Origin: Actinomycetes bacterium
GTDB taxonomy: Bacteria; Actinomycetota; Acidimicrobiia; Acidimicrobiales; Ilumatobacteraceae
Assembly: GCA_025360105.1 (NCBI GenBank)
Contig: JANYCT010000089.1
Location: 1-64,000, forward strand
DNA: 64,000 nt
Reading direction: 5' to 3'
The position numbers were made by a program, and so were the translations under genes. Positions 1-64,000 of this stretch are shown in pieces. Numbering within the stretch: position 1 is the stretch's first letter; every line of letters begins with the position of its first letter. Under the pieces are notes generated by a model that had not been told where the DNA came from, did not search any database, and saw only the letters and a list, made by a program, of their open reading frames with translations.

Positions 1-2036
1 GGCAGACCCACGAACTCGGTGAACCCGCCGGTCTCCTTCTGCAGATCGCGCGTCACGAGCATGTGTCGTGCCCAACTTTGCGGGTGCTCCACCGAACCGA
101 ACATGATGGTCACGTTCGAGCCGAGCCCGATGCTGTGCGCCACACGGTGGCATTCGAGCCATTCCTCGGTGTTGATCTTGTCGGGGCACAGAATGGCGCG
201 GATCTCATCGTCGAGAATCTCGGCCGCCGTGCCCGGCAACGACGCAAGTCCGGCGTCTTTCAACCGGTGCAGGTACGTCTCCAGATTCTCGCCCAAACGC
301 CGCGCGCCCTCGGTGACCTCCAACGCTGTGAACCCGTGCACGTGCATGTCGGGTACCGCATGCTTCACGGCGCGCGTGACGTCGATGTAATAGTCGCCGT
401 CGAAGTCAGGGTGGATGCCGCCCTGCAACGTGACTTCGGTGGCGCCCATGTCCCACGCCTCGCGGGCGCGGTCGGCGATGTCGTCGAGGGTCAGCAGATA
501 CGGCGTGCCGCGCAGGTTCAGGCTGAGCTTGCCTTTCGAGAACCCGCAGAACTTGCACTTGAACGTGCACACGTTGGTGTAGTTGATGTTGCGGTTGTGT
601 ACCCATGTGACGGCGTCGCCGACGGCTTCGATACGCAGGTCATTGGCGAGCTCTGCGATGGCGTTCACCTCGGCACCTCGTGCGCGGAACAGTGCAACGA
701 TCTCGTCGAAGCCGACCTCGTGACCCAAGCGCACGCCGTCGAGGATCTCGTCGATTGCCGATCCCGGTCGGGAGCGTGCGATAGCGGCGTTGTTCAACGG
801 GATCAGCGTGGTGGGCTCCACGTTGGCACCGCTGTACCACTGCGAACTGCGGTGGCCGATCAGCACCACTTCGGCGCCATCGAGCACCACATCGGCCGCG
901 GTGACCTTCTCGGGCCACACCGAACCCGGGTCATCGCGACTCAAGCCCTCGGCATCGCTACGGTCCATCACTGCGAAGTGCAGCGCTGAGTCGAGCCATG
1001 TGTTCGGCCGATGCACGAACTCGGGATAGATCGTGAGCCTCGGGGCGAGCGCGAAACCGCGAGCTTCGGTGACCTCGCGCAGGCGATCGAGTTCCGGCCA
1101 CGGCCGTTCGGGGTTGACGTGATCAGCGGTCACAGGAGACACGCCGCCCCAGTCGTCAATGCCTGCGTCGAGCAGCACGCCGAAGTCGTCACTGAGGTTC
1201 GGTGGTGCCTGCAGATGAATCTCCGGCGGAAGAATCAGCCGCGCCGCAGCGATGCTCCACAGGAACTCTTCTGGCGGACACGGCGCGGCGTTTTGCATGC
1301 CGGTACGCAGCTTCGGCAGAAAGTTCTGCACGATCACTTCCTGCACATGACCATGGCGGGCATGTGAGGCGGCGATCGCGAGGAGTGCGTCGATGCGGTC
1401 GGATCGGTCTTCGCCGATACCCACGAGGATGCCGGTGGTGAAGGGAATACGCAGCTCGCCTGCTGCCTCCAATGTGGCCAAGCGGCGAGCGGGCACCTTG
1501 TCGGGCGCGTTGCGATGGCAGGCGAGTTCAGCGCGCAGCGTCTCGATCATCATCCCCTGGCTCGGCGATACCGGACGTAGCAGCGCAAGCTCGTCGGCGT
1601 AGAGCGCGCCGGCATTCGCATGTGGGAGCAGACCGGTTTCGTCGAGTACGAGCTTGGCCATCGCGGCTACGTAGTGAACGGTGCTGTCGTAGCCGTTGTC
1701 GCGCAGCCATGCACGAGCGACCTCGTAGCGATCTTCCGGTCGCTCGCCCAAGGTGAACAGCGCTTCGTGGCAACCCTGTCGAGCGCCCTGGCGGGCGATT
1801 TTCAGTACGTCCTCGGCCAACAGATATGGCTTTTCCAGACGTGCCGGTGGCTGGGCAAAGGTGCAGTAGCCGCATTGATCGCGGCACAGCATGGTGAGCG
1901 GGATGAACACCTTCGGCGAATAGGTGATGCGCGTTCCCTGCGCGTGATCACGCACGTCGCAAGCGCCGGCAAGCAGATCGTTCAGGGGTGCATGAATGAG
2001 TTCCGCTGCGGTGGCAGCGTCGACGAGGCGCGACAT
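1..2036 (-). CDS. fbiC: FO synthase FbiC (fused CofG/CofH), 3' end outside window
   Basis: Bifunctional radical-SAM enzyme that makes the deazaflavin chromophore FO of coenzyme F420 from tyrosine and a flavin-pathway intermediate. Two radical-SAM cysteine motifs are visible: CRDQCGYC at about residues 51-58 (CofG half) and CTFKCKFC at about 490-497 (CofH half). The reading frame stays open for 678 residues and leaves the window at base 1, so the C-terminus is missing; actinobacterial FbiC is about 850 residues. The ATG at 2036 has a purine-rich TTGGAG a few bases upstream. The shortened riboflavin synthase gene lies upstream on the same strand, which fits the metabolic link between riboflavin and F420. 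The long open frames on the opposite strand are GC-driven shadows. Confidence 0.95.
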   Translation of the reverse strand, partial: MSRLVDAATAAELIHAPLNDLLAGACDVRDHAQGTRITYSPKVFIPLTMLCRDQCGYCTFAQPPARLEKPYLLAEDVLKIARQGARQGCHEALFTLGERPEDRYEVARAWLRDNGYDSTVHYVAAMAKLVLDETGLLPHANAGALYADELALLRPVSPSQGMMIETLRAELACHRNAPDKVPARRLATLEAAGELRIPFTTGILVGIGEDRSDRIDALLAIAASHARHGHVQEVIVQNFLPKLRTGMQNAAPCPPEEFLWSIAAARLILPPEIHLQAPPNLSDDFGVLLDAGIDDWGGVSPVTADHVNPERPWPELDRLREVTEARGFALAPRLTIYPEFVHRPNTWLDSALHFAVMDRSDAEGLSRDDPGSVWPEKVTAADVVLDGAEVVLIGHRSSQWYSGANVEPTTLIPLNNAAIARSRPGSAIDEILDGVRLGHEVGFDEIVALFRARGAEVNAIAELANDLRIEAVGDAVTWVHNRNINYTNVCTFKCKFCGFSKGKLSLNLRGTPYLLTLDDIADRAREAWDMGATEVTLQGGIHPDFDGDYYIDVTRAVKHAVPDMHVHGFTALEVTEGARRLGENLETYLHRLKDAGLASLPGTAAEILDDEIRAILCPDKINTEEWLECHRVAHSIGLGSNVTIMFGSVEHPQSWARHMLVTRDLQKETGGFTEFVGL

Positions 2037-2160
2037 AGCAAAGCTCCAAGGGGTAGGAGGGGGCGACCGATGATTTGCTAGTACGCGGCGGACGCTGCGA
2101 GCCGTTGTGAGAAGTGGCCCGAGAGTCCGGTTTGCCGTGCAGGGACGACCCTACAGCGAG

Positions 2161-2535
2161 TCAGCGGCGAGACGATGGATCAGGGACAGGATCTGATCCC
2201 CGGTCGGCGCGAAATGTGGCGCGACGAGGCACGATGTGCCCACCCAAGCGTTCGCCCAACGCCATCGGCCGTTCCAGGTTCACGCGGTCACCGGGCATGA
2301 GCGTTCCGATATTCGTGCGGCCCACGGTCTCGTCACTGACATCGGTTTCCCACCAGGGGTCGCCGCGGTGGACGAGCGTGAGGCAGCAACCGTTGACCGC
2401 GATGGAGGCACCGATGTCGGAACCCTCGAGTACGGTGTGCGCGGCGATGCGCAGCCGTAGCCCGGGACCCCATTCCGTGTCGACCTGCTCGGCCGTTTGA
2501 ATGGTGCCGAGCTCCTCGACGATTCCGGTGAACAT
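2161..2535 (-). pseudogene. ribE: Riboflavin synthase alpha chain, N-terminal domain only (truncated)
   Basis: The protein opens with MFTGIVEELG, the hallmark N-terminus of riboflavin synthase, and follows the first lumazine-binding barrel (NGCCLT, then GERLGGHIV). The family continues with a second barrel to about 200 residues. Here similarity stops after GGHIV near residue 96 and about 28 unrelated residues run to a stop. No continuation of the second barrel was recognised in the other two frames before the fbiC start. The ATG at 2535 is preferred over the TTG just upstream because MFTG is the conserved start. It looks like a deletion product. A working copy must exist elsewhere, or the shortened protein has another role. 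Confidence 0.7.
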
Positions 2536-2618
2536 CAAGCGCGAGCCTAATTGGCGCGTCGATCAGTAGCGTTGCCGATGTACAAGCAGCACCCTGAGAC
2601 GAGTCGTAGAGGTATCCC

Positions 2619-3188
2619 GTGAAGTCAGAACTCGACAACATCCCCCAAACGCTCGTGGGCATCTCGTTCCACGATCAGTTTCGTGCGCAGGAGTTCATGA
2701 CCGCGACATCACGGCTGGCGTCGAAGAATCTGTTGAAGGTGCACGACGCAGTCATCGTGACGAAGAAAGACGACGGCAGCACCCATGTCGTCGAGACCAC
2801 CGATCCCTCCCCGGGGCGCGCCGCCGCATCGGGCGCAATGTGGGCCGGTCTCATCGGTCTCTTCGTTGCCGGCCCGGTGGGCTGGATCGCCGGGGGAGTG
2901 ATCGGTGCCGGTGCAGGTGCCGTCACGGCCAAGGTCGTGGATCTCGGTGTGCCCGACGAATGGGTGGCCTGGTTTCGCGAGGCTGTGCAGGTCGGAACGA
3001 CCACGGTGGTGCTGTTGCTCACCGATGTGTACATGGACGCGCTCGTCACCGAAGCCGAACGCTTCACCGGCGCTCACTTGGTGTACGCGAACATCGATGC
3101 GGTCAGCTTTGATCGCATCTCTGCGGCGCTGGGCGAATCCGCCGCGGCGACTGCCGACGCACCCGCGCCTCCTGAGACGCCCGTCTGA
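2619..3188 (+). CDS. DUF1269-type membrane protein
   Basis: A 189-residue protein with an alpha/beta N-terminal part (residues 1-65), a glycine-rich hydrophobic hairpin at about 75-110 (two short membrane segments rich in G and A), and a C-terminal domain containing TTTVVLLLTDVYMDALV. This arrangement matches the DUF1269 family of predicted inner-membrane proteins of unknown function. The start is GTG at 2619. It is divergent from ribE, with about 80 bases between the two starts, and is followed by 284 bases without a gene before pnp. No enzymatic motif is visible. Confidence 0.7.
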   Translation: MKSELDNIPQTLVGISFHDQFRAQEFMTATSRLASKNLLKVHDAVIVTKKDDGSTHVVETTDPSPGRAAASGAMWAGLIGLFVAGPVGWIAGGVIGAGAGAVTAKVVDLGVPDEWVAWFREAVQVGTTTVVLLLTDVYMDALVTEAERFTGAHLVYANIDAVSFDRISAALGESAAATADAPAPPETPV

Positions 3189-3472
3189 GCTGCGCCCCAT
3201 CACGCCGTTTTGGGCCCCACTGCTGGTAAGGTCTCGTTCTGTGCAGGTTGTTCTTGCACCAAACTAACCATCAGAGCGGACAACTGGATCGGTTGTCAGT
3301 CGCCTCTGCCGGTGCTCCCCGGACCTCACCTGATCAGCCCGCACGGACTGTGTTGATGCGGTCACGGCCTTGTGGCCATGGTTGCAGTACCGACACCGCC
3401 GACTGGGAACCGGCCTCCGCTCCAACCGTCGAGGCGTGAGATAAAACGCGCCCGATTTGAAAGGAGCTCGTC
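3189..3472 (+). promoter_or_regulatory. Non-coding leader/promoter region of pnp
   Basis: No credible gene is seen in these 284 bases. They end in AAAGGAG, 7 bases before the pnp ATG, an excellent ribosome-binding site. The rpsO gene that often precedes pnp is absent. The stretch includes a short palindrome GGCC-TTGT-GGCC near 3367-3378. Its length leaves room for a structured 5' leader; pnp leaders are autoregulatory in other bacteria, but nothing here proves this. Confidence 0.4.
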
Positions 3473-5962
3473 ATGGCTGAAGCCATCCGAGTGTCGGGTG
3501 CCGTTTCCGGTACCGACAAGACCATTTCCTTCGAGACCGGCAAACTTGCTCAGCAGAGCCAGGGTGCGGTGTTGGCCAGTATTGGCCGTACCACCGTGCT
3601 CGCCACTGCAAACGCAGCAAAAGATGTCCGTCCCGGTATGGATTTCTTCCCACTCACCGTCGATGTGGAAGAACGTGCATATGCAGCCGGCAAGATCCCG
3701 GGTTCGTTCTTCCGTCGTGAGGGCCGCCCCACCGAGGCAGCCATTCTCACGTGTCGCCTCACTGATCGCCCCTTGCGCCCGTGCTTCCCCGACGGTTTCC
3801 GCAACGAGACCCAGGTCGTACTCACCATTCTTGGTGCCGACCAGGAAAACCCGCACGACGTGCTCGCCATCAACGCTGCCTCGGCATCGTTCATGATCAG
3901 CGGCATCCCGTTCGACGGCCCCATCGGTGCCGTTCGTATCGCCTTCAGCCAGGACGGCGAATGGATTCCTCACCCCACGTATGCCGAGGGTGAAGCTGCC
4001 ACGTTCGAACTCGTCGTCGCCGGCCGCCAGCTCGACAACGGCGACGTTGCGATCATGATGGTCGAAGCCGGTGGCACCGAGAAGAGCTTTGCCTACTACG
4101 CCGACGGCGCTCCGAAGGTGGACGAAGCCGTGCTCGCCGGTGGGCTCGAAGCCTGCAAGGTGTGGATCAACGAGTCCATCAACCTGCAGCGTCAGCTCGT
4201 CGCCAGCGTCATCGCCACCAAGGGTCCGATCACGCCGCTGCAGTTCACTGCTCAGCTCGATTACGCCCCCGAGGTGCTCGACGCCGTTGCCGGCGTAGCC
4301 AACGATGCCTTGGCACATGCCATCACCATCAGCGCCAAGGCCGACCGCAATGCGGCCACCGACGCCGCTGCAGCAACCGCCATCGCGGCGTTGTGCGGCG
4401 AAGGCGCCACGTTTGCCGGTCGTGAGAAAGAAGTCAAGGAAGCCGTTCGCAGCCTCACCAAGAAGCTGGTGCGCAAGCGCATCGTCGACGAGGGCATGCG
4501 TATCGATGGTCGCGGCCCCCGCGATCTGCGCCCGCTGTCGTCGGAAGTCGGCATTCTGCCCACCGCTCATGGCACCGGCCTGTTCCAGCGTGGCGAAACC
4601 CAGGTCATGAACGTGGCCACCCTGGCCATGCCACGCATGAACCAGTTGCTCGACACGCTCGATCCCGAGACCCACAAGTACTTCTTGTTCCACTACAACA
4701 TGGCTCCGTGGGCCAACGGTGAGACCGGTCGCGTGGGTTCGCCCAAGCGTCGTGAGATCGGCCACGGTGCGCTCGCCGCTCGTGCCCTCATCCCCGTACT
4801 CCCCAGCCAGGACGAGTTCAGCTACGCGCTGCGCCTCGTTGCCGAAGTGTTGGCCTCGAACGGCTCCACGAGCATGGCTTCGGTCTGCTCGGGCAGCTTG
4901 GCCCTCATGGACGCCGGTGTGCCGATCAAGGCCCCCGTGGCCGGTATCGCGATGGGTCTGGTCTACGCCGAGGGCAAGTACACCACCCTCACCGACATCC
5001 TCGGCGCCGAAGATGCCTTCGGCGACATGGACTTCAAGGTGGCCGGTACGGCCGATGCCATCACCGCACTGCAGCTCGACACCAAGATCGACGGCATCCC
5101 CGCCGACGTGTTGATCGCAGCCCTGGCTCAGGCCAAGGAAGCACGCGATGCCATCCTCGCCAACATGAACGCCTGCCTTAGTGCGCCCCGTTCGGAGGTC
5201 TCCGAGACCGCACCGAAGATCATCTCGGTGTTCGTTCCGCTCGACAAGGTCGGCGAGATCATCGGGCCCAAGGGCAAGGTCATCAACACCATCCAGCAGG
5301 AAACCGGCGCCGACATCAACGTCGACGACGATGGCGTGCAGGGCATCGTGACCATCGGCTCGGTCGATGGCTTCCGCGTCGAAGAGGCCAAGTCTCGCAT
5401 TCTCAGCATCATCGACCCGCCCAAGGCCGATATCGGTGCTGTCTACATGGGTCGCGTCGTGAACATCACCAAGTTCGGTGCGTTCGTGAACATCCTTCCC
5501 GGCCGCGACGGCCTGCTGCACATCTCCAAGTTGGGGCGCGGCAAGCGCATCAACGCAGTGGAAGATGTGCTCACACTCGGCGACGAGATCGAAGTCCGTG
5601 TCGACGAGATCGACGACAAGGGCAAGGTCAGCCTGTCGCCGGCCGGCGATCCGCCGATGGAGTCGGGCGAGGGTGAGTCCACCGAGCGCGGCAGCGAGCG
5701 TGCACCCCGAAGTGATCGTGGCGACCGCAACGACCGCAACGATCGTGGCGATCGTGCGCCCCGCGGCAGCGGTGCGGCCAGCCCGAGTGGCAGCGGCGAC
5801 GCCAGCACCGTCACAGTGAGCTTCGAGGATGCTTTCGACGACGAGCTCCGTGGTGAGTTCGGCGATCTGGGTCCGGCCAGCGAGTCCGCCCCCACGGGCG
5901 ATCGGCCCCCGCGCCGCGATGGCGGTGCAAGTCGCGACCGCGGTCCTCGCCGTCACCGTTGA
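3473..5962 (+). CDS. pnp: Polyribonucleotide nucleotidyltransferase (PNPase)
   Basis: Phosphorolytic 3'-5' exoribonuclease; actinobacterial members were also called guanosine pentaphosphate synthetase. Two RNase PH-like domains occupy residues 1-560; the second contains GRGPRDLRPL and the SPKRREIGHG stretch. A KH domain follows at about 584-640 (VGEIIGPKGK) and an S1 domain at about 655-725 (KFGAFVNILPGRDGLLHIS). The last 100 residues form a charged RGD/RNDR-repeat tail, probably disordered and RNA-binding. The length of 829 residues is longer than the roughly 710-740 usual for the family because of this tail. The start follows AAAGGAG. The M16 peptidase gene comes next, a common neighbour of pnp in actinobacteria. 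Confidence 0.97.
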   Translation: MAEAIRVSGAVSGTDKTISFETGKLAQQSQGAVLASIGRTTVLATANAAKDVRPGMDFFPLTVDVEERAYAAGKIPGSFFRREGRPTEAAILTCRLTDRPLRPCFPDGFRNETQVVLTILGADQENPHDVLAINAASASFMISGIPFDGPIGAVRIAFSQDGEWIPHPTYAEGEAATFELVVAGRQLDNGDVAIMMVEAGGTEKSFAYYADGAPKVDEAVLAGGLEACKVWINESINLQRQLVASVIATKGPITPLQFTAQLDYAPEVLDAVAGVANDALAHAITISAKADRNAATDAAAATAIAALCGEGATFAGREKEVKEAVRSLTKKLVRKRIVDEGMRIDGRGPRDLRPLSSEVGILPTAHGTGLFQRGETQVMNVATLAMPRMNQLLDTLDPETHKYFLFHYNMAPWANGETGRVGSPKRREIGHGALAARALIPVLPSQDEFSYALRLVAEVLASNGSTSMASVCSGSLALMDAGVPIKAPVAGIAMGLVYAEGKYTTLTDILGAEDAFGDMDFKVAGTADAITALQLDTKIDGIPADVLIAALAQAKEARDAILANMNACLSAPRSEVSETAPKIISVFVPLDKVGEIIGPKGKVINTIQQETGADINVDDDGVQGIVTIGSVDGFRVEEAKSRILSIIDPPKADIGAVYMGRVVNITKFGAFVNILPGRDGLLHISKLGRGKRINAVEDVLTLGDEIEVRVDEIDDKGKVSLSPAGDPPMESGEGESTERGSERAPRSDRGDRNDRNDRGDRAPRGSGAASPSGSGDASTVTVSFEDAFDDELRGEFGDLGPASESAPTGDRPPRRDGGASRDRGPRRHR

Positions 5963-6017
5963 TCACGTGTGAAGATCGCTCGGCCAACTGCCGGGCATGA
6001 GGTAGTGAACCTGGCCG

Positions 6018-6050
6018 CTGGCCGCGCCCTCGGGTGTGGTCGGCGGCCAG
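6018..6050 (+). terminator. Possible terminator hairpin after pnp
   Basis: CTGGCCGC (6018-6025) is complementary to GCGGCCAG (6043-6050), giving an 8-bp GC-rich stem with a 17-base loop, followed shortly by ATTTTC. It lies 56 bases after the pnp stop. The loop is long and the T run short, so this is a tentative call. Confidence 0.35.
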
Positions 6051-6110
6051 AGACATTTTCGGCTCGGGTCGAAGAACAACAGGCTTGCCCGTAGGATTTT
6101 TGCATCTCCG

Positions 6111-6137
6111 CATCATCCGCATCATCCGCATCATCCG
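6111..6137 (+). repeat. Tandem repeat, three copies of CATCATCCG
   Basis: Three perfect 9-bp copies lie just upstream of the M16 peptidase gene, at the place where its start codon should be. Changes in copy number would keep the reading frame. Confidence 0.85.
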
Positions 6138-6226
6138 CAGCGAACGCACTTCGCATCACGCAACTGTCCACTGGCCTCACCGTTGCCACCGAACGTGTTC
6201 CGGGAGCGCTCTCCATCGCTGCCGGT

Positions 6227-7387
6227 GTGTGGGTGGCCGTCGGAGCGCGCGACGAACCCGAGGAGTTGTCAGGCGTTAGCCACTTCCTCGAGCACCTGTT
6301 GTTCAAGGGCACAGCCACCAAGACTGCGCGTGAGATCAGCCAGACCGTGGACCGCGTGGGAGGCGATATCAATGCATTCACTGCGAAGGAATACACCGCG
6401 TACTACTGCCGGCTCCCGGCCCGGCATCAGGCGTTGGGCGTAGCTCTGCTCGGTGAGGTGCTCACCACGCCCGCGCTGCGCGACGACGACATCGGCAACG
6501 AACGTCATGTGATCCTCGAAGAACTTGCGATGGACGACGACAGCCCCGACGATGTTGCGCACCGCGCCTTTATGCGCCATCTTTTCCCCGACCATCCGCT
6601 GGGTCGCGAGACCGCCGGCTCGGTCGACACGGTCGAATCCGTGACGCCCGATGATGTGCGCAGCTTCTTCAGTGCTCACTATCGGGCCGGTTCGTCGGTG
6701 GTTGCAATCGCTGGCCCGCTCGACCACGACGAGACGCTGCGTCAGGTCGAAGCGGCGTTCGCCGGCCTTCCCTCAGGCGATGGTCGTGTCGTACGTTCGG
6801 GTTCGGGCCCAGCCACGAGCGGCGAGATCGTCGACGACGACACCGAACAGGTGCATCTGGTGCTCGGAATGCAGGCGTTGCGCCGTGATGATGCCGACCG
6901 CGAAGTGCTCGACGTGGTCAACCACGTCTTCGGCGGCGGCTTGTCGAGCCGGTTGTTCGACGAGATTCGCGAGCGGCGCGGTCTTGCCTACAGCGTGTAC
7001 AGCGGCGCCTCGTCATATGCCGATGCCGGTGCCTTCACCATCTACGCGGGCACGCAACCAGCGCATGCGTCAGAGGTGCTCGAGCTCATCTACGAACAGC
7101 TCGATCTGTTGTTGAAAGACGGCATCACCGATGACGAACTCGAGATCGCCAAGGGCTATCTCACGGGCGCGTTCGAGCTGGGTCTCGAAGACACCGGCTC
7201 GCGCATGGCGCGCTCGGCCGGTCAGCTGATCACGATGGGAAGTGTCCGCCCGGTGGCTGAGCAGGTGGCCAGATGGGAAGCCGTACAACAGGCCGATACG
7301 CGGCGCGTGATCGAACGCATCCTGCACCAACCGCTCACGGTCGTTGCGCTGGGTCCGATCGACGCGTCTGCACTGCCGACACGTTAA
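6227..7387 (+). CDS. M16 family zinc peptidase (processing-peptidase-like); true start unclear
   Basis: Insulinase-family metallopeptidase. The inverted zinc motif HFLEH sits at residues 19-23 of this call, and the third ligand lies in the downstream LEELAMDDD stretch near residues 95-100. The C-terminal half carries the family's FGGGLSSRLFDEIRERRGLAYSV region (split by position near 6931-6999). The call starts at GTG 6227 because it is the first ATG/GTG/TTG in frame. However, recognisable family sequence begins about 26 codons earlier in the same frame (TQLSTGLTVATERVPGALS, from about 6158), and the frame is open back to a TAG at 6092. No usual start codon exists in that stretch; three copies of CATCATCCG lie there. 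Length and context are otherwise normal for the gene after pnp. Confidence 0.85.
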   Translation: MWVAVGARDEPEELSGVSHFLEHLLFKGTATKTAREISQTVDRVGGDINAFTAKEYTAYYCRLPARHQALGVALLGEVLTTPALRDDDIGNERHVILEELAMDDDSPDDVAHRAFMRHLFPDHPLGRETAGSVDTVESVTPDDVRSFFSAHYRAGSSVVAIAGPLDHDETLRQVEAAFAGLPSGDGRVVRSGSGPATSGEIVDDDTEQVHLVLGMQALRRDDADREVLDVVNHVFGGGLSSRLFDEIRERRGLAYSVYSGASSYADAGAFTIYAGTQPAHASEVLELIYEQLDLLLKDGITDDELEIAKGYLTGAFELGLEDTGSRMARSAGQLITMGSVRPVAEQVARWEAVQQADTRRVIERILHQPLTVVALGPIDASALPTR

Positions 7388-7402
7388 TCCGGCCGGCCTA
7401 CG

Positions 7403-7750
7403 TCACTCCGTGGCGGATGGTGGTGGAGGAGGGGGCGGTGGCTGCGCCGACTCTGCAGACGGAGATGGTGGTGGGGGAGGCGGTGGCGGAGCCGACTCTT
7501 CGGGCGCGGGCTCCGGTTTGTTGAGGACGTTGGCGCCCTTGGCCTCGAGCTCTTTCAACTGCGCGACCAACGCATCGATGGCCGCGTCGTCGTCGGGCAG
7601 GGTTGTGTCAGTGCGCTGCCGGTAGATGATGCGGCCGATGTCGTCGAGCAAATCGTCCACCTTGTGGTCGTCTTTGATGTCGTCGACTTTGTCCTTTGCG
7701 GCCTGGGTCAGTTGTGTGGCTTTCTCTTTTGCTTTGTCGAGGAAACTCAT
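7403..7750 (-). CDS. Small charged coiled-coil protein with proline-rich tail
   Basis: A 115-residue protein starting MSFLDKAKEKATQLTQAAKD. The first half is a highly charged amphipathic helix rich in K, D and A, followed by ALVAQLKELEAKGANV, a likely coiled coil. The C-terminus holds two runs of eight prolines separated by a short S/A/E/Q spacer. The ATG at 7750 was chosen because the frame upstream of it has no similarity of this kind and overlaps dapB. It is divergent from dapB, with 43 bases between the two ATGs. It recalls small DUF-type proteins with an N-terminal helical part in Acidimicrobiia and mycobacteria, but no function can be assigned. It converges on the M16 peptidase gene, 15 bases apart. 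Confidence 0.7.
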   Translation of the reverse strand: MSFLDKAKEKATQLTQAAKDKVDDIKDDHKVDDLLDDIGRIIYRQRTDTTLPDDDAAIDALVAQLKELEAKGANVLNKPEPAPEESAPPPPPPPPSPSAESAQPPPPPPPPSATE

Positions 7751-7793
7751 ACTCTTTGTTCTAGCGCATCCATGCGCGGCTACGTTCAGGATC

Positions 7794-8561
7794 ATGACAA
7801 TTCGGGTTGGAGTAGTTGGCGCCGGTGGGCGCATGGGCCGCACCGTGTGTGCGGCAGTGGCCGCAGATCCCGAGCTCGAACTCGTCGCCGCAGTCGACCC
7901 GAACGCCGTGGGCGAAGCGCTGCATGGTGTCATCGTTGGTGGCGAGCTCAAAGGCTTCGTCGATGCTGGGGCTCAAGTCGTGGTCGATTTCACCGTCGCA
8001 CCCGCGTCGCGCCAGACCCTGGCGTGGTTGGCGATCCACGGCATTCACGCCGTGGTGGGCACTACGGGTTTCTCCGACGAGGACCTAGCCGTCTTTCGCG
8101 ATCGCTTCAGTGGCAGCAACTGTCTGGTCGCCGCGAACTTCACGATCAGCGCGATGTTGATGATGCGCTTCGCCGAACTCGCTGCGCCGTATTTCGACAG
8201 CGCCGAGATCGTCGAGATGCATCACGATCACAAGGTCGACGCTCCGTCAGGCACTGCGGTGACCACGGCGAAACGCATGGCCGCAGCATCGGCCACCTGG
8301 GGAGCCGACCCCACCGAGCACGAGGTCTATCCCGGAGCGCGTGGCGGCGAAGGCCCAGCAGGTATTCGCGTGCACTCGTTGCGCATCAAAGGCACTCAGG
8401 CGCACCAAGAGGTCGTCCTCGGTGCACAGGGCCAGACACTCACCATCCGACAGGACAGCTACGACTCGAGCAGCTACATGCCGGGCGTGCTGCTGGCGTG
8501 CAAGCGCATCGCCGACTTCCCCGGCCTCACCGTCGGCCTCGACGGCTACCTCGATCTCTGA
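7794..8561 (+). CDS. dapB: 4-hydroxy-tetrahydrodipicolinate reductase
   Basis: NAD(P)H-dependent reductase of the diaminopimelate/lysine pathway, acting after DapA, which is also encoded here (22344). The N-terminal Rossmann motif GVVGAGGRMGR lies at about residues 6-16. The conserved HHDHKVDAPSGT motif with catalytic histidines is near residue 143. The 255-residue length is normal. The ATG at 7794 starts the family's MTIRVGVVGAGG beginning; an open frame extends further upstream but overlaps the divergent small gene. In related genomes dapB and dapA lie closer together; here about 13.8 kb separates them. Confidence 0.95.
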   Translation: MTIRVGVVGAGGRMGRTVCAAVAADPELELVAAVDPNAVGEALHGVIVGGELKGFVDAGAQVVVDFTVAPASRQTLAWLAIHGIHAVVGTTGFSDEDLAVFRDRFSGSNCLVAANFTISAMLMMRFAELAAPYFDSAEIVEMHHDHKVDAPSGTAVTTAKRMAAASATWGADPTEHEVYPGARGGEGPAGIRVHSLRIKGTQAHQEVVLGAQGQTLTIRQDSYDSSSYMPGVLLACKRIADFPGLTVGLDGYLDL

Positions 8562-8671
8562 AACCCGGTCACGGCCCCCGGCCAAGGGGCTGGCGCTCAC
8601 GGGTCGGCAGTTGTAGCGTCGTGTCACTGTCGGCGGCTGCCACAGCACTCACAGCGTATGAAGGGTGATCG

Positions 8672-10933
8672 GTGTCACCGGTGTCGTCAGCGTCTCTTCG
8701 AGTTCGGGTGGCTCTAGCCGGACTGCTCGTGATCGCAGCGGTCGCCATCGTTTCTCTGACCGCCCCACGTGCAGCGAATGCGGCGTGTAGCCGCAACGGC
8801 ACACTCAACGCGGCACAGTTGAACTCCGTGTTCGCGTCGCCGGGCATCGGATCCAGACCGGGTGCCGAGGGCTTCGGTGGTGGTGATTATCAGCACGCCT
8901 ACCCATTGCCGAATGGCCGGGTGCTCTGGCTGTTCCAGGACATGTACTTCAGCGACGACAACAATCTGAATGTGCCCGCGAACAACGCCGCTCACAACGC
9001 CGGCCTCATCCAAGACGGTACGTGCTTCTCGGTGTTGGGTTCGCAAGGTCGCGACTTCATCGGCGATGCCCTCACCGTCGACAGCCGGCGTTGGTTCTGG
9101 CCGCTCGATGGTGAGATCGGTGCCGACGGCAACCTGTGGATCTTCATGGTCGACATGTACAACCCCAACGGCACCGGAGCGACGCTCGGTGCCGCACCGG
9201 TGGGCACATGGCTCGCCGTGCTCGACCCGATGACGCTCGACGTGTTGTCGTTCGCGCCGGCTCCCAATTCGTCAGCGGGCCTATTCGGCTGGTCGGTGGT
9301 CTCGAACGATCAATACAGCTACCTCTACGGGCACTGCTACCGGCAGTTCATTCACGACGTCGTCGGACCGGGACAGTTCGATTCGTCATGTATGCCCAGC
9401 AGCTACGTGGCTCGTGTTCCACTCGGACACTTCGAGGTAGTGCCGCAGTATTGGAACGGCTCGGGATGGACGTCAAATGCGGGCAACGCCGTTCCGGTGA
9501 TGACGCGTGGAGCAGCGAATCCGATGAGCGTGCAGTGGTTCGGCAATGTGTTCGTGTCGGTCACCAAGGCCGACGACTGGTGGGGCTCGGTCATCTATAT
9601 CGACAAGGCGGCGTCGCCGCAGGGGCCGTGGCAGACCGCGCAGACGATCAACGTGGTCGGCGATCGCAAGTGCGATGTGTGCGGTAACTACAGCGCGTTC
9701 TTGATGCCGTGGCTCGATAGCAACGGGCAGATGACGATCGGTCTCTCGAACGGTGCCGATTTCACGGTCTGGCTGGCAAACGCCGCGCTGTATCGACCGA
9801 CCTTCTACTCAGCCTCGGTTCCGGCATTGACGCCACCGGCCACAGCTGCCAGTCCGCCGGCGTTTCCCGTGGTGCAGGGCACCGCAGGGTTTGTCGCCGT
9901 CGACCCCGCGCGTCTGGTCGACACTCGCATCGCCGGACAACCGTTCGGCCGACTCGCGGCCGGCGCGCAGGTGGAGCTCGATCTCGCTGCCAATGGCATG
10001 CCCTCGGGTGCAACAGCTGTCGCGCTCAACATCACTGCCGTCGGACCGGCGGCAAATGGTTGGGTCCGCGCGTATCCGTGTTCCGCCACGGAACCATCCA
10101 CCTCGAATGTGAATCCCTTGGTCGGCCAGATCACGACCAACGCCGTGATCGTGTCGGTGGGTGACGGGCGGCTTTGCCTGCGATCACTCAGCGACGTAGA
10201 TCTTGTGATCGACCTCAACGGGTGGCTCACTATCAACTCGACGGTGGGCCTACGTCCCGTCTCGGCTCATCGTCTCGTCGACACCCGTCTGGGGCTGGGC
10301 GGCTCGACGCGACTGCAGCCGGGACAAACGCTCGAGGTGCAGGCGGTACCCGGCGGATCATCAGCAACGGCTGTGGCGCTGAACGTCACCGCAGTCGACC
10401 CGTCGGCGACTGGATTCATCACCGCGTGGCCCTGCGGCATTGACCATCCGTTCGTGTCGAATCTGAACCCACAACAAGGCGTCACGAAGCCGAACTTCGT
10501 GAACGTGCGAGTGGGCGGTGGGGGAAAGGTCTGCATCTTCACCACCGTCGAAACGGATCTGATCGTGGATCTCTCAGCCGAGTACCGTCCGGATGCATCG
10601 GCGCGCTACGCATCGTTGCCGCCGCAGCGATTGCTCGACACGCGCGCACAGGACCCGCCGCGGCATCAGTCGAATCTGTCGTATGTACTGGCGATGGACT
10701 CGATCGTTGCCGCGCAGGTGAACCTGACCGCGACCGAAGCAACCGAAGCCGGTTACCTCACCGGCTATCCCTGCATGACCGATCAATGGCCCGGCACGTC
10801 GAACGTCAACTATGCCGCTGACCTTGCCAGTGCGAATGCGGCGTTGCTCACCAATTCGCGCGGCTACTCATGTGTGTTCCCATCGCGGACGACTCAGTTG
10901 GTTGTCGACCTCTTCGGCGTCTGGACCAACTGA
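8672..10933 (+). CDS. Secreted protein: N-terminal beta-propeller-like domain plus three LVDTR repeats
   Basis: A 753-residue exported protein. Residues 1-38 form a signal peptide ending near ANAA. Residues about 40-400 are rich in W, G and D with repeating blade-like segments (GRVLWLFQDMYF, DGNLWIFMVDMY) and resemble DUF4185 or glycosidase-like five-bladed propellers. The C-terminal part has three repeats of about 120 residues beginning LVDTRIAG (about 408), LVDTRLGL (about 532) and LLDTRAQD (about 651). Each has an ALNxTxV strand, a YPC or WPC cysteine, an SNxN motif and a final VVDLxG-type strand. The GTG at 8672 follows AAGGG. The gene opens the accessory block after dapB. A carbohydrate-binding or wall-associated role is a guess. 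Confidence 0.75.
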   Translation: MSPVSSASLRVRVALAGLLVIAAVAIVSLTAPRAANAACSRNGTLNAAQLNSVFASPGIGSRPGAEGFGGGDYQHAYPLPNGRVLWLFQDMYFSDDNNLNVPANNAAHNAGLIQDGTCFSVLGSQGRDFIGDALTVDSRRWFWPLDGEIGADGNLWIFMVDMYNPNGTGATLGAAPVGTWLAVLDPMTLDVLSFAPAPNSSAGLFGWSVVSNDQYSYLYGHCYRQFIHDVVGPGQFDSSCMPSSYVARVPLGHFEVVPQYWNGSGWTSNAGNAVPVMTRGAANPMSVQWFGNVFVSVTKADDWWGSVIYIDKAASPQGPWQTAQTINVVGDRKCDVCGNYSAFLMPWLDSNGQMTIGLSNGADFTVWLANAALYRPTFYSASVPALTPPATAASPPAFPVVQGTAGFVAVDPARLVDTRIAGQPFGRLAAGAQVELDLAANGMPSGATAVALNITAVGPAANGWVRAYPCSATEPSTSNVNPLVGQITTNAVIVSVGDGRLCLRSLSDVDLVIDLNGWLTINSTVGLRPVSAHRLVDTRLGLGGSTRLQPGQTLEVQAVPGGSSATAVALNVTAVDPSATGFITAWPCGIDHPFVSNLNPQQGVTKPNFVNVRVGGGGKVCIFTTVETDLIVDLSAEYRPDASARYASLPPQRLLDTRAQDPPRHQSNLSYVLAMDSIVAAQVNLTATEATEAGYLTGYPCMTDQWPGTSNVNYAADLASANAALLTNSRGYSCVFPSRTTQLVVDLFGVWTN

Positions 10934-10961
10934 TGCGGTCTGTTGAGGCCGCGCTCAGAGC

Positions 10962-11459
10962 TCAGCCGAGCGAGGCGATAGCTGCGTCGTAGTCGGGCTC
11001 CTGGGCGATCTCGGGCACGAGTTGGCTGTGTATAACGGTGCCGGACTCGTCGAGTACGACGACGGCGCGCCCGAGCAGGCCGATGAGCTTGCCGTCGGAC
11101 ATCTCGATGCCGTACGTGGTGCCGAAATCGCTGCGGAAGGTGGAACCGGTCTGCACATTTGCCAGACCCTCGGCGCCGCAAAAGCGTGACTGGGCGAAGG
11201 GCAGATCGGCGCTGACGCAGAGCACGACGGTGTTGTCGAGCCCGGACGCGGCCTCATTGAACTTGCGAACGCTGGTGGCGCAAACGGCGGTATCGACGGA
11301 CGGGAAGATGTTGAGCACGACGCGCTTGCCGGCTAGGTCGGCCTTGGAGATGTCGCTGAGGTTGGCTGCAGTGACGGTGAAGTCCGGCGCAGCAGCACCG
11401 ACGGAGGGAAGGTTGCCAATGGTGTGGATGGGGTTGCCCCCGAGGGTGATGTCAGCCAT
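10962..11459 (-). CDS. tpx: Thiol peroxidase
   Basis: Atypical 2-Cys peroxiredoxin that reduces hydrogen and alkyl peroxides with thioredoxin. The peroxidatic cysteine is C60 in [15 protein letters not shown] and the resolving cysteine is C94 in QSRFCGAEG, matching the 61/95 spacing of the E. coli enzyme. The 165-residue length is standard. The ATG at 11459 gives the family start [10 protein letters not shown]. The upstream DedA-like gene on the same strand ends at 11468, so the two are probably co-transcribed. Confidence 0.95.
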
Positions 11460-11467
11460 GGCTGAAT

Positions 11468-12154
11468 TCAATCAGCGAATTCGGGCTCTGGTTCAGCTGG
11501 AGGTGCAGGAGGTGATGCAGCTCGACGCGATGCCTGAACGATGGTGATCAGGAAGAAGGCTGCAACGAGCCACCATTGGTACTTCTCGATCCAATCGAGC
11601 GCGCGACGGAGCTGGGTGTCGAACAGGCGGGCGGCGACCCAGACCCACGCCAGGCGGAAGGCGATGCCGAGCGATGACCACACGGCAAACCGTCGGATGG
11701 TCATCCGCCGCTGGCCCACTAGCGCGCACACGATGTTGCTGCCCGGCATAAACATCACCAACGGCCCGCCGGCCCGGCTTGCGCCACGTTGCATCCAGCG
11801 CAGCGTGGCCGGGGGCTCGCCGCCGACCTGATGCTCGAGCCAACGAAAGCCACGGTCGCCGTACCAATAGCCGATGGCGTAGCAGAGCCATGCCGCGACG
11901 GCGATGCGCAGGAACCCGATGATCGAGTACGCGACCGGGTTGATGTCGGCCGGTACGGCGAAGAGCAGATGGCGTAGCCGCGATGACAGCGCGAGCAGCA
12001 GCGCTGGGTTATGCCTGACCAGCGACGGAGCGATAATGGCGCCCACCTGCGTGCATGCGACGAGTACGGCGAACGCCGACACGAGCAGCATCAGACGCCG
12101 GTCGCGCCGTCCGAGGTTCTCTTTGTCCAGCCCGACGATCTCTTCCACGAGCAC
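11468..12154 (-). CDS. DedA/SNARE-associated-like membrane protein
   Basis: A 228-residue protein with about five hydrophobic segments. The middle contains IGYWYGDRG and a run with [19 protein letters not shown], resembling the re-entrant-loop region of DedA/VTT (PF09335) proteins, which are linked to lipid scrambling and envelope homeostasis. The C-terminus is a P/E-rich tail after the last membrane span. It lies directly upstream of tpx on the same strand. The family call rests on fold pattern and the G-Y-x-x-G motif only; the canonical glutamate and arginine of DedA were not confirmed. Confidence 0.6.
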
Positions 12155-12298
12155 GCGACACTACCGGAGAATGGCAGCAGCATCCCTTCGGACGGATGGG
12201 CCTGATCTCGGCCGTGGAAGTAGTGTGCCCTCGTTCGGTCGGGTGCCGAATGACGCGTGCGCTCATCGGAACCGCGTAGCAACTTCTGGGGGAATGCC

Positions 12299-13927
12299 GT
12301 GCAAGGACTCATGCAGGACACGCCGCTGTCGATCATCCATCTGTTCGATCGTGCTGAGCGCTATCACCGCGACAAGGTCATCACCACCTCCACCGCAACC
12401 GGGCTCGAGCGCATCGACTACGGCACATGGGCCGAGCGCACGCGTCGTCTCGGCGGCGTACTGAACGACCTCGGAATCTCCTCGAGCGGTCGCGTCGCGA
12501 CATTTGCATGGAACACGGCACGGCACCTCGAGTTGTACTTCGCCGCACCGTGCAGCGGTCGCGTGCTCCACACGTTGAACATCCGCCTGTTCCCCGAGCA
12601 GCTCACCTACATCGTGAACCACGCCGGGGACGAGGTCATCTTCGTCGACCGGTCGCTCCTCGCGTTGCTGCAGCCTCTGCTCAAGACCTTCACCACCGTG
12701 AAGTGCCTCGTGCTCATGGACGATGGCAAGGGCGACATCCCCGCCGATCTCAACGGCCTGGTGATGTACGACTACGAAGAGTTGCTCGCCAAGGCCGAGC
12801 CCGTGCAATGGAAGGTTGTCCCCGAGAATACGGCCGCGAGCATGTGCTACACGAGCGGCACCACCGGCAACCCGAAGGGTGTCGTCTATAGCCACCGCAG
12901 CACGTACATGCACACGTTCGGCGTGATGACGGCCGACTCGTTGGGAGCATGCGAGAGCGACACCATTTTGCCCGTCGTGCCGATGTTCCATGCCAACTCG
13001 TGGGGTCTCGCGCACGCCGCCGTCGCCACCGGTGCAAACCTGGTGATGCCCGGTGCCGACCTGTCGGGCAAGGCGATTGCCGATCTGATCGTGAACGAAA
13101 AGGTCACCGTCGCGGCCGGTGTACCCACGATCTGGATGGGTGTGCTGCCCGAACTGCGCGGCCGCGACACCAGCAGCCTTCGTTGCATTCCCTGCGGTGG
13201 CTCTGCAGTGCCGAAGGCGCTCAGCGAGGCCTATCGCGAGGCCACCGGCCTCCCGATCCTGCAGGCGTGGGGTATGACCGAAACCAGCCCGGTCGCGGCG
13301 GTGAGCCAGCTCTTGGCAAACGAGCGCGAGTTGTCGCTGGACGAGCAAGCCGACCTGCGCACGAGTGTCGGCTTGCCGAGCTTCGGAGTCGATTGTCGAG
13401 TCGTAGATCCCGACACCGGCGACCCGGTGCCGTGGGACGGATCCACCAGTGGCGAGTTGCAATGCGCGGGTTCGTGGATCGCTGCCGACTACTACAACGA
13501 TCCGCGCTCGCGCGACAGCTTCACCGCCGACGGTTGGCTGCGCACCGGCGATGTGGCAGTCATGGACCCCACCGGGCGCATCCGCCTCGTCGACCGCACC
13601 AAGGACCTCATCAAGAGCGGCGGCGAGTGGATCAGCTCGGTCGAGATCGAGAACGAACTGATGGCGCATCCGAAGATCCGCGAAGCCGCCGTCATCGGCG
13701 TGGCGCACATTCGCTGGAGCGAGCGCCCGTTGGCATGTGTGGTCGTGGAACCGGGGCAGCAACTCACCGCGGACGAGGTGCTCGACTTCCTTGCGCCGCT
13801 CGTGGCCAAGTGGCAGCTGCCCGACGACGTGGTGTTCATCGACGAGGTTCCCAAGACCAGCGTCGGAAAGTTCAGCAAGAAGACCTTGCGCGACCGCTTC
13901 GCCGACTATGTTCTACCCGGGCAATAA
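12299..13927 (+). CDS. Acyl-CoA synthetase (AMP-forming), fatty-acid type
   Basis: ANL-superfamily ligase that activates a carboxylic acid, most likely a medium- or long-chain fatty acid, to the acyl-CoA via an acyl-AMP. The P-loop-like motif YTSGTTGNPKGVVYSH is at about residues 183-198, the adenylate motif QAWGMTETSP is present, and the hinge and C-terminal lysine region (DRTKDLIKSGGEWISS; PKTSVGKFSKK) is intact. Length is 542 residues. The GTG at 12299 is preceded by TGGGGGAA, a good ribosome-binding site; an in-frame ATG at 12311 and a further-upstream ATG at 12257 are alternatives. The gene stands alone, divergent from the DedA-like gene. The chain-length preference cannot be read from sequence. 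Confidence 0.9.
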   Translation: MQGLMQDTPLSIIHLFDRAERYHRDKVITTSTATGLERIDYGTWAERTRRLGGVLNDLGISSSGRVATFAWNTARHLELYFAAPCSGRVLHTLNIRLFPEQLTYIVNHAGDEVIFVDRSLLALLQPLLKTFTTVKCLVLMDDGKGDIPADLNGLVMYDYEELLAKAEPVQWKVVPENTAASMCYTSGTTGNPKGVVYSHRSTYMHTFGVMTADSLGACESDTILPVVPMFHANSWGLAHAAVATGANLVMPGADLSGKAIADLIVNEKVTVAAGVPTIWMGVLPELRGRDTSSLRCIPCGGSAVPKALSEAYREATGLPILQAWGMTETSPVAAVSQLLANERELSLDEQADLRTSVGLPSFGVDCRVVDPDTGDPVPWDGSTSGELQCAGSWIAADYYNDPRSRDSFTADGWLRTGDVAVMDPTGRIRLVDRTKDLIKSGGEWISSVEIENELMAHPKIREAAVIGVAHIRWSERPLACVVVEPGQQLTADEVLDFLAPLVAKWQLPDDVVFIDEVPKTSVGKFSKKTLRDRFADYVLPGQ

Positions 13928-13963
13928 TTCGTTTCATTAATTCAGGGGATACGTCGAAGCGCA

Positions 13964-14362
13964 ATGAAATCAACAATGAAACAGGCGCGTCGCTGCTCGA
14001 TCGCGGCCGTCATGCTGCTCGTCACAACCGGATGCGCCCCCGATCCCAGTGACGTTCCCGCCGTTGCCGACACGGTGAAGCCAACCGGTGTCGTCGTGCG
14101 GGTGCTCGCGATCGACAACAACTTCCGTCCAGCGGCTCTCGCTGCCAAGGTCGGTGACACCGTCGAGTTCACCAACAAGGGCAAGAATGATCACAACGTG
14201 CTTCCGCAGTCGGGCAGCGGATGGGGCGTCGATACGCCGGGCTTCCATCCCGGCGATGTCTATAGCCATGTCTTCAACGCGCCCGGTGTGTACGCGTTCT
14301 ACTGCTCGATCCATGGCACCAACAAGGTCGGCATGGTCGGCACCATCACGGTCACGGGCTGA
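13964..14362 (+). CDS. Cupredoxin-domain lipoprotein (plastocyanin-like)
   Basis: A 132-residue protein with a lipobox at LLVTTGC (Cys24), so it is probably lipid-anchored outside the membrane. The mature part is a blue-copper fold with ligands visible as H77 (NDHNV), C114, H117 (YCSIHG) and M124 (VGM). It would carry one type-1 copper and transfer electrons or store copper. It is followed by a beta-helix lipoprotein and a DUF1996 protein on the same strand with short gaps, forming a likely secretion cluster. The ATG at 13964 and an internal ATG at 13976 both precede the signal sequence. Confidence 0.85.
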   Translation: MKSTMKQARRCSIAAVMLLVTTGCAPDPSDVPAVADTVKPTGVVVRVLAIDNNFRPAALAAKVGDTVEFTNKGKNDHNVLPQSGSGWGVDTPGFHPGDVYSHVFNAPGVYAFYCSIHGTNKVGMVGTITVTG

Positions 14363-14394
14363 CGCAAGAAACATCTCAATCAATGGGGGAGAAC

Positions 14395-15828
14395 ATGAAC
14401 AAGATCCGTCGACTCGCTCTCGCCGTAACGCTGCTCGCTGCGGCTGCCGGGTGTTCGAGCAGTACATCGTCATCAAGCACGGCAGGGCCAACGGCAGCGC
14501 CGAACTCGGCCCCGACGCAATCGGTGCAGCCCACCGACAGTGCAGCGCCGTCGAAGGCTGGCACCATCACGGTGCCCGACGATGTTGCAAGCATTCAGGC
14601 CGCCGTGACCACGGCCAAAGAGGGTGACCTCATCCTGATCAAGCCGGGCGTGTATCACGAAGCCGTGACGGTGCAGACGGCAAACCTCACCATCCGCGGG
14701 CTCGACCGCAACACCACCATTCTCGATGGTGAGTTCAAACTCGACAACGGCATCCGCGTGGTCGGCGCAAACGGCGTCGCCATCGAAAATCTGACAGCGC
14801 GTAACTACACCAAGAATGGCTTCTTCTGGACCGGTGTCACGGGCTATCGCGGCTCGTATCTCACAGCGTTTCGCAACGGCGACTACGGCGTGTATGCCTT
14901 CTTGTCGACCAAGGGTCAGATCGAGCACAGCTATGGTGCTGGCAGCCCGGACGCCGGCTTCTACGTGGGTGGATGCTTCCCGTGCGACACGCTGCTGAAC
15001 GACCTCACCAGTGAGTACAACGGCCTCGGCTATTCCGGCACCAACTCCGGCGGCAACCTGATCATCGTCAATTCGATCTTCCGCTTCAACCGCGCCGGCG
15101 TTGTGCCGAACAGCGGTAGCTACGAACTGTGCTATCCCGAGCGCAACAGCACCATCATCGGCAACATCGTGTACTCCAACAACCAGCCCGACACGCCGGC
15201 GATCGATGTGTCGTTGCTGGCGATGGGCAACGGCATCCTTGCCGCGGGTGGTGTGGGCAACGACATCGAACGGAACCTTGTTTATGACCACGACAAGACG
15301 GGCATTGGCTTGGTGCCGTTCCTCGAGGAAGATCCGAACGACAATCCGCCCAAGCCGGATGCGTGGACGCGCACGTGCGCCGAGACGCGCAATGATCCCG
15401 TACCTGATCCCGCGACCGTTACCAAGCCGGCAATCTGGGACCCGATGAACAACCGGGTCATCGCAAACGTCATCGAAAACAGCCGCGTCGCCGACATCGC
15501 TCAGGATTCCCCGTTGACCGCACTCGACACGCTGAACAACTGTTTCAGCGGCAATACGTTCACGACCTCGGCACCCACCGCGCTCGAGCAAATCTTTCCG
15601 TGTGACGCCACTGGCAACGGCGGCGATTGGAAGGTGGGTAGCCTGAACGTGCTGAACTGGCTCAACGAGAAGCACCCGCCGTCACAGGACTACAAGACGT
15701 CATCGCCTGAGCCACCGAAGCAGACGAACATGCCCAATGCGGCAACAGCCTCGGCGCGTCCGGCCACCGACGTCCCCGAGAAGATCGATACCGCATCGAT
15801 CAAGGTTCCGTCCAAGCCAGCACCGTGA
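14395..15828 (+). CDS. Right-handed parallel beta-helix lipoprotein (NosD-like)
   Basis: Lipoprotein with the lipobox AAAAGC (Cys20), then an S/T/A-rich linker, then a parallel beta-helix of the NosD/pectate-lyase type: it opens with ITVPDDVASIQAAVTTAKEG and shows regularly spaced N/G turns over residues about 60-400. Such proteins bind or process polysaccharides, or help in copper insertion (NosD). The neighbouring cupredoxin makes a copper-linked role conceivable but unproven. The start at ATG 14395 follows GGGGGAGAAC; an ATG at 14383 is a less likely alternative. The stop overlaps the GTG start of the next gene. Confidence 0.8.
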   Translation: MNKIRRLALAVTLLAAAAGCSSSTSSSSTAGPTAAPNSAPTQSVQPTDSAAPSKAGTITVPDDVASIQAAVTTAKEGDLILIKPGVYHEAVTVQTANLTIRGLDRNTTILDGEFKLDNGIRVVGANGVAIENLTARNYTKNGFFWTGVTGYRGSYLTAFRNGDYGVYAFLSTKGQIEHSYGAGSPDAGFYVGGCFPCDTLLNDLTSEYNGLGYSGTNSGGNLIIVNSIFRFNRAGVVPNSGSYELCYPERNSTIIGNIVYSNNQPDTPAIDVSLLAMGNGILAAGGVGNDIERNLVYDHDKTGIGLVPFLEEDPNDNPPKPDAWTRTCAETRNDPVPDPATVTKPAIWDPMNNRVIANVIENSRVADIAQDSPLTALDTLNNCFSGNTFTTSAPTALEQIFPCDATGNGGDWKVGSLNVLNWLNEKHPPSQDYKTSSPEPPKQTNMPNAATASARPATDVPEKIDTASIKVPSKPAP

Positions 15829-16745
15829 GTCCACGACACAGTGTTTGGTTTGCGACGGTTGTTGCAAGTGCAATGATCGTTGGGGCTTGTAGCCGCGCGC
15901 CAACAAGCACATCGCCCACGATGCCTGCGGGTCACGACGCTGGAGTGGGTCCCGATGTCAGCATGGGTGCGCCCGACCTGCCCGTGGCCGGCGCCCAGGG
16001 CCGCGTGCCACAGTTTCTTGTGGAGTGCCCGTTTAGCCACACATCCGAGGACGACCCGATCGTGTTCCCCGACGCGCCGGGTGCCTCGCACCGCCACGTG
16101 TTCTTCGGGAATACCACCACGAATGCGGGATCCAGTTATCAGTCACTCCTTGCTGGCACTACCGAGTGCGATCAACCGTCCGATACGGCTGCGTACTGGG
16201 CGCCTGCGCTCATGCGTGGCGACACCATGGTCACCCCGATGAAGAGCGTCGCCTACTACCGACCCGGCGAAGGCATCGATCCAACGACGGTGAAGGCCTA
16301 CCCCCCAGGTCTCAAGATCGTTGCGGGCAACGCGGCGGCTCGCGAGGCGCAGTCGACGGCAGTCGTGGCGTGGACATGCGGAGCCGGCATCGAGCGCGAC
16401 AGTCTCCCTCCCTCGTGCCCTCCGAGCCGCCCACTACGAATGCTGGTGACGTTCCCCGATTGTTGGGATGGCAAACACCTTGACAGTGACGACCACCGTT
16501 CGCACATGGCCTACAGCCGCAAGGGCGCCTGTCCGGCGGCGCATCCGGTTTCCGTCGCCCAGCTGCAGTTCTCGGTGGTGTACGCCGTGAGCGGCGACCC
16601 ATCGGGCCTGTCGCTCGCCAGTGGCTCGATGCTCACCGGCCATGCCGATTTCTTCAACGCCTGGGTGCAGGACAAGCTTGTCACCGAGATCGATGCCTGC
16701 ATTCACCGTAAGGTGGTGTGCGGCGTGACAAGCGGGCGCAAGTAG
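15825..16745 (+). CDS. DUF1996-domain lipoprotein
   Basis: A 306-residue protein with a lipobox MIVGAC (Cys22). The mature part contains FLVECPFSHTSEDDPIVFPD, SHRHVFFGNTTTNAG and FPDCWDGKHLDSDDHRSHMAY, typical of DUF1996 (PF09362), a family of secreted proteins widespread in fungi and actinobacteria with conserved histidines and paired cysteines and no proven function. Its GTG start overlaps the stop of the beta-helix gene (GTGA), so the two are translationally coupled. Confidence 0.85.
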   Translation: MSPRHSVWFATVVASAMIVGACSRAPTSTSPTMPAGHDAGVGPDVSMGAPDLPVAGAQGRVPQFLVECPFSHTSEDDPIVFPDAPGASHRHVFFGNTTTNAGSSYQSLLAGTTECDQPSDTAAYWAPALMRGDTMVTPMKSVAYYRPGEGIDPTTVKAYPPGLKIVAGNAAAREAQSTAVVAWTCGAGIERDSLPPSCPPSRPLRMLVTFPDCWDGKHLDSDDHRSHMAYSRKGACPAAHPVSVAQLQFSVVYAVSGDPSGLSLASGSMLTGHADFFNAWVQDKLVTEIDACIHRKVVCGVTSGRK

Positions 16746-16762
16746 CTCGGACTTTCGCGAGG

Positions 16763-17014
16763 TCAGCTGACGCGTCCCAGCAGTGCGAGCATGCGCGTTT
16801 GGTCCGATGCGTCGCCGCTGACCTCAACTCGGGGACTGAACATGCCGTACCGGCGCAACTGCCCAGCGCGCAGGCCGAAGGTCGCGGTCACGTGCCGTAC
16901 CTGTTGGGATCGAGTCGGTCGTGGTGGGAGCGCTCCAGTTCTTGACGGTGCGAGGCGCACGACGTGGTGCATGCCGTAGAGGGCCTTGGTGAACAATCGC
17001 AGGTTGCTGGTCAT
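16763..17014 (-). pseudogene. Remnant of a TIGR03086-type (DinB-like) protein gene with internal deletion
   Basis: An 83-residue frame whose first 23 residues (LFTKALYGMHHVVRLAP) and last 33 residues (LRRYGMFSPRVEVSGDASDQ, then TRMLALLGR) resemble the two ends of the TIGR03086/mycothiol-dependent maleylpyruvate-isomerase-like family, which is normally about 190 residues. The middle is missing, and the 25 or so residues joining the ends look out of frame. It reads as a gene that lost its core. It converges on the DUF1996 gene and is divergent from the ABC transporter unit. The 390-base gap between those two genes holds nothing else recognisable. The family comparison is from memory of the pattern. 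Confidence 0.5.
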
Positions 17015-17136
17015 GTCAGCACCACAATTCGTGGAACACTATGCGCTGAACAACGCCGAAGCAGCGTGGCAACGGCTTGGTGTTCAACAAGCGAGTGTTC
17101 ATACACTGTCCACTTCCCCAACACTGGAGCGTTTCC

Positions 17137-18012
17137 ATGAAGAAGTATTCCTATGCAGCGTTGGCGATTGCCGGTGCTGTGCTGATCAGCGCATGCGGTA
17201 GCAGCAAGAGCACGACGAGCCCCGGAGGAACCACCGCTGCAACCAGCGCCGGTGCAGTTGTCGACTGCAAGCCGGTGAAGGCTGGCACCTTGTCGGTGGT
17301 CACCAGCCTGCCCGGCCCCAACTTCTGGGGCACCACCAACGCTGAGGTCGACCCCGACAAGATCAAGAGCGGCATCGAGTACGACCTCGCCAACCTCATC
17401 GCGGCCAAGTGTGGTCTGAAGATGTCGTTCCGCAACGAGAGCTTCGACGCTCTCGTCGCCGGCCAGGTCGCTGCGGATTCCTATGACATCTCGCTGTCGC
17501 AGGTGACTATCACCACCGATCGTGCCAAGGTCGTCGACTTCTCACAGGGCTACTTCAAGAGCGATCAGGGCCTGCTTGTGAAGAAGGGCACCACGGTCAA
17601 GACCTGGGACGACGTGAAGAAACTCACTGTCGGTGTGCAGGCGTCCACCACTGCGGAGTACTACTTCACCTCAGGAGAGAAGAAGGGTTGGAAGCTCGAC
17701 AACACCAAGGTGTTCCCCGACCTGTCGTCGGCCTACGCCGCCCTCAATGCCGGTCAGGTCGATGGCATCATCATCGATACGCCGATCAACCTCGGCCAGG
17801 CGTCGCAGTCGGGTGGCAAGCTCGAGGTCGTCGGTCAGTTCAAGACCGGCGAGGAATACGGCGCCATCTACGGCAAGGGCAACGGCAAAAAGGCCATCTT
17901 CGACCCGATTCTGCAGGGCTTTATCGACGATGGCACGATGAACAAGCTCATCGCCAAATACCTCGGCGGCGACCCATCCACCGTTCCGTTCATCGACGTT
18001 CCCACGTCCTGA
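17137..18012 (+). CDS. Amino-acid ABC transporter substrate-binding lipoprotein
   Basis: Periplasmic-type binding protein of SBP family 3, anchored by a lipobox (LISAC, Cys20). The mature part has the two-lobe pattern: GIEYDLANLIAAKCGL, FDALVAGQVAADSYDISLSQ, and DRAKVVDFSQGYFKSDQGL followed by VGVQASTTAEYY. The ligand is probably a polar amino acid; the exact one cannot be read. The ATG at 17137 follows TGGAG. A permease and an ATPase gene follow directly on the same strand, completing an importer. Confidence 0.9.
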   Translation: MKKYSYAALAIAGAVLISACGSSKSTTSPGGTTAATSAGAVVDCKPVKAGTLSVVTSLPGPNFWGTTNAEVDPDKIKSGIEYDLANLIAAKCGLKMSFRNESFDALVAGQVAADSYDISLSQVTITTDRAKVVDFSQGYFKSDQGLLVKKGTTVKTWDDVKKLTVGVQASTTAEYYFTSGEKKGWKLDNTKVFPDLSSAYAALNAGQVDGIIIDTPINLGQASQSGGKLEVVGQFKTGEEYGAIYGKGNGKKAIFDPILQGFIDDGTMNKLIAKYLGGDPSTVPFIDVPTS

Positions 18013-18019
18013 GCCTTCG

Positions 18020-19006
18020 TTGAACCACACGTCGGCACTCACCGGTCCGCCCGCTGCGAAGCGGGTGGGCCGGGTGCTCACGTATCGTAAGGCCGCGATC
18101 GCGAGCCTGTTCTTCCCGCCTGCGGGTATCCCGGCGCTGATCCACTCGATCAAAGCGTCGCGGCTGGCCGAACAGGGCGAGACCGAACCTGCCCGCGAGC
18201 AGGGCGAGAAGGCCCGCGACTGGGCGTGGTACTCGGTCGGCGTCGGCCTGTCTGTGTATCTCGTGGCCTTCATGGTGTGGTTGCTGTTCACCAACGGCGG
18301 CAGCGTGCGCAAGGTTTTCCTCGACTGGTCGATCCTCACCAGTTGGGACGCCTGGCACTCGATGCTCAAGGGCTTTTGGATCAACGTGCAGGTGTTCCTC
18401 ATCGCCGAGGTCATCGTGCTGATCTGGGCGTTGGTGGTAGCCATCGTGAGGCTTCTGCCGGGCAAGGCCTGCCGTCCGATCCGATTCCTGGCAACCGTGT
18501 ACGTCGACACGTTTCGCGCGTTCCCGGCGATCCTGGTCGTGTACCTCGTGGGCCTCGGCTTCGCGCAGGCCAAGGTGCCGATCGTGGGGAGCTTCTCTGA
18601 CATCCAGTACGCCATACTCGCCCTGTCGCTCACCTATGGCGCCTACGTGTCCGAGGTGTACCGCGCGGGCATCGAGTCGATCCACTGGAGCCAGGTTGCC
18701 GCCGCTCGTTCACTCGGTCTTTCGTACACGCAGACCATGCGTCATGTCGTGGTACCACAAGCCGTTCGACGCGTCATCCCCCCGCTGTTGAACGACTTCA
18801 TCGGCCTGCAGAAAGACACCGCGATCATCTCGGTCATCGGTGTGCTCGATGTGGTGAGCCGCGCCCGCTTCATCAACAACGCCAGAGGCACGCTGGCGGC
18901 CTACTCGATCGCGGCGTTCCTGTTCCTCTGCGTCACCATCCCATTCACCCGCTGGCTCGAGTGGCTGCAACGGCGGCGCCAGTTACGCACCGAAGGCGGT
19001 CGCTGA
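18020..19006 (+). CDS. Amino-acid ABC permease with N-terminal CD225/dispanin-like domain
   Basis: Residues about 110-320 are a HisM/GlnP-type permease: membrane segments, the RAFPAILVVYLVGLG region, and the EAA coupling loop GIESIHWSQVAAARSLGLS at about 217-236. Residues about 25-95 look like a CD225/dispanin (PF04505) domain: a first hydrophobic segment ASLFFPPAGIPALIHSIKAS, a charged loop with AREQGEKARDWAWYS, and a second hydrophobic segment. This places a two-helix hairpin before the transporter core. The TTG at 18020 is the only start seen close to the upstream gene; the next in-frame starts would cut the CD225-like part. The ATPase gene begins 4 bases after the stop. Confidence 0.85.
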   Translation: MNHTSALTGPPAAKRVGRVLTYRKAAIASLFFPPAGIPALIHSIKASRLAEQGETEPAREQGEKARDWAWYSVGVGLSVYLVAFMVWLLFTNGGSVRKVFLDWSILTSWDAWHSMLKGFWINVQVFLIAEVIVLIWALVVAIVRLLPGKACRPIRFLATVYVDTFRAFPAILVVYLVGLGFAQAKVPIVGSFSDIQYAILALSLTYGAYVSEVYRAGIESIHWSQVAAARSLGLSYTQTMRHVVVPQAVRRVIPPLLNDFIGLQKDTAIISVIGVLDVVSRARFINNARGTLAAYSIAAFLFLCVTIPFTRWLEWLQRRRQLRTEGGR

Positions 19007-19009
19007 GCC

Positions 19010-19753
19010 ATGGCGTTTCTCGAGATCCAACGGGTGTACAAGAAGTTCGGTTCGGTGTACGTGCTCAGCGGCATCAGCCTCGATGTCGAGTTGCATCAGG
19101 TCGTCTGCCTCATCGGAGCATCGGGTAGCGGGAAGAGCACGTTGCTGCGCTGCATCAACGCGCTCGAGGTCATCGACGACGGTGTGATCCTGCTCGATGG
19201 CGATCGGGTGTCGGGTCGGGGCATCGATGTCGACTCGCTCCGCCAGGAGGTGGGCATCGTGTTCCAGAGCTTCAACCTCTTCCCGCACATGAGTGTGCTC
19301 GACAACGTCACGCTCGCGCCACGCAAGGTGCTCGGTACTTCGCGTGAAGAAGCCGAGGCCACCGCGATGGGTCTCCTCGGTCGAGTCGGACTGGCTGACA
19401 AGGCCACGGCGTTCCCTGATCGACTTTCCGGTGGTCAACAACAACGCGTCGCGATCGTGCGTGCGCTGGCGATGGGTCCGAAGCTGATGCTGCTCGACGA
19501 GATCACCTCCGCGCTCGACCCCGAGCTTGTGGCCGAGGTGCTCAACATTGTTCGTGACCTCGCCGAAGAGGGCATGACGATGATGCTCGCCACGCACGAA
19601 ATGGGTTTCGCCAAGGAGGTGTCCTCCAAGGTGTGCTTCCTCGATCAGGGCGTCATCTTGGAAGAGGGACCGCCTGAACAGATCTTCGGCGACCCCGTCG
19701 AGGAACGCACCCGAGCCTTCCTCAAACGCATCGTCGACGCCGGAAGGCTGTAA
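19010..19753 (+). CDS. Amino-acid ABC transporter ATP-binding protein
   Basis: GlnQ-type ATPase that powers the importer encoded with the two preceding genes. Walker [10 protein letters not shown] is at residues 37-45, the signature LSGGQQQR near 139-146, Walker [13 protein letters not shown] near 158-169, and the switch histidine in [11 protein letters not shown]. The 247-residue length is normal. The D-loop carries ITSALD rather than the commoner PTSALD, a small deviation. Confidence 0.95.
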
Positions 19754-19762
19754 TCTCCGCTG

Positions 19763-19799
19763 TTGACAATGAGACGGATTCGTCTTATTGTCTCGCATC
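19763..19799 (+). promoter_or_regulatory. Promoter with operator-like palindrome in the spacer
   Basis: TTGACA (19763-19768) and TATTGT (19786-19791) are separated by 17 bases, a near-ideal sigma-70-type promoter. The inverted repeat AGACG (19772-19776) / CGTCT (19781-19785) lies in the spacer, a typical place for a TetR operator. The predicted start of transcription falls on or next to the GTG at 19800, so the TetR mRNA may be leaderless. Confidence 0.65.
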
Positions 19800-20366
19800 G
19801 TGACGCCAGCAGAAACTCGAATCCTTGACGCAGCCAAGGTCTGCTTCGAGCGGTGGGGAATTGCCAAGGTGAGCATCGACGACATCGCTGCAGAGGCAGG
19901 GGTCTCTCGAGCGACGTTGTATCGCATGTTCCCCGGTGGCAAGGACGTGGTGTTCGATGCGTTGCGGGTCCGCGAACTCGAGGAGTTCTTCACCGAACTC
20001 AAGCAGGGCGTCATCGGCGCGGCCGACCTCGAAGACCTCCTCGTGCGAGCCGTGATGGTTGCCACCCACGAGCTACGCGCCGACCGCCACCTTGCTGTCA
20101 TGCTTGCGTCCGAACCCGGCGACACGCTTGCGCAACTCACGGTTCAGGGCTTGCCGCGAATCATCCGCATGGCTTCGCTGTTCCTGGCGCCACTCGTGGA
20201 GCCATACGTGGGCAAAGACACGGCTGCGCGGCTGGTCGAACTGCTCTCCCGCCTCGTGATCTCGTACTTCCTTGCGCCATCCGAACATGTCGATCTCGGC
20301 GATGTCGACGCAGCCCGTCTGTTCATCCGCACCCTTTTCCTTCCAGCATTCCAGCCAACCCCGTAA
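19800..20366 (+). CDS. TetR-family transcriptional regulator
   Basis: A 188-residue DNA-binding protein. The N-terminal helix-turn-helix reads SIDDIAAEAGVSRATLYRMF at about residues 25-44, followed by a helical ligand-binding domain. The GTG at 19800 gives MTPAETRILDAAKVCFERWG, a standard TetR opening; no Shine-Dalgarno is visible, which agrees with a leaderless transcript. The AGACG/CGTCT palindrome in its own promoter suggests autoregulation. The diiron protein gene follows 49 bases later on the same strand and may be its target. Confidence 0.88.
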   Translation: MTPAETRILDAAKVCFERWGIAKVSIDDIAAEAGVSRATLYRMFPGGKDVVFDALRVRELEEFFTELKQGVIGAADLEDLLVRAVMVATHELRADRHLAVMLASEPGDTLAQLTVQGLPRIIRMASLFLAPLVEPYVGKDTAARLVELLSRLVISYFLAPSEHVDLGDVDAARLFIRTLFLPAFQPTP

Positions 20367-20415
20367 CCCGACACACCTTCTACGCAGTAGTTGTCAACAC
20401 AATCAGGAGCAAGCT

Positions 20416-21549
20416 ATGACCATCGTCCACAACGACAACGAGACCATTCTCGGTCGCACGGAGATCAACGACATCGACGCAATCTTGGCGATCCCCACCA
20501 CGGACCCCAGCGAGATTCAGCACATCGTGAAGAACAACGCCGATTCCATCTTCACGTGGGACTACACCTTGGCTCGCCCGGCGTTGCGCAAGCTTTACGA
20601 AAAGGCCAAGACCGGACAATGGAACGGCACCACTGACCTGCCGTGGCACCTCGACGTCGATGTCGAGCGCACGATCAAGCAGGATCAAGAGATCCTCGGT
20701 GTGGGGCTCGACCCCGCGGTGTTCGATGGCACACCTGTTGCCAAGTGGGGCGACAAGGAATGGCTCGAGTTCGGTGTGCAGAGCCGCAACTGGTCGCTCA
20801 GCCAGTTCTTGCACGGCGAGCAGGGCGCGCTCATCTGCACCGCGAAGATCGTCGAGACGGTGCCGTGGTACGACGCCAAGTTGTACGCCAGCACCCAGGT
20901 GATGGACGAAGCGCGTCACGTCGAGGTCTTCGCCCGGTATCTCGACGAGAAGCTCGGCGGCGGCTACCAAGTGAACGCGCACCTGCGCATGCTGCTCGAC
21001 GACATCATCAACGACAGCCGTTGGGACATGACCTACCTCGGCATGCAGATCATGGTCGAAGGTCTGGCTCTGGCAGCTTTTGGCTTCCTGCACGCAACCA
21101 CGCAGGAGCCGCTGCTCAAGCAGTTGCTGCGGTACGTGATGAGCGACGAAGCCCGCCATGTGGCCTTCGGCGTGCTGAGCCTCAAGGAGGTCTACGACGG
21201 CATGACCGATCTGGAGATGAAGGATCGTCAGGAGTTCGCGTTCGAGGCCGCTGTGCGTATGCGCGACCGCTTCATGTCGCAAGAGGTGTGGGAGCGCATG
21301 GGCGTGAACGTGCGCGACATCGTGCCGATCGTGCTCGCCGACCCAACCCGCGTGATGTTCCAGTCGATGTTGTTCAGCAAGATCGTGCCGAACTGCAAGA
21401 AGCTGGGTCTGCTCGACCGCAACGACAAGTGGCTGCGCCATCGCTTCGAGGACATGGGCGTGATCCAGTTCGAGGACTGGGCCGACACCGAGGAGGAATA
21501 CTCCGCATTCGGCCTCGACGCCGAAGCAATGCCCGTCGCCGGCGAGTAG
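20416..21549 (+). CDS. Ferritin-like diiron-carboxylate protein
   Basis: A 377-residue protein of the ferritin-like superfamily. It has the repeated metal motif of diiron oxygenases and R2-like proteins: a glutamate in HGEQGALIC (about 135), DEARHVE (about 164-170), a second helix glutamate in MVEGLALAAF, and DEARHVAFG (about 245-253). The size and helical pattern fit R2-like/AurF-type oxidases rather than storage ferritin. Substrate unknown. The start ATG is preceded by CAGGAGCAAGCT. It follows the TetR gene and ends before a strong hairpin, so the two may form one unit. Confidence 0.8.
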   Translation: MTIVHNDNETILGRTEINDIDAILAIPTTDPSEIQHIVKNNADSIFTWDYTLARPALRKLYEKAKTGQWNGTTDLPWHLDVDVERTIKQDQEILGVGLDPAVFDGTPVAKWGDKEWLEFGVQSRNWSLSQFLHGEQGALICTAKIVETVPWYDAKLYASTQVMDEARHVEVFARYLDEKLGGGYQVNAHLRMLLDDIINDSRWDMTYLGMQIMVEGLALAAFGFLHATTQEPLLKQLLRYVMSDEARHVAFGVLSLKEVYDGMTDLEMKDRQEFAFEAAVRMRDRFMSQEVWERMGVNVRDIVPIVLADPTRVMFQSMLFSKIVPNCKKLGLLDRNDKWLRHRFEDMGVIQFEDWADTEEEYSAFGLDAEAMPVAGE

Positions 21550-21583
21550 GCGACCAAGCTGAGCGACCTGCTCGATCTCGGCA

Positions 21584-21618
21584 AATGCTGAGCGCACCGT
21601 CAACGTGCTCTCAGCATT
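21584..21618 (+). terminator. Strong hairpin after the diiron protein gene
   Basis: AATGCTGAGCGCAC (21584-21597) pairs with GTGCTCTCAGCATT (21605-21618): 13 of 14 positions match, with a 7-base loop. It starts 35 bases after the stop. There is no long T run, so it may be a factor-independent terminator of the GC type or an mRNA 3'-end stabiliser. Confidence 0.55.
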
Positions 21619-21648
21619 GATACAGGCAACAGTCGGGCCGCGTTCCCG

Positions 21649-21697
21649 CGAAGTAGCGCCCCGTGTGCCCGTGAGGGGCCGCAGCAGCGCTACTTCG
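21649..21697 (+). repeat. 49-bp palindromic repeat, copy A
   Basis: Perfect 11-bp arms CGAAGTAGCGC (21649-21659) and GCGCTACTTCG (21687-21697) enclose 27 bases. The same layout, with the same total length, occurs at 41804-41852 and 44091-44139. The inner part shares a CCCRTGAGGGGCCGC core with the reverse complement of the 44091 copy. Confidence 0.75.
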
Positions 21698-21726
21698 GTG
21701 GTGAAGTTCACTACGATGCAGGGGTT

Positions 21727-22344
21727 ATGGCTCATCGATCACATCCGCTCTTTCGCACGCACCACGCGCTGCGCATCAAGGGCTTCGCCAAGACCGAGGT
21801 CGTTGCCGAGGTCGCTGGCCACGACGTAGAAACAGCCGAGCAGCACTTGCAGCAACTCGAGGGCAACGGCCACGCGCAATTCCGCGAGGCTCGTGCGCTC
21901 TGGCAGCTCACGCCCGATGGTCGCATCGCCCATGCCGAGGCGTTGGCGGCCGACACGGCCCATCTCGGACCTGACTCGCTGACGCACATCTACGATCCCT
22001 TTCTGGCGCTCAATGGTCGATTCAAGGAACTCTGCGGCGACTGGCAGTTGCGTAACGGCACGCCCAACGATCACGCTGACGCCGCCTACGACTCCGCCGT
22101 GATCACGCGGCTGGTCGCGCTCAACGCCGAGGCACAGCCGGTGGTCATTGCAATCGGTCACGAGTTCGAGCGCTTCGCCGACTACTCGCGCCGGTTGGCG
22201 CAAACGTGCCAGAAAGTGGTCGATGGCGAAACAAAAATGTTTACCGGAGTCATGTGCGGCAGCTACCACGACGTGTGGATGGAACTGCACGAAGACCTCA
22301 TCCTGACCCAGGGCATCGATCGCGAACAGGAGGGGTCGTTCTGA
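21727..22344 (+). CDS. Hypothetical protein with winged-helix-like N-terminus
   Basis: A 205-residue soluble protein. Residues 8-75 look like a small winged helix: LFRTHHALRIKGFAKTEVV, then helices and QLEGNGHAQFREARALWQLT followed by DGR, a pattern seen in regulators and in C-terminal domains of some PEP-utilising enzymes. The rest is helical with conserved-looking polar residues and no catalytic motif. Its stop overlaps the ATG of dapA by one base, and AGGAGGGG in its last codons serves as the dapA ribosome-binding site, so the two genes are coupled. Function unknown. Confidence 0.7.
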   Translation: MAHRSHPLFRTHHALRIKGFAKTEVVAEVAGHDVETAEQHLQQLEGNGHAQFREARALWQLTPDGRIAHAEALAADTAHLGPDSLTHIYDPFLALNGRFKELCGDWQLRNGTPNDHADAAYDSAVITRLVALNAEAQPVVIAIGHEFERFADYSRRLAQTCQKVVDGETKMFTGVMCGSYHDVWMELHEDLILTQGIDREQEGSF

Positions 22345-23258
22345 TGGCACGCTTCGGTCGCGTCCTCACCGCAATGGTCACCCCGTTCAACGACGACGGC
22401 TCGCTGAACCTCGATGTCGCTCAGCAGTTGGCTCGCTATTTGCAGGCGCATGGCAACGACGGTCTGGTGATCGCCGGTACGACCGGCGAGGCTCCAGTAC
22501 TCACCGACGACGAACGCCTGTCGCTGTTTGCTGCGGTCATCGAGGCAGTCACCATTCCGGTCATCGCCGGCAGCGGCACGAACGACACAGCCCATTCCGT
22601 GCATCTCACCAAGGAAGCTGCTGCGCTCGGCGCCGCCGGAATCTTGGCCGTGTGCCCGTACTACAACCGCCCATCGATGGCCGGAATCGATGGCCACATG
22701 CGTGCCATGGCGGCCGCCAGCGACCTGCCGGTGATGGTCTACGACATCCCCGTTCGCACCGGTCGCAAGATCACCACGGCCACGCTGCTGAAACTGTTCC
22801 GCGAGGTGCCCAACATCGTGGCGCTCAAGGACGCGGCAGCCAACCCGGGCGAGACGGCCTCGCTGATCACGCTCGCGCCCGATGGCGTCGAGGTCTACAG
22901 CGGCGACGACGCACTCACGTTGCCGTTGCTGGCCGCAGGCATCGTCGGCACCGTGGGTGTTGCCACGCACTGGACCGCAGAGGACCACCAGCAGATGTTC
23001 GATCGATGGGACAAGGGCGACACGGTCGGCGCCCGTATCGTGAATGCACGCATGCTCGACAGCTTTGCGTTCGAAACGGGCGACGATGCACCCAACCCGA
23101 TCCCGTCGAAGGCGATGCTGCGTCATATCGGCATTCCGGTGGGCCAGGCACGCCTACCCATGGGCAATGCGCCTGAATTCGTCGAGGTGCGTGCCCCGCA
23201 GGTGTGGGCCGACCTGCAACGATGGAGGAATGAATTCCCCCTCCAACCTCAACGCTGA
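22344..23258 (+). CDS. dapA: 4-hydroxy-tetrahydrodipicolinate synthase
   Basis: Class I aldolase condensing pyruvate with aspartate semialdehyde, the first committed step of lysine/diaminopimelate synthesis. The opening VLTAMVTPFNDDGSL, the GTTGEAPVLTDDE motif, the tyrosine of VYDIPVRTG and the Schiff-base lysine in IVALKDAA (about 162) are all present. The 304-residue length is slightly above average. The start has a strong AGGAGGGG site. rnj follows 3 bases after the stop, the usual actinobacterial order. Confidence 0.96.
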   Translation: MARFGRVLTAMVTPFNDDGSLNLDVAQQLARYLQAHGNDGLVIAGTTGEAPVLTDDERLSLFAAVIEAVTIPVIAGSGTNDTAHSVHLTKEAAALGAAGILAVCPYYNRPSMAGIDGHMRAMAAASDLPVMVYDIPVRTGRKITTATLLKLFREVPNIVALKDAAANPGETASLITLAPDGVEVYSGDDALTLPLLAAGIVGTVGVATHWTAEDHQQMFDRWDKGDTVGARIVNARMLDSFAFETGDDAPNPIPSKAMLRHIGIPVGQARLPMGNAPEFVEVRAPQVWADLQRWRNEFPLQPQR

Positions 23259-23261
23259 TCA

Positions 23262-24950
23262 GTGAGCAACAAAGCCGCTTCCCCAGCTGCATCCCCGTCG
23301 GTCAGAATCGTTTTCCTCGGTGGTCTCGGCGAGATCGGCCGCAACTGCATGGTGATCGAGCAGAACGACCAGCTATTGATCATCGACTGCGGTCTGATGT
23401 TTCCCGATGCGGACATGCACGGTATCGATCTCGTCCTTCCCGACTTCACGTGGCTGCGCGCCAACGCTGATCGCGTGGTGGGCTGCGTCGCCACTCATGG
23501 TCACGAGGACCACGTCGGTGCGCTGCAGTATCTGTTGCGCGAGCTGAGCTTTCCCATCTATGGCTCTGCTGTCACGTTGGGCCTCGCCCGCAACCGTATC
23601 GAGGAAGCCGGTTTACTCGGCCGCACCGAACTCGTGGTCGTGAAGGATGGCGAACGCCGCATGATCGGTCCATTCGATGTGGAGTTCATTCCGGTGACCC
23701 ACAGCGTGCCGCATGCGCACGCAGTTGTCGTGCACACACCCCAGGGCGTGATCGTGCACTCGGGCGACTTCAAGCTCGACCTCACGCCTGTCGATGATCG
23801 GCGTACCGACCTTGCCCGGCTCGGTGCGATCTCGTCCACCGAGGGTGTGCGCGTGTTGCTTGCCGACAGCACCAATGCCGAAGAGGCTGGACACGCCCCC
23901 AGCGAGAAATCGGTTGGCGCGGTGCTACGCCAGTTGTTCGCCGAGCAGGCCGGGCGGCGCATCATCACCGCCAGCTTTGCCAGTCACCTCCACCGCATCC
24001 AGCAGATCGCCGATGCCGCGATCGCGAACGGTCGCGTGGTTGCCACGCTCGGGTTGAGCATCAAAAAGAACGTGCGCATGGGTCGCGAGCTCGGCATCCT
24101 CAACATTCCCGACGGATCGCTGATCGATATCGACGAGGCCGACAAGTACCCGCCGGAGAAACTGTGCATCGTGTCCACCGGTTCGCAGGGCGAGCCGATG
24201 TCTGCGCTCAGCCTGTTGGCTCGCGGCGAGAACCGTTGGGTGAAGGTGGGCGAGAAGGACACCGTGATCCTGTCGAGCCACGCCATCCCCGGTAACGAGA
24301 CCAATGTGAACCGCGTTATCGAAGGTCTGCTACGCCTGGGCGTGGACGTGATCCACAGCGGTATTGCTGATGTGCACGCCACCGGACACGCTCAGGCCGA
24401 AGAGATCAAGACCTATCTGTCGATCGTGAACCCCGAGTTCTACGTGCCGATCCATGGCGAGTATCGCCACCTCGTGGCCAATACCAAGCTCGGTGTGATG
24501 ATGGGCGTCGACCGGCGCAAAGTGCTGCTCTGCGAAGACGGCGACGTGCTCGAACTCAGCGACGATGGTCTGGATCATGCCGGCCGAGTACCCGCCGGAT
24601 ATCTGTATGTCGACGGCATCGTCGGCGACGTGGGCCAGGGCGTGCTGCGCGACCGCAAGGTTCTCGCCGAAGAAGGTGTGGTGGTGGTTGTCGTCACTGT
24701 CGACATCACCTCGGGCAAGGTTCTGGTGGGACCCGAGATCATCACCCGCGGTTGGGTGTACGCGCCCGAGGCCGAGGATTTGCTCGATGAGGCATGCGAC
24801 CGCATCGCCGAGGCCGTGGAATCAGCGTTGGCCAAGGGCGAGCGCAATGTGGATGCGCTTGAGCGCGACGTTCGTCGCGCTGCCGGCAAGTTCGTGAGCG
24901 AGCGCACCAAGCGCCGACCCATGATCGTTCCGGTGGTGATGGAGGCCTAG
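23262..24950 (+). CDS. rnj: Ribonuclease J
   Basis: Metallo-beta-lactamase/beta-CASP nuclease with 5'-exo- and endonuclease activity in mRNA decay and rRNA maturation. The zinc-binding THGHEDHVG motif is at about residues 78-86, and SGDFKLDLTP, DSTNAE and the beta-CASP GSQGEP and SSHAIPGNE motifs follow in order. Length is 562 residues. The start is GTG at 23262. It sits between dapA and ftsK, as is common in this phylum. With pnp this window encodes two central RNA-decay enzymes. Confidence 0.96.
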   Translation: MSNKAASPAASPSVRIVFLGGLGEIGRNCMVIEQNDQLLIIDCGLMFPDADMHGIDLVLPDFTWLRANADRVVGCVATHGHEDHVGALQYLLRELSFPIYGSAVTLGLARNRIEEAGLLGRTELVVVKDGERRMIGPFDVEFIPVTHSVPHAHAVVVHTPQGVIVHSGDFKLDLTPVDDRRTDLARLGAISSTEGVRVLLADSTNAEEAGHAPSEKSVGAVLRQLFAEQAGRRIITASFASHLHRIQQIADAAIANGRVVATLGLSIKKNVRMGRELGILNIPDGSLIDIDEADKYPPEKLCIVSTGSQGEPMSALSLLARGENRWVKVGEKDTVILSSHAIPGNETNVNRVIEGLLRLGVDVIHSGIADVHATGHAQAEEIKTYLSIVNPEFYVPIHGEYRHLVANTKLGVMMGVDRRKVLLCEDGDVLELSDDGLDHAGRVPAGYLYVDGIVGDVGQGVLRDRKVLAEEGVVVVVVTVDITSGKVLVGPEIITRGWVYAPEAEDLLDEACDRIAEAVESALAKGERNVDALERDVRRAAGKFVSERTKRRPMIVPVVMEA

Positions 24951-24959
24951 CCTCGAATC

Positions 24960-25517
24960 GTGATTGCGATCAACAGGTCCGTTCTTGCAGTGGCACTCGT
25001 AGCCACCATGACGAGTGCGACCGGATGCTCGAGTTCGTCCGACTCGGGATCGTCGTCCGCCACAACGCCGCTGTCGTTGGCCCCGGGTGATGCACCGTTG
25101 CGGGTCGAGCTGATCCGTCCGGCGGTCGCCGCGCTCGAGGCCAAGCTGGGCCGGGCTCAGCAGTATCTCGAAGTGAACGCCACGCCCACGTTGGTGAACT
25201 TGTTCGTGTCAACCGGCGGTGGCACGCAAGCGGTGGCGTACGTGTATGCGGAGGGCAAGCTCAGCGACCCTGCCGCTCCAGAGGCCGTCAAGCCCGGTGC
25301 GGCCACATTTGCTGCGTCGAGCATCGCCTTCGACGAGTCAAAGGTGCTTGCACCGCTCGTGAAGGCGCTGCCGAACTCGCAGTACCGGGTGTTCTCGGTA
25401 CTCGGCGCCGCGGGCGGGGGAGTCTCGTACGAGGTCACCATTCAATCGGCGAAGGGTGGGCAGCTGCAGGTGCCCGTAGCGGCCGATGGTTCCATCACCG
25501 GGGCGGTACAGAGCTGA
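24960..25517 (+). CDS. Hypothetical lipoprotein
   Basis: A 185-residue protein with a signal sequence and lipobox TSATGC, then an S/D-rich linker. The mature part begins APLRVELIRPAVAALEAKLG in style and resembles no family I can name; it has alternating strands and helices and a QLQVPVAADGSITGAV end. The start is GTG at 24960, 10 bases after the rnj stop. Placement between rnj and ftsK suggests co-transcription with the backbone genes. Confidence 0.7.
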   Translation: MIAINRSVLAVALVATMTSATGCSSSSDSGSSSATTPLSLAPGDAPLRVELIRPAVAALEAKLGRAQQYLEVNATPTLVNLFVSTGGGTQAVAYVYAEGKLSDPAAPEAVKPGAATFAASSIAFDESKVLAPLVKALPNSQYRVFSVLGAAGGGVSYEVTIQSAKGGQLQVPVAADGSITGAVQS

Positions 25518-25561
25518 GGATGCTGCAACGTCACCACACCCTCTTGGTACGTTGAAGCCCT

Positions 25562-27994
25562 ATGGCAACTTCGGGTAACAGCGCCCGCAAATCGGGATCC
25601 ACGCGATCGGGCAGCAAAACCGGTTCCTCGTCGCGTGCCTCGGCATCGAAGGCGCCTGCCAAAACGTCGGCCGGCATCACATCGAAGTCGGCGAGCGGAA
25701 CCTCGGCTGAGGCCGGCGAGGCGCGCAGTGACTTACGCACCGCCGTCGAGGGCCGCGAGAACGAGTTCATCGGCATCGCACTGATCGCCAGCGGTGTGCT
25801 GGTCGGCTTGGCCATCTACGCGAAGCTCGCCGGAGTACTGGGGCGTTGGTTGAACACCGGCCTCGGCTGGCTCTTCGGCCTCGGCCGCTTCGCGATCCCG
25901 ATCGTGTTGGTAGCAGCCGGTATCGCACTCATTCGTCAGGGCCGCAGTGAACACCGTGTGCGCCTCGCGGTCGGGTGGGGTGTACTCGGCATCGCCGCCC
26001 TCGGCATCTTGCACATCTTCATCGTGTCCGCCAAGAACTGGTCCGACCTCGGTCCTCTCGCCGGCGCGGGTGGGTGGGCCGGAGCACTCGTTGGTGTGCC
26101 CGTTCGTTCGCTCATCGGCAATATCGCGGGCGTCGTCCTGCTCGTGGCCATGGGCTTTGCTGCGCTGTTGCTCATTACTGGGATGTCGGTGCGGGCGATG
26201 GCCACGAAGGCGAAATATTCTGCCGGCGTCGTCGCAGTCCCCGTTGGACGTGCCGCGAAGAAAGCCTTGGGCGGCATGTCCACGTTGTCGAGCGAACGCA
26301 CCGACGAATTGGGTTCCGGTGCTGGGTTTCCGGCTCCACAGATTTACGACGTTGATGCCGAAGAGGTCGAGCCTCCGGCGCCTCGTCAACGCTCGAAGAA
26401 GGCACTCGCCACCGGTGCCGTCGATCCGTTGATTTCTGCTCCTGGCGAGCAGGGCGAGCTCGATCTCGGGCCTGGCGCAAAGAAGGGCCAGTGGATCCTG
26501 CCGCCCGCATCGTTTCTGGTTCGCTCGGGTGTGCAGACCATCAACAAGGCCGAGGTCGAAGCGCGCGGGCGCACCCTCGTCGATTCGTTGAACTCGCACG
26601 GGGTCGAGGTCAAGCTGGTCGGTATGACCGTGGGACCTACGGTCACTCGCTACGAACTCGAACTCGGCAGCGGCGTGAAGGTTGCGCGCGTCACCACGCT
26701 CAACCGCGACATCGCGTACGCGATGGCGGCCATCGATGTGCGCATCCTTGCGCCCATTCCGGGTCGCTCGGCCATCGGGGTCGAGGTACCGAACCACACG
26801 CGGCAACTGGTGTCGCTCGGCGACATCATGTCCTCGGCCGAGGCTAAGGCCGCCACCCACCCACTCGATGTTGCCATCGGCAAAGACATCGCTGGTCGGT
26901 CGGTGTTCTTGAATTTGGCCACCACGCCCCACCTGCTGATCGCTGGCGCCACGGGTGCAGGTAAGAGCAGTGGCATCAATTGCATTATTACGTCGTTGCT
27001 CATGCGCAGCACGCCCGACCAGGTGCGGCTCATCCTCATCGACCCGAAGCAGGTCGAGATGGGCCAGTACAACCGTTTGCCACATCTGCTCACTCAGCCG
27101 GTGACCAATCCCAAGAAGGCGGCCAACGCGCTGGGTTGGGCGTGCAAGGAAATGGATCGTCGCTACGACATCTTGTCCGAGGTCGGGTTTCGTGACATCG
27201 GGGGCTACAACGCTGCGTTCGATCGGGGCGAACTACAGGCCGAGCCGGGCACCGAGCGCGAGTTCGAACGTCTGCCCTACATCGTGGTGGTGGTCGACGA
27301 GTTGAACGACTTGATGATGGTTGCTGCGCGAGATGTAGAAGACAGCATCACGCGCATCGCCCAGAAGGCGCGCGCCATCGGCATCCACCTCATCGTCGCC
27401 ACCCAGCGGCCGAGCGTGAACGTGATCACTGGTGTCATCAAGGCCAACGTGCCCGCGCGCATGGCATACGCGGTGAGCAGTCTCACCGATAGCCGTGTGA
27501 TTCTCGATCAGCCGGGCGCCGAAAAGCTGGTCGGTAAGGGCGACATGTTGTTGCTACCCGGCAGTAGCAATGTCGCGCAGCGCATCCAGGGCTCGTTCGT
27601 GAGCGAGGAAGAAGTACGCAAGGTGGTCGGCCATTGGCGTCGCCAATCGCCCGACGTCAGCTACGTGGCCGGCGTCGAGGGCGACGACAACGACGGTGGC
27701 AGTGGCGGCAGCCTGTTCGGGATCGCCACGAACTCCGGCAGCGGCAGCGGCGATTCCGACGACGATGACGACCTCATGCGCCAGGCGATGGAACTGGTGG
27801 TGCGCAGCCAACTCGGTTCTACCTCGATGCTGCAACGCAAGCTGAAGGTCGGGTTCGCTCGGGCCGGTCGCATCATGGACCTGCTCGAACAGGGCGGCGT
27901 GGTGGGCCCTACCGAGGGCAGCAAGGCCCGTGCGGTCCTGATGACCGTCGAAGAGTTCGAGCTGCTCCAGGAAGCCGAACGCAACCGCCGCTGA
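25562..27994 (+). CDS. ftsK: DNA translocase FtsK/SpoIIIE
   Basis: Membrane-anchored motor that moves chromosome termini through the division septum. After a basic S/K-rich N-terminus (1-50) come about four membrane segments (65-230), a linker, and the alpha/beta motor: Walker A GATGAGKSSGIN at about residues 461-472, Walker B YIVVVVDELNDLMM, and VATQRPSVNVITG. The C-terminal gamma winged helix (QAMELVVRSQLGSTSMLQRK onward) is present, so KOPS-type DNA reading is likely. 810 residues is typical for the short form. The gene order rnj-ftsK is conserved; rimO would normally follow but is 7 kb away here. Confidence 0.96.
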   Translation: MATSGNSARKSGSTRSGSKTGSSSRASASKAPAKTSAGITSKSASGTSAEAGEARSDLRTAVEGRENEFIGIALIASGVLVGLAIYAKLAGVLGRWLNTGLGWLFGLGRFAIPIVLVAAGIALIRQGRSEHRVRLAVGWGVLGIAALGILHIFIVSAKNWSDLGPLAGAGGWAGALVGVPVRSLIGNIAGVVLLVAMGFAALLLITGMSVRAMATKAKYSAGVVAVPVGRAAKKALGGMSTLSSERTDELGSGAGFPAPQIYDVDAEEVEPPAPRQRSKKALATGAVDPLISAPGEQGELDLGPGAKKGQWILPPASFLVRSGVQTINKAEVEARGRTLVDSLNSHGVEVKLVGMTVGPTVTRYELELGSGVKVARVTTLNRDIAYAMAAIDVRILAPIPGRSAIGVEVPNHTRQLVSLGDIMSSAEAKAATHPLDVAIGKDIAGRSVFLNLATTPHLLIAGATGAGKSSGINCIITSLLMRSTPDQVRLILIDPKQVEMGQYNRLPHLLTQPVTNPKKAANALGWACKEMDRRYDILSEVGFRDIGGYNAAFDRGELQAEPGTEREFERLPYIVVVVDELNDLMMVAARDVEDSITRIAQKARAIGIHLIVATQRPSVNVITGVIKANVPARMAYAVSSLTDSRVILDQPGAEKLVGKGDMLLLPGSSNVAQRIQGSFVSEEEVRKVVGHWRRQSPDVSYVAGVEGDDNDGGSGGSLFGIATNSGSGSGDSDDDDDLMRQAMELVVRSQLGSTSMLQRKLKVGFARAGRIMDLLEQGGVVGPTEGSKARAVLMTVEEFELLQEAERNRR

Positions 27995-28015
27995 ACGGAA
28001 GGCACCAGCGAGCCA

Positions 28016-29519
28016 CAGTCGACGATGTGTGGGCCCTTGTTGAGCATCACGCACTCGGCTCGTTCCGACACCGCCGTCTGACTCCTCCGCCCGCGATGGC
28101 TGGCCGGTCCTGGCCAAGGTATCGAGCAGCTGCGTGGCCCAGATCACCGGCACATGAGCCGCATCGCAGGCCGACATGATCTCCTCGTGCACGTCCGCGA
28201 GACGTTTGAAGCCCAGCTCGACGGCAAGGTCGCCGCGAGCGATCATGACTCCGACGCGTGCGCTCCGCATCACAACGAACGGAACGTCGGCGACGTCCTT
28301 GGCCGTCAGCGCCGACAACCGCATGTTGGTTTCGGGCATGTTGATTCCCTTGTCCGCGTGCAGGTTCGCCTCGCCCGGGCGAACCTCGGTGATCGCCACG
28401 ATGATCTCGTCGCGCGTGACATTGGTGATCGTGCCACCGATCTTGCCGTCGTCGAACAAGACCGGCTCGTGCAAGCGGGCATAGAGAAATGCTTCGGGCA
28501 AGCTGCACCCGATGTGGTGGGCTGCGCCGGCGCCGGAGACGGGCATCGGTTGCATCGAGCGGGTGAGGATGAGCTGATCTCCTCGGCTGACACGATGCGC
28601 CTGTTGCACTTGCGGAAGCTGCCCGACGGTGACGACATCGTCTCCATGTGGGTCAACACACACAAGGGTCGTTCCGGTCGTCATGTACGTGGTCTGCTCA
28701 GTGAAGAGGCGACACGTGCCGCGACCGCCGCTGAGCACGGTCCACAGTCGTTACGCCCCGTGACTGTCGCCGAGTCGCACCTGATCCCCGGTGTGGCGAC
28801 GGCGAGCCCACGAAGCATCGCGCACAGCAAGCGTGAACCCGACCGTTCCACTATGAAGCGTTGGTGTACGGGAACGTGGGCCGACGGGGTGGTCAATACT
28901 GGTTTGACCACGTGGCCGGTGTGGTGGCGCTGAGGGCGATTCGAATCGCGCGCGACCCGTGTTGCGCCGGACCGGTGCGTAGCGTCGGGCCGCCAGGGTC
29001 CATTGCGACCCGCACTGATCGACCGTCGGGCGTGGTGCATGCGCCAGCGGAGTCAACCACGTGTGCCCACGCAGTTTTGTCGTCGTGGGCGCAAGTGATG
29101 CGCGCAATATCGATTCCGTGTTCGACGAGTTGCGTCACGAGCGACGGATCGTCTGAGGCTTCACTTGGCAAGGGACCATGATGCGCGTTGAGCGATGGGG
29201 AGGTGCCCGGCCTAGGAGGGCGTCGGCATTCGTGTTGAGTAGCTCGTGGTGTTCGCTCATTGCAATGTCGGCGTGCTGCCGGGGAACGGTCGTGCCGTTG
29301 AGGCCACTCACCACTGCGAACACGGCTTCGACCGTGGCCAATACGTGAGGTTCGGATCGGCCGAGTCACGATAGGCCAAGCGAACCGAGCCGCGACTCGA
29401 GCGAGCGGACGGCGTGCTGATGCAACTTGACGCAGTACACCAGGTTGGCAGCGGCGTGCCGGTGAACGGGATGCACGTCGTCGGTCTCGGTGGTTCGTTG
29501 CGCCTCGGCGTCGATGCAC
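28016..29519 (-). pseudogene. Decayed pyruvate-kinase-like gene
   Basis: Reading along the minus strand, pieces of one long pyruvate-kinase-like protein appear in order but in changing frames. They are: an N-terminal extension with VLATVEAVFAVVSGLNG-type helices; the barrel start RIMV then PSEASDDPSLVTQLVEHGID and IARITCAHDD; VRVAMDPGGPTLRTG; a middle domain; VLFDDGKIGGTITNVTRDE; INMPETNMRLSALTAKDVAD; then directly VGVMIARGDLAVELGFKRLA, WATQLLDTLARTGQPSRAE and SERAECVMLNKGPHI. The segment that should lie between FVV and MRSARVGVMI, which holds catalytic lysine and metal ligands, is deleted, and at least four frame changes exist. It resembles the long pyruvate-kinase variant with an N-terminal extension. 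It lies between a NUDIX gene (same strand) and ftsK (convergent). Confidence 0.75.
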
Positions 29520-29533
29520 GATCGGCTTCCCGA

Positions 29534-29938
29534 TCAGGACACCGCCACCCGTGCTACGTGTAACCCGGCGACGACCGCGTGGTCATGTTCGTAGGTGAGT
29601 AGTTCCGAGACATAGCCGACGTGCAGCCAGCGAATTTGGTCGACCTCGTCGTTGGGGCGGAATTCGCCCACGACCTCCTGCATCGCCCAGTAACGCACGC
29701 GCTTCATTCGACCCTTGCGATCGATCGATCGGGTGTGGGGCAGTTCGTCGCCAGCCACGCAGTACAGGCCAGTCTCCTCGCGGACCTCGCGCAATGCGCA
29801 AGCCAACGCTGTTTCGCGACGGATGAGTTTGCCCTTGGGCAGCGACCAATCTCGCTGTTGGGGACGATGGACCAGCAGAACTTCGACGTCGCGATCGCGC
29901 GTCATTCTCCATACGACTCCGCCAGCGGCTTCGATCAT
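29534..29938 (-). CDS. NUDIX hydrolase
   Basis: Small pyrophosphohydrolase of 134 residues. The Nudix box is complete: G-K-L-I-R-R-E, seven residues, then REVREETGL. The WSLPKGKL opening and the histidine/tyrosine pattern resemble MutT/Ap4A-type enzymes; in actinobacteria such proteins are often fused to or paired with a histidine-phosphatase domain, which is absent here. The ATG at 29938 begins IEAAGGVVW, the family start. Substrate not assignable. The pyruvate-kinase-like pseudogene lies downstream, and the CYTH gene lies upstream on the same strand. Confidence 0.9.
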   Translation of the reverse strand: MIEAAGGVVWRMTRDRDVEVLLVHRPQQRDWSLPKGKLIRRETALACALREVREETGLYCVAGDELPHTRSIDRKGRMKRVRYWAMQEVVGEFRPNDEVDQIRWLHVGYVSELLTYEHDHAVVAGLHVARVAVS

Positions 29939-30034
29939 GCACTGGACGGTAGACCGTCTCGTTCGTTCACCCGCGGCATGTTCCGTGAACAGTCGTTGGC
30001 GTTCGGATGAATTCGCGGCGTCGTCCGCTCGTGC

Positions 30035-30508
30035 TCACATCGGCATGCCGTCCCGGGCAAGTGCGGCGTTGGTCCACGCCCTCTGGCCAGTCACCTCGTG
30101 ACCGAACCAGGCCGGAGGCACGAACTCCAACGCTGCTGACTCGGTGGCGAACTCGACCTCGACGGTGTAGAGCCCGATGAGACCTGCGTCGTACACGTCG
30201 ATCTCGGCCACCGGAGATCCGGGTTGATCCAACGTGACGCGGTGGCGGGTCTTGGAAATGCGGCCCCCACCCGTGTGCGGCCAGAGCGCCTCGGCCTGTT
30301 CGGGGGACAACGGGAGCTCCACCTCGGTACGGCTCATCCCGCTGCCGGCCTTCACGGTGAGTTGCGCGCCGCCCTCAGCAATTCGGACACGTACGCTGAT
30401 GTCTCCATCGTCGGCGATGTAGCCCTGACGAAGCCGGTCGCCGGCTCCGAGCGTCGCTCGATCGGGTAACTCACTGAGCACGAATTTGCGTTCGATCTCC
30501 ACCGTCAT
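30035..30508 (-). CDS. CYTH-domain protein (triphosphate tunnel metalloenzyme)
   Basis: A 157-residue protein with the family signature EIERK at residues 4-8 (MTVEIERKFVL) and alternating charged strands (VRVRIAEGGAQLTVKAG; RTEVELPLS; AEIDVYDAGLIGLYTVEVEF) expected to form the tunnel that binds triphosphates. Members act as inorganic triphosphatases, thiamine triphosphatases or class IV adenylate cyclases. The ATG at 30508 is 37 bases from the divergent CHAD gene, so the two probably share a regulatory region. The link CYTH-CHAD favours a polyphosphate or triphosphate substrate. Confidence 0.9.
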   Translation of the reverse strand: MTVEIERKFVLSELPDRATLGAGDRLRQGYIADDGDISVRVRIAEGGAQLTVKAGSGMSRTEVELPLSPEQAEALWPHTGGGRISKTRHRVTLDQPGSPVAEIDVYDAGLIGLYTVEVEFATESAALEFVPPAWFGHEVTGQRAWTNAALARDGMPM

Positions 30509-30545
30509 CGACCAAGTATGGCTCGCGCGGAGTACCTTCGATGTT

Positions 30546-32099
30546 GTGAGCAAATCGCTCGTCTCCTCGTTCGTTTCGCACGAGCATGGCCCGTCGGTCG
30601 CAGTGGCGCGTCTGGGCGAACTCGGTTTCGAGTCCGGCATCTCGCCGAGGGTAACGAGATGGTTGCTCGACACGTTCGATGGCCGCGTGCATCGAGCGGG
30701 CCTGCAACTGGAGCTGAGCAACGTCGACGGTGCACCGTTGGAACTGATTCTGAGCGGCCACGGAACTGCTCGCTCGCACGTCAGTGTTGATGTCACTCCA
30801 CGATTCGCCGGTGATATTCCCCCAAGCCCATTCCGATCGCGACTCTCTGCCATTGTCGAGATCAGGGCGCTGCTCCCGGTGATCTCGGTTGAATCGATCG
30901 CTACGCCGTTCACGTTGCGCGATCGCAGTGGCAAATCGCTCGTCACGGCGACCTTGTTCGAAGACATCGAGGTCGCGGAACACGCTGACATCGATCTGCT
31001 TCCCTGGGTTCTCGAGGTTCACGAATCGATCGGATACCCCAAGCCAGCAGGCGCGGTTCGCGATGCCCTCGACCATCTTGGGCTCGAGCGTGTAGGGGTC
31101 GACGTACTCGGTATGGCCGCTGACTCGGCGGGTATTGATCTGGCGGGCTTTGCCGGCATGCCCGGAGTTCCTCTCGATCCGACCATGCCCGCGATCGATG
31201 GTTTCCGCGCCGTGCTGGTAAATCTGGCAGACACGATCGCGGCGAACTGGGACGGCGCAGCTGACCAGATCGATCCCGAGTTTCTCCACGACCTCCGAGT
31301 CGCGGTGCGACGCACCCGCTCGTTGCTCGCACAGGGCAAACAGATCTTGCCCGAAGACGTGATACACCGCGCCCGGCAGGAGTTTGGTTGGCTCGCCGGG
31401 CTCACTGGACCCGTACGAGATCTCGACGTGTACCTGATCGAGTGGGAGAGTTACACGGGTATGTTTTCTGCGGATGCTCTTGGTGCGCTCGAGCCCGTAC
31501 GCGAGCTGCTTGAGCGTCGACATGAGAATGCGTCCGCGGCGTTGGCTACCGCGTTGCGGTCGCGCGGGGCCGGCGACTGGATAAACGAGTGGCGCGAGTG
31601 GTTGACGGAGGCAATTCCCACGGCAAGCGCTGGTATCCATGCGAACCGTCATCTCGGCCACGTTGTGGCCAAGCACATACGTCGTGCGCACGAGAATCTG
31701 ATCGACGACGGCCGCCTCATCAACGCCGACACACCGGCAGAGGAGGTGCACAACCTGCGCAAAGACGCGAAGAAACTGCGGTACCTCTTCGAATGTTTCG
31801 CCACTCTTCTGCCCAAGTCTCCTCGTAAGGGTTTCGTGCAACGGCTGAAGGCACTGCAGGACAACTTGGGCGCACACCAAGACGCGGAAGTTCACGTGGC
31901 CGAGCTGCGCGCCATCTCCCATGAGTTGTACGCCGTCGGCGCATCGCCGGCCACGATGTTGGCGATCGGTCAACTCACTGAGAAGCTCGACCAGCGACGG
32001 ATCGAAGCTCGTGTTGCCTTTGCCGAACGATTCGATGCGTACGACACCGCAGCGACGCATCGCGCGCTTGCCGATGCGCTCGAAGGGATCGCGCCGTGA
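30546..32099 (+). CDS. CHAD-domain protein with degenerate CYTH-like N-terminus
   Basis: The C-terminal part (about 235-500) is a CHAD domain, an all-helical fold with conserved histidines and basic residues that binds inorganic polyphosphate: FLHDLRVAVRRTRSLL near 246 and EVHNLRKDAKKLRYLFECF near 400. The N-terminal part (residues about 1-200) looks like a CYTH barrel that has lost the EIERK motif: LLDTFDGRVHRAGLQLEL and RALLPVISVE correspond to CYTH strands. The GTG at 30546 is a plausible start. Its stop overlaps the GTG of the next gene (ParA-like) by 4 bases, so the two are translationally coupled. Confidence 0.88.
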   Translation: MSKSLVSSFVSHEHGPSVAVARLGELGFESGISPRVTRWLLDTFDGRVHRAGLQLELSNVDGAPLELILSGHGTARSHVSVDVTPRFAGDIPPSPFRSRLSAIVEIRALLPVISVESIATPFTLRDRSGKSLVTATLFEDIEVAEHADIDLLPWVLEVHESIGYPKPAGAVRDALDHLGLERVGVDVLGMAADSAGIDLAGFAGMPGVPLDPTMPAIDGFRAVLVNLADTIAANWDGAADQIDPEFLHDLRVAVRRTRSLLAQGKQILPEDVIHRARQEFGWLAGLTGPVRDLDVYLIEWESYTGMFSADALGALEPVRELLERRHENASAALATALRSRGAGDWINEWREWLTEAIPTASAGIHANRHLGHVVAKHIRRAHENLIDDGRLINADTPAEEVHNLRKDAKKLRYLFECFATLLPKSPRKGFVQRLKALQDNLGAHQDAEVHVAELRAISHELYAVGASPATMLAIGQLTEKLDQRRIEARVAFAERFDAYDTAATHRALADALEGIAP

Positions 32100-32857
32100 A
32101 GATACTTGCGACCTACAGCATCAAAGGCGGCGTCGGCAAGACCACTGCCGCAGTGAACCTGGCCTACGAGGCCGCCTGCTTGGGCGCACGAGTGCTGCTG
32201 TGGGACATCGATCCACAGGGTGCGGCCACTTTCTTTTTTCGTATCAAACCATCGGTAAAGGGTGGAGCCAGCAAGCTCATCGGCAAGCAAGGAGAGCTCG
32301 AGCCGCACGTACGTGCTACAGACTTCACCGGTCTCGATCTCGTGCCCGCCGACTTCTCGATGCGCAACCTCGACTTGCACCTCGATGATCGCAAGCGACC
32401 GACCCGGCGGCTCACGACACTGCTCGATCCGCTCGCCGGTCGTTACGACGTTGTCATCATCGATTGTCCGCCCGGGGTCACGCTTGCCAGCGAGAGCGTG
32501 TTCGCGGCCGTCGACGCGCTGCTGGTGCCGATCATTCCGAGCACTCTCTCGCAGCGCACTCTCGAGCAACTTTACGAATTCCTCGCTGAGCTCCCGCTAC
32601 GTCCGTTGGTGTTGCCGTTTGCCTCGATGTTCGACCGACGTAAGAAATTGCAGCGAGATCTCGTTGCGTCGCTCGCGGTCGAAGCGCCGGACTTCCTTCC
32701 CACCACTATTGCCAACGCAAGCATCGTCGAGCACATGGGCATCGAGCAGGCGCCCGTGGCGGTGTACGCACCGAACAGTGCTGCGGCGGTGGCATACCGT
32801 CAACTCTGGAACGACATCGCCGGTTACCTCTGGGACACAACCGGATTGGTGGTGTGA
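32096..32857 (+). CDS. ParA/MinD-family ATPase (orphan)
   Basis: A 253-residue deviant-Walker ATPase: KGGVGKTT at residues 10-17 with the signature lysine, the switch region DIDPQGAAT (about 37-45), and VVIIDCPPGVT (about 119-129). No ParB gene is next to it. It overlaps the CHAD gene and is followed immediately by a YkgJ-like gene. ParA-type ATPases without ParB often position protein or storage complexes on the nucleoid (McdA with carboxysomes is the model). Coupling to a polyphosphate-binding CHAD protein suggests polyphosphate granules as cargo; this is inference. Confidence 0.9.
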   Translation: MKILATYSIKGGVGKTTAAVNLAYEAACLGARVLLWDIDPQGAATFFFRIKPSVKGGASKLIGKQGELEPHVRATDFTGLDLVPADFSMRNLDLHLDDRKRPTRRLTTLLDPLAGRYDVVIIDCPPGVTLASESVFAAVDALLVPIIPSTLSQRTLEQLYEFLAELPLRPLVLPFASMFDRRKKLQRDLVASLAVEAPDFLPTTIANASIVEHMGIEQAPVAVYAPNSAAAVAYRQLWNDIAGYLWDTTGLVV

Positions 32858-33469
32858 ATGAGCGATACAGAGCGTCTTCAAGCCGGCGACTTCTCGACGT
32901 GGTTGGTCGAAATCCACGGTGCGATCGCGGGGGAGCGCGCATCTGACGTGCCATGCGGAACGTGCACGGCGTGCTGTACCTCGTCGCAGTTCATTCACAT
33001 CGCGCCAGACGAAACCGACGCGCTCGCGCACATCCCGTCAGCGCTGTTGTTTCCTGCACCTCGGCTTCCGCAGGGTCATGTGCTGATGGGCTACAACCAA
33101 CATGGTCACTGTCCGATGCTGGTGCACAACCGTTGCTCGATCTATGAGCACCGACCACGTACCTGCCGCACGTATGACTGCCGTGTCTTTCCGGCAACGG
33201 GGCTCGAGCCCGACGAGGCTGACAAGGCCTTGATAGCGCAGCAGGCGCGACGGTGGCAGTTCAGCCACCCAACTGACGACGATGAGGTTCTGCACGATGC
33301 CGTGCGCGCCGCCGCGGCGTTCCTGCAGGAGCACCCTTATGCACTTCCCGATGGCGTGTCGACGGCCAGTCCCACTCAATTGGCGGTGCTCGCGATTGAG
33401 ATGCACGGCCTGTTTCTTGAGGGCGGCGAGCACGGCCCGAGTGGCGTGACTGGTGACCGAAGCCCCTAA
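32858..33469 (+). CDS. YkgJ-family cysteine-cluster protein
   Basis: A 203-residue protein with the family's metal-binding cysteines: CGTCTACC at residues 33-40, then CPMLVHNRCSIYEHRPRTC and YDC at about 86-109. YkgJ/UPF0153 proteins probably bind zinc or an Fe-S cluster; function unknown. Its ATG directly follows the stop of the ParA-like gene, so it belongs to the CHAD-ParA unit. Confidence 0.85.
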   Translation: MSDTERLQAGDFSTWLVEIHGAIAGERASDVPCGTCTACCTSSQFIHIAPDETDALAHIPSALLFPAPRLPQGHVLMGYNQHGHCPMLVHNRCSIYEHRPRTCRTYDCRVFPATGLEPDEADKALIAQQARRWQFSHPTDDDEVLHDAVRAAAAFLQEHPYALPDGVSTASPTQLAVLAIEMHGLFLEGGEHGPSGVTGDRSP

Positions 33470-33493
33470 CGAAGTGTCCGCGTTGGCGAGATA

Positions 33494-34142
33494 GTGGAGG
33501 CAACCGAGCAGGTCGTTCCGTGCTCGTTCGTTTGTTCGTTTCTTCCGGCTCAGGTGGCCCTGTCGATTATCGCCGACAGCTGCGGAACCAGCAGCGCACC
33601 GACGGCCACGCAGCCGCCGTCGACTGCGTCGGGGGTAGCCACATCGACCGTGGTCGCAACCGTGGTTACCCCGCCTACCGTGCCTGCGGCGCGGACGTCG
33701 GTATCGGCAGATTTTTCAACTGCAGTTCCCGGGTATCGACACGGTGCGATTTAGCTTGGACGGAACAGTGGTCACCGAACTCACCGGTGAGGGTTACAAC
33801 GTGAACGGTCTCACCCGGGTCGCTGCTGCTGACCACACGCCACTCGTGCTGCTCGAGCGTCCGTATCAGAACGAGACGATCGGTCAGCCCGTCCACGTGA
33901 GCGGCATGTCGAACACCTACGAGGCCACCGTGTACTACGAAGTGCTCGCCGCCGATGGCACATCGTTGATCACGGGTAACCTCATGGCGACGTCGGGTTC
34001 GGGTACCTGGGGTACATTCGACACTGACTTGGCAGCATTGCCAGTGGGCACCATCGGAACTGTCACCGTGGGCCTGTTCGACCGCTCCGCGGAGAACGGT
34101 GATCCGGTCGGCGTGACCGAGGCGCTGGTTCATCTCCGCTGA
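33494..34142 (+). pseudogene. Gmad2-domain lipoprotein, split by a one-base frameshift
   Basis: The first frame (GTG 33494 to the stop at 33754) gives a weak signal sequence with IIADSC as possible lipobox, then an S/T/P/A-rich linker ending TSVSADFSTAV. The second frame (to 34142) encodes a Gmad2 immunoglobulin-like domain: FQLQFPGIDTVRFSLDG, ERPYQNETIGQPVHVSGMSN and a final EALVHLR. Removing one T from the run of five at 33712-33716 joins them as SADFQLQFPGIDTVRFSLDG. Gmad2 domains occur in spore-germination-like and secreted actinobacterial lipoproteins. The break could be a true mutation, slippage or a sequence error. Confidence 0.75.
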
Positions 34143-34210
34143 GTCGATCCGCCTGTTCGTTCAAAGTTGCCCCGTGTCATGATGGGTTCACGTTGAGCTG
34201 GGGGTCTGTC

Positions 34211-35152
34211 ATGTCGGGTTTGGAACTGGTCGAGGTCACGTCGGGATTGCGCTTCCCCGAGGGTCCGATCGCGATGCCTGATGGCTCGGTGATCCTGGTC
34301 GAGATGTTCGGCCCTCGCGTCACTCGGGTGCATCCCGACGGCAGCAAGGAAACGATTGCCGAAGTACCCGGCGGCCCGAACGGCGCGGCCATCGGGCCCG
34401 ACGGTGCGCTGTATCTGTGCAACAACGGTGGCTGCTTCAGCCCGGTCGATCTGGGTGAGTTCCTCTTCCCCGGTCCGTTCGACCCGAGCCTCTACGTCGG
34501 TGGCAGCATCCAGCGCCTCGACCTCGCGAGCGGCGGCCTGACCACGCTCTATTCCGAGTGCGACGGGCATCCGCTGCGAGCCCCCAATGACTTGGTGTTC
34601 GATGCGCACGGCGGAATGTGGTTTACCGATCACGGAATCCACGACACGGCGGCGCGTACGGCGGACCTGACCAGCATCTACTACGCGACGCCTGATGGGT
34701 CCTCGATCACCGAGGTGGCGCACCCGGTCGATAGCCCCAACGGCATCGGCCTGTCGCCCGACGGAACGCACGTGTACTGGGCTGAGACGTACCACGGGCG
34801 CGTGCTGCAACGCCGCATCACCTCGCCCGGCGTGATCGAGCCGCCTTCGCCGCTCGACTTCTCGGCCTGCCTGCACGGCCTCGTCGGCTATCAACTCCTC
34901 GACTCCCTTGCGGTCGATGGCGAGGGCAATGTGTGCGTGGCCACGCTGGCGAATGGTGGCATCACGGTGATCTCGCCCGACGGTTCCAGCGTCGAGCACT
35001 TCGCCACGGGCGACCCGCTCACGACCAACATCTGCTTCGGCGACGACGACGGCAGCGGCGAGTACCGAACTGCGTACATCACGCTGTCGGGCACGGGCAA
35101 ACTCGTCAAGGCGCGATGGCCCCATCGCGGGCTTCGCCTCAACTTCGTCTGA
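34211..35152 (+). CDS. SMP-30/gluconolactonase-like protein
   Basis: A six-bladed beta-propeller of the SMP-30/gluconolactonase/LRE-like type, 313 residues. Visible motifs are LRFPEGPIAMPDGSVILVE at the start, GGPNGAAIGPDGALY, the metal-site APNDLVFDAHGGMWFTDHG and DSPNGIGLSPDGTHVYWAET. Such enzymes hydrolyse sugar lactones with a divalent metal; the substrate is not readable. The ATG at 34211 follows CTGGGGGTCT; a TTG at 34193 is a weaker alternative. Confidence 0.88.
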   Translation: MSGLELVEVTSGLRFPEGPIAMPDGSVILVEMFGPRVTRVHPDGSKETIAEVPGGPNGAAIGPDGALYLCNNGGCFSPVDLGEFLFPGPFDPSLYVGGSIQRLDLASGGLTTLYSECDGHPLRAPNDLVFDAHGGMWFTDHGIHDTAARTADLTSIYYATPDGSSITEVAHPVDSPNGIGLSPDGTHVYWAETYHGRVLQRRITSPGVIEPPSPLDFSACLHGLVGYQLLDSLAVDGEGNVCVATLANGGITVISPDGSSVEHFATGDPLTTNICFGDDDGSGEYRTAYITLSGTGKLVKARWPHRGLRLNFV

Positions 35153-35225
35153 CTCGGGTTCGCGTCGCGTCGGGTTGGCCGCGAATCAGTCGGCGGAGAC
35201 TCAGCACTCGGTAGGCTCGCAGGTC

Positions 35226-36524
35226 GTGGCACAACGGTTCTATATCGAGACTCTCGGGTGTCCCAAGAACCAGGTCGATTCCGACAAACTGATCGGCACA
35301 CTCGTGGCCGACGGCATGGTGGCCACCGACGATCCCAGCACGGCCGACCTCGTGGTCGTGAACACCTGCGCGTTCATCGACGAGGCCCGCAAAGAGTCGA
35401 TCGACACGATCCTCGCGCTCGACGATCAACGCCGCGAGGGCGCCCGGCTCGTGGTCACGGGCTGTATGGCCGAGCGCTACGGGGCCGAACTCGCCGAGGC
35501 GCTGCCCGAGGTCGATCAGGTGGCCGGTTTCGGTGTCTCGGTGAACGTGCCGGCCGCATCCAAGCGCAAGTTGATCCCTGTGGGTTCCGCACCGGTGCCC
35601 ACGCTCGATCTACTCAACTTGCCCCGACCGAAGTCCACGTCGCCGTGGGCCTACGTGAAGATCGCTGAGGGATGCGATCGTTCGTGTGGGTTCTGTGCCA
35701 TCCCGTCGTTCCGTGGCCCGCAACGCAGCCGTGATGTCAGCTCGATTCTGGGCGAGGTCGAGTCGCTCGAGGCACGTGAGATCGTGCTCATCGCGCAGGA
35801 CCTCGCCAGCTACGGCAAGGATCGCCCCGACGAACTGGGAGCGGGTTCCATCGTGCCCCTCGTTAAAGCCGTTGCCGCCGCCACCGACTGGGTGCGTTTG
35901 TTGTATCTCTATCCCAGCGATCTCAGTGACGACCTCATCGACGCCATCTGCGACACCGGCGTGCCGTATTTCGATCTGTCGTTGCAGCATGTGAGCAAGC
36001 CGTTGTTGCGCCGTATGCGCCGGTGGGGCGATGGCGACCGGTTCCTGAAACGCATCAACGATATTCGCGATCGCGAGCCGATGGCCGCTTTCCGCAGCAA
36101 CTTCATCGTCGGCTATCCCGGCGAGACCGAGGACGATCACGATCAACTCCTCGACTTCGTCGAGCAGGCGCAGCTCGACTGGTGCGGCTTCTTCGCGTAC
36201 AGCCCCGAAGAGGGAACCTACGCAATGGGTCTCGACGGCGCCGTGGAACGCAGCCTGATGAATGAGCGCCTTGCGGAGTTACGCGAAATGCAAGACGCCA
36301 TCACTGCGGCGCGCCGCGATGCGCTCGTCGGCGAATCGCTGCGGGTCTTGGTCGACGAGCCCGGCGTGGCGCGCAGCCACCACGAGGCTCCTGAGATCGA
36401 TGGCGTCATTCACGTGTCCGGCGATCTTGCTGTGGGAGAGTTTCACACAGTGCAGATCGTGAACGCGCTCGGTCCCGATCTGGTCTCCTTCGGCGCGGCC
36501 GACGACGCAGCGGAAACGAACTGA
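35226..36524 (+). CDS. rimO: Ribosomal protein uS12 methylthiotransferase
   Basis: Radical-SAM enzyme that adds a methylthio group to an aspartate of ribosomal protein S12. The N-terminal UPF0004 domain has the three cluster cysteines (LGCPKN, NTCAF, TGCMAERYG), the radical-SAM loop is GCDRSCGFCAIP at about residues 150-161, and a C-terminal TRAM-like domain ends the protein. FRGPQRSRD and SLQHVSKPLLRRMRR are RimO rather than MiaB signatures. The GTG at 35226 begins AQRFYIETLGCPKNQ; a TTG at 35175 would add 17 residues. pgsA starts on the last base of the stop codon. Confidence 0.95.
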   Translation: MAQRFYIETLGCPKNQVDSDKLIGTLVADGMVATDDPSTADLVVVNTCAFIDEARKESIDTILALDDQRREGARLVVTGCMAERYGAELAEALPEVDQVAGFGVSVNVPAASKRKLIPVGSAPVPTLDLLNLPRPKSTSPWAYVKIAEGCDRSCGFCAIPSFRGPQRSRDVSSILGEVESLEAREIVLIAQDLASYGKDRPDELGAGSIVPLVKAVAAATDWVRLLYLYPSDLSDDLIDAICDTGVPYFDLSLQHVSKPLLRRMRRWGDGDRFLKRINDIRDREPMAAFRSNFIVGYPGETEDDHDQLLDFVEQAQLDWCGFFAYSPEEGTYAMGLDGAVERSLMNERLAELREMQDAITAARRDALVGESLRVLVDEPGVARSHHEAPEIDGVIHVSGDLAVGEFHTVQIVNALGPDLVSFGAADDAAETN

Positions 36525-37093
36525 TGCCCGTCGAACCCACCTCCATCGCCACGTGGGCGAACCTCGTCACCGTTGGGCGCATGTTCGTGTCGCCGATCAT
36601 GTTCATCGTCATTCCCGATCATGCCGCAGGGAGTTGGATCGCGTTCTTCACGTGGTTCGTCCTATGTGCGAGCGACGGCATCGACGGCTACCTCGCACGG
36701 CGTCACGGCAGCACCAACTTCGGTGCCTTCCTCGATCCGCTGGCCGACAAGTTCCTGGTTCTGGTCGCGATGATCACCCTCATCGATCGCCATGTGTTCT
36801 GGTGGCTGCCCGTGGCCATCATCTTCGCCCGCGAACTCACGATGAGTTTGTATCGCGTGTTCGTAGGTACGCGGGGCGTCAGCGTGCCCGCCAGCAAGAT
36901 CGCCAAGTGGAAGACCATTGCGCAGCAGTTCGCGGTTGCCTTTGCCATCGCGCCCTGGACAGCTGTCAATGCGAAGTGGCTGTGGAACGGCACGCTGTGG
37001 CTCGCCGTTGCGCTCACGGTGATTAGCTTCGTCCAGTACATGTGGCGGGCACGCCAACACACGCTGCAGGCACGGCTTTCCAATGCGAGTTGA
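36524..37093 (+). CDS. pgsA: CDP-diacylglycerol-glycerol-3-phosphate 3-phosphatidyltransferase
   Basis: Membrane enzyme of phosphatidylglycerol synthesis. The CDP-alcohol phosphotransferase motif is complete: SDGIDGYLARRHGSTNFGAF then LDPLADK at about residues 49-76. About five or six membrane segments. 189 residues is normal. It overlaps rimO by one base and cinA by 11 bases, so the three genes are one transcription unit. Confidence 0.94.
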   Translation: MPVEPTSIATWANLVTVGRMFVSPIMFIVIPDHAAGSWIAFFTWFVLCASDGIDGYLARRHGSTNFGAFLDPLADKFLVLVAMITLIDRHVFWWLPVAIIFARELTMSLYRVFVGTRGVSVPASKIAKWKTIAQQFAVAFAIAPWTAVNAKWLWNGTLWLAVALTVISFVQYMWRARQHTLQARLSNAS

Positions 37094-38336
37094 TGTCGTC
37101 GCCGTCGGCACCGAGTTGTTGCTCGGTCAGATCGTGGACACCAACTCGTCGTGGATCGGCGAGCAGCTCGCCGCGCACGGATTCGATTCACTGCTGCAGG
37201 TAAAGGTTGGCGACAACTTGGGGCGCGTCACCGACGCATTTCGCCGCGCGCTCACCGACGCTGATGCCGTCATCGTGTGCGGCGGCCTGGGGCCCACGCA
37301 CGACGACCTGACGCGTGACGCAATTGCGACGGTGATGGAGGTGTCGCTGCAGATGCACGACGACATCGCCGAACGCATCCGCACGATGTTCTCGGCGCGT
37401 GGCCGTCACATGGCCGACAACAACCTTCGTCAGGCGATGGTGCCCGAGGGCGCCGAGGTCATTGTGCAGACCCGCGGTACTGCGCCGGGTCTCATCTGCC
37501 CGGTGCGCATCGATGGCGTCGACAAGGTGCTCTACGCGGTGCCGGGCGTGCCGCATGAGATGAAGGAGATGATGGAGCGGGCGATCCTGCCGGACCTGCA
37601 TCTCCGTGGGGGCGAGCCGGCCGTCATCGCCAGTCGCACGCTGCGTACGTGGGGCGAGAGCGAGAGCGGACTCAACGAACGCCTCGATCCCATCATCCAC
37701 GAACTCGAAGGCGTCGGAAATCCCACGCTTGCGTTTCTGGCCAGTGGCTGGGAGGGCATCAAGGTGCGTCTCACTGCGAAGGCGCCCACGGCCGATGCGG
37801 CGAGTGAACTGCTCGACGTGTGGGCGCAACGCGTGATCGACGTGGTCGGCTCACAGGTCTTCGGTTTCGACGATGACACCATGGAGTCGGTCGTGCTGCA
37901 GATGTTGCGCGAGCGCGGGCTCACGCTCGGTCTCGCGGAGTCTGTCACCGGCGGTCTGGTCGGTGCCCGCATCACGGGTATAGCAGGGGCCAGCGACGTG
38001 TTCCGCGGTGGCATCGTGTCGTACGCGAGCGAGGTGAAATTCGATCTGCTGGGCGTACCCGAAGGTCCCGTGGTCAGCGAGGCCGCGGCTGCCGCGATGG
38101 CTGCCGGTGCCCGGCGCGCACTGGGCGCCCATGTCGGACTCGCGCTCACCGGCGTGGCCGGCCCGGCCGAGCAAGACGGCATGCCCGTGGGCACCCTGTG
38201 CATCGGCATCGCCATCGGTGACGACGTGCACACCACCATCGCCAGGCTTCCGGGCCAACGCGAGCAGATGCGTCAGATGAGCGTGATCACTGCGCTCGAC
38301 TTCTTGAGACGCACCCTCTCGGCGCTCGGCGAATAG
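37083..38336 (+). CDS. cinA: CinA: competence/damage-inducible-type protein (ADP-ribose pyrophosphatase and NMN deamidase domains)
   Basis: The N-terminal MoaB/MoeA-like domain (1-170) contains VDVVAVGTELLLGQIVDTNS and CGGLGPTHDDLTRD. The C-terminal CinA deamidase domain (about 255-415) contains LAESVTGGLVGARITGIAGA and LTGVAGPAEQDGMPVGT. Full two-domain proteins of about 420 residues take part in pyridine-nucleotide recycling. It overlaps pgsA, as in many actinobacteria where recA follows; here tRNA-Arg and an integrated element come next instead. Confidence 0.94.
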   Translation: MRVDVVAVGTELLLGQIVDTNSSWIGEQLAAHGFDSLLQVKVGDNLGRVTDAFRRALTDADAVIVCGGLGPTHDDLTRDAIATVMEVSLQMHDDIAERIRTMFSARGRHMADNNLRQAMVPEGAEVIVQTRGTAPGLICPVRIDGVDKVLYAVPGVPHEMKEMMERAILPDLHLRGGEPAVIASRTLRTWGESESGLNERLDPIIHELEGVGNPTLAFLASGWEGIKVRLTAKAPTADAASELLDVWAQRVIDVVGSQVFGFDDDTMESVVLQMLRERGLTLGLAESVTGGLVGARITGIAGASDVFRGGIVSYASEVKFDLLGVPEGPVVSEAAAAAMAAGARRALGAHVGLALTGVAGPAEQDGMPVGTLCIGIAIGDDVHTTIARLPGQREQMRQMSVITALDFLRRTLSALGE

Positions 38337-38414
38337 TCCCCGCCGCCGATTCTGGTCGAGCAGTACCGTGCGGATGGTTTCATCGCCACAGCTGCGAGAC
38401 TCGTGTGTCGTCAT

Positions 38415-38488
38415 GCCCCTGTAGCTCAGCTGGACAGAGCACCGGACTTCTAATCCGATGGTCGCAGGTTCGAATCCTGCCGGGGGCG
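38415..38488 (+). tRNA. tRNA-Arg (anticodon TCT)
   Basis: The acceptor arms GCCCCTG (38415-38421) and CGGGGGC (38481-38487) pair with one G-U, the D-arm is GCTC/GAGC, the anticodon loop CTTCTAA carries TCT, and the T-arm is GCAGG-TTCGAAT-CCTGC. No CCA is encoded. The outermost anticodon-stem pair is a C-A mismatch. Its 3' half, from the anticodon arm on, is the left attachment site of the integrated element that follows. Confidence 0.95.
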
Positions 38489-38492
38489 CTGA
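38447..38492 (+). repeat. attL-like direct repeat (46 bp)
   Basis: Begins CTTCTAATCCGATGG and ends GGGGGCGCTGA; it overlaps the 3' half of tRNA-Arg. It matches 41721-41766 at 45 of 46 positions; the difference is G38483 against T41757. Confidence 0.9.
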
Positions 38493-38567
38493 AAAAAACC
38501 AGGTCAGAGCATATAAATTGACGGTCGTGAAACTCCGACCTTGACAGTCCGTGGGACGATTCGGTTT

Positions 38568-39641
38568 GTGGCTATCGAGAAACTGCCGAGCGGGAAGTAC
38601 CGCGCGGTGGTCCGTCATGACGGCCACAAGGCGGCGAGCGCGGCCGTGGCCACACGTGCAGAGGCCGCGATGGAGGAGGCTCATCTGAAGATGCAGATGG
38701 GCGCAGCGCCACTGAGAACCGGACATACCGTGGGTGAACTGGTGGTCGCGTACGTTGCCGATGTGCGCATCAAACGCTCGGCCGCCACGGCCGACTACTA
38801 CACCCAGGCGTCGACGCTGATGCCAGCGCTGTTCGCCGAACGGTTGGTGCCGGACGTGACCGTGTACATCATGGATCAGATGTACTCCGAGCTCGCCCGA
38901 GCCGGCGTCACGCAAAACAACATCGTCAAACTTCATCGCTTGCTCTCGGCATCATTCGGGCGAGCGCTCAAGTACGGATGGACCAACGTAAACCCATGCA
39001 AGGGAGCCAACAAGCCATCACCGATCAAGTCCGAGATCAACCCGCCGACCGTGCAGCAGGTGCAGGAACTCATCGCAGAATCCGCGATGGTCAATGCCGA
39101 CCTTCCCGTGTTCCTGCGCCTCGCCGCACACAGCGGTGCACAGCGCGGCGAGTTGGCAGCACTGAAGTGGACCGACATCAGCGGAACGAAGCTCACGATT
39201 CGCCGCTCGTTGGTTGCTGACGGCGACACGTTGATGGTGCGTGATACCAAGACGCACAGTCGAGGACATCGCTCGCTGACGCTTGATTCTCGAACGGTCA
39301 GCGAACTCGAGGCGCTTCGCTCACGCCAGAGCGAGACAGCAAGAGAGCATCTGCTGCCGGAACCCGTGTGGGTGTTCAGCCACGACGCGGGTGTCACGCC
39401 TTGGCGACCGGAGTATCTCACGACGGCGTTCCAGCGCCTCGCCCACACGCTGCGATTCGATGTGCGCCTGCATGACCTGAGGCACTTCTCCGCGACGCAG
39501 CAACTCTCTGCCGGCGTCGACGTGACCACCGTGTCCCGGCGGCTCGGCCACGCCAAGGTGAGCATGACGCCCGACACGTACAGCCATTGGATGCCCCAGC
39601 GCGACCAAGACGCAGCCGACGTCATGGGAGCACTCTTCTGA
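38568..39641 (+). CDS. Tyrosine-type site-specific integrase
   Basis: Phage-type integrase of 357 residues. An N-terminal arm-binding-like part (KLPSGKYRAVVRHDGHKAA) is followed by a SAM-like core-binding domain (about 55-150) and the catalytic domain: the first arginine in SGAQRGELAALKW (about 193), HDLRHFSAT (about 302-310), and GHAKVSMTPDTYSH with the nucleophile tyrosine (about 337). All catalytic residues appear present, so it may be active. The GTG at 38568 gives AIEKLPSGKYR; a TTG at 38541 (within a TTGACA sequence) would add nine residues. It lies 80 bases after tRNA-Arg, its presumed target. Confidence 0.92.
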   Translation: MAIEKLPSGKYRAVVRHDGHKAASAAVATRAEAAMEEAHLKMQMGAAPLRTGHTVGELVVAYVADVRIKRSAATADYYTQASTLMPALFAERLVPDVTVYIMDQMYSELARAGVTQNNIVKLHRLLSASFGRALKYGWTNVNPCKGANKPSPIKSEINPPTVQQVQELIAESAMVNADLPVFLRLAAHSGAQRGELAALKWTDISGTKLTIRRSLVADGDTLMVRDTKTHSRGHRSLTLDSRTVSELEALRSRQSETAREHLLPEPVWVFSHDAGVTPWRPEYLTTAFQRLAHTLRFDVRLHDLRHFSATQQLSAGVDVTTVSRRLGHAKVSMTPDTYSHWMPQRDQDAADVMGALF

Positions 39642-39691
39642 CACGCCGCTGGATCCCGCCGAAACGCGCTCGCTGAACTCCGGACAACGTG

Positions 39692-39910
39692 TCAGCTCGC
39701 AACCGTAGCCCTCTCGGCTTGCTCGGCGGCGGCGAGCGAGAACACCCAGCGGCCGGCTGCGGGAATGATCGGTCGCACAGGTGCGCTGCCGTTACGCACA
39801 GCGCGTTTGAGCGATTCCGGATCGATGCCCCAGCGTTGCGCGAGTTCCTCGGTGCTCAGTGTGAGCCGGTCGCCGTGTGATGTGATGTTTATGAACGGTT
39901 GGGTGTGCAT
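39692..39910 (-). CDS. Small HTH protein, possible excisionase/regulator
   Basis: A 72-residue protein on the opposite strand to the integrase. LSTEELAQRWGIDPESLKR is a MerR/excisionase-like helix-turn-helix and RPIIPAAGRWVFSLAAAEQ matches the wing-like end of such proteins. Size and place beside the integrase suggest an excisionase (Xis) or element regulator. The ATG at 39910 is chosen over one at 39937. Confidence 0.65.
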   Translation of the reverse strand: MHTQPFINITSHGDRLTLSTEELAQRWGIDPESLKRAVRNGSAPVRPIIPAAGRWVFSLAAAEQAERATVAS

Positions 39911-40528
39911 GGGCGCATCATCTGCGCACGACATCACGGTTCACTACCCGGTTCGTGCGTCACCCAGGAACAAATTTCTTGGCGAGCGTTCTTTGCCACT
40001 CGAGCAGTCCACGCGTCTAGGTCGGCATTCGCTTCTGCGCACTTCGTTCGCTTGACGACGCCACGTTGCACGCCGGCTTGGCGCCGCTCTCAGCGCCTCG
40101 ATCAGCGTGTTGTTCTGCTCGTTGTCTGGACACGTGCACCAACGGTGAACGTACGGATCGCGTGGCCGTCGTTCGAGGTGTCGATATTGCCCCTGGCGTG
40201 ATCGGCGCAAGACCCGGCTGGGACCGGTGCGCGACGATGTCGAGCGCAACTTCGGCTTCTCGCTGTCGACTCGGGGGGCGCCGACGGTGACCGTCAGGCT
40301 CGGTCAGAATCTGGATGAATCGCCTGCCCTCGGCAGTGAGAGGCGCTCGCGTTGGCTCGGTCGGGTAGTGATCCGGGTGGTACCCGTGTCCCCCGGCGGT
40401 GCTCGACCGGGCCGGGGGGACTGGTGTGGCATGGGTACGAGATTTGGGAGCGGGGCAGAACCGCTGGTGGTGTTCCTCCCGGTTCGACTGGTGTCGCCAG
40501 ACATAGCCAGCCAACCGGAAGGAACAAG
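39911..40528. other. Non-coding stretch inside the integrated element
   Basis: Over these 618 bases no frame gives a recognisable protein; the overlapping open frames have no consistent codon pattern. The right end, just before the istA remnant, has a GGAAGGAACAAG ribosome-binding region. The sequence GCGCAACTTCG at 40244-40254 equals one arm of the 49-bp palindromic repeats, but the partner arm is not convincing. Confidence 0.5.
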
Positions 40529-40822
40529 TTGAAGTCTTACGAGGAGATCATGGAAATCTTGGAAGCATTCGCGTTGACGAACAGTTATCGGGCGGCCGGC
40601 GAACTCGCTGGTTGCTCTCATCACACGGTCGGGCATTGGGTCATGATGCGCGACGAGGGCTTGCTCCCCGACGGCGTGACGCCGGTGGAGCGAGGCAAGT
40701 TGATCGATGGGTTCATGCCCAAGATCGAGGAATGGGTCGAGCGGTCCAATGGCCGGGTGCGTGGCGATGTCGTGTTCGACAAGTTGGGGGACTGTCGGAG
40801 AGTCGCAGAACGGCCCATCTGA
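40529..40822 (+). pseudogene. IS21-family transposase IstA, N-terminal remnant
   Basis: Begins LKSYEEIMEILEAFALTNSY, then AAGELAGCSHHTVGHWVMMRD, a helix-turn-helix typical of IS21-type IstA, and KIEEWVERSNGRVRGDVVFDKL. The protein stops at about 97 residues, where IstA would continue to about 400-500 with the DDE catalytic core. IstB is absent. The likely start is TTG at 40529 after GGAAGGAAC. A relic of an insertion inside the element. Confidence 0.75.
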
Positions 40823-40965
40823 GCTCGAACCAGAGGGTCGAAGGAACTGTCATCGACGCGAGGGTGCGTTGCCGGGGGCGCGGAAAGGCATCAGTTCAGA
40901 CTCGCGCTCAGGGAGGGTGTTGGTGATTCGGCGGCGTGGTGTTCGAAATGTCGTAGAGTGATGGC

Positions 40966-41199
40966 ATGTCGCGGCTTGAGCGAATCGTGTCCGACCCGAG
41001 TATCTGTCATGGACAGCCGGTGATTCGCGGGATGCGGTATCCGGTGGAGATGATCCTCGAACTCCTTGCATCAGGTATGTCGAACGCCGAGGTTCTGACT
41101 GACTACCCGGACCTCGAAAGCGACGATCTTCTCGCCGCCCTTGAATACGGTGCGTTGGCTGCCGGCGTGCGGCGCGTCGTGCCTCTCGGCGCTGCGTGA
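40966..41199 (+). CDS. DUF433 antitoxin-like protein
   Basis: A 77-residue protein: RIVSDPSICHGQPVIRGMRY then PVEMILELLASGMS and VLTDYPDLESDDLLAALEYG. This is the DUF433 family, helix-turn-helix-like proteins usually encoded directly before a DUF5615 PIN-like protein and considered the antitoxin. Its stop overlaps the GTG of the next gene (GTGA). The ATG at 40966 has TAGAGT 7 bases upstream, a possible -10 of a leaderless transcript. Confidence 0.88.
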   Translation: MSRLERIVSDPSICHGQPVIRGMRYPVEMILELLASGMSNAEVLTDYPDLESDDLLAALEYGALAAGVRRVVPLGAA

Positions 41200-41564
41200 A
41201 GTTTCTCGTCGACGCGCAGCTTCCCACTCGGCTGGCCCAGCTGCTGCTGAACGCTGGTCATGACGTTGTTCATTCGTCGCGGCTTCCACAGGGCAACAGG
41301 ACACCGGATGATGTTCTGGCCGCACTCGCCGACGTGGAAGGCCGAGTCGTCGTGACAAAGGATCGCGATTTTGAGATCGGTCACTTGTTGAACGGTGCCC
41401 CGCGAAATCTGTTACTCGTCACAACGGGCAACGTCGGGAACAACGATCTACTTGACCTGTTCGGTGTCAACCTCGCTCTCATCGAAGCGGCGCTTGATCA
41501 GAATTCGTACGTTGAGTTGTCCGCAACAACGGTCATCGTTCACGGCGGTGCGGCTGATCGATAG
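41196..41564 (+). CDS. DUF5615 PIN-like toxin
   Basis: A 122-residue PIN-like protein: MKFLVDAQLPTRLAQLLLNAG, HDVVHSSRLP, and VVVTKDRDFEIGHLL with the acidic residues D6, D at TKDRDF expected to bind metal. DUF5615 proteins pair with DUF433 partners as putative RNase toxins. GTG start overlaps the antitoxin stop by 4 bases. It is the last gene before the right repeat of the element and may stabilise it. Confidence 0.88.
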   Translation: MKFLVDAQLPTRLAQLLLNAGHDVVHSSRLPQGNRTPDDVLAALADVEGRVVVTKDRDFEIGHLLNGAPRNLLLVTTGNVGNNDLLDLFGVNLALIEAALDQNSYVELSATTVIVHGGAADR

Positions 41565-41720
41565 GCCCATCAACCGAGCCCGCTCCGGCTGGGCTGAGGC
41601 TGTTGCGCCGTGGGACGCGGTGGGACGAAACCCGAAAACTGTCGACACAAGCGGCGTGCCGGCAGTCCTCTGACCAGGGGATATGTGCTGAAAGTGGTCA
41701 TGTTTGACCCCTCTCACGTG

Positions 41721-41766
41721 CTTCTAATCCGATGGTCGCAGGTTCGAATCCTGCCGTGGGCGCTGA
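41721..41766 (+). repeat. attR-like direct repeat (46 bp)
   Basis: A second copy of the 3' half of tRNA-Arg, identical to 38447-38492 except T41757. It lacks the 5' half of a tRNA, so it is not a functional gene. Translations of this copy give the well-known artefact peptides of tRNA ends. Confidence 0.9.
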
Positions 41767-41803
41767 TTTCGTGAATGAACAGTAGGACGCGGTGGGACGT
41801 TCG

Positions 41804-41852
41804 CGAAGTAGCGCTCCTGGGGGCCGTCTTGGGCCTGTACGACGCAACTTCG
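41804..41852 (+). repeat. 49-bp palindromic repeat, copy C
   Basis: Arms CGAAGTAGCGC (41804-41814) and ACGCAACTTCG (41842-41852) enclose 27 bases. The arms are imperfectly complementary, but each matches one of the two other copies, and the total length is the same 49 bases. It lies 37 bases after the right end of the integrated element. Confidence 0.65.
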
Positions 41853-42305
41853 GCCGGGCTGAATGCGACTCCGCTTGGCCGATGTTCGAGGCGTCGGCCG
41901 CGTGGGTATCCCTGTGTGAGATGCGCCTTTGCGTGGGCCATCCCCACGTGGGGCCGCATCTTCGAAAACGTAACACTGATGAACGTTCCGATGATCATCC
42001 CGCTGGGCACTCCCGAACGGCGTGCCGAGTGCACCCGCGTGCAGTGTCGCGGTCGCCGTCTTGGTCGGGATCGCCCTTGCGGGATTCCCTATGGCAGCCG
42101 TACTGCTCGCCTTCAGCTCGCTCGCCCACGCTGGCATCGTCACGACTGTGCCGCGGGCACTCGCCTCGCCAACCGCAAGAACACCGCTCGCCAGACCGGG
42201 GGGCGGCAGTCCCCTCTAACTTCGACCTGCGCCATCTTCTCGCCCCAATTGATAACAGCGCGACTAGTGTCGAGCGTTGTCATCAATTGTGCAAAGTAGG
42301 TGGAC
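41853..42305. other. Intergenic stretch with a possible membrane-protein fragment
   Basis: No intact gene is seen. One plus-strand frame at 42022-42140 reads SVAVAVLVGIALAGFPMAAV then LLAFSSLAHAGIVT, two possible membrane segments, which may be a scrap of a transporter gene; nothing before or after it supports an intact protein. The last part before 42306 must contain the promoter of the dioxygenase gene. Confidence 0.35.
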
Positions 42306-43481
42306 ATGGGCGATGCAGTCACACAGGTCGAGATCGGTCCCGTTGGCTCCCGGCTGCCTGCGGGACCCATGCTCAGCGCGACACTGCGGCCCGATGGTGT
42401 GCTCGCCGAGTTTGCCGGGTGCACGGTCATGCTGAACCCAGACTGGCTGCGCGACAACTGCCCATGCAACGAGTGTCGCATCGTGCAGACCGACGAGCGG
42501 CGCTACCAGCCATGGCAACAGGCGTCGGCTGCAGAAGTCGCACAAGTCGCCACCACCGATGGAACCCTGAGCATCACGTGGTCCGACGGCCACGAATCAG
42601 TGTTCGCGTCCACAGTGTGGGAACGCATTGATGGAGCCACTCGGCGTGGCACGTATACGGCCAATCTGTGGGCTGCCGGCTACGAGATCAACCGCTTCGA
42701 TCACGACGAGGCGGTCAACGATTCGGTGACGCGCCGGCTGTTGTTCGAGGCGTTCATGCGCGACGGCGCCATCGTGGTCACCGGCGCCCCCACAGTTCCT
42801 GGCACGGTGATCGACTTCGTCCAGGCGTTGAACCTCACCCTGCACGATTCGTCACTCGGCCTCATCTTCGATGTCAAGGTAGACCCCGCCGGATTCAACG
42901 TGGCCTTCACCAACGAGTACATCCCGCCGCACAACGACAACGCGCAGTACACCGATCCGCCCAGTGGCCAGGTGCTCGCGATGTTGGTGAACGATGCGGT
43001 CGGTGGCGAGAGCGTCGTGGTCGATGGTTGGGCCGTCCTCGAACAACTGAACCGTCTCGACCCGTCGGCGATCGACGTGCTGTGTCGTGTGGCTGTGGGC
43101 TTTCGCCAGTACTCGACCACTGCCGAGGGCTTCACCCGCGCCGCCATAGTGGTGCGCGCACCGTCGGGTCGTTTCACGCACTTGCGGTTCTCGAACCAGC
43201 TCCGCCAGCCGCTGCCGTTCGATCACCCCGATCTTGCCGAGTGGTACCGCGCGTATCGCCTGCTCGGCAACATCGTGACCGATCCGGCTAGTCATGTGTC
43301 ATTCCGGTTGAACGCCGGTGACATGTTGTTCGTGAACGGCTACCGAATTCTGCACTCGCGCACAGCGTTCGATGCTGCGGGCGCGCGTCATTTGCAAGAT
43401 GTGTATTTCGATGTGGATGATGTCGTGGGCAATCTGGCCCGCATGACCGGAGAGGCAACGAACGCCATGGTGAACCAATGA
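42306..43481 (+). CDS. Fe(II)/2-oxoglutarate dioxygenase, gamma-butyrobetaine hydroxylase/TmpA-like
   Basis: A 391-residue protein with the two-domain layout of gamma-butyrobetaine hydroxylase. The N-terminal DUF971-type zinc domain contains LRDNCPCNECR (cysteines near residues 52-57). The TauD-like catalytic domain has the metal motif HNDN (about 210), the distal histidine in NGYRILHSRTAFD (about 350), and the 2-oxoglutarate arginine in GARHLQDVYFD. Relatives hydroxylate gamma-butyrobetaine, trimethyllysine, or (TmpA) 2-trimethylaminoethylphosphonate. The stop overlaps the start of an HD-domain gene by 4 bases, the TmpA/TmpB arrangement. All key residues are present, so it is probably active on a trimethylammonium compound; which one is not shown. 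Confidence 0.88.
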   Translation: MGDAVTQVEIGPVGSRLPAGPMLSATLRPDGVLAEFAGCTVMLNPDWLRDNCPCNECRIVQTDERRYQPWQQASAAEVAQVATTDGTLSITWSDGHESVFASTVWERIDGATRRGTYTANLWAAGYEINRFDHDEAVNDSVTRRLLFEAFMRDGAIVVTGAPTVPGTVIDFVQALNLTLHDSSLGLIFDVKVDPAGFNVAFTNEYIPPHNDNAQYTDPPSGQVLAMLVNDAVGGESVVVDGWAVLEQLNRLDPSAIDVLCRVAVGFRQYSTTAEGFTRAAIVVRAPSGRFTHLRFSNQLRQPLPFDHPDLAEWYRAYRLLGNIVTDPASHVSFRLNAGDMLFVNGYRILHSRTAFDAAGARHLQDVYFDVDDVVGNLARMTGEATNAMVNQ

Positions 43482-44065
43482 GCAACGATCTCGTGACCGC
43501 GCACATGCCCGAGGGCACGGTGTCGTTCACCGCAATGGAGCACGGCACCAAAGAGGACTATGTGTTGGTGTTCGAGCACGAGCAGCACCAAATCGACACG
43601 CAAGCCGATCGGGTGATGGATTGGCTGCGTCAGATGGAAGGCCCGTCGCCGTATCAGATCTCGCGACTCGATCATGTGCTGCAGTCGGCCACCCGCGCCG
43701 AGAACGACGGCGCCGACATGGAGACCATCGTGTGTGCGCTGCTGCACGACATCGGCGATGTGATCGGTACGGCCAATCACTCGCAGGTCGGTGCGGCGTT
43801 GATCCGGCCGTATGTCAGCGAGCAGAACTGGTGGATCGTGCATCATCACGGCCTGTTCCAGGGGTACTACTGGTTCAGTCACTATGGTCGCCAGCCCAAC
43901 GAGCGCGACATGTACATCGACAATCCGTACTACGACGCCACAGTGCGGTTCTGCGCCGAGTGGGACCAGAACTGCTTCGACCCGGCGTACAAACACCGTC
44001 CGCTCGAGTACTTCGAGCCGATGGTGCGCGAGCTCTTCGCGCGCACGCCTAGCGGCGACCTGTAA
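43478..44065 (+). CDS. HD-domain protein, PhnZ/TmpB-like candidate oxygenase
   Basis: A 195-residue HD-fold protein. Metal ligands are visible as H in SRLDHVLQSATRA (about 66), HD in CALLHDIGDV (about 90-91), H in TANHSQVG, and further histidines in WWIVHHHGLFQ. PhnZ and TmpB are HD proteins with a mixed-valent diiron site that oxidatively cleave a hydroxylated phosphonate made by a partner 2-oxoglutarate dioxygenase. This gene is translationally coupled to just such a partner. The Y-x-x-E motif of PhnZ before the first histidine is not obvious here (SPYQISRLDH stands in that place), so it may instead be a relative with another substrate or a plain phosphohydrolase. Confidence 0.75.
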   Translation: MSNDLVTAHMPEGTVSFTAMEHGTKEDYVLVFEHEQHQIDTQADRVMDWLRQMEGPSPYQISRLDHVLQSATRAENDGADMETIVCALLHDIGDVIGTANHSQVGAALIRPYVSEQNWWIVHHHGLFQGYYWFSHYGRQPNERDMYIDNPYYDATVRFCAEWDQNCFDPAYKHRPLEYFEPMVRELFARTPSGDL

Positions 44066-44090
44066 CCCTGCCGTTCCGCATAACTCGCGC

Positions 44091-44139
44091 CGAAGTTGCG
44101 CCAGCGCGGCCCCTCATGGGTCTGGAGAGCGCAACTTCG
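44091..44139 (+). repeat. 49-bp palindromic repeat, copy B (possible bidirectional terminator)
   Basis: Arms CGAAGTTGCGC (44091-44101) and GCGCAACTTCG (44129-44139) are perfectly complementary, and the complementarity extends to 14 bp (44088-44101 with 44129-44142). It sits between convergent genes, 22 bases after the HD-protein stop and 51 bases from the LPxTG-gene stop. The inner 27 bases, in reverse complement, share CCCATGAGGGGCCGC with copy A. Confidence 0.75.
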
Positions 44140-44193
44140 GCGACGGCGACGGTGACGGTCACGGGTCCGCGACGGTGGCTCGGTCCCGAGGGA

Positions 44194-45036
44194 TCAGGTC
44201 GTTGGCTTGCGAACCAGGCGGCACGTGCCGAGGCCGAACAGCGTCAGCAGTGTTGCGAGCACGATGATCGACGTGGACGGGCTGCCGGTTTCGGGAAGCT
44301 GGCCGACAACCGCCGGTGCCATGCAGCTTGCGGTGGCCGATAGCTCGGCGACGACGACGTACGTGCCGTGGATGGCGCCGAGTACCTCGGCGTGATACGG
44401 AGCACCTTCGACGAGGTCTTGGGTATATGTGTGTGAAGTAGCTGGGTCGACTTCCACGGACGTCTTCTCCACGCCATCGAGCTGGAACTTGATGTCCTGC
44501 GGAGTCTGGCCGGTGTTCGTGCCGGTTGCAGAGAGCACGGGGGCGCCGTTGACACAGGTGGCAGTCACGCTGCCGGTTGCCTCGAAGCAGTTAGGGGTGA
44601 AGGATTGCAAGAAGTCTTCCATTCCCGTCGCCGTCACGAGCACATACGTGATGACGCCGTCCGTCAGTGGTCCCGACTCGGCGACGAACTGAGCCTGCGC
44701 GGCGACGGAGACGTCATCCTGCTTTTCGGCGATTGCGCTGCCCTGCTGCACAGAGGTCGAAAAAACGGCATCGGCGGTCGGAACGTGGCTGTCCGTTACT
44801 GCGTCGTTGGTGTAGGTCAACCGATAGAACGGGCCCTTGGAGTTACAGCCGGACTCCATGTGCACGGCTGGGTTCGGCGCCAGCGCGCTCACGGCGGCTG
44901 CTGGCACAGCGAGTACGGCGAGCGGGAGCACGGCGATACCAGCGGCGAGGCCGAGGCGAAAGAAACATCGACCTCGACGCTGCTCGGATCGATTGTGAAC
45001 GGCGCGATTGGACGGTGTGTGGGGGGAGTTACTCAT
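44194..45036 (-). CDS. LPxTG-type surface protein
   Basis: A 280-residue secreted protein: a long basic N-region, a hydrophobic signal core (GIAVLPLAVLAVPAAAVSA), an extracellular beta-rich domain with several cysteines (SGCNSKG, TPNCFEATG, VTATCVNG, TASCMAP), then LPETG near residue 246, a hydrophobic stretch and a basic RLVRKPTT tail. That is a complete cell-wall sorting signal. A sortase must be encoded elsewhere. The start MSNSPHTPSNR at 45036 is preferred over a GTG three codons upstream. Divergent from the glyoxalase-like gene. No known adhesin domain was recognised. Confidence 0.85.
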   Translation of the reverse strand: MSNSPHTPSNRAVHNRSEQRRGRCFFRLGLAAGIAVLPLAVLAVPAAAVSALAPNPAVHMESGCNSKGPFYRLTYTNDAVTDSHVPTADAVFSTSVQQGSAIAEKQDDVSVAAQAQFVAESGPLTDGVITYVLVTATGMEDFLQSFTPNCFEATGSVTATCVNGAPVLSATGTNTGQTPQDIKFQLDGVEKTSVEVDPATSHTYTQDLVEGAPYHAEVLGAIHGTYVVVAELSATASCMAPAVVGQLPETGSPSTSIIVLATLLTLFGLGTCRLVRKPTT

Positions 45037-45118
45037 GTCAACCAACGTAGGAATCGCAGCTGCGATCGAACAGAGTAACGCTTACTCATTCGGGGCCGGC
45101 GTCTGCTACAACTCACCT

Positions 45119-45739
45119 ATGCGTTCCGCCATTGCCGCACTCGATCATTTGGTCCTCGCGACTCCGGATCTGCATGCGGCCGCGTCGTGGATGAACGACG
45201 CAACCGGCGTTGCTGCGTCTCCGGGTGGCCCCCACGTGGGCAAAGGCACACGCAACGAGCTGTATTCGCTGGGACACGCAAGCTATCTCGAGATCATCGG
45301 CCCCGACGCGACGCAGCCCACCCCTGCGGGTCAACGCCCGTTTGGTGTCGATGAACTCGCGTCGCCGACGATGGTTGCTTGGGCGATCGCTGTGAGCGAC
45401 ATCGACTCGGCCATCGAATCGGCGCGTCGTGTGGGTTATGACCCAGGGCCTGCCGCGGAGATGCAGCGTCAGCGCCCCGATGGCGCGGTGCTGAGTTGGC
45501 GACTCACGGTGTCACAGTCCGCGTCGGTGCCATTCCTCATCGAGTGGCATACGCCGCTACACCCGGCAATCGATGCGGCGCCCGGCGTTGAACTTGTTGA
45601 ACTACGCGCCCGCCATCCGCAACCGAACGTTTTGTCCAATATTTTGTCGGCGTGGGGCATTTCGATGGGCATCGAGCGTGGATCCGAAGCGCTTCTCGTG
45701 GAGCTGACGGGCCCGCTCGGATCGGTCTGGTTCGCGTAG
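45119..45739 (+). CDS. Glyoxalase-like (VOC superfamily) protein
   Basis: A 206-residue protein. The start LDHLVLATPDLHAAASWMND, the middle GTRNELYSLGHASYLEIIGPD and VAWAIAVSDIDSAIESARRVG fit the Glyoxalase_3 family (PF13468), the VOC fold whose members bind metal and act on varied small molecules. The N-terminal histidine of LDHLVLA and the glutamate of YLEIIGP are the expected metal ligands. Function is open. The ATG at 45119 gives MRSAIAALDHLV; it stands divergent from the LPxTG gene and convergent with ppgK. Confidence 0.85.
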   Translation: MRSAIAALDHLVLATPDLHAAASWMNDATGVAASPGGPHVGKGTRNELYSLGHASYLEIIGPDATQPTPAGQRPFGVDELASPTMVAWAIAVSDIDSAIESARRVGYDPGPAAEMQRQRPDGAVLSWRLTVSQSASVPFLIEWHTPLHPAIDAAPGVELVELRARHPQPNVLSNILSAWGISMGIERGSEALLVELTGPLGSVWFA

Positions 45740-45761
45740 AGCGCGCTCTCCGACGCGCGGT

Positions 45762-46559
45762 TTACGACTCGACGTAGTGCGGGTCCCACAACCGGATGCC
45801 GCCGAGGATGCCAGCGTTGGGGTCAATCAGCGTGGCCTTGGCACCGAGGTCGATGGTGAGGTGACGCGCATTGCCTCCGCCAATGAAGAGGTGGTCGTAG
45901 AAATACAGTGCATCGAGCACATCGATGGTGCGGGCCACCCGACGGTTCCACTTCTTCTTGCCGATTCGCTTTCGCGTCGCGTCACCGACGTAGTCGTTGT
46001 ATGTGATGTTGTCGAACAGCGGATGGTGCGACAGTTCGGTGCGTGGGCCGAGGTGTCCGTTTTGGAAGATGCTGCTGCCCATGCCGGTGCCGAGCGTGAT
46101 CACGAGTTCGACTCCAGCACCTTGGACGCAGTCGAGGCCCTGCATGTCGGCATCATTGATCACACGGCACGGCGCTGCAAACGCACCACCCAGCGCCCCC
46201 GCAAGATCGAACTGATCCCACTGGGTGCGCAAGCCCTTGTCGACCGCCGTTCCCGGGCCATGTTCGGTGACAAAGTGTGGCGCTGAGAGGATGAGCCCGT
46301 TTCGCACAACGCCGGGGAATCCAACGGAGACACGATCGAACGATTCGAGCGGTTTGACGAGATCGACCAACGCGTCGACCATTGCTTGCGGCGCACAGGG
46401 ATACGCGGTCTCGACGCGCACGCGATCGCTCAACATGGTGCCGTCTTGTTTCAGTAGTGACGCTTTCAGACCGGTGCCGCCGATGTCGATGGCCAGCGTC
46501 ACAGGCGTCAAGCTGCGCGCCCGCGGGCGGGGCGTGGCACGGGTGATAGGTGTCGACAT
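45762..46559 (-). CDS. ppgK: Polyphosphate glucokinase (ROK family)
   Basis: Phosphorylates glucose using inorganic polyphosphate, and in actinobacteria often ATP as well. AIDIGGTGLKAS at residues 23-34 is the phosphate-binding loop, VGFPGVVRNG and INDADMQGLDCVQG are ROK/PpgK signatures, and TLGTGMGSSIF is the second phosphate loop. The 265-residue length and the KKKWNRRVARTIDVL stretch fit PpgK rather than other ROK kinases. The ATG at 46559 is separated by only 30 bases from the divergent glucose dehydrogenase gene. Together they offer two entries for free glucose. Confidence 0.9.
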   Translation of the reverse strand: MSTPITRATPRPRARSLTPVTLAIDIGGTGLKASLLKQDGTMLSDRVRVETAYPCAPQAMVDALVDLVKPLESFDRVSVGFPGVVRNGLILSAPHFVTEHGPGTAVDKGLRTQWDQFDLAGALGGAFAAPCRVINDADMQGLDCVQGAGVELVITLGTGMGSSIFQNGHLGPRTELSHHPLFDNITYNDYVGDATRKRIGKKKWNRRVARTIDVLDALYFYDHLFIGGGNARHLTIDLGAKATLIDPNAGILGGIRLWDPHYVES

Positions 46560-46589
46560 GGAATCACCGTACAGCGGTATCGTGCGTGC

Positions 46590-47636
46590 ATGCGCGCCAT
46601 CACCGTTGTTCCCGGCTCGGCCGGTTCGGCCCAACTCACCGAGATGCCCGACCCCCCGCTGGAGGACGGGCCCATGCTGGTGCAGACTATGTATATCGGC
46701 ATGTGCGGCACCGACCGCGAGATCATCCACGGTGACTACGGAACAGCGCCTGCCGGCGACGATCGTTTGATCATTGGCCACGAATCACTGGGCCGCGTGC
46801 TCGAGGCACCGGCCGACTGCGGCTTCGCTGCCGGCGATCTGGTGGTAGGCATCGTGCGTCGTCCCGACGCTGTGCCGTGCCCGAATTGCGCCATCGGCGA
46901 GTGGGACATGTGCCGCAACGGTCAATACACCGAGCGAGGCATCAAAGAACGCCATGGCTTTGCGAGCGAGCGGTATCGCATCCGGCCCGAGTTCGCGGTG
47001 AAGGTCGACCCAGCGCTGCACCGTGTTGGAGTGTTGCTCGAACCCACGAGCGTCGTGTCGAAGGCGTGGGAACACATCGAGCGCATCGGCAGCCGCGCCC
47101 GTTGGACCCCGTCGCGTGTATTCATCACCGGGGCGGGGCCCATCGGACTCCTCGCTGCGCTCATCGGCACCCAGCGCGGACTCGATGTGCATGTGTTCGA
47201 TCGCGTGACCGATGGTCCGAAGCCACAACTCGTTGCCGATATCGGAGCCACTTATCACAGCGATTCCATCGAGTTGGCCTGTGGTGCGGCCGACGTGGTC
47301 ATCGAGTGCACCGGTGTGTCGCAGTTGATCCTGTCGGTGATCGGCAACACGTCGCCCGGTGGCATCGTGTGCCTCACCGGGGTGTCGTCGGGTGGGCGCG
47401 CCTTTCCCATCGATGCTGGTCAGGTCAATCGCAGTTTGGTGTTGGGCAACGAGGTCGTGTTCGGATCGGTGAACGCGAACCGTCGTCACTACGAGACCGG
47501 CGCTGAGGTGTTGGCGAGGGCCGACGTATCGTGGCTCGAGCGATTGATCACGCGTCGTGTACCTCTCGACACGTGGTCCGACGCGTTGGCGTTACAACCT
47601 GACGACGTGAAGGCCACCATCGAATTCGCTGTGTGA
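46590..47636 (+). CDS. Glucose 1-dehydrogenase-like zinc alcohol dehydrogenase (MDR)
   Basis: A 348-residue medium-chain dehydrogenase. The catalytic zinc site reads MCGTDREI (C39) and GHESLGRV (H64, E65); the structural-zinc loop is PCPNCAIGEWDMC; the Rossmann motif is ITGAGPIGLLAALIG. The long ERHGFASERYRI stretch and GTDREIIHGDYG fit the glucose dehydrogenases known from archaea and actinobacteria. It would oxidise glucose to gluconolactone with NAD(P). A TATCGT at 46578-46583 only 6 bases before the ATG suggests a leaderless mRNA. Sugar specificity is inferred from resemblance and from the divergent ppgK. Confidence 0.85.
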   Translation: MRAITVVPGSAGSAQLTEMPDPPLEDGPMLVQTMYIGMCGTDREIIHGDYGTAPAGDDRLIIGHESLGRVLEAPADCGFAAGDLVVGIVRRPDAVPCPNCAIGEWDMCRNGQYTERGIKERHGFASERYRIRPEFAVKVDPALHRVGVLLEPTSVVSKAWEHIERIGSRARWTPSRVFITGAGPIGLLAALIGTQRGLDVHVFDRVTDGPKPQLVADIGATYHSDSIELACGAADVVIECTGVSQLILSVIGNTSPGGIVCLTGVSSGGRAFPIDAGQVNRSLVLGNEVVFGSVNANRRHYETGAEVLARADVSWLERLITRRVPLDTWSDALALQPDDVKATIEFAV

Positions 47637-47663
47637 CGCCGACCCTGGCGATGGTTCAGGCTC

Positions 47664-50291
47664 CTACGGCCGTCGGCCCGCGATCATTGCGGCGACGAGA
47701 GCGGTCCAGCCGGTCTGATGGCCGGCGCCCAGGCCGGCGCCGGTATCGCCATGGAAGTACTCGTGAAAGGGAATGAGATCGTGCAGCGCAGGGTCGCTCT
47801 GCAACCGTTCCGCCGTGCCGAACACCGGCCGACGACCGAAGCTGTCGTCGAGGAAGATCGAAACCAGACGTGCCTCGAGTTGGTCGGCAATGTCGCCGAG
47901 CCGCGTCAGGTTCCCCGAACCCGTAGGGAACTCGATCTCGAACGTTTCCCCGAGAAAGTCGTCGTAGCGACGCAGCGATTCGATGATGACGAAGTTCACC
48001 GGGAACCAGATCGGCCCGCGCCAATTCGAGTTGCCCCCGAACAGCGATGATGTGGACTCGCCCGGTTCGTAGTCAACTCGGGAAAGATGGCCGCCGATGT
48101 CGATAGTGAACGGATGCTCGCGATGCTCGGCCGAGAGCGCCCTGATGCCGAAGTCGGACAAAAACTCGTCCGCTGCGAACAACCGGCGCAGAATGCGTTC
48201 GAGTCGCTCCGGGTCAACCATCGCAAGGAGCTGACCGGGCTGTGCAGCGCCGGGTGTGGTGTGGGTGATGTCATTGCCGTACTGAGGCTTGTTCGTCAGG
48301 AACCAACGAAAGCGTGCTGCAAAGTCGGGCAGGGCCGCGAGCGTGCTATCGCGCAGCATCGTCGCGGCTGTCAGGGGCAACAGGCCCACCATCGACTTCA
48401 CGCGTAAGGGCTCGCGAGAGTCGTCCGCGAAATGAATCTGGTCATAGAAGAAGCCGTCGTCCTCGTTCCACAGTCCCGACTCGCGGCTCGCGCTGGCGAT
48501 GTAGGCGAAATGCTCGAAGAACTTGGTCGCCAGATCCTCGTAGGTGTCGTCGTGCTCGGCGAGTTCGATCGCGATGTCCAGCAAGTTGAGGCAGTACATC
48601 GCCATCCATGCGGTGCCATCGGATTGCTCGAGGTGCCCGTTGACCGGCAGCATTGCCGAACGATCGATTGGTCCGATGTTGTCGAGGCCGAGGAAGCCGC
48701 CTTCGAACAGGTTGTTGCCTTCTTCGTCTTTGCGGTTCACCCACCACGTGAAGTTCAACAGCAGCTTGTGGAAGATGCGTTCGAGGAAGTCGTGGTCGGT
48801 GCCGCCATCGATCTCGAAGACGTGGCGCGCTGCCCATGCATGCACCGGCGGATTGACATCGCTGAACGACCACTCATAGGCGGGTAGTTGGCCGTTCGGG
48901 TGTTGATACCACTCGCGGCACAACAGCAGAAGTTGCTCCTTGGCAAAGACCGGGTCCACATGGGCGAGGGCCACACAATGGAAGCCGAGATCCCACGCCG
49001 CGTACCACGGGTACTCCCACGTGTCGGGCATCGAGATCACGTCAGCGTTGTTGAGGTGACGCCACGCGGCGTTGCGTGCGGCCCGCCGCGAGCTGGGGGG
49101 TGGCTCGTTGCCCGGATCGCCATCGAGCCATCGCTCGACATCGAAGTGGTAGAACTGTTTGCTCCACAGCAGGCCAGCGAAGGCTTGGCGCATGACCCGT
49201 TGTTCGTCAATCGTGACGCCGGGCGGGGTGAGGTGGGCGTAGAACTCGTCGGCCTCGCGCTCGCGAGAGACCAGCACCGTATCGACCGTGGCTGATTCGG
49301 CAGCACGCGCATCGCGCGCGAGCCGGACGTAGACCACCGCAGTCTCGCTGGGCGCAACCGTGAGCTTGTACCAGAACGCTGCCTTGGTGCCGGAACCCGC
49401 TGGATTGCAGGTATCGAGGCCGTGCACGACGCGATCGTGAATCGCGTCCTTCGGGTACGCGCACGCTGTGCTGCCGATTGGCGTGTCGGGCAGGCGAACC
49501 GTATTTGTTTCGTTCTCGCAGAACAACAAGTCGGGTTGCCCTGAACTCGTCACCGTCCAGCGTCCTATGACCGGATGATCGATGCCGATGGACGCGGGCG
49601 TGGCCCCCGCTGCGAGCACAGGCCGATGCTGGCCCGGGTTCCACGACCACGTGTTGCGGCACCACACGGTGGGTAACACGTCGATGGTCGCCTCGGCGTC
49701 GCTCATGTTGTGCACGCTGAGACGAACACACATGTCGTCGTGGTCGGCCTTGCCGTAGTCGGCGGTGATCTCCCAGTACCCGTCTTGCAACGCATCGGTG
49801 TCGAGTAGTTCGTACTCGGGTTGTAGACGTGATCGATTGCGGTTGGTGTTCACCAGATCGAGGTAGGGGAATTCAGCAATCGGATACAGGTAGCGCCAGC
49901 GCATCCACGAGTGGGTCGGCGTGGAATCGAGGTACCACCACAGCTCTTTGGCGTCTTCGCCGTGGTTGCCCTCGGTGCCACTCAAACCGAAGATGCGTTC
50001 TTTCAGAATGGGGTCGCGGCCGTTCCACAGTGAGAACGCCAGACAGATCGTCTGTTGTTGATCGCAGATTCCGCCGAGGCCGTCCTCGCTCCAGCGATAC
50101 GCCCTACTGCGCGAGTGATCGTGTGGAAAGTAGTTCCATGCCTCACCATCGGCGCTGTAGTCCTCGCGCACGGTGCCCCACGCACGCTCGCTGAGATACG
50201 GCCCCCACCTCAGCCACTCGCGGCGATTGCCGCGGAGTCGTTGGTGCTCGACCGTGTCGGGAGTGGGCTTACTCGATTGGGGTTGATCCAT
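47664..50291 (-). CDS. MGH1/GH63-type glycoside hydrolase
   Basis: An 875-residue protein. The N-terminal third is a beta-sandwich-like domain (GPYLSERAWGTVREDYSADG, AWNYFPHDHSRSRAYRW); the rest is an (alpha/alpha)6-barrel with the family stretch YAAWDLGFHCVALAHVDPVF, the aspartate of which is the likely general acid, and NSNWRGPIWFPVN near the C-terminus. Relatives hydrolyse glucosyl- or mannosylglycerate, alpha-glucosides or related compatible solutes. No secretion signal, so it acts in the cytoplasm. The ATG at 50291 begins MDQPQSSKPTPDT; a TTG at 50342 would add a basic stretch and is less likely. It converges on the glucose dehydrogenase gene and may feed glucose to it. Confidence 0.88.
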   Translation of the reverse strand: MDQPQSSKPTPDTVEHQRLRGNRREWLRWGPYLSERAWGTVREDYSADGEAWNYFPHDHSRSRAYRWSEDGLGGICDQQQTICLAFSLWNGRDPILKERIFGLSGTEGNHGEDAKELWWYLDSTPTHSWMRWRYLYPIAEFPYLDLVNTNRNRSRLQPEYELLDTDALQDGYWEITADYGKADHDDMCVRLSVHNMSDAEATIDVLPTVWCRNTWSWNPGQHRPVLAAGATPASIGIDHPVIGRWTVTSSGQPDLLFCENETNTVRLPDTPIGSTACAYPKDAIHDRVVHGLDTCNPAGSGTKAAFWYKLTVAPSETAVVYVRLARDARAAESATVDTVLVSREREADEFYAHLTPPGVTIDEQRVMRQAFAGLLWSKQFYHFDVERWLDGDPGNEPPPSSRRAARNAAWRHLNNADVISMPDTWEYPWYAAWDLGFHCVALAHVDPVFAKEQLLLLCREWYQHPNGQLPAYEWSFSDVNPPVHAWAARHVFEIDGGTDHDFLERIFHKLLLNFTWWVNRKDEEGNNLFEGGFLGLDNIGPIDRSAMLPVNGHLEQSDGTAWMAMYCLNLLDIAIELAEHDDTYEDLATKFFEHFAYIASASRESGLWNEDDGFFYDQIHFADDSREPLRVKSMVGLLPLTAATMLRDSTLAALPDFAARFRWFLTNKPQYGNDITHTTPGAAQPGQLLAMVDPERLERILRRLFAADEFLSDFGIRALSAEHREHPFTIDIGGHLSRVDYEPGESTSSLFGGNSNWRGPIWFPVNFVIIESLRRYDDFLGETFEIEFPTGSGNLTRLGDIADQLEARLVSIFLDDSFGRRPVFGTAERLQSDPALHDLIPFHEYFHGDTGAGLGAGHQTGWTALVAAMIAGRRP

Positions 50292-50482
50292 TCGTCGGCC
50301 GCGTTTCTGTCTGGGGCGAGGAAAGCGTTGACTCTTTCTCAAAATCTGATCAGCTACGCTCAGTCGAATCTAGACCATTTACCTGGACGTGGAGCACCGA
50401 ATCACAGATTGGATGCATCGAGGATGTCGCTAGACGGTGAAGCGGCCACAGTCGATTCACATGCGTAGCTGGAAGGAAGAGC

Positions 50483-51211
50483 ATGTTCGAGAAACACAAG
50501 GCAGCAAAGGTGGTGGCCCACCGGCAGGCCGCGATTGACGCCACCAAGCGAACAATTTCGTCTGAGCTGACGGACGCCTTGCAAGCACACGATGATTGGG
50601 AGCTCTCAAAACTTCAGTATCAGACGAACGTGCCCGGCACGGTCCTTAGAAAGGACGAGGTTGCGTACGGCTGTGTGAAGGATGCCGTACTCGTCGAGCC
50701 GAAAGTTATGCCCGGCCACTGGTCAGGTGGTTCTCAAGGGGTTTCATTTCGGATTGCGAAGGGAGTGTCATATCGTGTAGGTCAGTCGCGCGGTACTTTC
50801 ACGCCTGGGGTAGAGCAGGAAGCAACGATCGACGTCGGCATTTTCGTGATCACAAATCAGAGGTGCAGTTTCTCAGGAACCAAGAGATCAGTCGAGTGGG
50901 CGTACTCAAAACTCCTCGGCTTCTCGATAGACGGCCCTGGCAAGGCCGTGTTCAATGTCTCCAATCGACAGAAGGCGAGCGGAGTTATCTATGGTGCCGA
51001 AATTGAGCATACTTTCGACACAATCATCGCCGCCGCGATCGCACAGTACATGGGTGCCGACCATCATGTAGCGCTGGTGGAGGAGAAGGCAGCGGAGTAT
51101 CGAACAGCGAGATCGGTGCTCGATATTCACCAAAAGTCCTTGGCGGCGCTTGAAGCGTACGTGGCCGGTAAACCGCAGCCCCCGGAGATTCCGCCAGCGA
51201 GCGGCACCTGA
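50483..51211 (+). CDS. Hypothetical protein with a PH/GRAM-like domain
   Basis: A 242-residue soluble protein. Residues 1-50 are helical; residues about 115-185 (VGIFVITNQRCSFSGTKRSV, then EWAYSKLLGFSIDG) follow the pattern of bacterial PH-like domains, in which a strand 'lTnkRi.f.g..r' is typical; residues 185-230 are helical again. Codon use is visibly less GC-biased than in neighbours, and the gene sits beside tRNA-Leu, hinting at horizontal acquisition. The ATG at 50483 follows GGAAGGAAGAGC. Function unknown. Confidence 0.75.
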   Translation: MFEKHKAAKVVAHRQAAIDATKRTISSELTDALQAHDDWELSKLQYQTNVPGTVLRKDEVAYGCVKDAVLVEPKVMPGHWSGGSQGVSFRIAKGVSYRVGQSRGTFTPGVEQEATIDVGIFVITNQRCSFSGTKRSVEWAYSKLLGFSIDGPGKAVFNVSNRQKASGVIYGAEIEHTFDTIIAAAIAQYMGADHHVALVEEKAAEYRTARSVLDIHQKSLAALEAYVAGKPQPPEIPPASGT

Positions 51212-51241
51212 TAGCAGTACAGCGGTCGCCAAACTCAATGG

Positions 51242-51323
51242 TACGGGCGGAGGGACTCGAACCCTCACATCTTTCGATACAGGGACCTAAACCCTGCGCG
51301 TCTGCCAGTTCCGCCACGCCCGC
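51242..51323 (-). tRNA. tRNA-Leu (anticodon TAG)
   Basis: On the minus strand: acceptor GCGGGCG pairs with CGCCCGT (one G-U), the anticodon arm is CAGGG-TTTAGGT-CCCTG with TAG, the long variable arm expected of leucine tRNA is present, and the T-arm is GAGGG-TTCGAGT-CCCTC. No CCA encoded. It lies 30 bases after the PH-like hypothetical gene and 46 bases beyond the end of the FAD oxidoreductase gene. Confidence 0.95.
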
Positions 51324-51369
51324 GTGACCCGTACAGCCTGCCGTGAAGCAACGACATCTGCAAACGCTC

Positions 51370-52650
51370 TCAATTTGTTGCGCTGATGACAACGGGCTCG
51401 CCGTTCGGCTGCACCTCTCTGATCCACGTGGTGGCGATGCTGATCGAGCAGTTCGGGATGAGTCGTCCATGTGGGCGACCGCGCCAGAGCATGGTGCCGC
51501 CCTGGCTCGCAACGATTCGGCGTGCGCTGGTAGAACTGGCGACGCGCAACGTCAGTCGTGCGCCGATTGAGCCAGCACCGGGATGAATCACCGACGGCGA
51601 TACCCACGAGATTGGCGAGATTGCCGTGATGCGAACGCCGGTTGCCGGCCACTCGAAGCTGTTCAGCCATTGCTGGACGAATCGAGCCGCGTGACGGCCA
51701 TCGAGCGCGCAGATATCAGCCGTGTCCGCAGGATGAACGGCGTTGCCGATGGCAAACACGCCGGGGCGGCTGGTGCGAAACGCGAAGTCGACGATTGGTC
51801 CACGGTGAGCTTGGTCGATCGCCACTCCGCCGCGCCGAGCCAGTTCATTGTCGGGAATCCAGTCGCCAGTGAACACTACGGTGTCGCATTCGATCCGCTG
51901 GCCGTTCGTGAGCGTGACGGACTCGACGTGGCCCCGTCCCTGGATTGACTCGACGCTGCATCCGGTGATGATGGGTACGCGGTGACGGGTGGCGGTCGCG
52001 ATGCGCAGCGCTGCATATGTTTGGTGATGGGGAAGTGGCGTGACCATTGCAACGACTTCGCATCCGGCATGACGCAAGGTGAGCACCGCCGAGAAGCTGA
52101 CGTGCTCTGCGCCGACGATGACGGCCCGGCGGCCGGGCCGTTGATGATGGAGCGCGGCGAGTTGTTGGAGCGAACCGGTGGTGAAGACGCCACCACCGCG
52201 GTCACCGGGAATCATTCGGGCGGCGCGAGGGCGTTCGCGCACCCCGGTGGCGAGCACCACGGCCCGAGCCGACAACTCGGCGATGCCATAGCAGTCGGCA
52301 ATCCGCAGCGAGCAAGGCCCCATCCAATCGAGCGCTGTCGTCGCCGTGCGAATGTGGACACCGGCTCGCTCGGCTCGCGTGCGCAGCTCGGTGGCATAGG
52401 TGGGGCCGCTCCTCACGCGATGCAGATCACGCATGCCGTAGCCGAGATGGTCGCTGTGTCGGGGTACGCCACCGGCGTCGGCCTCGCGTTCGAGAACCAC
52501 GACCCGACGAACACCGAGTTGGCGCAGCGATGTGGCAGCGCCGAGTCCGGCGGGACCACCGCCGACGATGACGACATCGACATCGACATCGACATCGACA
52601 TCGACATCGACATCGACATTGTGGTCGTCCCGACTGATCGGCGCGCTCAC
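51370..52650 (-). CDS. FAD/NAD(P)-dependent oxidoreductase, third gene of the glycerol unit
   Basis: A 426-residue pyridine-nucleotide-disulfide-type flavoprotein. FAD motif VVIVGGGPAGLGAATSL at about residues 27-43, a second nucleotide motif GRRAVIVGAEHVSFSAVLTL, and FAIGNAVHPADTADICALDG near residue 330. The last 90 residues after WPATG are an extension without a family I recognise. Just before the FAD motif the protein has a V-D dipeptide repeat encoded by a hexanucleotide microsatellite. The GTG at 52650 overlaps the stop of the GlpA-like gene (GTGA). Gene triplets glpK / GlpA-like / this type occur in other bacteria, where the flavoproteins probably act together in glycerol-3-phosphate oxidation. 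Confidence 0.85.
   Translation of the reverse strand: MSAPISRDDHNVDVDVDVDVDVDVDVVIVGGGPAGLGAATSLRQLGVRRVVVLEREADAGGVPRHSDHLGYGMRDLHRVRSGPTYATELRTRAERAGVHIRTATTALDWMGPCSLRIADCYGIAELSARAVVLATGVRERPRAARMIPGDRGGGVFTTGSLQQLAALHHQRPGRRAVIVGAEHVSFSAVLTLRHAGCEVVAMVTPLPHHQTYAALRIATATRHRVPIITGCSVESIQGRGHVESVTLTNGQRIECDTVVFTGDWIPDNELARRGGVAIDQAHRGPIVDFAFRTSRPGVFAIGNAVHPADTADICALDGRHAARFVQQWLNSFEWPATGVRITAISPISWVSPSVIHPGAGSIGARLTLRVASSTSARRIVASQGGTMLWRGRPHGRLIPNCSISIATTWIREVQPNGEPVVISATN
52573..52620 (+). repeat. Hexanucleotide microsatellite (GACATC)7 plus GACATT
   Basis: Eight 6-bp units in tandem, seven identical. On the coding (minus) strand they give alternating Val-Asp at residues about 12-26 of the FAD oxidoreductase, immediately before the first Rossmann strand. 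Copy-number change would keep the frame. Confidence 0.95.
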
Positions 52651-54077
52651 GTGGTGCCCAGCCAATCGCTCATCGATCGCCCGCTCGCCTGCGCGGCCAG
52701 CGCACAGACCTCCGCGTTGCAGTAGAAGCCCTGGCACCGACCTGCCACCGCGCGCGTACGCCTTCGAATGCTGTCGATCGTTGTCGCCCTTGGTTCGATG
52801 ATGCACGCGTCGAGAATCTCATCACGGGTGACGTGCTCGCAGTGACACACGATCGGCCCGTTGCCGCCCACCTGATACGGCCGCTCGAAGGCCTCGCCCA
52901 GATTGGTGACGCGTATGGACTGAATGCCATCGATGGGTTTCGCCACGACGGCGAGGCCGCACACGCGCAGCAACGTGAGTGCCTCTTCGGCGAGTGCCAT
53001 CGACGCGGTCAGACCGGTGGAGCGGATACCTCCGAGACACACGTAGCCCAGCGCTGCGTCGTGACTCACCTGGTAATCGGCGTGCTCGGTGGCGGCGCGG
53101 AGGCCGGCGTAGACGGCCGTCACGTCCTCGTCTGCGAGCCCCGGCAGGATACGGCGACCCTTTTCGAGCAGACCGTCGAGGCCGGCCCGAGTGGAGCCGG
53201 TGGCCTCCTTGTCGTCAATGTCGTCGGCGGTCGGTCCGAGCATGATGTTGCCGAACACCGTAGGCGCCACGAGTACGCCCTTGGTGTGCGTCGTCGGCAC
53301 GGGGAGCACCGTGCGAGTGAGCAGCGCGCGGGCGAGCTTGTCGAACACGATCAACTCACCGCGACGTGGTCGTTCGGTGAAGCCGGCGAGTCCGATCAGT
53401 GCGTGTAGATCGTCGCTGTGCAGGCCGGCGGCGTTCACGACGTACCGAGCGCGCAGCATCTCGCCCCGAGCAGTGGTCACCACGGTGATGTCCGTCTGCC
53501 GTTCGAGTTTCGTCACGTGACGATTCGGCAACCACGTCGCGCCGTTGGCAATGGCCTCACGGGCGAAGGCAAGCGGGGTGCTCCACGGGTCGATGATGAA
53601 CTCGTCGGGGACCACCATTCCACCCACGACGCCCGGTCCGAGATGGGGTTCCATCTCGCGGACTGCGGCGGCATCGATGAGAAGCGAGTGCGTGTACCCG
53701 TTGGCGCCGGCCTTCTCGTGCAGGCTGGGCAGGCTTGCTGCCTGCTCGTCGTCCCACGCCACCAACACAGCCCCGGTCCGCTCGATCGCAATGCCGACCG
53801 TCGGTGCATATGCGATGAGTAGCTCGTATCCGCGGCGCACCAGCCGCGACTCGATCGACCCGGGCGTGGCGTCGAAGCCAGTGTGCAGGATCGCCGTGTT
53901 TGCCTTACTGGTGCCTGCGCCGATGTCCGGGCTCGCGTCGAGGAAGGCGATGTTGAGCTGATGACGCGAGAGCAGCCGGGCAACAGCGGTGCCCACGACG
54001 CCCGCCCCGACGACAAGCACATCAAATATGGGGTCGTGGTCGGACGAAACCTCGATCGAGTCTGACCGGTCAGGCAT
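52647..54077 (-). CDS. GlpA-like FAD-dependent glycerol-3-phosphate dehydrogenase with C-terminal [2Fe-2S] domain
   Basis: A 476-residue DAO-type flavoprotein: FAD motif VLVVGAGVVGTAVARLL (about 20-36), KANTAILHTGFDATPGS, and GIRSTGLTASMALAEEAL near the C-terminal side of the oxidase domain. A BFD-like [2Fe-2S] domain follows (about 405-460) with CHC in IVCHCEHVTRDEIL and cysteines in GRCQGFYCNAEVC, the GlpA anaerobic layout. It would pass electrons from glycerol 3-phosphate to a partner, perhaps the next-encoded flavoprotein. The ATG at 54077 overlaps the glpK stop by 8 bases. Confidence 0.9.
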   Translation of the reverse strand: MPDRSDSIEVSSDHDPIFDVLVVGAGVVGTAVARLLSRHQLNIAFLDASPDIGAGTSKANTAILHTGFDATPGSIESRLVRRGYELLIAYAPTVGIAIERTGAVLVAWDDEQAASLPSLHEKAGANGYTHSLLIDAAAVREMEPHLGPGVVGGMVVPDEFIIDPWSTPLAFAREAIANGATWLPNRHVTKLERQTDITVVTTARGEMLRARYVVNAAGLHSDDLHALIGLAGFTERPRRGELIVFDKLARALLTRTVLPVPTTHTKGVLVAPTVFGNIMLGPTADDIDDKEATGSTRAGLDGLLEKGRRILPGLADEDVTAVYAGLRAATEHADYQVSHDAALGYVCLGGIRSTGLTASMALAEEALTLLRVCGLAVVAKPIDGIQSIRVTNLGEAFERPYQVGGNGPIVCHCEHVTRDEILDACIIEPRATTIDSIRRRTRAVAGRCQGFYCNAEVCALAAQASGRSMSDWLGTT

Positions 54078-55497
54078 CGAGTACCAGACAGGCCTCGGCA
54101 ACTGAACGCCACGAGTGCAGGCGCTGTTCCGCCTCGTCGGGGCCGATTTGGGGTTCTACAACGGTGGCCTGCCCCCAGACGGCGAGCGACTCGGACCCTC
54201 CTGCACCGATCTGAGCGAATGCCGCCACACCGAGCGCCGTTGCGTTGGGTGACGGATAGACCTCTACCGGAATCTGGAGGAGGTCTGCTTGCGTTTGCAA
54301 CAAGACGCGACTGCGCGTGAGGCCGCCGTCGACACGCAGCCGCACCAGCGGGGTGCCGAGGTCGGCTCCCGCCGCGCGTGCGAGCCAGGCCACCTGTGCG
54401 GCGATCCCTTCGATGACGGCACGAACCACGTGCGCACGGGATGTACTCACCGACAGCCCGGCGATCGATCCCTTGGCATTCGGTGCCCAGAACGGTGCGC
54501 CGAGCCCGGCGAGCCCGGGAACGAAGGTGACGCCTTCGCTGCTGCTCACAGTCGCGCTCAGCGCATCGAGGTCGCTCGGAGCGCCGATGCATCCGATCTC
54601 CTGCAACCACGTGACCGCAGCACCGACGGTGTACACCTGCCCATCGAGGCACCACGTGATGTCGTCGCCCAACTGCCAGGCGACGCACCCGACCAAACCA
54701 TTCGATGATCGGGTTGGCGAGTGTCCGGTAGATGCGAGCAGGAACGCCCCGGTGCCATAGGTGCATTTCGCCTCACCCGCATCGCAGCACGACTCGGCGA
54801 ACAGCGCGGCCTGTTGATCGACGCACAGCCCCGAAACGGGCTTGGGTTTGGAACCGAACGCTGTCGTTTCGCCGATGACACCCGCGTTGGGCACAACCGA
54901 GGGCAGCGTCGCCGGATCGATGCCAAACGCCCCGCACGCAGTGGGGCTCCACGTGGCGGTATCGAGATCGAGGAGCAATGTGCGGCCAGCAGTCGCTGCA
55001 TCGGTAACGAAGGAACCACAGAGGCGATTCAGGAGCCAGACATCGCTGGTGGTGATGGCCGCCGAGGGGTCCACGCGTTCGCGAAGCCAAGCGATCTTTG
55101 GTGCTCCGAAGTAGGGATCGAGTTTGAGCCCTGTTATCGCTGCGAGTTGTGTAGCCCACCCGTCGGCACGGAGCGCGTCGCAGAGAGCAGCGCTGCGACG
55201 GTCCTGCCACACGATCGCATTGCCGTGCGGCCGACCCGTCGAGCGATCCCACGCAACGATCGTCTCACCCTGGTTCGCAAGACCAATAGCGTCTGGGTCC
55301 ACGCCGCCTGCTTGCTCGATCGCCTGATGACCGGCGATGAGCACGCTCTGCCACAACCGCTCGGGATCAACTTCCACTCCGCCGTCGGCCGCGGCAATTG
55401 GCGCGCAATCAGCCTCGGCCTCGGCGACCACGACTCCATCGACCACGACGATGGCCTTCGTCGCCGACGTGCCCTGATCGATGGCCAGGATGCGCAT
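54070..55497 (-). CDS. glpK: Glycerol kinase-like FGGY kinase
   Basis: A 475-residue sugar/polyol kinase: phosphate loop LAIDQGTSATKAIVV at the start, GLANQGETIVAWDRSTGRP and AIVWQDRR, YGTGAFLLASTG as second ATP loop, and VDGGLTRSRVLLQTQADLL near the end. NQGET and WDRxTG are glycerol-kinase signatures. It is slightly shorter than E. coli GlpK (about 500). It is followed with overlaps by two flavoprotein genes, so glycerol uptake into metabolism is its likely role. It starts 4 bases after the HerA-like gene stop, suggesting co-transcription. Confidence 0.88.
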   Translation of the reverse strand: MRILAIDQGTSATKAIVVVDGVVVAEAEADCAPIAAADGGVEVDPERLWQSVLIAGHQAIEQAGGVDPDAIGLANQGETIVAWDRSTGRPHGNAIVWQDRRSAALCDALRADGWATQLAAITGLKLDPYFGAPKIAWLRERVDPSAAITTSDVWLLNRLCGSFVTDAATAGRTLLLDLDTATWSPTACGAFGIDPATLPSVVPNAGVIGETTAFGSKPKPVSGLCVDQQAALFAESCCDAGEAKCTYGTGAFLLASTGHSPTRSSNGLVGCVAWQLGDDITWCLDGQVYTVGAAVTWLQEIGCIGAPSDLDALSATVSSSEGVTFVPGLAGLGAPFWAPNAKGSIAGLSVSTSRAHVVRAVIEGIAAQVAWLARAAGADLGTPLVRLRVDGGLTRSRVLLQTQADLLQIPVEVYPSPNATALGVAAFAQIGAGGSESLAVWGQATVVEPQIGPDEAEQRLHSWRSVAEACLVLDA

Positions 55498-55500
55498 GGT

Positions 55501-57951
55501 CTAGGGAACCGGAATCCACACCAGGTTCAGCTGCGTCACCCGCACATCAGTGCGCTCGAGACTCACCGCCATCGTGGTCACGTTCTTGGCCAGCGCCGTC
55601 CATTTTGCGTCGATGTCGATGACCTCCTGACTCAGTTCTGCCTCGAGCTGCTCGAGTTGTGTGTTGAGCGCCTCGACCTTGTTTTCGGCAGCATCCGCGC
55701 GCCCACCTGCGGCAGCCGAGCGTGTGCGCCGGCCGGCCTCGGTGCCCGCGGTTCCGAGGATCGACCCGAGCAGGCCGCCACGTGACTTGCTGCCGCCGAG
55801 GAGGCCGCCGAGAATCGAGCCGGCCGTCGAGAGCACTTCCTGACTCTGACGTCCACGGGCCTCCGTGTGCAGCACTTCGGCCCGGTCTGTGGCCGCTTGC
55901 AGTTGGGTTTGAATGCGCGACACTTTGTCTTGGTACTTATCGCGCAGTGCCGCCGTTTCTGTGTCGGCGGCGGTGTTGGCTGCCTCCGTGCATCGAACTG
56001 CGAACTCCTCTGCGGTCTCGGCGGGACGCCCGAACAATTTGAGATCACGATTGGTCTGCAGATCAACTGTTCGACTGCGAACTAGGAAGTCGATGAGGTC
56101 CCGCTCAGCCCTGGTCCAGAAGGTCTTGTCCTTTACGGGGGCGTTGGTGAGTCGGTAAGCGCATGGAGTCGGCGCCTCCGTACGCAGGTCGCGATCGTCG
56201 TAGTCGACGCCGATCGCCCGGCTCATGTCGACCTGATCGGAGAGCGGAAAAACGACGGCTTCGTATTCTTCATCCTGGATGAGCGCAGCCTTTTCATCGT
56301 CGTATCGCAACGCGACGCGAGCCACGATGGCCGCTTCGAATCGCGTGCCACGCGGGTCACCGCCCACCGTTGCGAGCCATGGTGCTGCGATGTCGGCCCA
56401 GCGAACGGGGACGCCACCGGCGATGTTGGGCATCACCATGGTCTCGTCGCTCGCCATCGGAGCCGGAGCCGGAGCCGATGGTGCCGGTAACGCTGACGTC
56501 GAGATGGTGGCGGCGCCGCCTGTCTGCGGAGTCGGGACGTCTGGCGTCGTCGTCGCCGCCGCAGCAGCGGCAACCTTCTGGTCAGCCATCAAGACAGCGA
56601 TCTGGTCGCGTGTGAGCGGACCCCTGAGATAGCTCATTGCCCACCGCGTGGTGAACACCTCCGGCTGATCCTTGCCGGCGCGCCGCAGTACGAACTCGCG
56701 CTTGGCGAGCCCACTAATGGTGCCCCCAACGGCGTTGATATCGACGCCGCCCGATGCCGCGCTCATGCCATCGAGCAACCGCTGCTTGTCCTGCTCGGTC
56801 TGCAGCCGGCCGATCATCCAGGTGCCGGCGTTCGACAGCGCCTTGTAGTCCACGTCGACGGGGTTTTGCGTGGAGAGCACGACACCCACGCCAAAGGCTC
56901 GGCCCTGCTTCATCAGCGTCATGATCGGCTTCTTCGTCGATGGCGTCGCGGTGGGCGGCAGGTAGCCGGCGACCTCATCCATGTACAACATCGCGCGCAG
57001 ATCGGTCGTGCCACTCTGGCGTCGCATCCAGGTGACCAACTTCGACAACACGAGCGTGGTCACGAAAAGCCTTTCCTCGTCGCTGAGGTGCGCGGTGCAC
57101 ACGATGGCGCATCGGGGCTTGCCATCGGGAGTGCGCAACATGGCGCCGATGTCGAGCGCGGGTCCTGTCATCCATGCTCCGAATGACGGCGAGGCGAGCA
57201 GACCGTTGAGACGGATTGCAAAGGCCATACGGTCGTTCGGCGGGAAGAACGTGTCGAGATCGAAAAGGCCGAGCTTGCGGATCGGCGGTGTGGCCACCAT
57301 GCCGACGAGTGTCGGTAGATCGAGGCTGCGGCCAGCGGCCCACTCGGCCTGAATGAGGTTCGACAGCAGGATGTGCTCGCGGCTGCTGAGCGGATCGGCC
57401 TCGATACCCACGAGACCGAGTAACCCACTGACGAATCCCTCGATCTCATCACCGACCACTTCGGTGTCACCCATGTCGGTCGGCGCCTGCAGCGATCCGA
57501 CGATGTTCACACCGATTCCAGAGTTGGAGCCCGGTGTGTAGATGGTGAACTCCACGTTCTGACGCAGCGTGGCGATGTCGGCCGGTGCGATGCCCCAAGT
57601 GGCGAGGCCATCGGTCCAGGTCTTGGCCTGCGCAGCGGCGAAGTCGGCAACGCTCTGCCCGGCCTTTTGTGCGTCGCCCTCGTTCACCCACGGCTGGAAG
57701 TCGCCCGGGGCCAGTTGTGGGAAGGTCAGGCACAAGTTGGTGAGATCACCCTTGGGATCGATCAGCAAAGTCGGCACGCCGGCGCGCAGCGCATCCTCGA
57801 TGAGGACGATGCCGAGTCCGGTCTTGCCCTACCCCGTCATGCCCACGATCACGCCATGCGTGGTGAGGTCGCTGGACGCAATGGAGGTGGTCGCCGAAGT
57901 GCGCTCGTGCTTGGCTGGGTCGATCTGCGCGCCGATGAGAAACTCAGTCAT
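55501..57951 (-). pseudogene. HerA-like ATPase (DUF853-type) interrupted by TAG in the P-loop
   Basis: From ATG 57951 the frame reads MTEFLIGAQIDPAKHERTSA and reaches THGVIVGMTG, then TAG (57831-57829), then GKTGLGIVLIEDAL and onward without another stop to 55501, 816 codons in all. GMTG-x-GKT is the Walker A loop, and relatives have serine or threonine at x; a single base change from TCG would give TAG. Downstream are LIDPKGDLTNL, DLRAMLYMDEVAGYLPPTA (Walker B), VLSTQNPVDVDYKAL, and a C-terminal coiled coil flanking a G/S-rich segment (about residues 690-760). No downstream start can restore the P-loop, so the gene is inactive unless the TAG is read through or is a sequence error. Confidence 0.8.
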
Positions 57952-58028
57952 CCGCCTACCTTAGAACCTTGACCGGGGTTGGCACATCCGTGACACACAT
58001 CGCTGACGCGTCGGTTACCGTCGGGGTC

Positions 58029-58310
58029 ATGATTCGAGTCAGCGTTCTCTATCCTGGTGGCGACGATGTCACTTTCGACCACGACTACTACAAGAACACG
58101 CATGTGCCGTTGGCGTGCACGTCGTGGAATGTGGGCGGCGAGATCGACAAGGGCATCAACGGTCCGTACATCGCGGCCGTGCACTTCTTCTTCGAATCGA
58201 TGGACCAGTTCCACGCGGCTATGGCGTTGCCCGCAACGGCCGACGTGATGGCCGATGTCGCCAACTACACCAATGCCGCTCCGGTGATGCAGATCGCCGA
58301 AGTCGTCTAG
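58029..58310 (+). CDS. EthD-domain protein
   Basis: A 93-residue dimeric alpha/beta-barrel (ferredoxin-like) protein: MIRVSVLYPGGDD, FDHDYYKNTHVPLACTSW and AAVHFFFESMDQFHAAM. The YYKNTHVPL motif with its histidine is the EthD signature. EthD proteins accompany oxidative degradation pathways, but many family members have no known role. The ATG at 58029 is divergent from the HerA-like gene; the DUF2461 gene follows 16 bases after its stop. Confidence 0.85.
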   Translation: MIRVSVLYPGGDDVTFDHDYYKNTHVPLACTSWNVGGEIDKGINGPYIAAVHFFFESMDQFHAAMALPATADVMADVANYTNAAPVMQIAEVV

Positions 58311-58326
58311 CGCGGGCACGGCCGTC

Positions 58327-58992
58327 ATGGCGTTCAATGGATTCCCCGTCGAGGCCCTCGCGTTCTACGACGGCCTCGCCGCCGACAACTCGAAAGCGTT
58401 CTGGCAGGCCAACAAGGCCAACTACGACGCGAACGTCAAAGCGCCGATGCTCGGTCTGCTCGAACAGCTCGACGAATTCGGACCCTTCCATGTGTTCCGC
58501 CCATTCAACGACGCCCGATTCGCAAAGGGCAGGTCGCCGTACAAGGAACAGATCGGAGCGGTTGGCGAGCGCCAAGGCGGTGCCGTCTACTACGTGGCGT
58601 TCTCGGCTGCGGGACTGATGATCGGCTCGGGCTATTACTCCATGGCGGCAGATCAACTCGAACGATTCCGAGTTGCCATCGACGACGACCACCGCGGTGC
58701 TGAGGCTCAGGCCATTTGTGCGTCGCTCCTGAAGCGGGGCTTCACCATCGGTGCCATGAGCGAGTTGAAGACCGCGCCGCGCGGCTATCCCAAGGATCAT
58801 CCGCGCATCGAGATGTTGCGCCGCAAGGGCTTGACTGCGTTCAAGTCGTGGACTCCCGAACCGTGGTTACACACCAAGGCGGTGGTCAAAAAGGTGCGCG
58901 ACGGATGGAACGGTGCGAGCGATGTCAACGACTGGCTCGATGCCCACGTCGGCCCCAGCACGCTGCCTCCACCTGATTGGGAGCGGCCCTAG
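58327..58992 (+). CDS. DUF2461 family protein
   Basis: A 221-residue protein: FNGFPVEALAFYDGLAADNS, KAFWQANKANYDANVKAPM, FRPFNDARFAKGRSPYKEQI, and YYSMAADQLERFRVAI. These are the conserved blocks of DUF2461 (TIGR02453), widespread and uncharacterised. Same strand as the EthD gene. Its stop overlaps the stop of the convergent regulator gene by 4 bases (58989-58992). Confidence 0.92.
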   Translation: MAFNGFPVEALAFYDGLAADNSKAFWQANKANYDANVKAPMLGLLEQLDEFGPFHVFRPFNDARFAKGRSPYKEQIGAVGERQGGAVYYVAFSAAGLMIGSGYYSMAADQLERFRVAIDDDHRGAEAQAICASLLKRGFTIGAMSELKTAPRGYPKDHPRIEMLRRKGLTAFKSWTPEPWLHTKAVVKKVRDGWNGASDVNDWLDAHVGPSTLPPPDWERP

Positions 58993-59630
58993 GTCGCTTC
59001 GGTGCGTGGCGACACGCGGTACGCGCAGCGCGTGTCACCGCTGAGCATGTGTTGCTCGCGGGTCACGTGCACCGTTGGTCCTAGCACCGCTTGGAACACC
59101 TCGAGTTCGCTGCGGCACAGACTCGAGCACGCAGCAGCCGCGCTGCAGATCGGGCAGTGACGTTCGATGAGGAGCAGGTCTGCACCGTCGGCCACCACCT
59201 CGGCGAGATATCCCTCGACGGTTCGGCGGTCAGCCAACGCGCGGACCCGCACTGCGACGGAACCGTGGGGCAGGCCAGCGCGATACGACGACAGTTGCCG
59301 AGCGGCACGATGGTCGATGACCTGATCGAGCGCGTCGGCGCCAAGCGTGCCACGAAGTGACTCCACCAGTTCGACGGTGAGCTCGCCGTGGCGATCGGGG
59401 AACAGCTCACGGGTCACGGGAGTGGTGCGCCAGTGGATGGCGGGTCGGCCCCTGCCTTGGATCACGCCCTCGAAGCGCTCGACGAGGCCGGACTGTTCCA
59501 GCGCGTCGAGATGTTGGCGAACCGCAGTCGTAGTTGTGTTGAACTGCTCGGCAAGCTCGTGAGCCGTGGCCTCATCGGCGCGCTTGAGGACCTCGATGAT
59601 TCTGCGCTTCGCATCGGTGAGTTCGGCCAT
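58989..59630 (-). CDS. ArsR/SufR-type transcriptional regulator with C-terminal cysteines
   Basis: A 213-residue winged-helix regulator: RIIEVLKRADEATAHELAEQ, TTTAVRQHLDALEQSGLVER is the DNA-binding helix pair, followed by GRGRPAIHWR, the wing typical of COG2345 regulators. The C-terminal domain holds HCPICSAAAACSSLC and a later RCAYRV cysteine, a pattern like SufR, where cysteines bind an Fe-S cluster. It may therefore sense iron-sulfur or redox status. Divergent from the first PLP-enzyme gene with 137 bases between; no suf genes are in the window. Confidence 0.85.
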   Translation of the reverse strand: MAELTDAKRRIIEVLKRADEATAHELAEQFNTTTTAVRQHLDALEQSGLVERFEGVIQGRGRPAIHWRTTPVTRELFPDRHGELTVELVESLRGTLGADALDQVIDHRAARQLSSYRAGLPHGSVAVRVRALADRRTVEGYLAEVVADGADLLLIERHCPICSAAAACSSLCRSELEVFQAVLGPTVHVTREQHMLSGDTRCAYRVSPRTEAT

Positions 59631-59767
59631 CGTCCCGCATGCTAACGGATTGAGAAAGCGCCCGCTTTGCTAAAAACGGTGTCCCTGGAGCAGCGGGGTG
59701 GAGGATTCGTCAACACAGCCGCGACACGCGCGAGCAATAACGGGTTCCCTTTGACAGAATGTAAAGC

Positions 59768-61315
59768 GTGACCCCAGCCAGCGACACAGCGACCGACACC
59801 ACCAACGAGACCCGTGATGCCCTGATCAAGCAGTTCGGGTTGGCCGATGCAGTGGTCGATTCGGCCTCGCTGGCCAACAGCGTGGCCCGCTTTCGCGAAC
59901 AGGGCATCACCTTGCCCACCTTCGCTCAACTGGCCGATCCGAGCGGTATCGATCGCAACCTCACCGCCGGAGTCGGCAAGGACGACCCCGACGCACGAAA
60001 CCTGTGGCGCGTGCACTGGTACAACGACCTCGCCGGTAATCGCATCGATAAGCCTGACTACGTGGTGCTCACCAAGGAACTCACGGGCGTCGACAGCCCC
60101 ATCATTGTCGCCTTCGGAGATCGCTTTCCGATGATCACAGCTCACAAGGTTCTCGCTGCTTACAGTTGTCTGGCTCCACGCGTCGTCACTGGTCAGTTCG
60201 ATCCGACGCGCCATCGCGCCATTTGGCCGAGCACCGGCAACTATGCGCGTGGCGGCATTGCGATCAGTCGCATCATGGCGAGCCGCGGCGTGGCAATACT
60301 TCCCGCGGGGATGAGCCAGGAGCGATTCGACTGGCTCGATCAGTGGTGCGCGAATCCGGCCGAAGACGTGATCAAGACCATCGGCACCGAGAGCAACGTG
60401 AAGGAGATCTACGACGCCTGTAACGAGCTTGCGAAGGATCCCGCCAACTTCGTGCTCAACCAGTTCTGCGAGTTCGGTAATCACCTCGGTCACTATGAGG
60501 TCACCGGGCGTGCGCTCAGCCATGTGTTCGAGCACGCCGCCGCGGCGATGGGTCGGCCGAACCTGCGACTCGCCGCCTTCACGAGCGCCACTGGTTCGGC
60601 GGGCACGATCGCTGCTGGCGATCGGTTGAAGGAGGAATACGGCACCAAGATCGTCGCGGTCGAAGCGCTCGAGTGCCCAACCATGCTCGAGAACGGCTTC
60701 GGCGAGCACAACATCCAAGGCATCGGCGACAAGCACATCCCGCTCATTCACAATGTCACCAACACCGATGTCGTGGTGGCCATCAGCGATCACGCCACCG
60801 ATGAACTCGACGTGTTGTTCAACACCTCTGCCGGTCGCGACTATCTCGTCGACAACAAGGGCTTCTCGGCCGAACTCATCGTTGCGCTCGAACACTTCGG
60901 CTTTTCGTCGATCTGTAACACGCTCGCTGCGATCAAGACTGCCAAGTTGTTGGGCCTTGGCCCCGACGATGCCATCATCACCATCGCCACCGACGGTGCG
61001 GCGCTATATCCCAGCGAGCGCGCCAAGACCATCGCCAACCGCTATGGCAACGACTTCACCACGGTCGATGCCGCCGAGGTTTTCGGCGAACATCTCGCCA
61101 ACGTCACCACTGATGGCACCATCGAGTGCACTGAGCGAGATCGCAATCGCATCTTCAACCTCGGCTATTACACATGGGTCGAGCAACAGGGCACTCCCTT
61201 CGAGTTGTTCGAGGCTCGTCGAGCGCAGAGCTTCTGGCAGGGCCTTCGCAGCTACCTGCCGGTGTGGGACGAACTCATCACCGACTTCAACGCCAGAGTC
61301 GCGTCGAGCAGCTAG
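59768..61315 (+). CDS. PLP-dependent fold-type II enzyme (cysteine-synthase-like)
   Basis: A 515-residue enzyme, longer than cysteine synthase (about 310). A likely PLP lysine is in [12 protein letters not shown], the substrate/phosphate loop is [18 protein letters not shown] (about residues 155-172), and a glycine-rich cofactor loop is [22 protein letters not shown] at about 275-296 (positions 60583-60650). The N-terminal 100 residues and the C-terminal 120 exceed the family core. The reaction is not identifiable; beta-replacement or ammonia-lyase chemistry are the usual choices. The GTG at 59768 is used. A second PLP enzyme gene begins 3 bases after the stop. Confidence 0.85.
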
Positions 61316-61318
61316 TTC

Positions 61319-62638
61319 ATGCCCGCTGAGATCATGCCCGCGGTCGGAGTCGTCGGTTGGCGTTGCGTGGTGTGCAGCATCACGGTGGATATCGCAGACG
61401 CCATGGTGTTCCGTTGCCCGAACGCCACTGCCGACGATCCGTATCACACTTTGCAGATCGTGCAACACGACGAAGCCGTTCGGCGCGTCAGCGGTGACTC
61501 GAATCCGTTCGTCGCCTATCAGCCCTATTTTGCGTGGGACTCGTTTGCTGCGGCGCTTGGTATGACTGAGCCCGAACGCCGGGCGCTGGTCGTGGAGTTG
61601 GACGCCGCGATCGCCGTCATCGCCGGCACCGGTTTCGTCACCACGCCGTTCACTCGCGTTGATTCGCTCTCGGACGTACTCGGCTTCACTGCTGAGGGCG
61701 GCGTGTGGGTGAAAGACGAAACGCATCAGGTGGCGGGTAGCCACAAGGCCCGGCACCTGTTCAGCACGTTGCTGCAGTTGCTCGTAGCCGAGTCGTTTGG
61801 TCGCACGCCGTGGGGCAGTCGCATCGGCGAGCGCCGTGCGCTGGCGATCGCGTCGTGTGGCAACGCAGCGCTTGCGGCATCCACGCTCGCGGCCGCAGTG
61901 CAGTGGCCGATCCAGGTGTTTGTGCCGCCCAGCGCGAACCCAGCGGTACTGGCCCGTCTCGTCGAGCTCGGGGCCACGATCACGATGTGCCCACGTCGTC
62001 CGCATGATCCTGCAGGCGATCCGTGCGTACTGCGTTACCGAGAGGCGGTGGCAGCCGGAGCCATCCCCTTCAGCGTGCAGGGCACCGAGAACGCGTGGTG
62101 TCTCGACGGTGGTCGCAGCATCGGTTGGGAGATGGCTTCGCAGGCGCTCGATCGGGTGTTCGTGCAGGTTGGCGGCGGAGCCTTTGCGCGGTGCGTAATC
62201 GGTGGACTTGCGCAGGCCGTTGGCGGTAACGGGAACGTTCTCCCGAAGCTTCATGCCGTGCAGACGCAGAGCTGTGCGCCGCTCGCTCGAGCCTGGCGCC
62301 GAGCCCTCGATGGTCCCGGTGGTTTGGCAACGGCTGGTGCGCGCTGGCGCGACTGCATGACGCCATGGGAAACCGAGGGCCACTCGGCTGCCGACGGCAT
62401 TCTCGATGACGAGACGTACGACTGGTTGGGCATCGTGAACGGCATGGCCGCAAGTGGCGGATCGCCGGTGGTCTCGCCCGAATCGGATGTGTTGCTCGCA
62501 AATCAGCTCGCAAGGGCGAATACCTCTGTCGTTGCGAGCTACACCGGTACGGCCGGGCTCGCTGGCCTGCTCACGTATCGTGCCGAGGTGCGCGACCACG
62601 AACGCGTAGCCGTGATATTCAGCGGTATTCGTCGCTGA
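61319..62638 (+). CDS. PLP-dependent fold-type II enzyme (threonine-synthase/dehydratase-like)
   Basis: A 439-residue enzyme. The PLP lysine is in VAGSHKARHLFSTLL (about residue 142), the phosphate-binding loop reads ASCGNAALAASTLAAAV, and VPPSANPAVLARLVELGATI follows as in threonine synthase and related enzymes; VQVGGGAFARCVIGGLAQA is the tetraglycine-type cofactor loop. The N-terminus has WRCVVCS and RCPN, resembling the zinc-ribbon-like start of some threonine synthases. ATG 61319 and 61334 are both possible. Its tandem place after another PLP enzyme suggests two steps of one amino-acid pathway; the pathway is unknown. Confidence 0.85.
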   Translation: MPAEIMPAVGVVGWRCVVCSITVDIADAMVFRCPNATADDPYHTLQIVQHDEAVRRVSGDSNPFVAYQPYFAWDSFAAALGMTEPERRALVVELDAAIAVIAGTGFVTTPFTRVDSLSDVLGFTAEGGVWVKDETHQVAGSHKARHLFSTLLQLLVAESFGRTPWGSRIGERRALAIASCGNAALAASTLAAAVQWPIQVFVPPSANPAVLARLVELGATITMCPRRPHDPAGDPCVLRYREAVAAGAIPFSVQGTENAWCLDGGRSIGWEMASQALDRVFVQVGGGAFARCVIGGLAQAVGGNGNVLPKLHAVQTQSCAPLARAWRRALDGPGGLATAGARWRDCMTPWETEGHSAADGILDDETYDWLGIVNGMAASGGSPVVSPESDVLLANQLARANTSVVASYTGTAGLAGLLTYRAEVRDHERVAVIFSGIRR

Positions 62639-62645
62639 CCAATCG

Positions 62646-63068
62646 TCAGCTGCGCACGATTCCGTACGCGTTGCTCGGGCGAAGGTGCACCACCGTGCGA
62701 CGCTCCTTGACCATCGAGGTGCGGTATTCGTCCCAGTTGGCGTGTTCGCCCCCGATGACGCGGTACAACTCGACGAGTTCGTCGACGGTGGCGTCGTTGG
62801 GTTCGGCCGCCACGGGTGCCAGTTTCGCATCGCCTTCGAGCACCACGTAGCCCCAAAAGTCGTCCTGGCTGATGTGTACCGAGATGCGTGGATCACGCAC
62901 GATGTTGAAGTACTTGGCCCGATCGGCGGTGATCGAGATTCGTACCTCGCCGTCGTCGGTGATCATGTAGACGATGTTCGAGAGTTGCGGCCTGCCATCA
63001 CGCTTGATCGTCGTGAGCACGCCGTTGCGGAACCGTTTGGCAAAATCGAGAGCGGTGGAGATGTCCAT
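62646..63068 (-). CDS. PPOX-class protein, probably F420-dependent
   Basis: A 140-residue split-barrel flavin/deazaflavin-binding protein: FAKRFRNGVLTTIKRDGRPQ, SNIVYMITDDGEVRISITAD, RAKYFNIVRDPRISVHISQD and GYVVLEGDAKLAPVA. This follows the Rv1155-like group of F420-binding PPOX proteins. The presence of fbiC in the window shows that the cell can make F420. The ATG at 63068 starts MDISTALDFAKRF; an upstream ATG at 63140 would overlap the divergent clpP start region. Substrate unknown. Confidence 0.85.
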   Translation of the reverse strand: MDISTALDFAKRFRNGVLTTIKRDGRPQLSNIVYMITDDGEVRISITADRAKYFNIVRDPRISVHISQDDFWGYVVLEGDAKLAPVAAEPNDATVDELVELYRVIGGEHANWDEYRTSMVKERRTVVHLRPSNAYGIVRS

Positions 63069-63140
63069 GGGCGGTGCAACACCCGATTCCCGCAACTCGT
63101 TCCCGGAACGAGATCGCCGAATCCCGATAGCCTGAGACAC

Positions 63141-63734
63141 ATGTCGGATCTCATCACGCCCCTCGCCGCAGACTCCAGTTTCGATCCACGCAGCGATGTG
63201 TTCAACCGCCTGCTAAAGAACCGGGTCATCATGCTCGGAACCGATGTCAACGACGAGATTGCCAATCAGCTCTGTGCGCAGTTGCTCTATCTCGAGGGTG
63301 AAGATCCCAACGCCGACATCTGGCTGTACATCAATAGCCCCGGTGGTTCGGTGTATGCAGGCATGGCCATCTACGACACGATGCAATTCGTCAGCTGCGA
63401 AGTCGCCACCGTCTGCATGGGCATGGCCGCCAGCATGGGCCAGTTCCTGCTCACCGCCGGTGCTCCCGGCAAGCGGTTCACGCTGCCCAACGCCCGCGTG
63501 ATGATGCACCAGCCGAGCGCTGGCCTACGCGGCCAGGCCGCCGATATCGCCATTCAGGCCGAGCAGCTCGTGTACACCAAGCGGCGCATGGCTGAACTCA
63601 CCGTGCACCACACCGGTCAGCCGTTGGAGAAAATTCAGGCCGACAGCGAGCGCGACCGTTGGTTCACCGCGGAAGAGGCCCAGCACTACGGCCTCGTCGA
63701 CAAGGTCATCGTCAAGCGCGGCGAGATTCGCTGA
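63141..63734 (+). CDS. clpP: ATP-dependent Clp protease proteolytic subunit
   Basis: Serine peptidase that forms the double-ring proteolytic chamber used by ClpX and ClpC. Catalytic triad: serine in GMAASMGQF (about 97), histidine in MMHQPSAG (about 122), and aspartate in the C-terminal third. INSPGGSVYAGMAIYD is the family signature. 197 residues is normal. Actinobacteria usually have two adjacent clpP genes; only one is seen here. Confidence 0.95.
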   Translation: MSDLITPLAADSSFDPRSDVFNRLLKNRVIMLGTDVNDEIANQLCAQLLYLEGEDPNADIWLYINSPGGSVYAGMAIYDTMQFVSCEVATVCMGMAASMGQFLLTAGAPGKRFTLPNARVMMHQPSAGLRGQAADIAIQAEQLVYTKRRMAELTVHHTGQPLEKIQADSERDRWFTAEEAQHYGLVDKVIVKRGEIR

Positions 63735-63776
63735 CGGCATACAGCCCGGCGTCCCGGCCACAGCCATCGCCCAGCG

Positions 63777-64000
63777 TCAGCTGGTCGGGGTCACGGCGGG
63801 ATCAGCGCCGCCAACGGGACCGAGGTCGAGGCCACAGGTATTGTGCGCCCAGGTGACCAGGTTCTCGGCAGATCGCTGTGTGGCATAGGCCGCATCGGCG
63901 ACTCCTTGTACCGAGGCGGGATTGTTCACGTCGACGGAGTTGGCGGTCTTGAGGTTGGTGGACAGCTGATCCCAATCGGCTTGCACTTCGAGGGGTGCAA
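63777..64000 (-). CDS. C-terminal part of an unknown protein, cut by window edge
   Basis: The frame is open from the right edge to the stop at 63777 and gives at least 74 residues ending AHNTCGLDLGPVGGADPAVT then PTS. The visible part is helical (LSTNLKTANSVDVNNPASVQ; VADAAYATQRSAENLVTWA) with one cysteine, as in small exported or lipid-anchored helical proteins of actinobacteria. An in-frame GTG at 63986 could be a start, but the frame continues beyond it. No family assigned. Confidence 0.55.
   Translation of the reverse strand, partial: APLEVQADWDQLSTNLKTANSVDVNNPASVQGVADAAYATQRSAENLVTWAHNTCGLDLGPVGGADPAVTPTS

Follow-up and report, generated by a model that had tools for sequence, protein, structure and literature searches.

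Polyphosphate granules are important for surviving starvation and for the removal of phosphorus from waste water. AlgP of Pseudomonas aeruginosa is described, in the accessible parts of two sources, as a histone-like spacer of these granules (PMC9239181, PMC13052382); the second of these, a review from 2025 on how bacteria position their organelles, lists AlgP in its accessible part as the sole polyphosphate-granule positioning protein, gives its use of ATP as unknown and states that whether ATP is spent on granule placement remains to be seen (PMC13052382). A folD-ppk-parA-CHAD gene cluster has been published from Acidithiobacillus; in the accessible text of the two papers its ParA carries a chromosome partitioning label in one and plasmid partition is cited in the other, and granule positioning is not proposed (PMC6416229, PMC10892726). 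The CHAD domain of CtCHAD contacts polyphosphate through His253, Arg256, Arg260, Arg296, Arg418 and Tyr419 (PMC6537752).

Here we analyse a 64,000-nucleotide stretch of actinomycete DNA, termed the window, in which a CHAD protein gene overlaps the gene of a ParA-type ATPase. On balance, we lean towards the view that these two proteins form a positioning system for polyphosphate granules. The features of the locus are the following:

29534..29938, minus strand: NUDIX hydrolase gene, 134 aa (PF00293, E=1.6e-16)
30035..30508, minus strand: separate predicted CYTH (triphosphate tunnel) enzyme gene (PF01928, E=3.5e-7)
30509..30545, no strand: divergent spacer of 37 bp between CYTH and CHAD (sequence)
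30546-32099, plus strand: CHAD protein gene, GTG start, 517 aa (PF05235, E=2e-52)
30546..31148, plus strand: residues 1-201 of the CHAD protein, predicted triphosphate-tunnel (CYTH) fold without the catalytic ExExK (model, Foldseek, VIA-align)
31149..32099, plus strand: residues 202-517 of the CHAD protein, predicted polyphosphate-binding CHAD domain, stop codon included (PF05235, 6QVA)
32096..32099, plus strand: GTGA overlap (4 nt) of the CHAD stop and the ParA start codon (sequence)
32096..32857, plus strand: ParA-type deviant-Walker ATPase gene, GTG start, 253 aa, of the CHAD-linked subfamily (AAA_31, E=3.9e-33)
32858..33469, plus strand: CxxCxxCC (YkgJ-like) gene, co-directional, judged to lie outside the system (PF03692, E=2.9e-8)

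The NUDIX and CYTH genes run divergent from the CHAD-ParA operon, and the CxxCxxCC gene follows ParA, its ATG abutting the ParA stop codon. The CYTH enzyme has an intact ExExK motif, which reads EIERK, and the GTGA overlap suggests that translation of ParA is coupled to that of CHAD. An earlier note, made from the sequence alone, had named CYTH, CHAD, ParA and CxxCxxCC genes, and a sequence and Pfam check of the window finds all four where it had placed them, with the CYTH and CHAD starts divergent and 37 bp apart and with CHAD and ParA overlapping by 4 nt. It did not mention the NUDIX gene, though this is a recurrent neighbour of CHAD-ParA. The overall reading of that note is supported in part, in its pairing of ParA with CHAD, the absence of ParB and the polyphosphate context; its inclusion of YkgJ in the system and the glucokinase as firm evidence find no support. 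The CxxCxxCC protein drops out because it is not conserved: a relative occurs in the window alone among 62 pair loci, and the bare C..C..CC pattern lies within 4.5 kb in 3/62, the window included. As to the polyphosphate glucokinase, the candidate that emerges when the ORFs of the window are scanned for motifs is a ROK-family kinase (45765-46784, minus strand). In NCBIfam it is matched best by polyphosphate--glucose phosphotransferase, with 94.6 bits where the cut-off is 250, and its identity is uncertain, with no firm support.

As a refuting outcome the same note had named a CHAD-ParA adjacency confined to this locus; searches beyond the window find the pair widespread over several phyla and classes, a result in favour of the note's idea. 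Among 61 related genomes, 12 of the 14 strong ParA matches (187 bits or more, the window counted in) lie directly behind CHAD, as against none of the 35 weaker ones. Across Actinomycetota, where conservation had been proposed as a check, 13 of the 24 genomes with matches in a 396-genome sample have the pair, three of the 24 being also in the set of 61 relatives. The corresponding fractions of ParA matches are 31/45 in Gammaproteobacteria (274 genomes) and 3/6 in Alphaproteobacteria (337 genomes); these three counts combine a CHAD profile run on the flanks with Pfam, and the pair was known before sampling in G061 and in the sample centres G062 and G067. A profile search of genome contigs, in which 80 of 316 loci were kept, finds CHAD paired in 7/7 non-Bacteroidota loci. 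Two Thermodesulfobacteriota genomes have the pair, as do 6/6 Paracoccus plasmid records. Altogether CHAD lies directly upstream of ParA in 65 loci, 62 detected by profile and three more by Pfam, and these come from isolates (Paracoccus plasmids, Enterovibrio) as well as metagenomes. Because it recurs in Actinomycetota, Alpha- and Gammaproteobacteria and Thermodesulfobacteriota, the adjacency is more than chance.

The stop and start codons overlap in 42/62 pairs, by 4 nt in 35/62, and 54/62 lie within 20 nt of each other, with the ParA start taken as nine residues before the KGG motif (a position without a start codon in L188 and L229). CHAD and ParA distances correlate at r=0.75 over 56 pairs, the best of 1000 permutations reaching 0.18, and shared descent contributes to this value. 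It could be argued that the two genes are merely co-regulated, as in a phosphate stress operon, with ParA using another partner and making no contact with CHAD. Such matched divergence, shared descent notwithstanding, speaks against this, and so does the order of CHAD then ParA, fixed and mostly overlapping in distant classes while the other neighbours change. On the other side, relatives contain CHADs of this type that have no ParA, and an RHH protein, weakly ParG-like in Paracoccus, lies upstream of CHAD in three Paracoccus plasmids and in Enterovibrio, where it could be the real partner of ParA. ParA relatives that lack CHAD, in Bacteroidota and elsewhere, also favour co-regulation, which we nevertheless consider decidedly unlikely.

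These CHAD-less ParAs emerge from the phylogeny. In a quick tree, a set of 78 ParA rows (SH-aLRT 98) contains 62 of the 65 CHAD-paired rows, pointing to the CHAD-paired ParAs as a distinct subfamily. The nine Bacteroidota ParAs of the tree are all placed within this set, as are seven other rows without CHAD (L181, L195, L107, L201 and L221-L223). In 73 Bacteroidota loci no CHAD was found beside ParA with an early profile, to which divergent CHADs could have been invisible, and Pfam detects none anywhere in 24 of the 33 genomes examined out of these 73. Likewise, scanning of upstream ORFs reveals no hidden CHAD adjoining ParA in L221, L222, L223, L181, L195 or L201; these ORFs encode an aminotransferase (L221, L223), a KAP NTPase on the other strand (L222), a PIN protein (L181), an alpha/beta hydrolase on the other strand (L195) and a TldD-type protein (L201). 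A Halomonas plasmid, examined across the record start, also has no CHAD. Among the ORFs of 94 loci there are no CHAD-ParA fusions.

The ParA of the window retains the deviant Walker A motif with its signature lysine, Walker A' and Walker B, and K10, K15, T16, D37, D39 and D123 are invariant in an alignment of 24/24 ParAs. Its model (pLDDT 86.3) matches Soj/ParA with a TM of 0.86 and a Foldseek E of 3e-21. BcsQ, a presumed recruiter or regulator of enzymes in cellulose secretion, is among its Pfam and Foldseek relatives. This would suit an alternative in which ParA serves as an ATPase switch, recruiting or regulating polyphosphate enzymes at the granule or membrane, and the granules are not transported; against it, the ten best structural matches among those listed are Soj and ParA, with BcsQ behind. 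Two other candidate roles were rejected: for an anti-phage system, PADLOC returns only one 36-residue ParA match and one NUDIX-family match, leaving CHAD, CYTH and the CxxCxxCC protein unmatched; for a phage origin there are just two matches, at 31.8% identity.

The closeness to Soj, together with the six copies on Paracoccus plasmids, might also be taken to mean that DNA is what the module segregates, CHAD or polyphosphate providing the scaffold on which chromosomes or plasmids are partitioned. However, the proposal that this ParA lacks a ParB holds up: none of 12 CHAD-paired ParAs in the related genomes has a ParB_N match on its contig (the downstream side of ParA being cut off in G023), while ParB is encoded elsewhere in 57/61 of these genomes and directly beside 32/35 of the ordinary ParAs detected. 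Further, the contigs of at least four pairs (L172, L182, L191, L228) are 3.4 to 5.0 Mb long, which places these pairs on chromosomes, and the CHAD domains assayed by others are described, in the accessible part of the report, as not binding nucleic acids (PMC6537752). Taken together these points make DNA segregation scarcely credible. The two neighbours take opposite sides, CHAD preceding its ParA and ParB following the ordinary ParAs, and the conserved neighbour of the subfamily is CHAD, not ParB; what carries this argument is that ParB is absent.

The model of the window CHAD protein is ordered nearly throughout. Its N-terminal domain (residues 1-201, AlphaFold2 pLDDT 95) matches single-domain CYTH/TTM structures with VIA-align Z up to 14.4 and Foldseek E from 6e-5, and is predicted from the model to be a tunnel fold that lacks the catalytic motif and is catalytically dead. 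None of the 62 paired CHADs has an N-terminal ExExK, the stretch itself being missing from eight or more of them, while L185 has one ExExK match, at residue 122; of 40 unpaired CHADs, hand-picked from related-genome and Pfam lists that contain more, 13 have the motif. The CHAD domain matches 6QVA, a CHAD-polyphosphate complex, with a VIA-align Z of 33.9, and the nearest solved structures among the matches listed are the Chlorobium CHAD ones, the polyphosphate complex included. When the CtCHAD contact sites are carried onto the window protein by alignment and counted over 53 sequences, H248, R251, R255, R291, R412 and Y413 are invariant in 53/53; at two further CtCHAD sites, Lys441 is K/R in 48/53 and Arg438 is K/R in 33/53 (Q in the window). 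Known ParA/MinD partners act, according to the accessible parts of two reports, through a short basic disordered N-terminus (PMC10241942, PMC12204374). Such a basic disordered arm or activation peptide was sought in the 53 N-termini and in the model and was not found; a net charge of +2 or more is seen in 10/53 N-termini, the start sites being approximate. The lack of the usual partner arm is in keeping with the ATPase switch.

Genes of polyphosphate and phosphate metabolism recur around the pair. Relatives of the NUDIX and CYTH proteins are found in 14/62 and 19/62 pair loci, respectively, versus 0/32 ParA loci without CHAD by profile, and ExExK is kept in 20 of 21 neighbouring CYTH ORFs. Of 58 pairs (those of G063-G066 being left out of the 62), 10 have the ppk1 gene no more than 10 kb away, with about 0.35 expected under a null that is rough, given a single assumed genome size, related genomes and broken contigs; two genomes of one genus have a contiguous ppk1-CHAD-ParA-(CYTH::NUDIX) array. 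PPK2 is within 5 kb of 5/62 pairs (two being near-copies of two others) and PhoU is in 4/62 pair loci, each versus 0/32 of the other ParA loci, and in one Paracoccus plasmid pst-phoU-phoB lies upstream of the pair. The mere presence of ppk1 was dropped as evidence because it is not discriminating, being equal to background (58/62 pair genomes vs 55/61 relatives). In six relatives (G019, G038, G045, G048, G056, G060) an unpaired CHAD, too, is found about 10 kb or less from ppk1. The frequent company of ppk1, CYTH and NUDIX genes would also fit the ATPase switch, as would the replacement of ParA by PPK2 after CHAD in one same-genus genome; however, the adaptor-like CHAD is constant and the enzymes alongside vary, and we regard the switch as rather unlikely.

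Since the pair is widespread, overlapping, ParB-less and set in a polyphosphate and phosphate context, with its contact residues invariant, the best-supported reading is that ParA works with CHAD as its putative cargo adaptor, and we infer that ParA drives CHAD-coated granules over the nucleoid. CHAD would coat the granule surface as cargo adaptor, ATP-bound ParA dimers would bind the nucleoid, and granule-borne CHAD would trigger hydrolysis by ParA and its local release; the granules would follow the resulting ParA gradient and thereby be spaced and divided between daughter cells. The CYTH and NUDIX enzymes might act at the granule by trimming phosphate chains or nucleotides, and the dead tunnel domain may be a ParA-docking or chain-holding part. 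The wider proposition, that this is dedicated ATP-driven segregation of polyphosphate granules in which a dead CYTH-CHAD protein is the counterpart of ParB and is coupled to ParA, and that it has spread, partly via plasmids, through at least Actinomycetota, Pseudomonadota and Thermodesulfobacteriota, seems to us evenly poised.

Several observations count against positioning: the missing basic partner N-terminus, the Bacteroidota ParAs without CHAD, the opposite sides taken by CHAD and ParB, the unpaired CHADs near ppk1, the RHH proteins and a patchy occurrence, the pair being present in 2/9 genomes of the window's genus. The analysis gathers scattered ParA annotations into one recognisable family, and the CHAD-ParA module provides a named, testable candidate for the ATPase and adaptor of ATP-driven granule placement.

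Among known systems, McdAB of carboxysome positioning, with its ParA-type McdA and adaptor McdB, is similar in combining a ParA-fold ATPase with a putative cargo-binding protein, and the ParA model matches the McdA structures 6nop and 6non (Foldseek E 2e-16 to 2e-15). The genes flanking the window ParA are CHAD and CxxCxxCC; a structured CHAD/tunnel-fold protein, as putative cargo binder, takes the place of McdB, and the putative cargo is polyphosphate. ParABS (Soj/ParA with ParB) shares the ATPase fold and the presence of one constant gene neighbour, but here that neighbour is CHAD, on the upstream side of ParA, where ParABS has ParB on the downstream side. With the phosins, CHAD proteins of polyphosphate granules, the window protein shares the CHAD domain and the six polyphosphate-contact residues, and differs in its pairing with ParA and its N-terminal tunnel domain without ExExK. 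The ygiF-type CYTH-CHAD polyphosphatase has both folds in the same order (5a60), whereas the paired proteins lack the catalytic ExExK, which is found in the separate CYTH gene where one is present. The Acidithiobacillus cluster, likened here by its gene content as given in the accessible text, has adjoining ppk, parA and CHAD genes. Finally, AlgP, likened by its description in the accessible sources, resembles the CHAD-ParA module in the proposed job, the even spacing of polyphosphate granules over the nucleoid, and differs in being one protein that binds both DNA and granule.

The genes considered here lie in the window as follows, the CHAD and ParA genes having the four bases GTGA in common:

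29534-29938, minus strand, NUDIX gene
30035-30508, minus strand, CYTH gene
30546-32099, plus strand, CHAD gene, starting 37 bases past the CYTH gene
32096-32857, plus strand, gene for a ParA-type ATPase
32858-33469, plus strand, CxxCxxCC gene
45765-46784, minus strand, ROK-family kinase gene

The gene calls and coordinates of the earlier note for this cluster are correct, all its genes being recovered, although it overlooked the NUDIX gene. The polyphosphate glucokinase that it also placed in the window is not established, since the ROK-family kinase, whose top NCBIfam match is polyphosphate--glucose phosphotransferase, scores 94.6 bits, far under the cut-off of 250.

The CHAD-ParA adjacency, noted earlier in the window, is borne out beyond it in Actinomycetota, Alpha- and Gammaproteobacteria and Thermodesulfobacteriota. 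When one genome of each species was scanned, with confirmation by tblastn, the best 80 of 316 loci with ParA relatives were found to include seven from outside Bacteroidota (three Alphaproteobacteria, one Nitriliruptoraceae, two Thermodesulfobacteriota and Enterovibrio), all seven with CHAD directly upstream of ParA; the profile, at that stage built on few sequences, detected CHAD beside ParA at 0 of the 73 Bacteroidota loci among these 80. The Bacteroidota ParAs form a large group, mostly from Chitinophagaceae (loci L007-L009, L011-L015 and L017-L081), with 39-44% identity to the window's ParA. Across 61 related genomes, 14 ParA matches are strong (187 to 553 bits) and 35 weak (no higher than 91.4 bits); a same-strand CHAD gene precedes 12 of the strong matches, the window counted, versus none of the weak. 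A profile built from 17 CHAD-linked ParAs matched 24 of 396 Actinomycetota genomes (in 13 the match adjoins CHAD, window counted; 3 of the 24 genomes were already in the 61-genome set), 6 of 337 in Alphaproteobacteria (3 adjoining CHAD) and 44 of 274 in Gammaproteobacteria (45 matches, 31 adjoining CHAD), the two proteobacterial samples including three previously known pair carriers, G061, G062 and G067. On Paracoccus plasmids with a ParA match, a CHAD match immediately adjoins it in 6/6 records. Three such records were inspected: the annotation reads CHAD-ParA-CYTH-NUDIX in two and stops at CHAD-ParA-CYTH in the third, in which NUDIX is nonetheless detected by profile; on one plasmid pst-phoU-phoB precedes the module.

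ParB_N matches occur in 57 of the 61 related genomes, including the window's own. Among the weak matches, which are ordinary ParAs, 32 of 35 have ParB_N immediately downstream, versus 0 of 12 CHAD-paired ParAs with ParB_N anywhere on the same contig (the contig of one genome, G023, ends inside ParA). The constant neighbour of the CHAD-linked ParA is CHAD, not ParB; CHAD is not literally in ParB's place, because it lies upstream of its ParA. The pair holds together as a unit. With the ParA start placed from the KGG motif, the end of CHAD runs into the start of ParA in 42 of 62 pairs (by 4 nt in 35 and 1 nt in 5), and the two lie at most 20 nt apart in 54. Distances between CHADs track those between their ParAs (r=0.75 for 56 pairs; top of 1000 permutations 0.18), in part through shared descent. 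A quick tree of 112 ParAs recovers a 78-row set (SH-aLRT 98) that takes in all 61 rows with a long CHAD and one with a short CHAD, together with nine Bacteroidota rows and seven further rows without CHAD; three more short-CHAD rows fall outside it. In two short CHAD-ParA pairs (L199, L200) ParA is followed by an opposite-strand gene, whose start, we presume, resembles a SixA-type phosphatase.

The model of the window's CHAD protein is confident over its whole length (pLDDT 95). Residues 202-516 match Chlorobium CHAD structures, including the polyphosphate (polyP) complex 6QVA (Z 33.9). In the study that reported this complex (PMC6537752), His253, Arg256, Arg260, Arg296, Arg418 and Tyr419 were mutated; by alignment these correspond to H248, R251, R255, R291, R412 and Y413 in the window's protein, identical in 53/53 paired CHADs. 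Two further sites tested there are more variable, Lys441 being K/R in 48/53 and Arg438 in 33/53 (Q in the window). Residues 1-201 adopt a CYTH (triphosphate tunnel) fold by model comparison (Z at most 14.4 to single-domain structures), which Pfam does not recognise. The CYTH catalytic motif ExExK is found at the N-terminus in none of the 62 paired CHADs, of which six have no N-terminal segment and two (L092, L093) are shortened by contig ends; the one in L185 has a single match far inside the protein. The motif is present in 13 of a hand-picked sample of 40 unpaired CHADs and retained in 20 of 21 separate CYTH genes. Catalysis therefore seems, from these motifs, to have shifted from the CHAD protein to the neighbouring CYTH, where one exists.

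CYTH relatives occur at 19 and NUDIX relatives at 14 of the 62 pair loci, versus none of 32 ParA loci without CHAD by profile; Pfam recognises a short CHAD at three of those 32. In two genomes of one genus CYTH and NUDIX share a single ORF (L230, 5569-6648; L232, 4077-4988), in the gapless order ppk1-CHAD-ParA-(CYTH::NUDIX). The mere presence of ppk1 is uninformative about the pair (58/62 pair genomes versus 55/61 relatives). It lies at most 10 kb from 10 of 58 pairs, about 0.35 being expected, and this closeness belongs to CHAD as such and not to the pair, because unpaired CHADs lie within about 10 kb of ppk1 in six relatives. PPK2 is found within 5 kb of 5/62 pairs (L170/L171 and L186/L189 are near-copies), and PhoU of 4/62. 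At L252 (340-3230), from the window's own genus, CYTH-CHAD is arranged as in the window, with PPK2 where ParA would be; at L260 (3-2865), from a relative in the window's family, the genes that come after CHAD are a DUF47/PhoU-like one and one for a PHO4-family phosphate transporter. The Thiodictyon plasmid pTs417 (L290, 5929-7515) carries a full-length CHAD like the window's (36.6% over 94%), with a pst operon some 3 kb away and no ParA.

The window's ParA has the Soj fold, and the ParA switch residues are present in 24/24 aligned sequences. The natural reading, to which we lean slightly, is one of ParA-type positioning in which polyP granules would be the cargo and CHAD the adaptor, as the earlier note had proposed; every step from binding onwards is one that we infer. 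Against positioning counts that a relative of the window's ParA occurs without CHAD in 24 of 33 Bacteroidota genomes tested, so some of these relatives must do something else. The pair's patchiness even inside the window's genus (2/9 genomes) also speaks against it. Known ParA/MinD partners work through a basic disordered N-terminus, according to the accessible text of PMC10241942 and PMC12204374; such an N-terminus was not found in the CHAD model or the paired CHADs, which again counts against positioning. A small RHH protein encoded upstream of CHAD in three Paracoccus plasmids and Enterovibrio (L102, 6288-6473; L016, 6296-6469) is a possible second ParA partner; the Paracoccus protein has basic ends and matches Pfam ParG at E=0.003, below its cut-off.

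In the open-licence literature searched and the papers cited here, we came across no suggestion that polyP granules are positioned by ParA with CHAD as the link. The main text of a ParA/MinD survey (PMC10241942) lacks the words CHAD and polyphosphate, and a 2025 review (PMC13052382) does not settle whether placing polyP granules costs ATP. Neighbouring ppk, parA and CHAD genes in Acidithiobacillus are described in PMC6416229 and PMC10892726, whose accessible parts suggest no part for them in positioning; for that one genus, then, the adjacency has been partly published. New relative to the open-licence literature searched are the breadth of the pair, its lack of a ParB and the loss of the catalytic motif from its tunnel domain.
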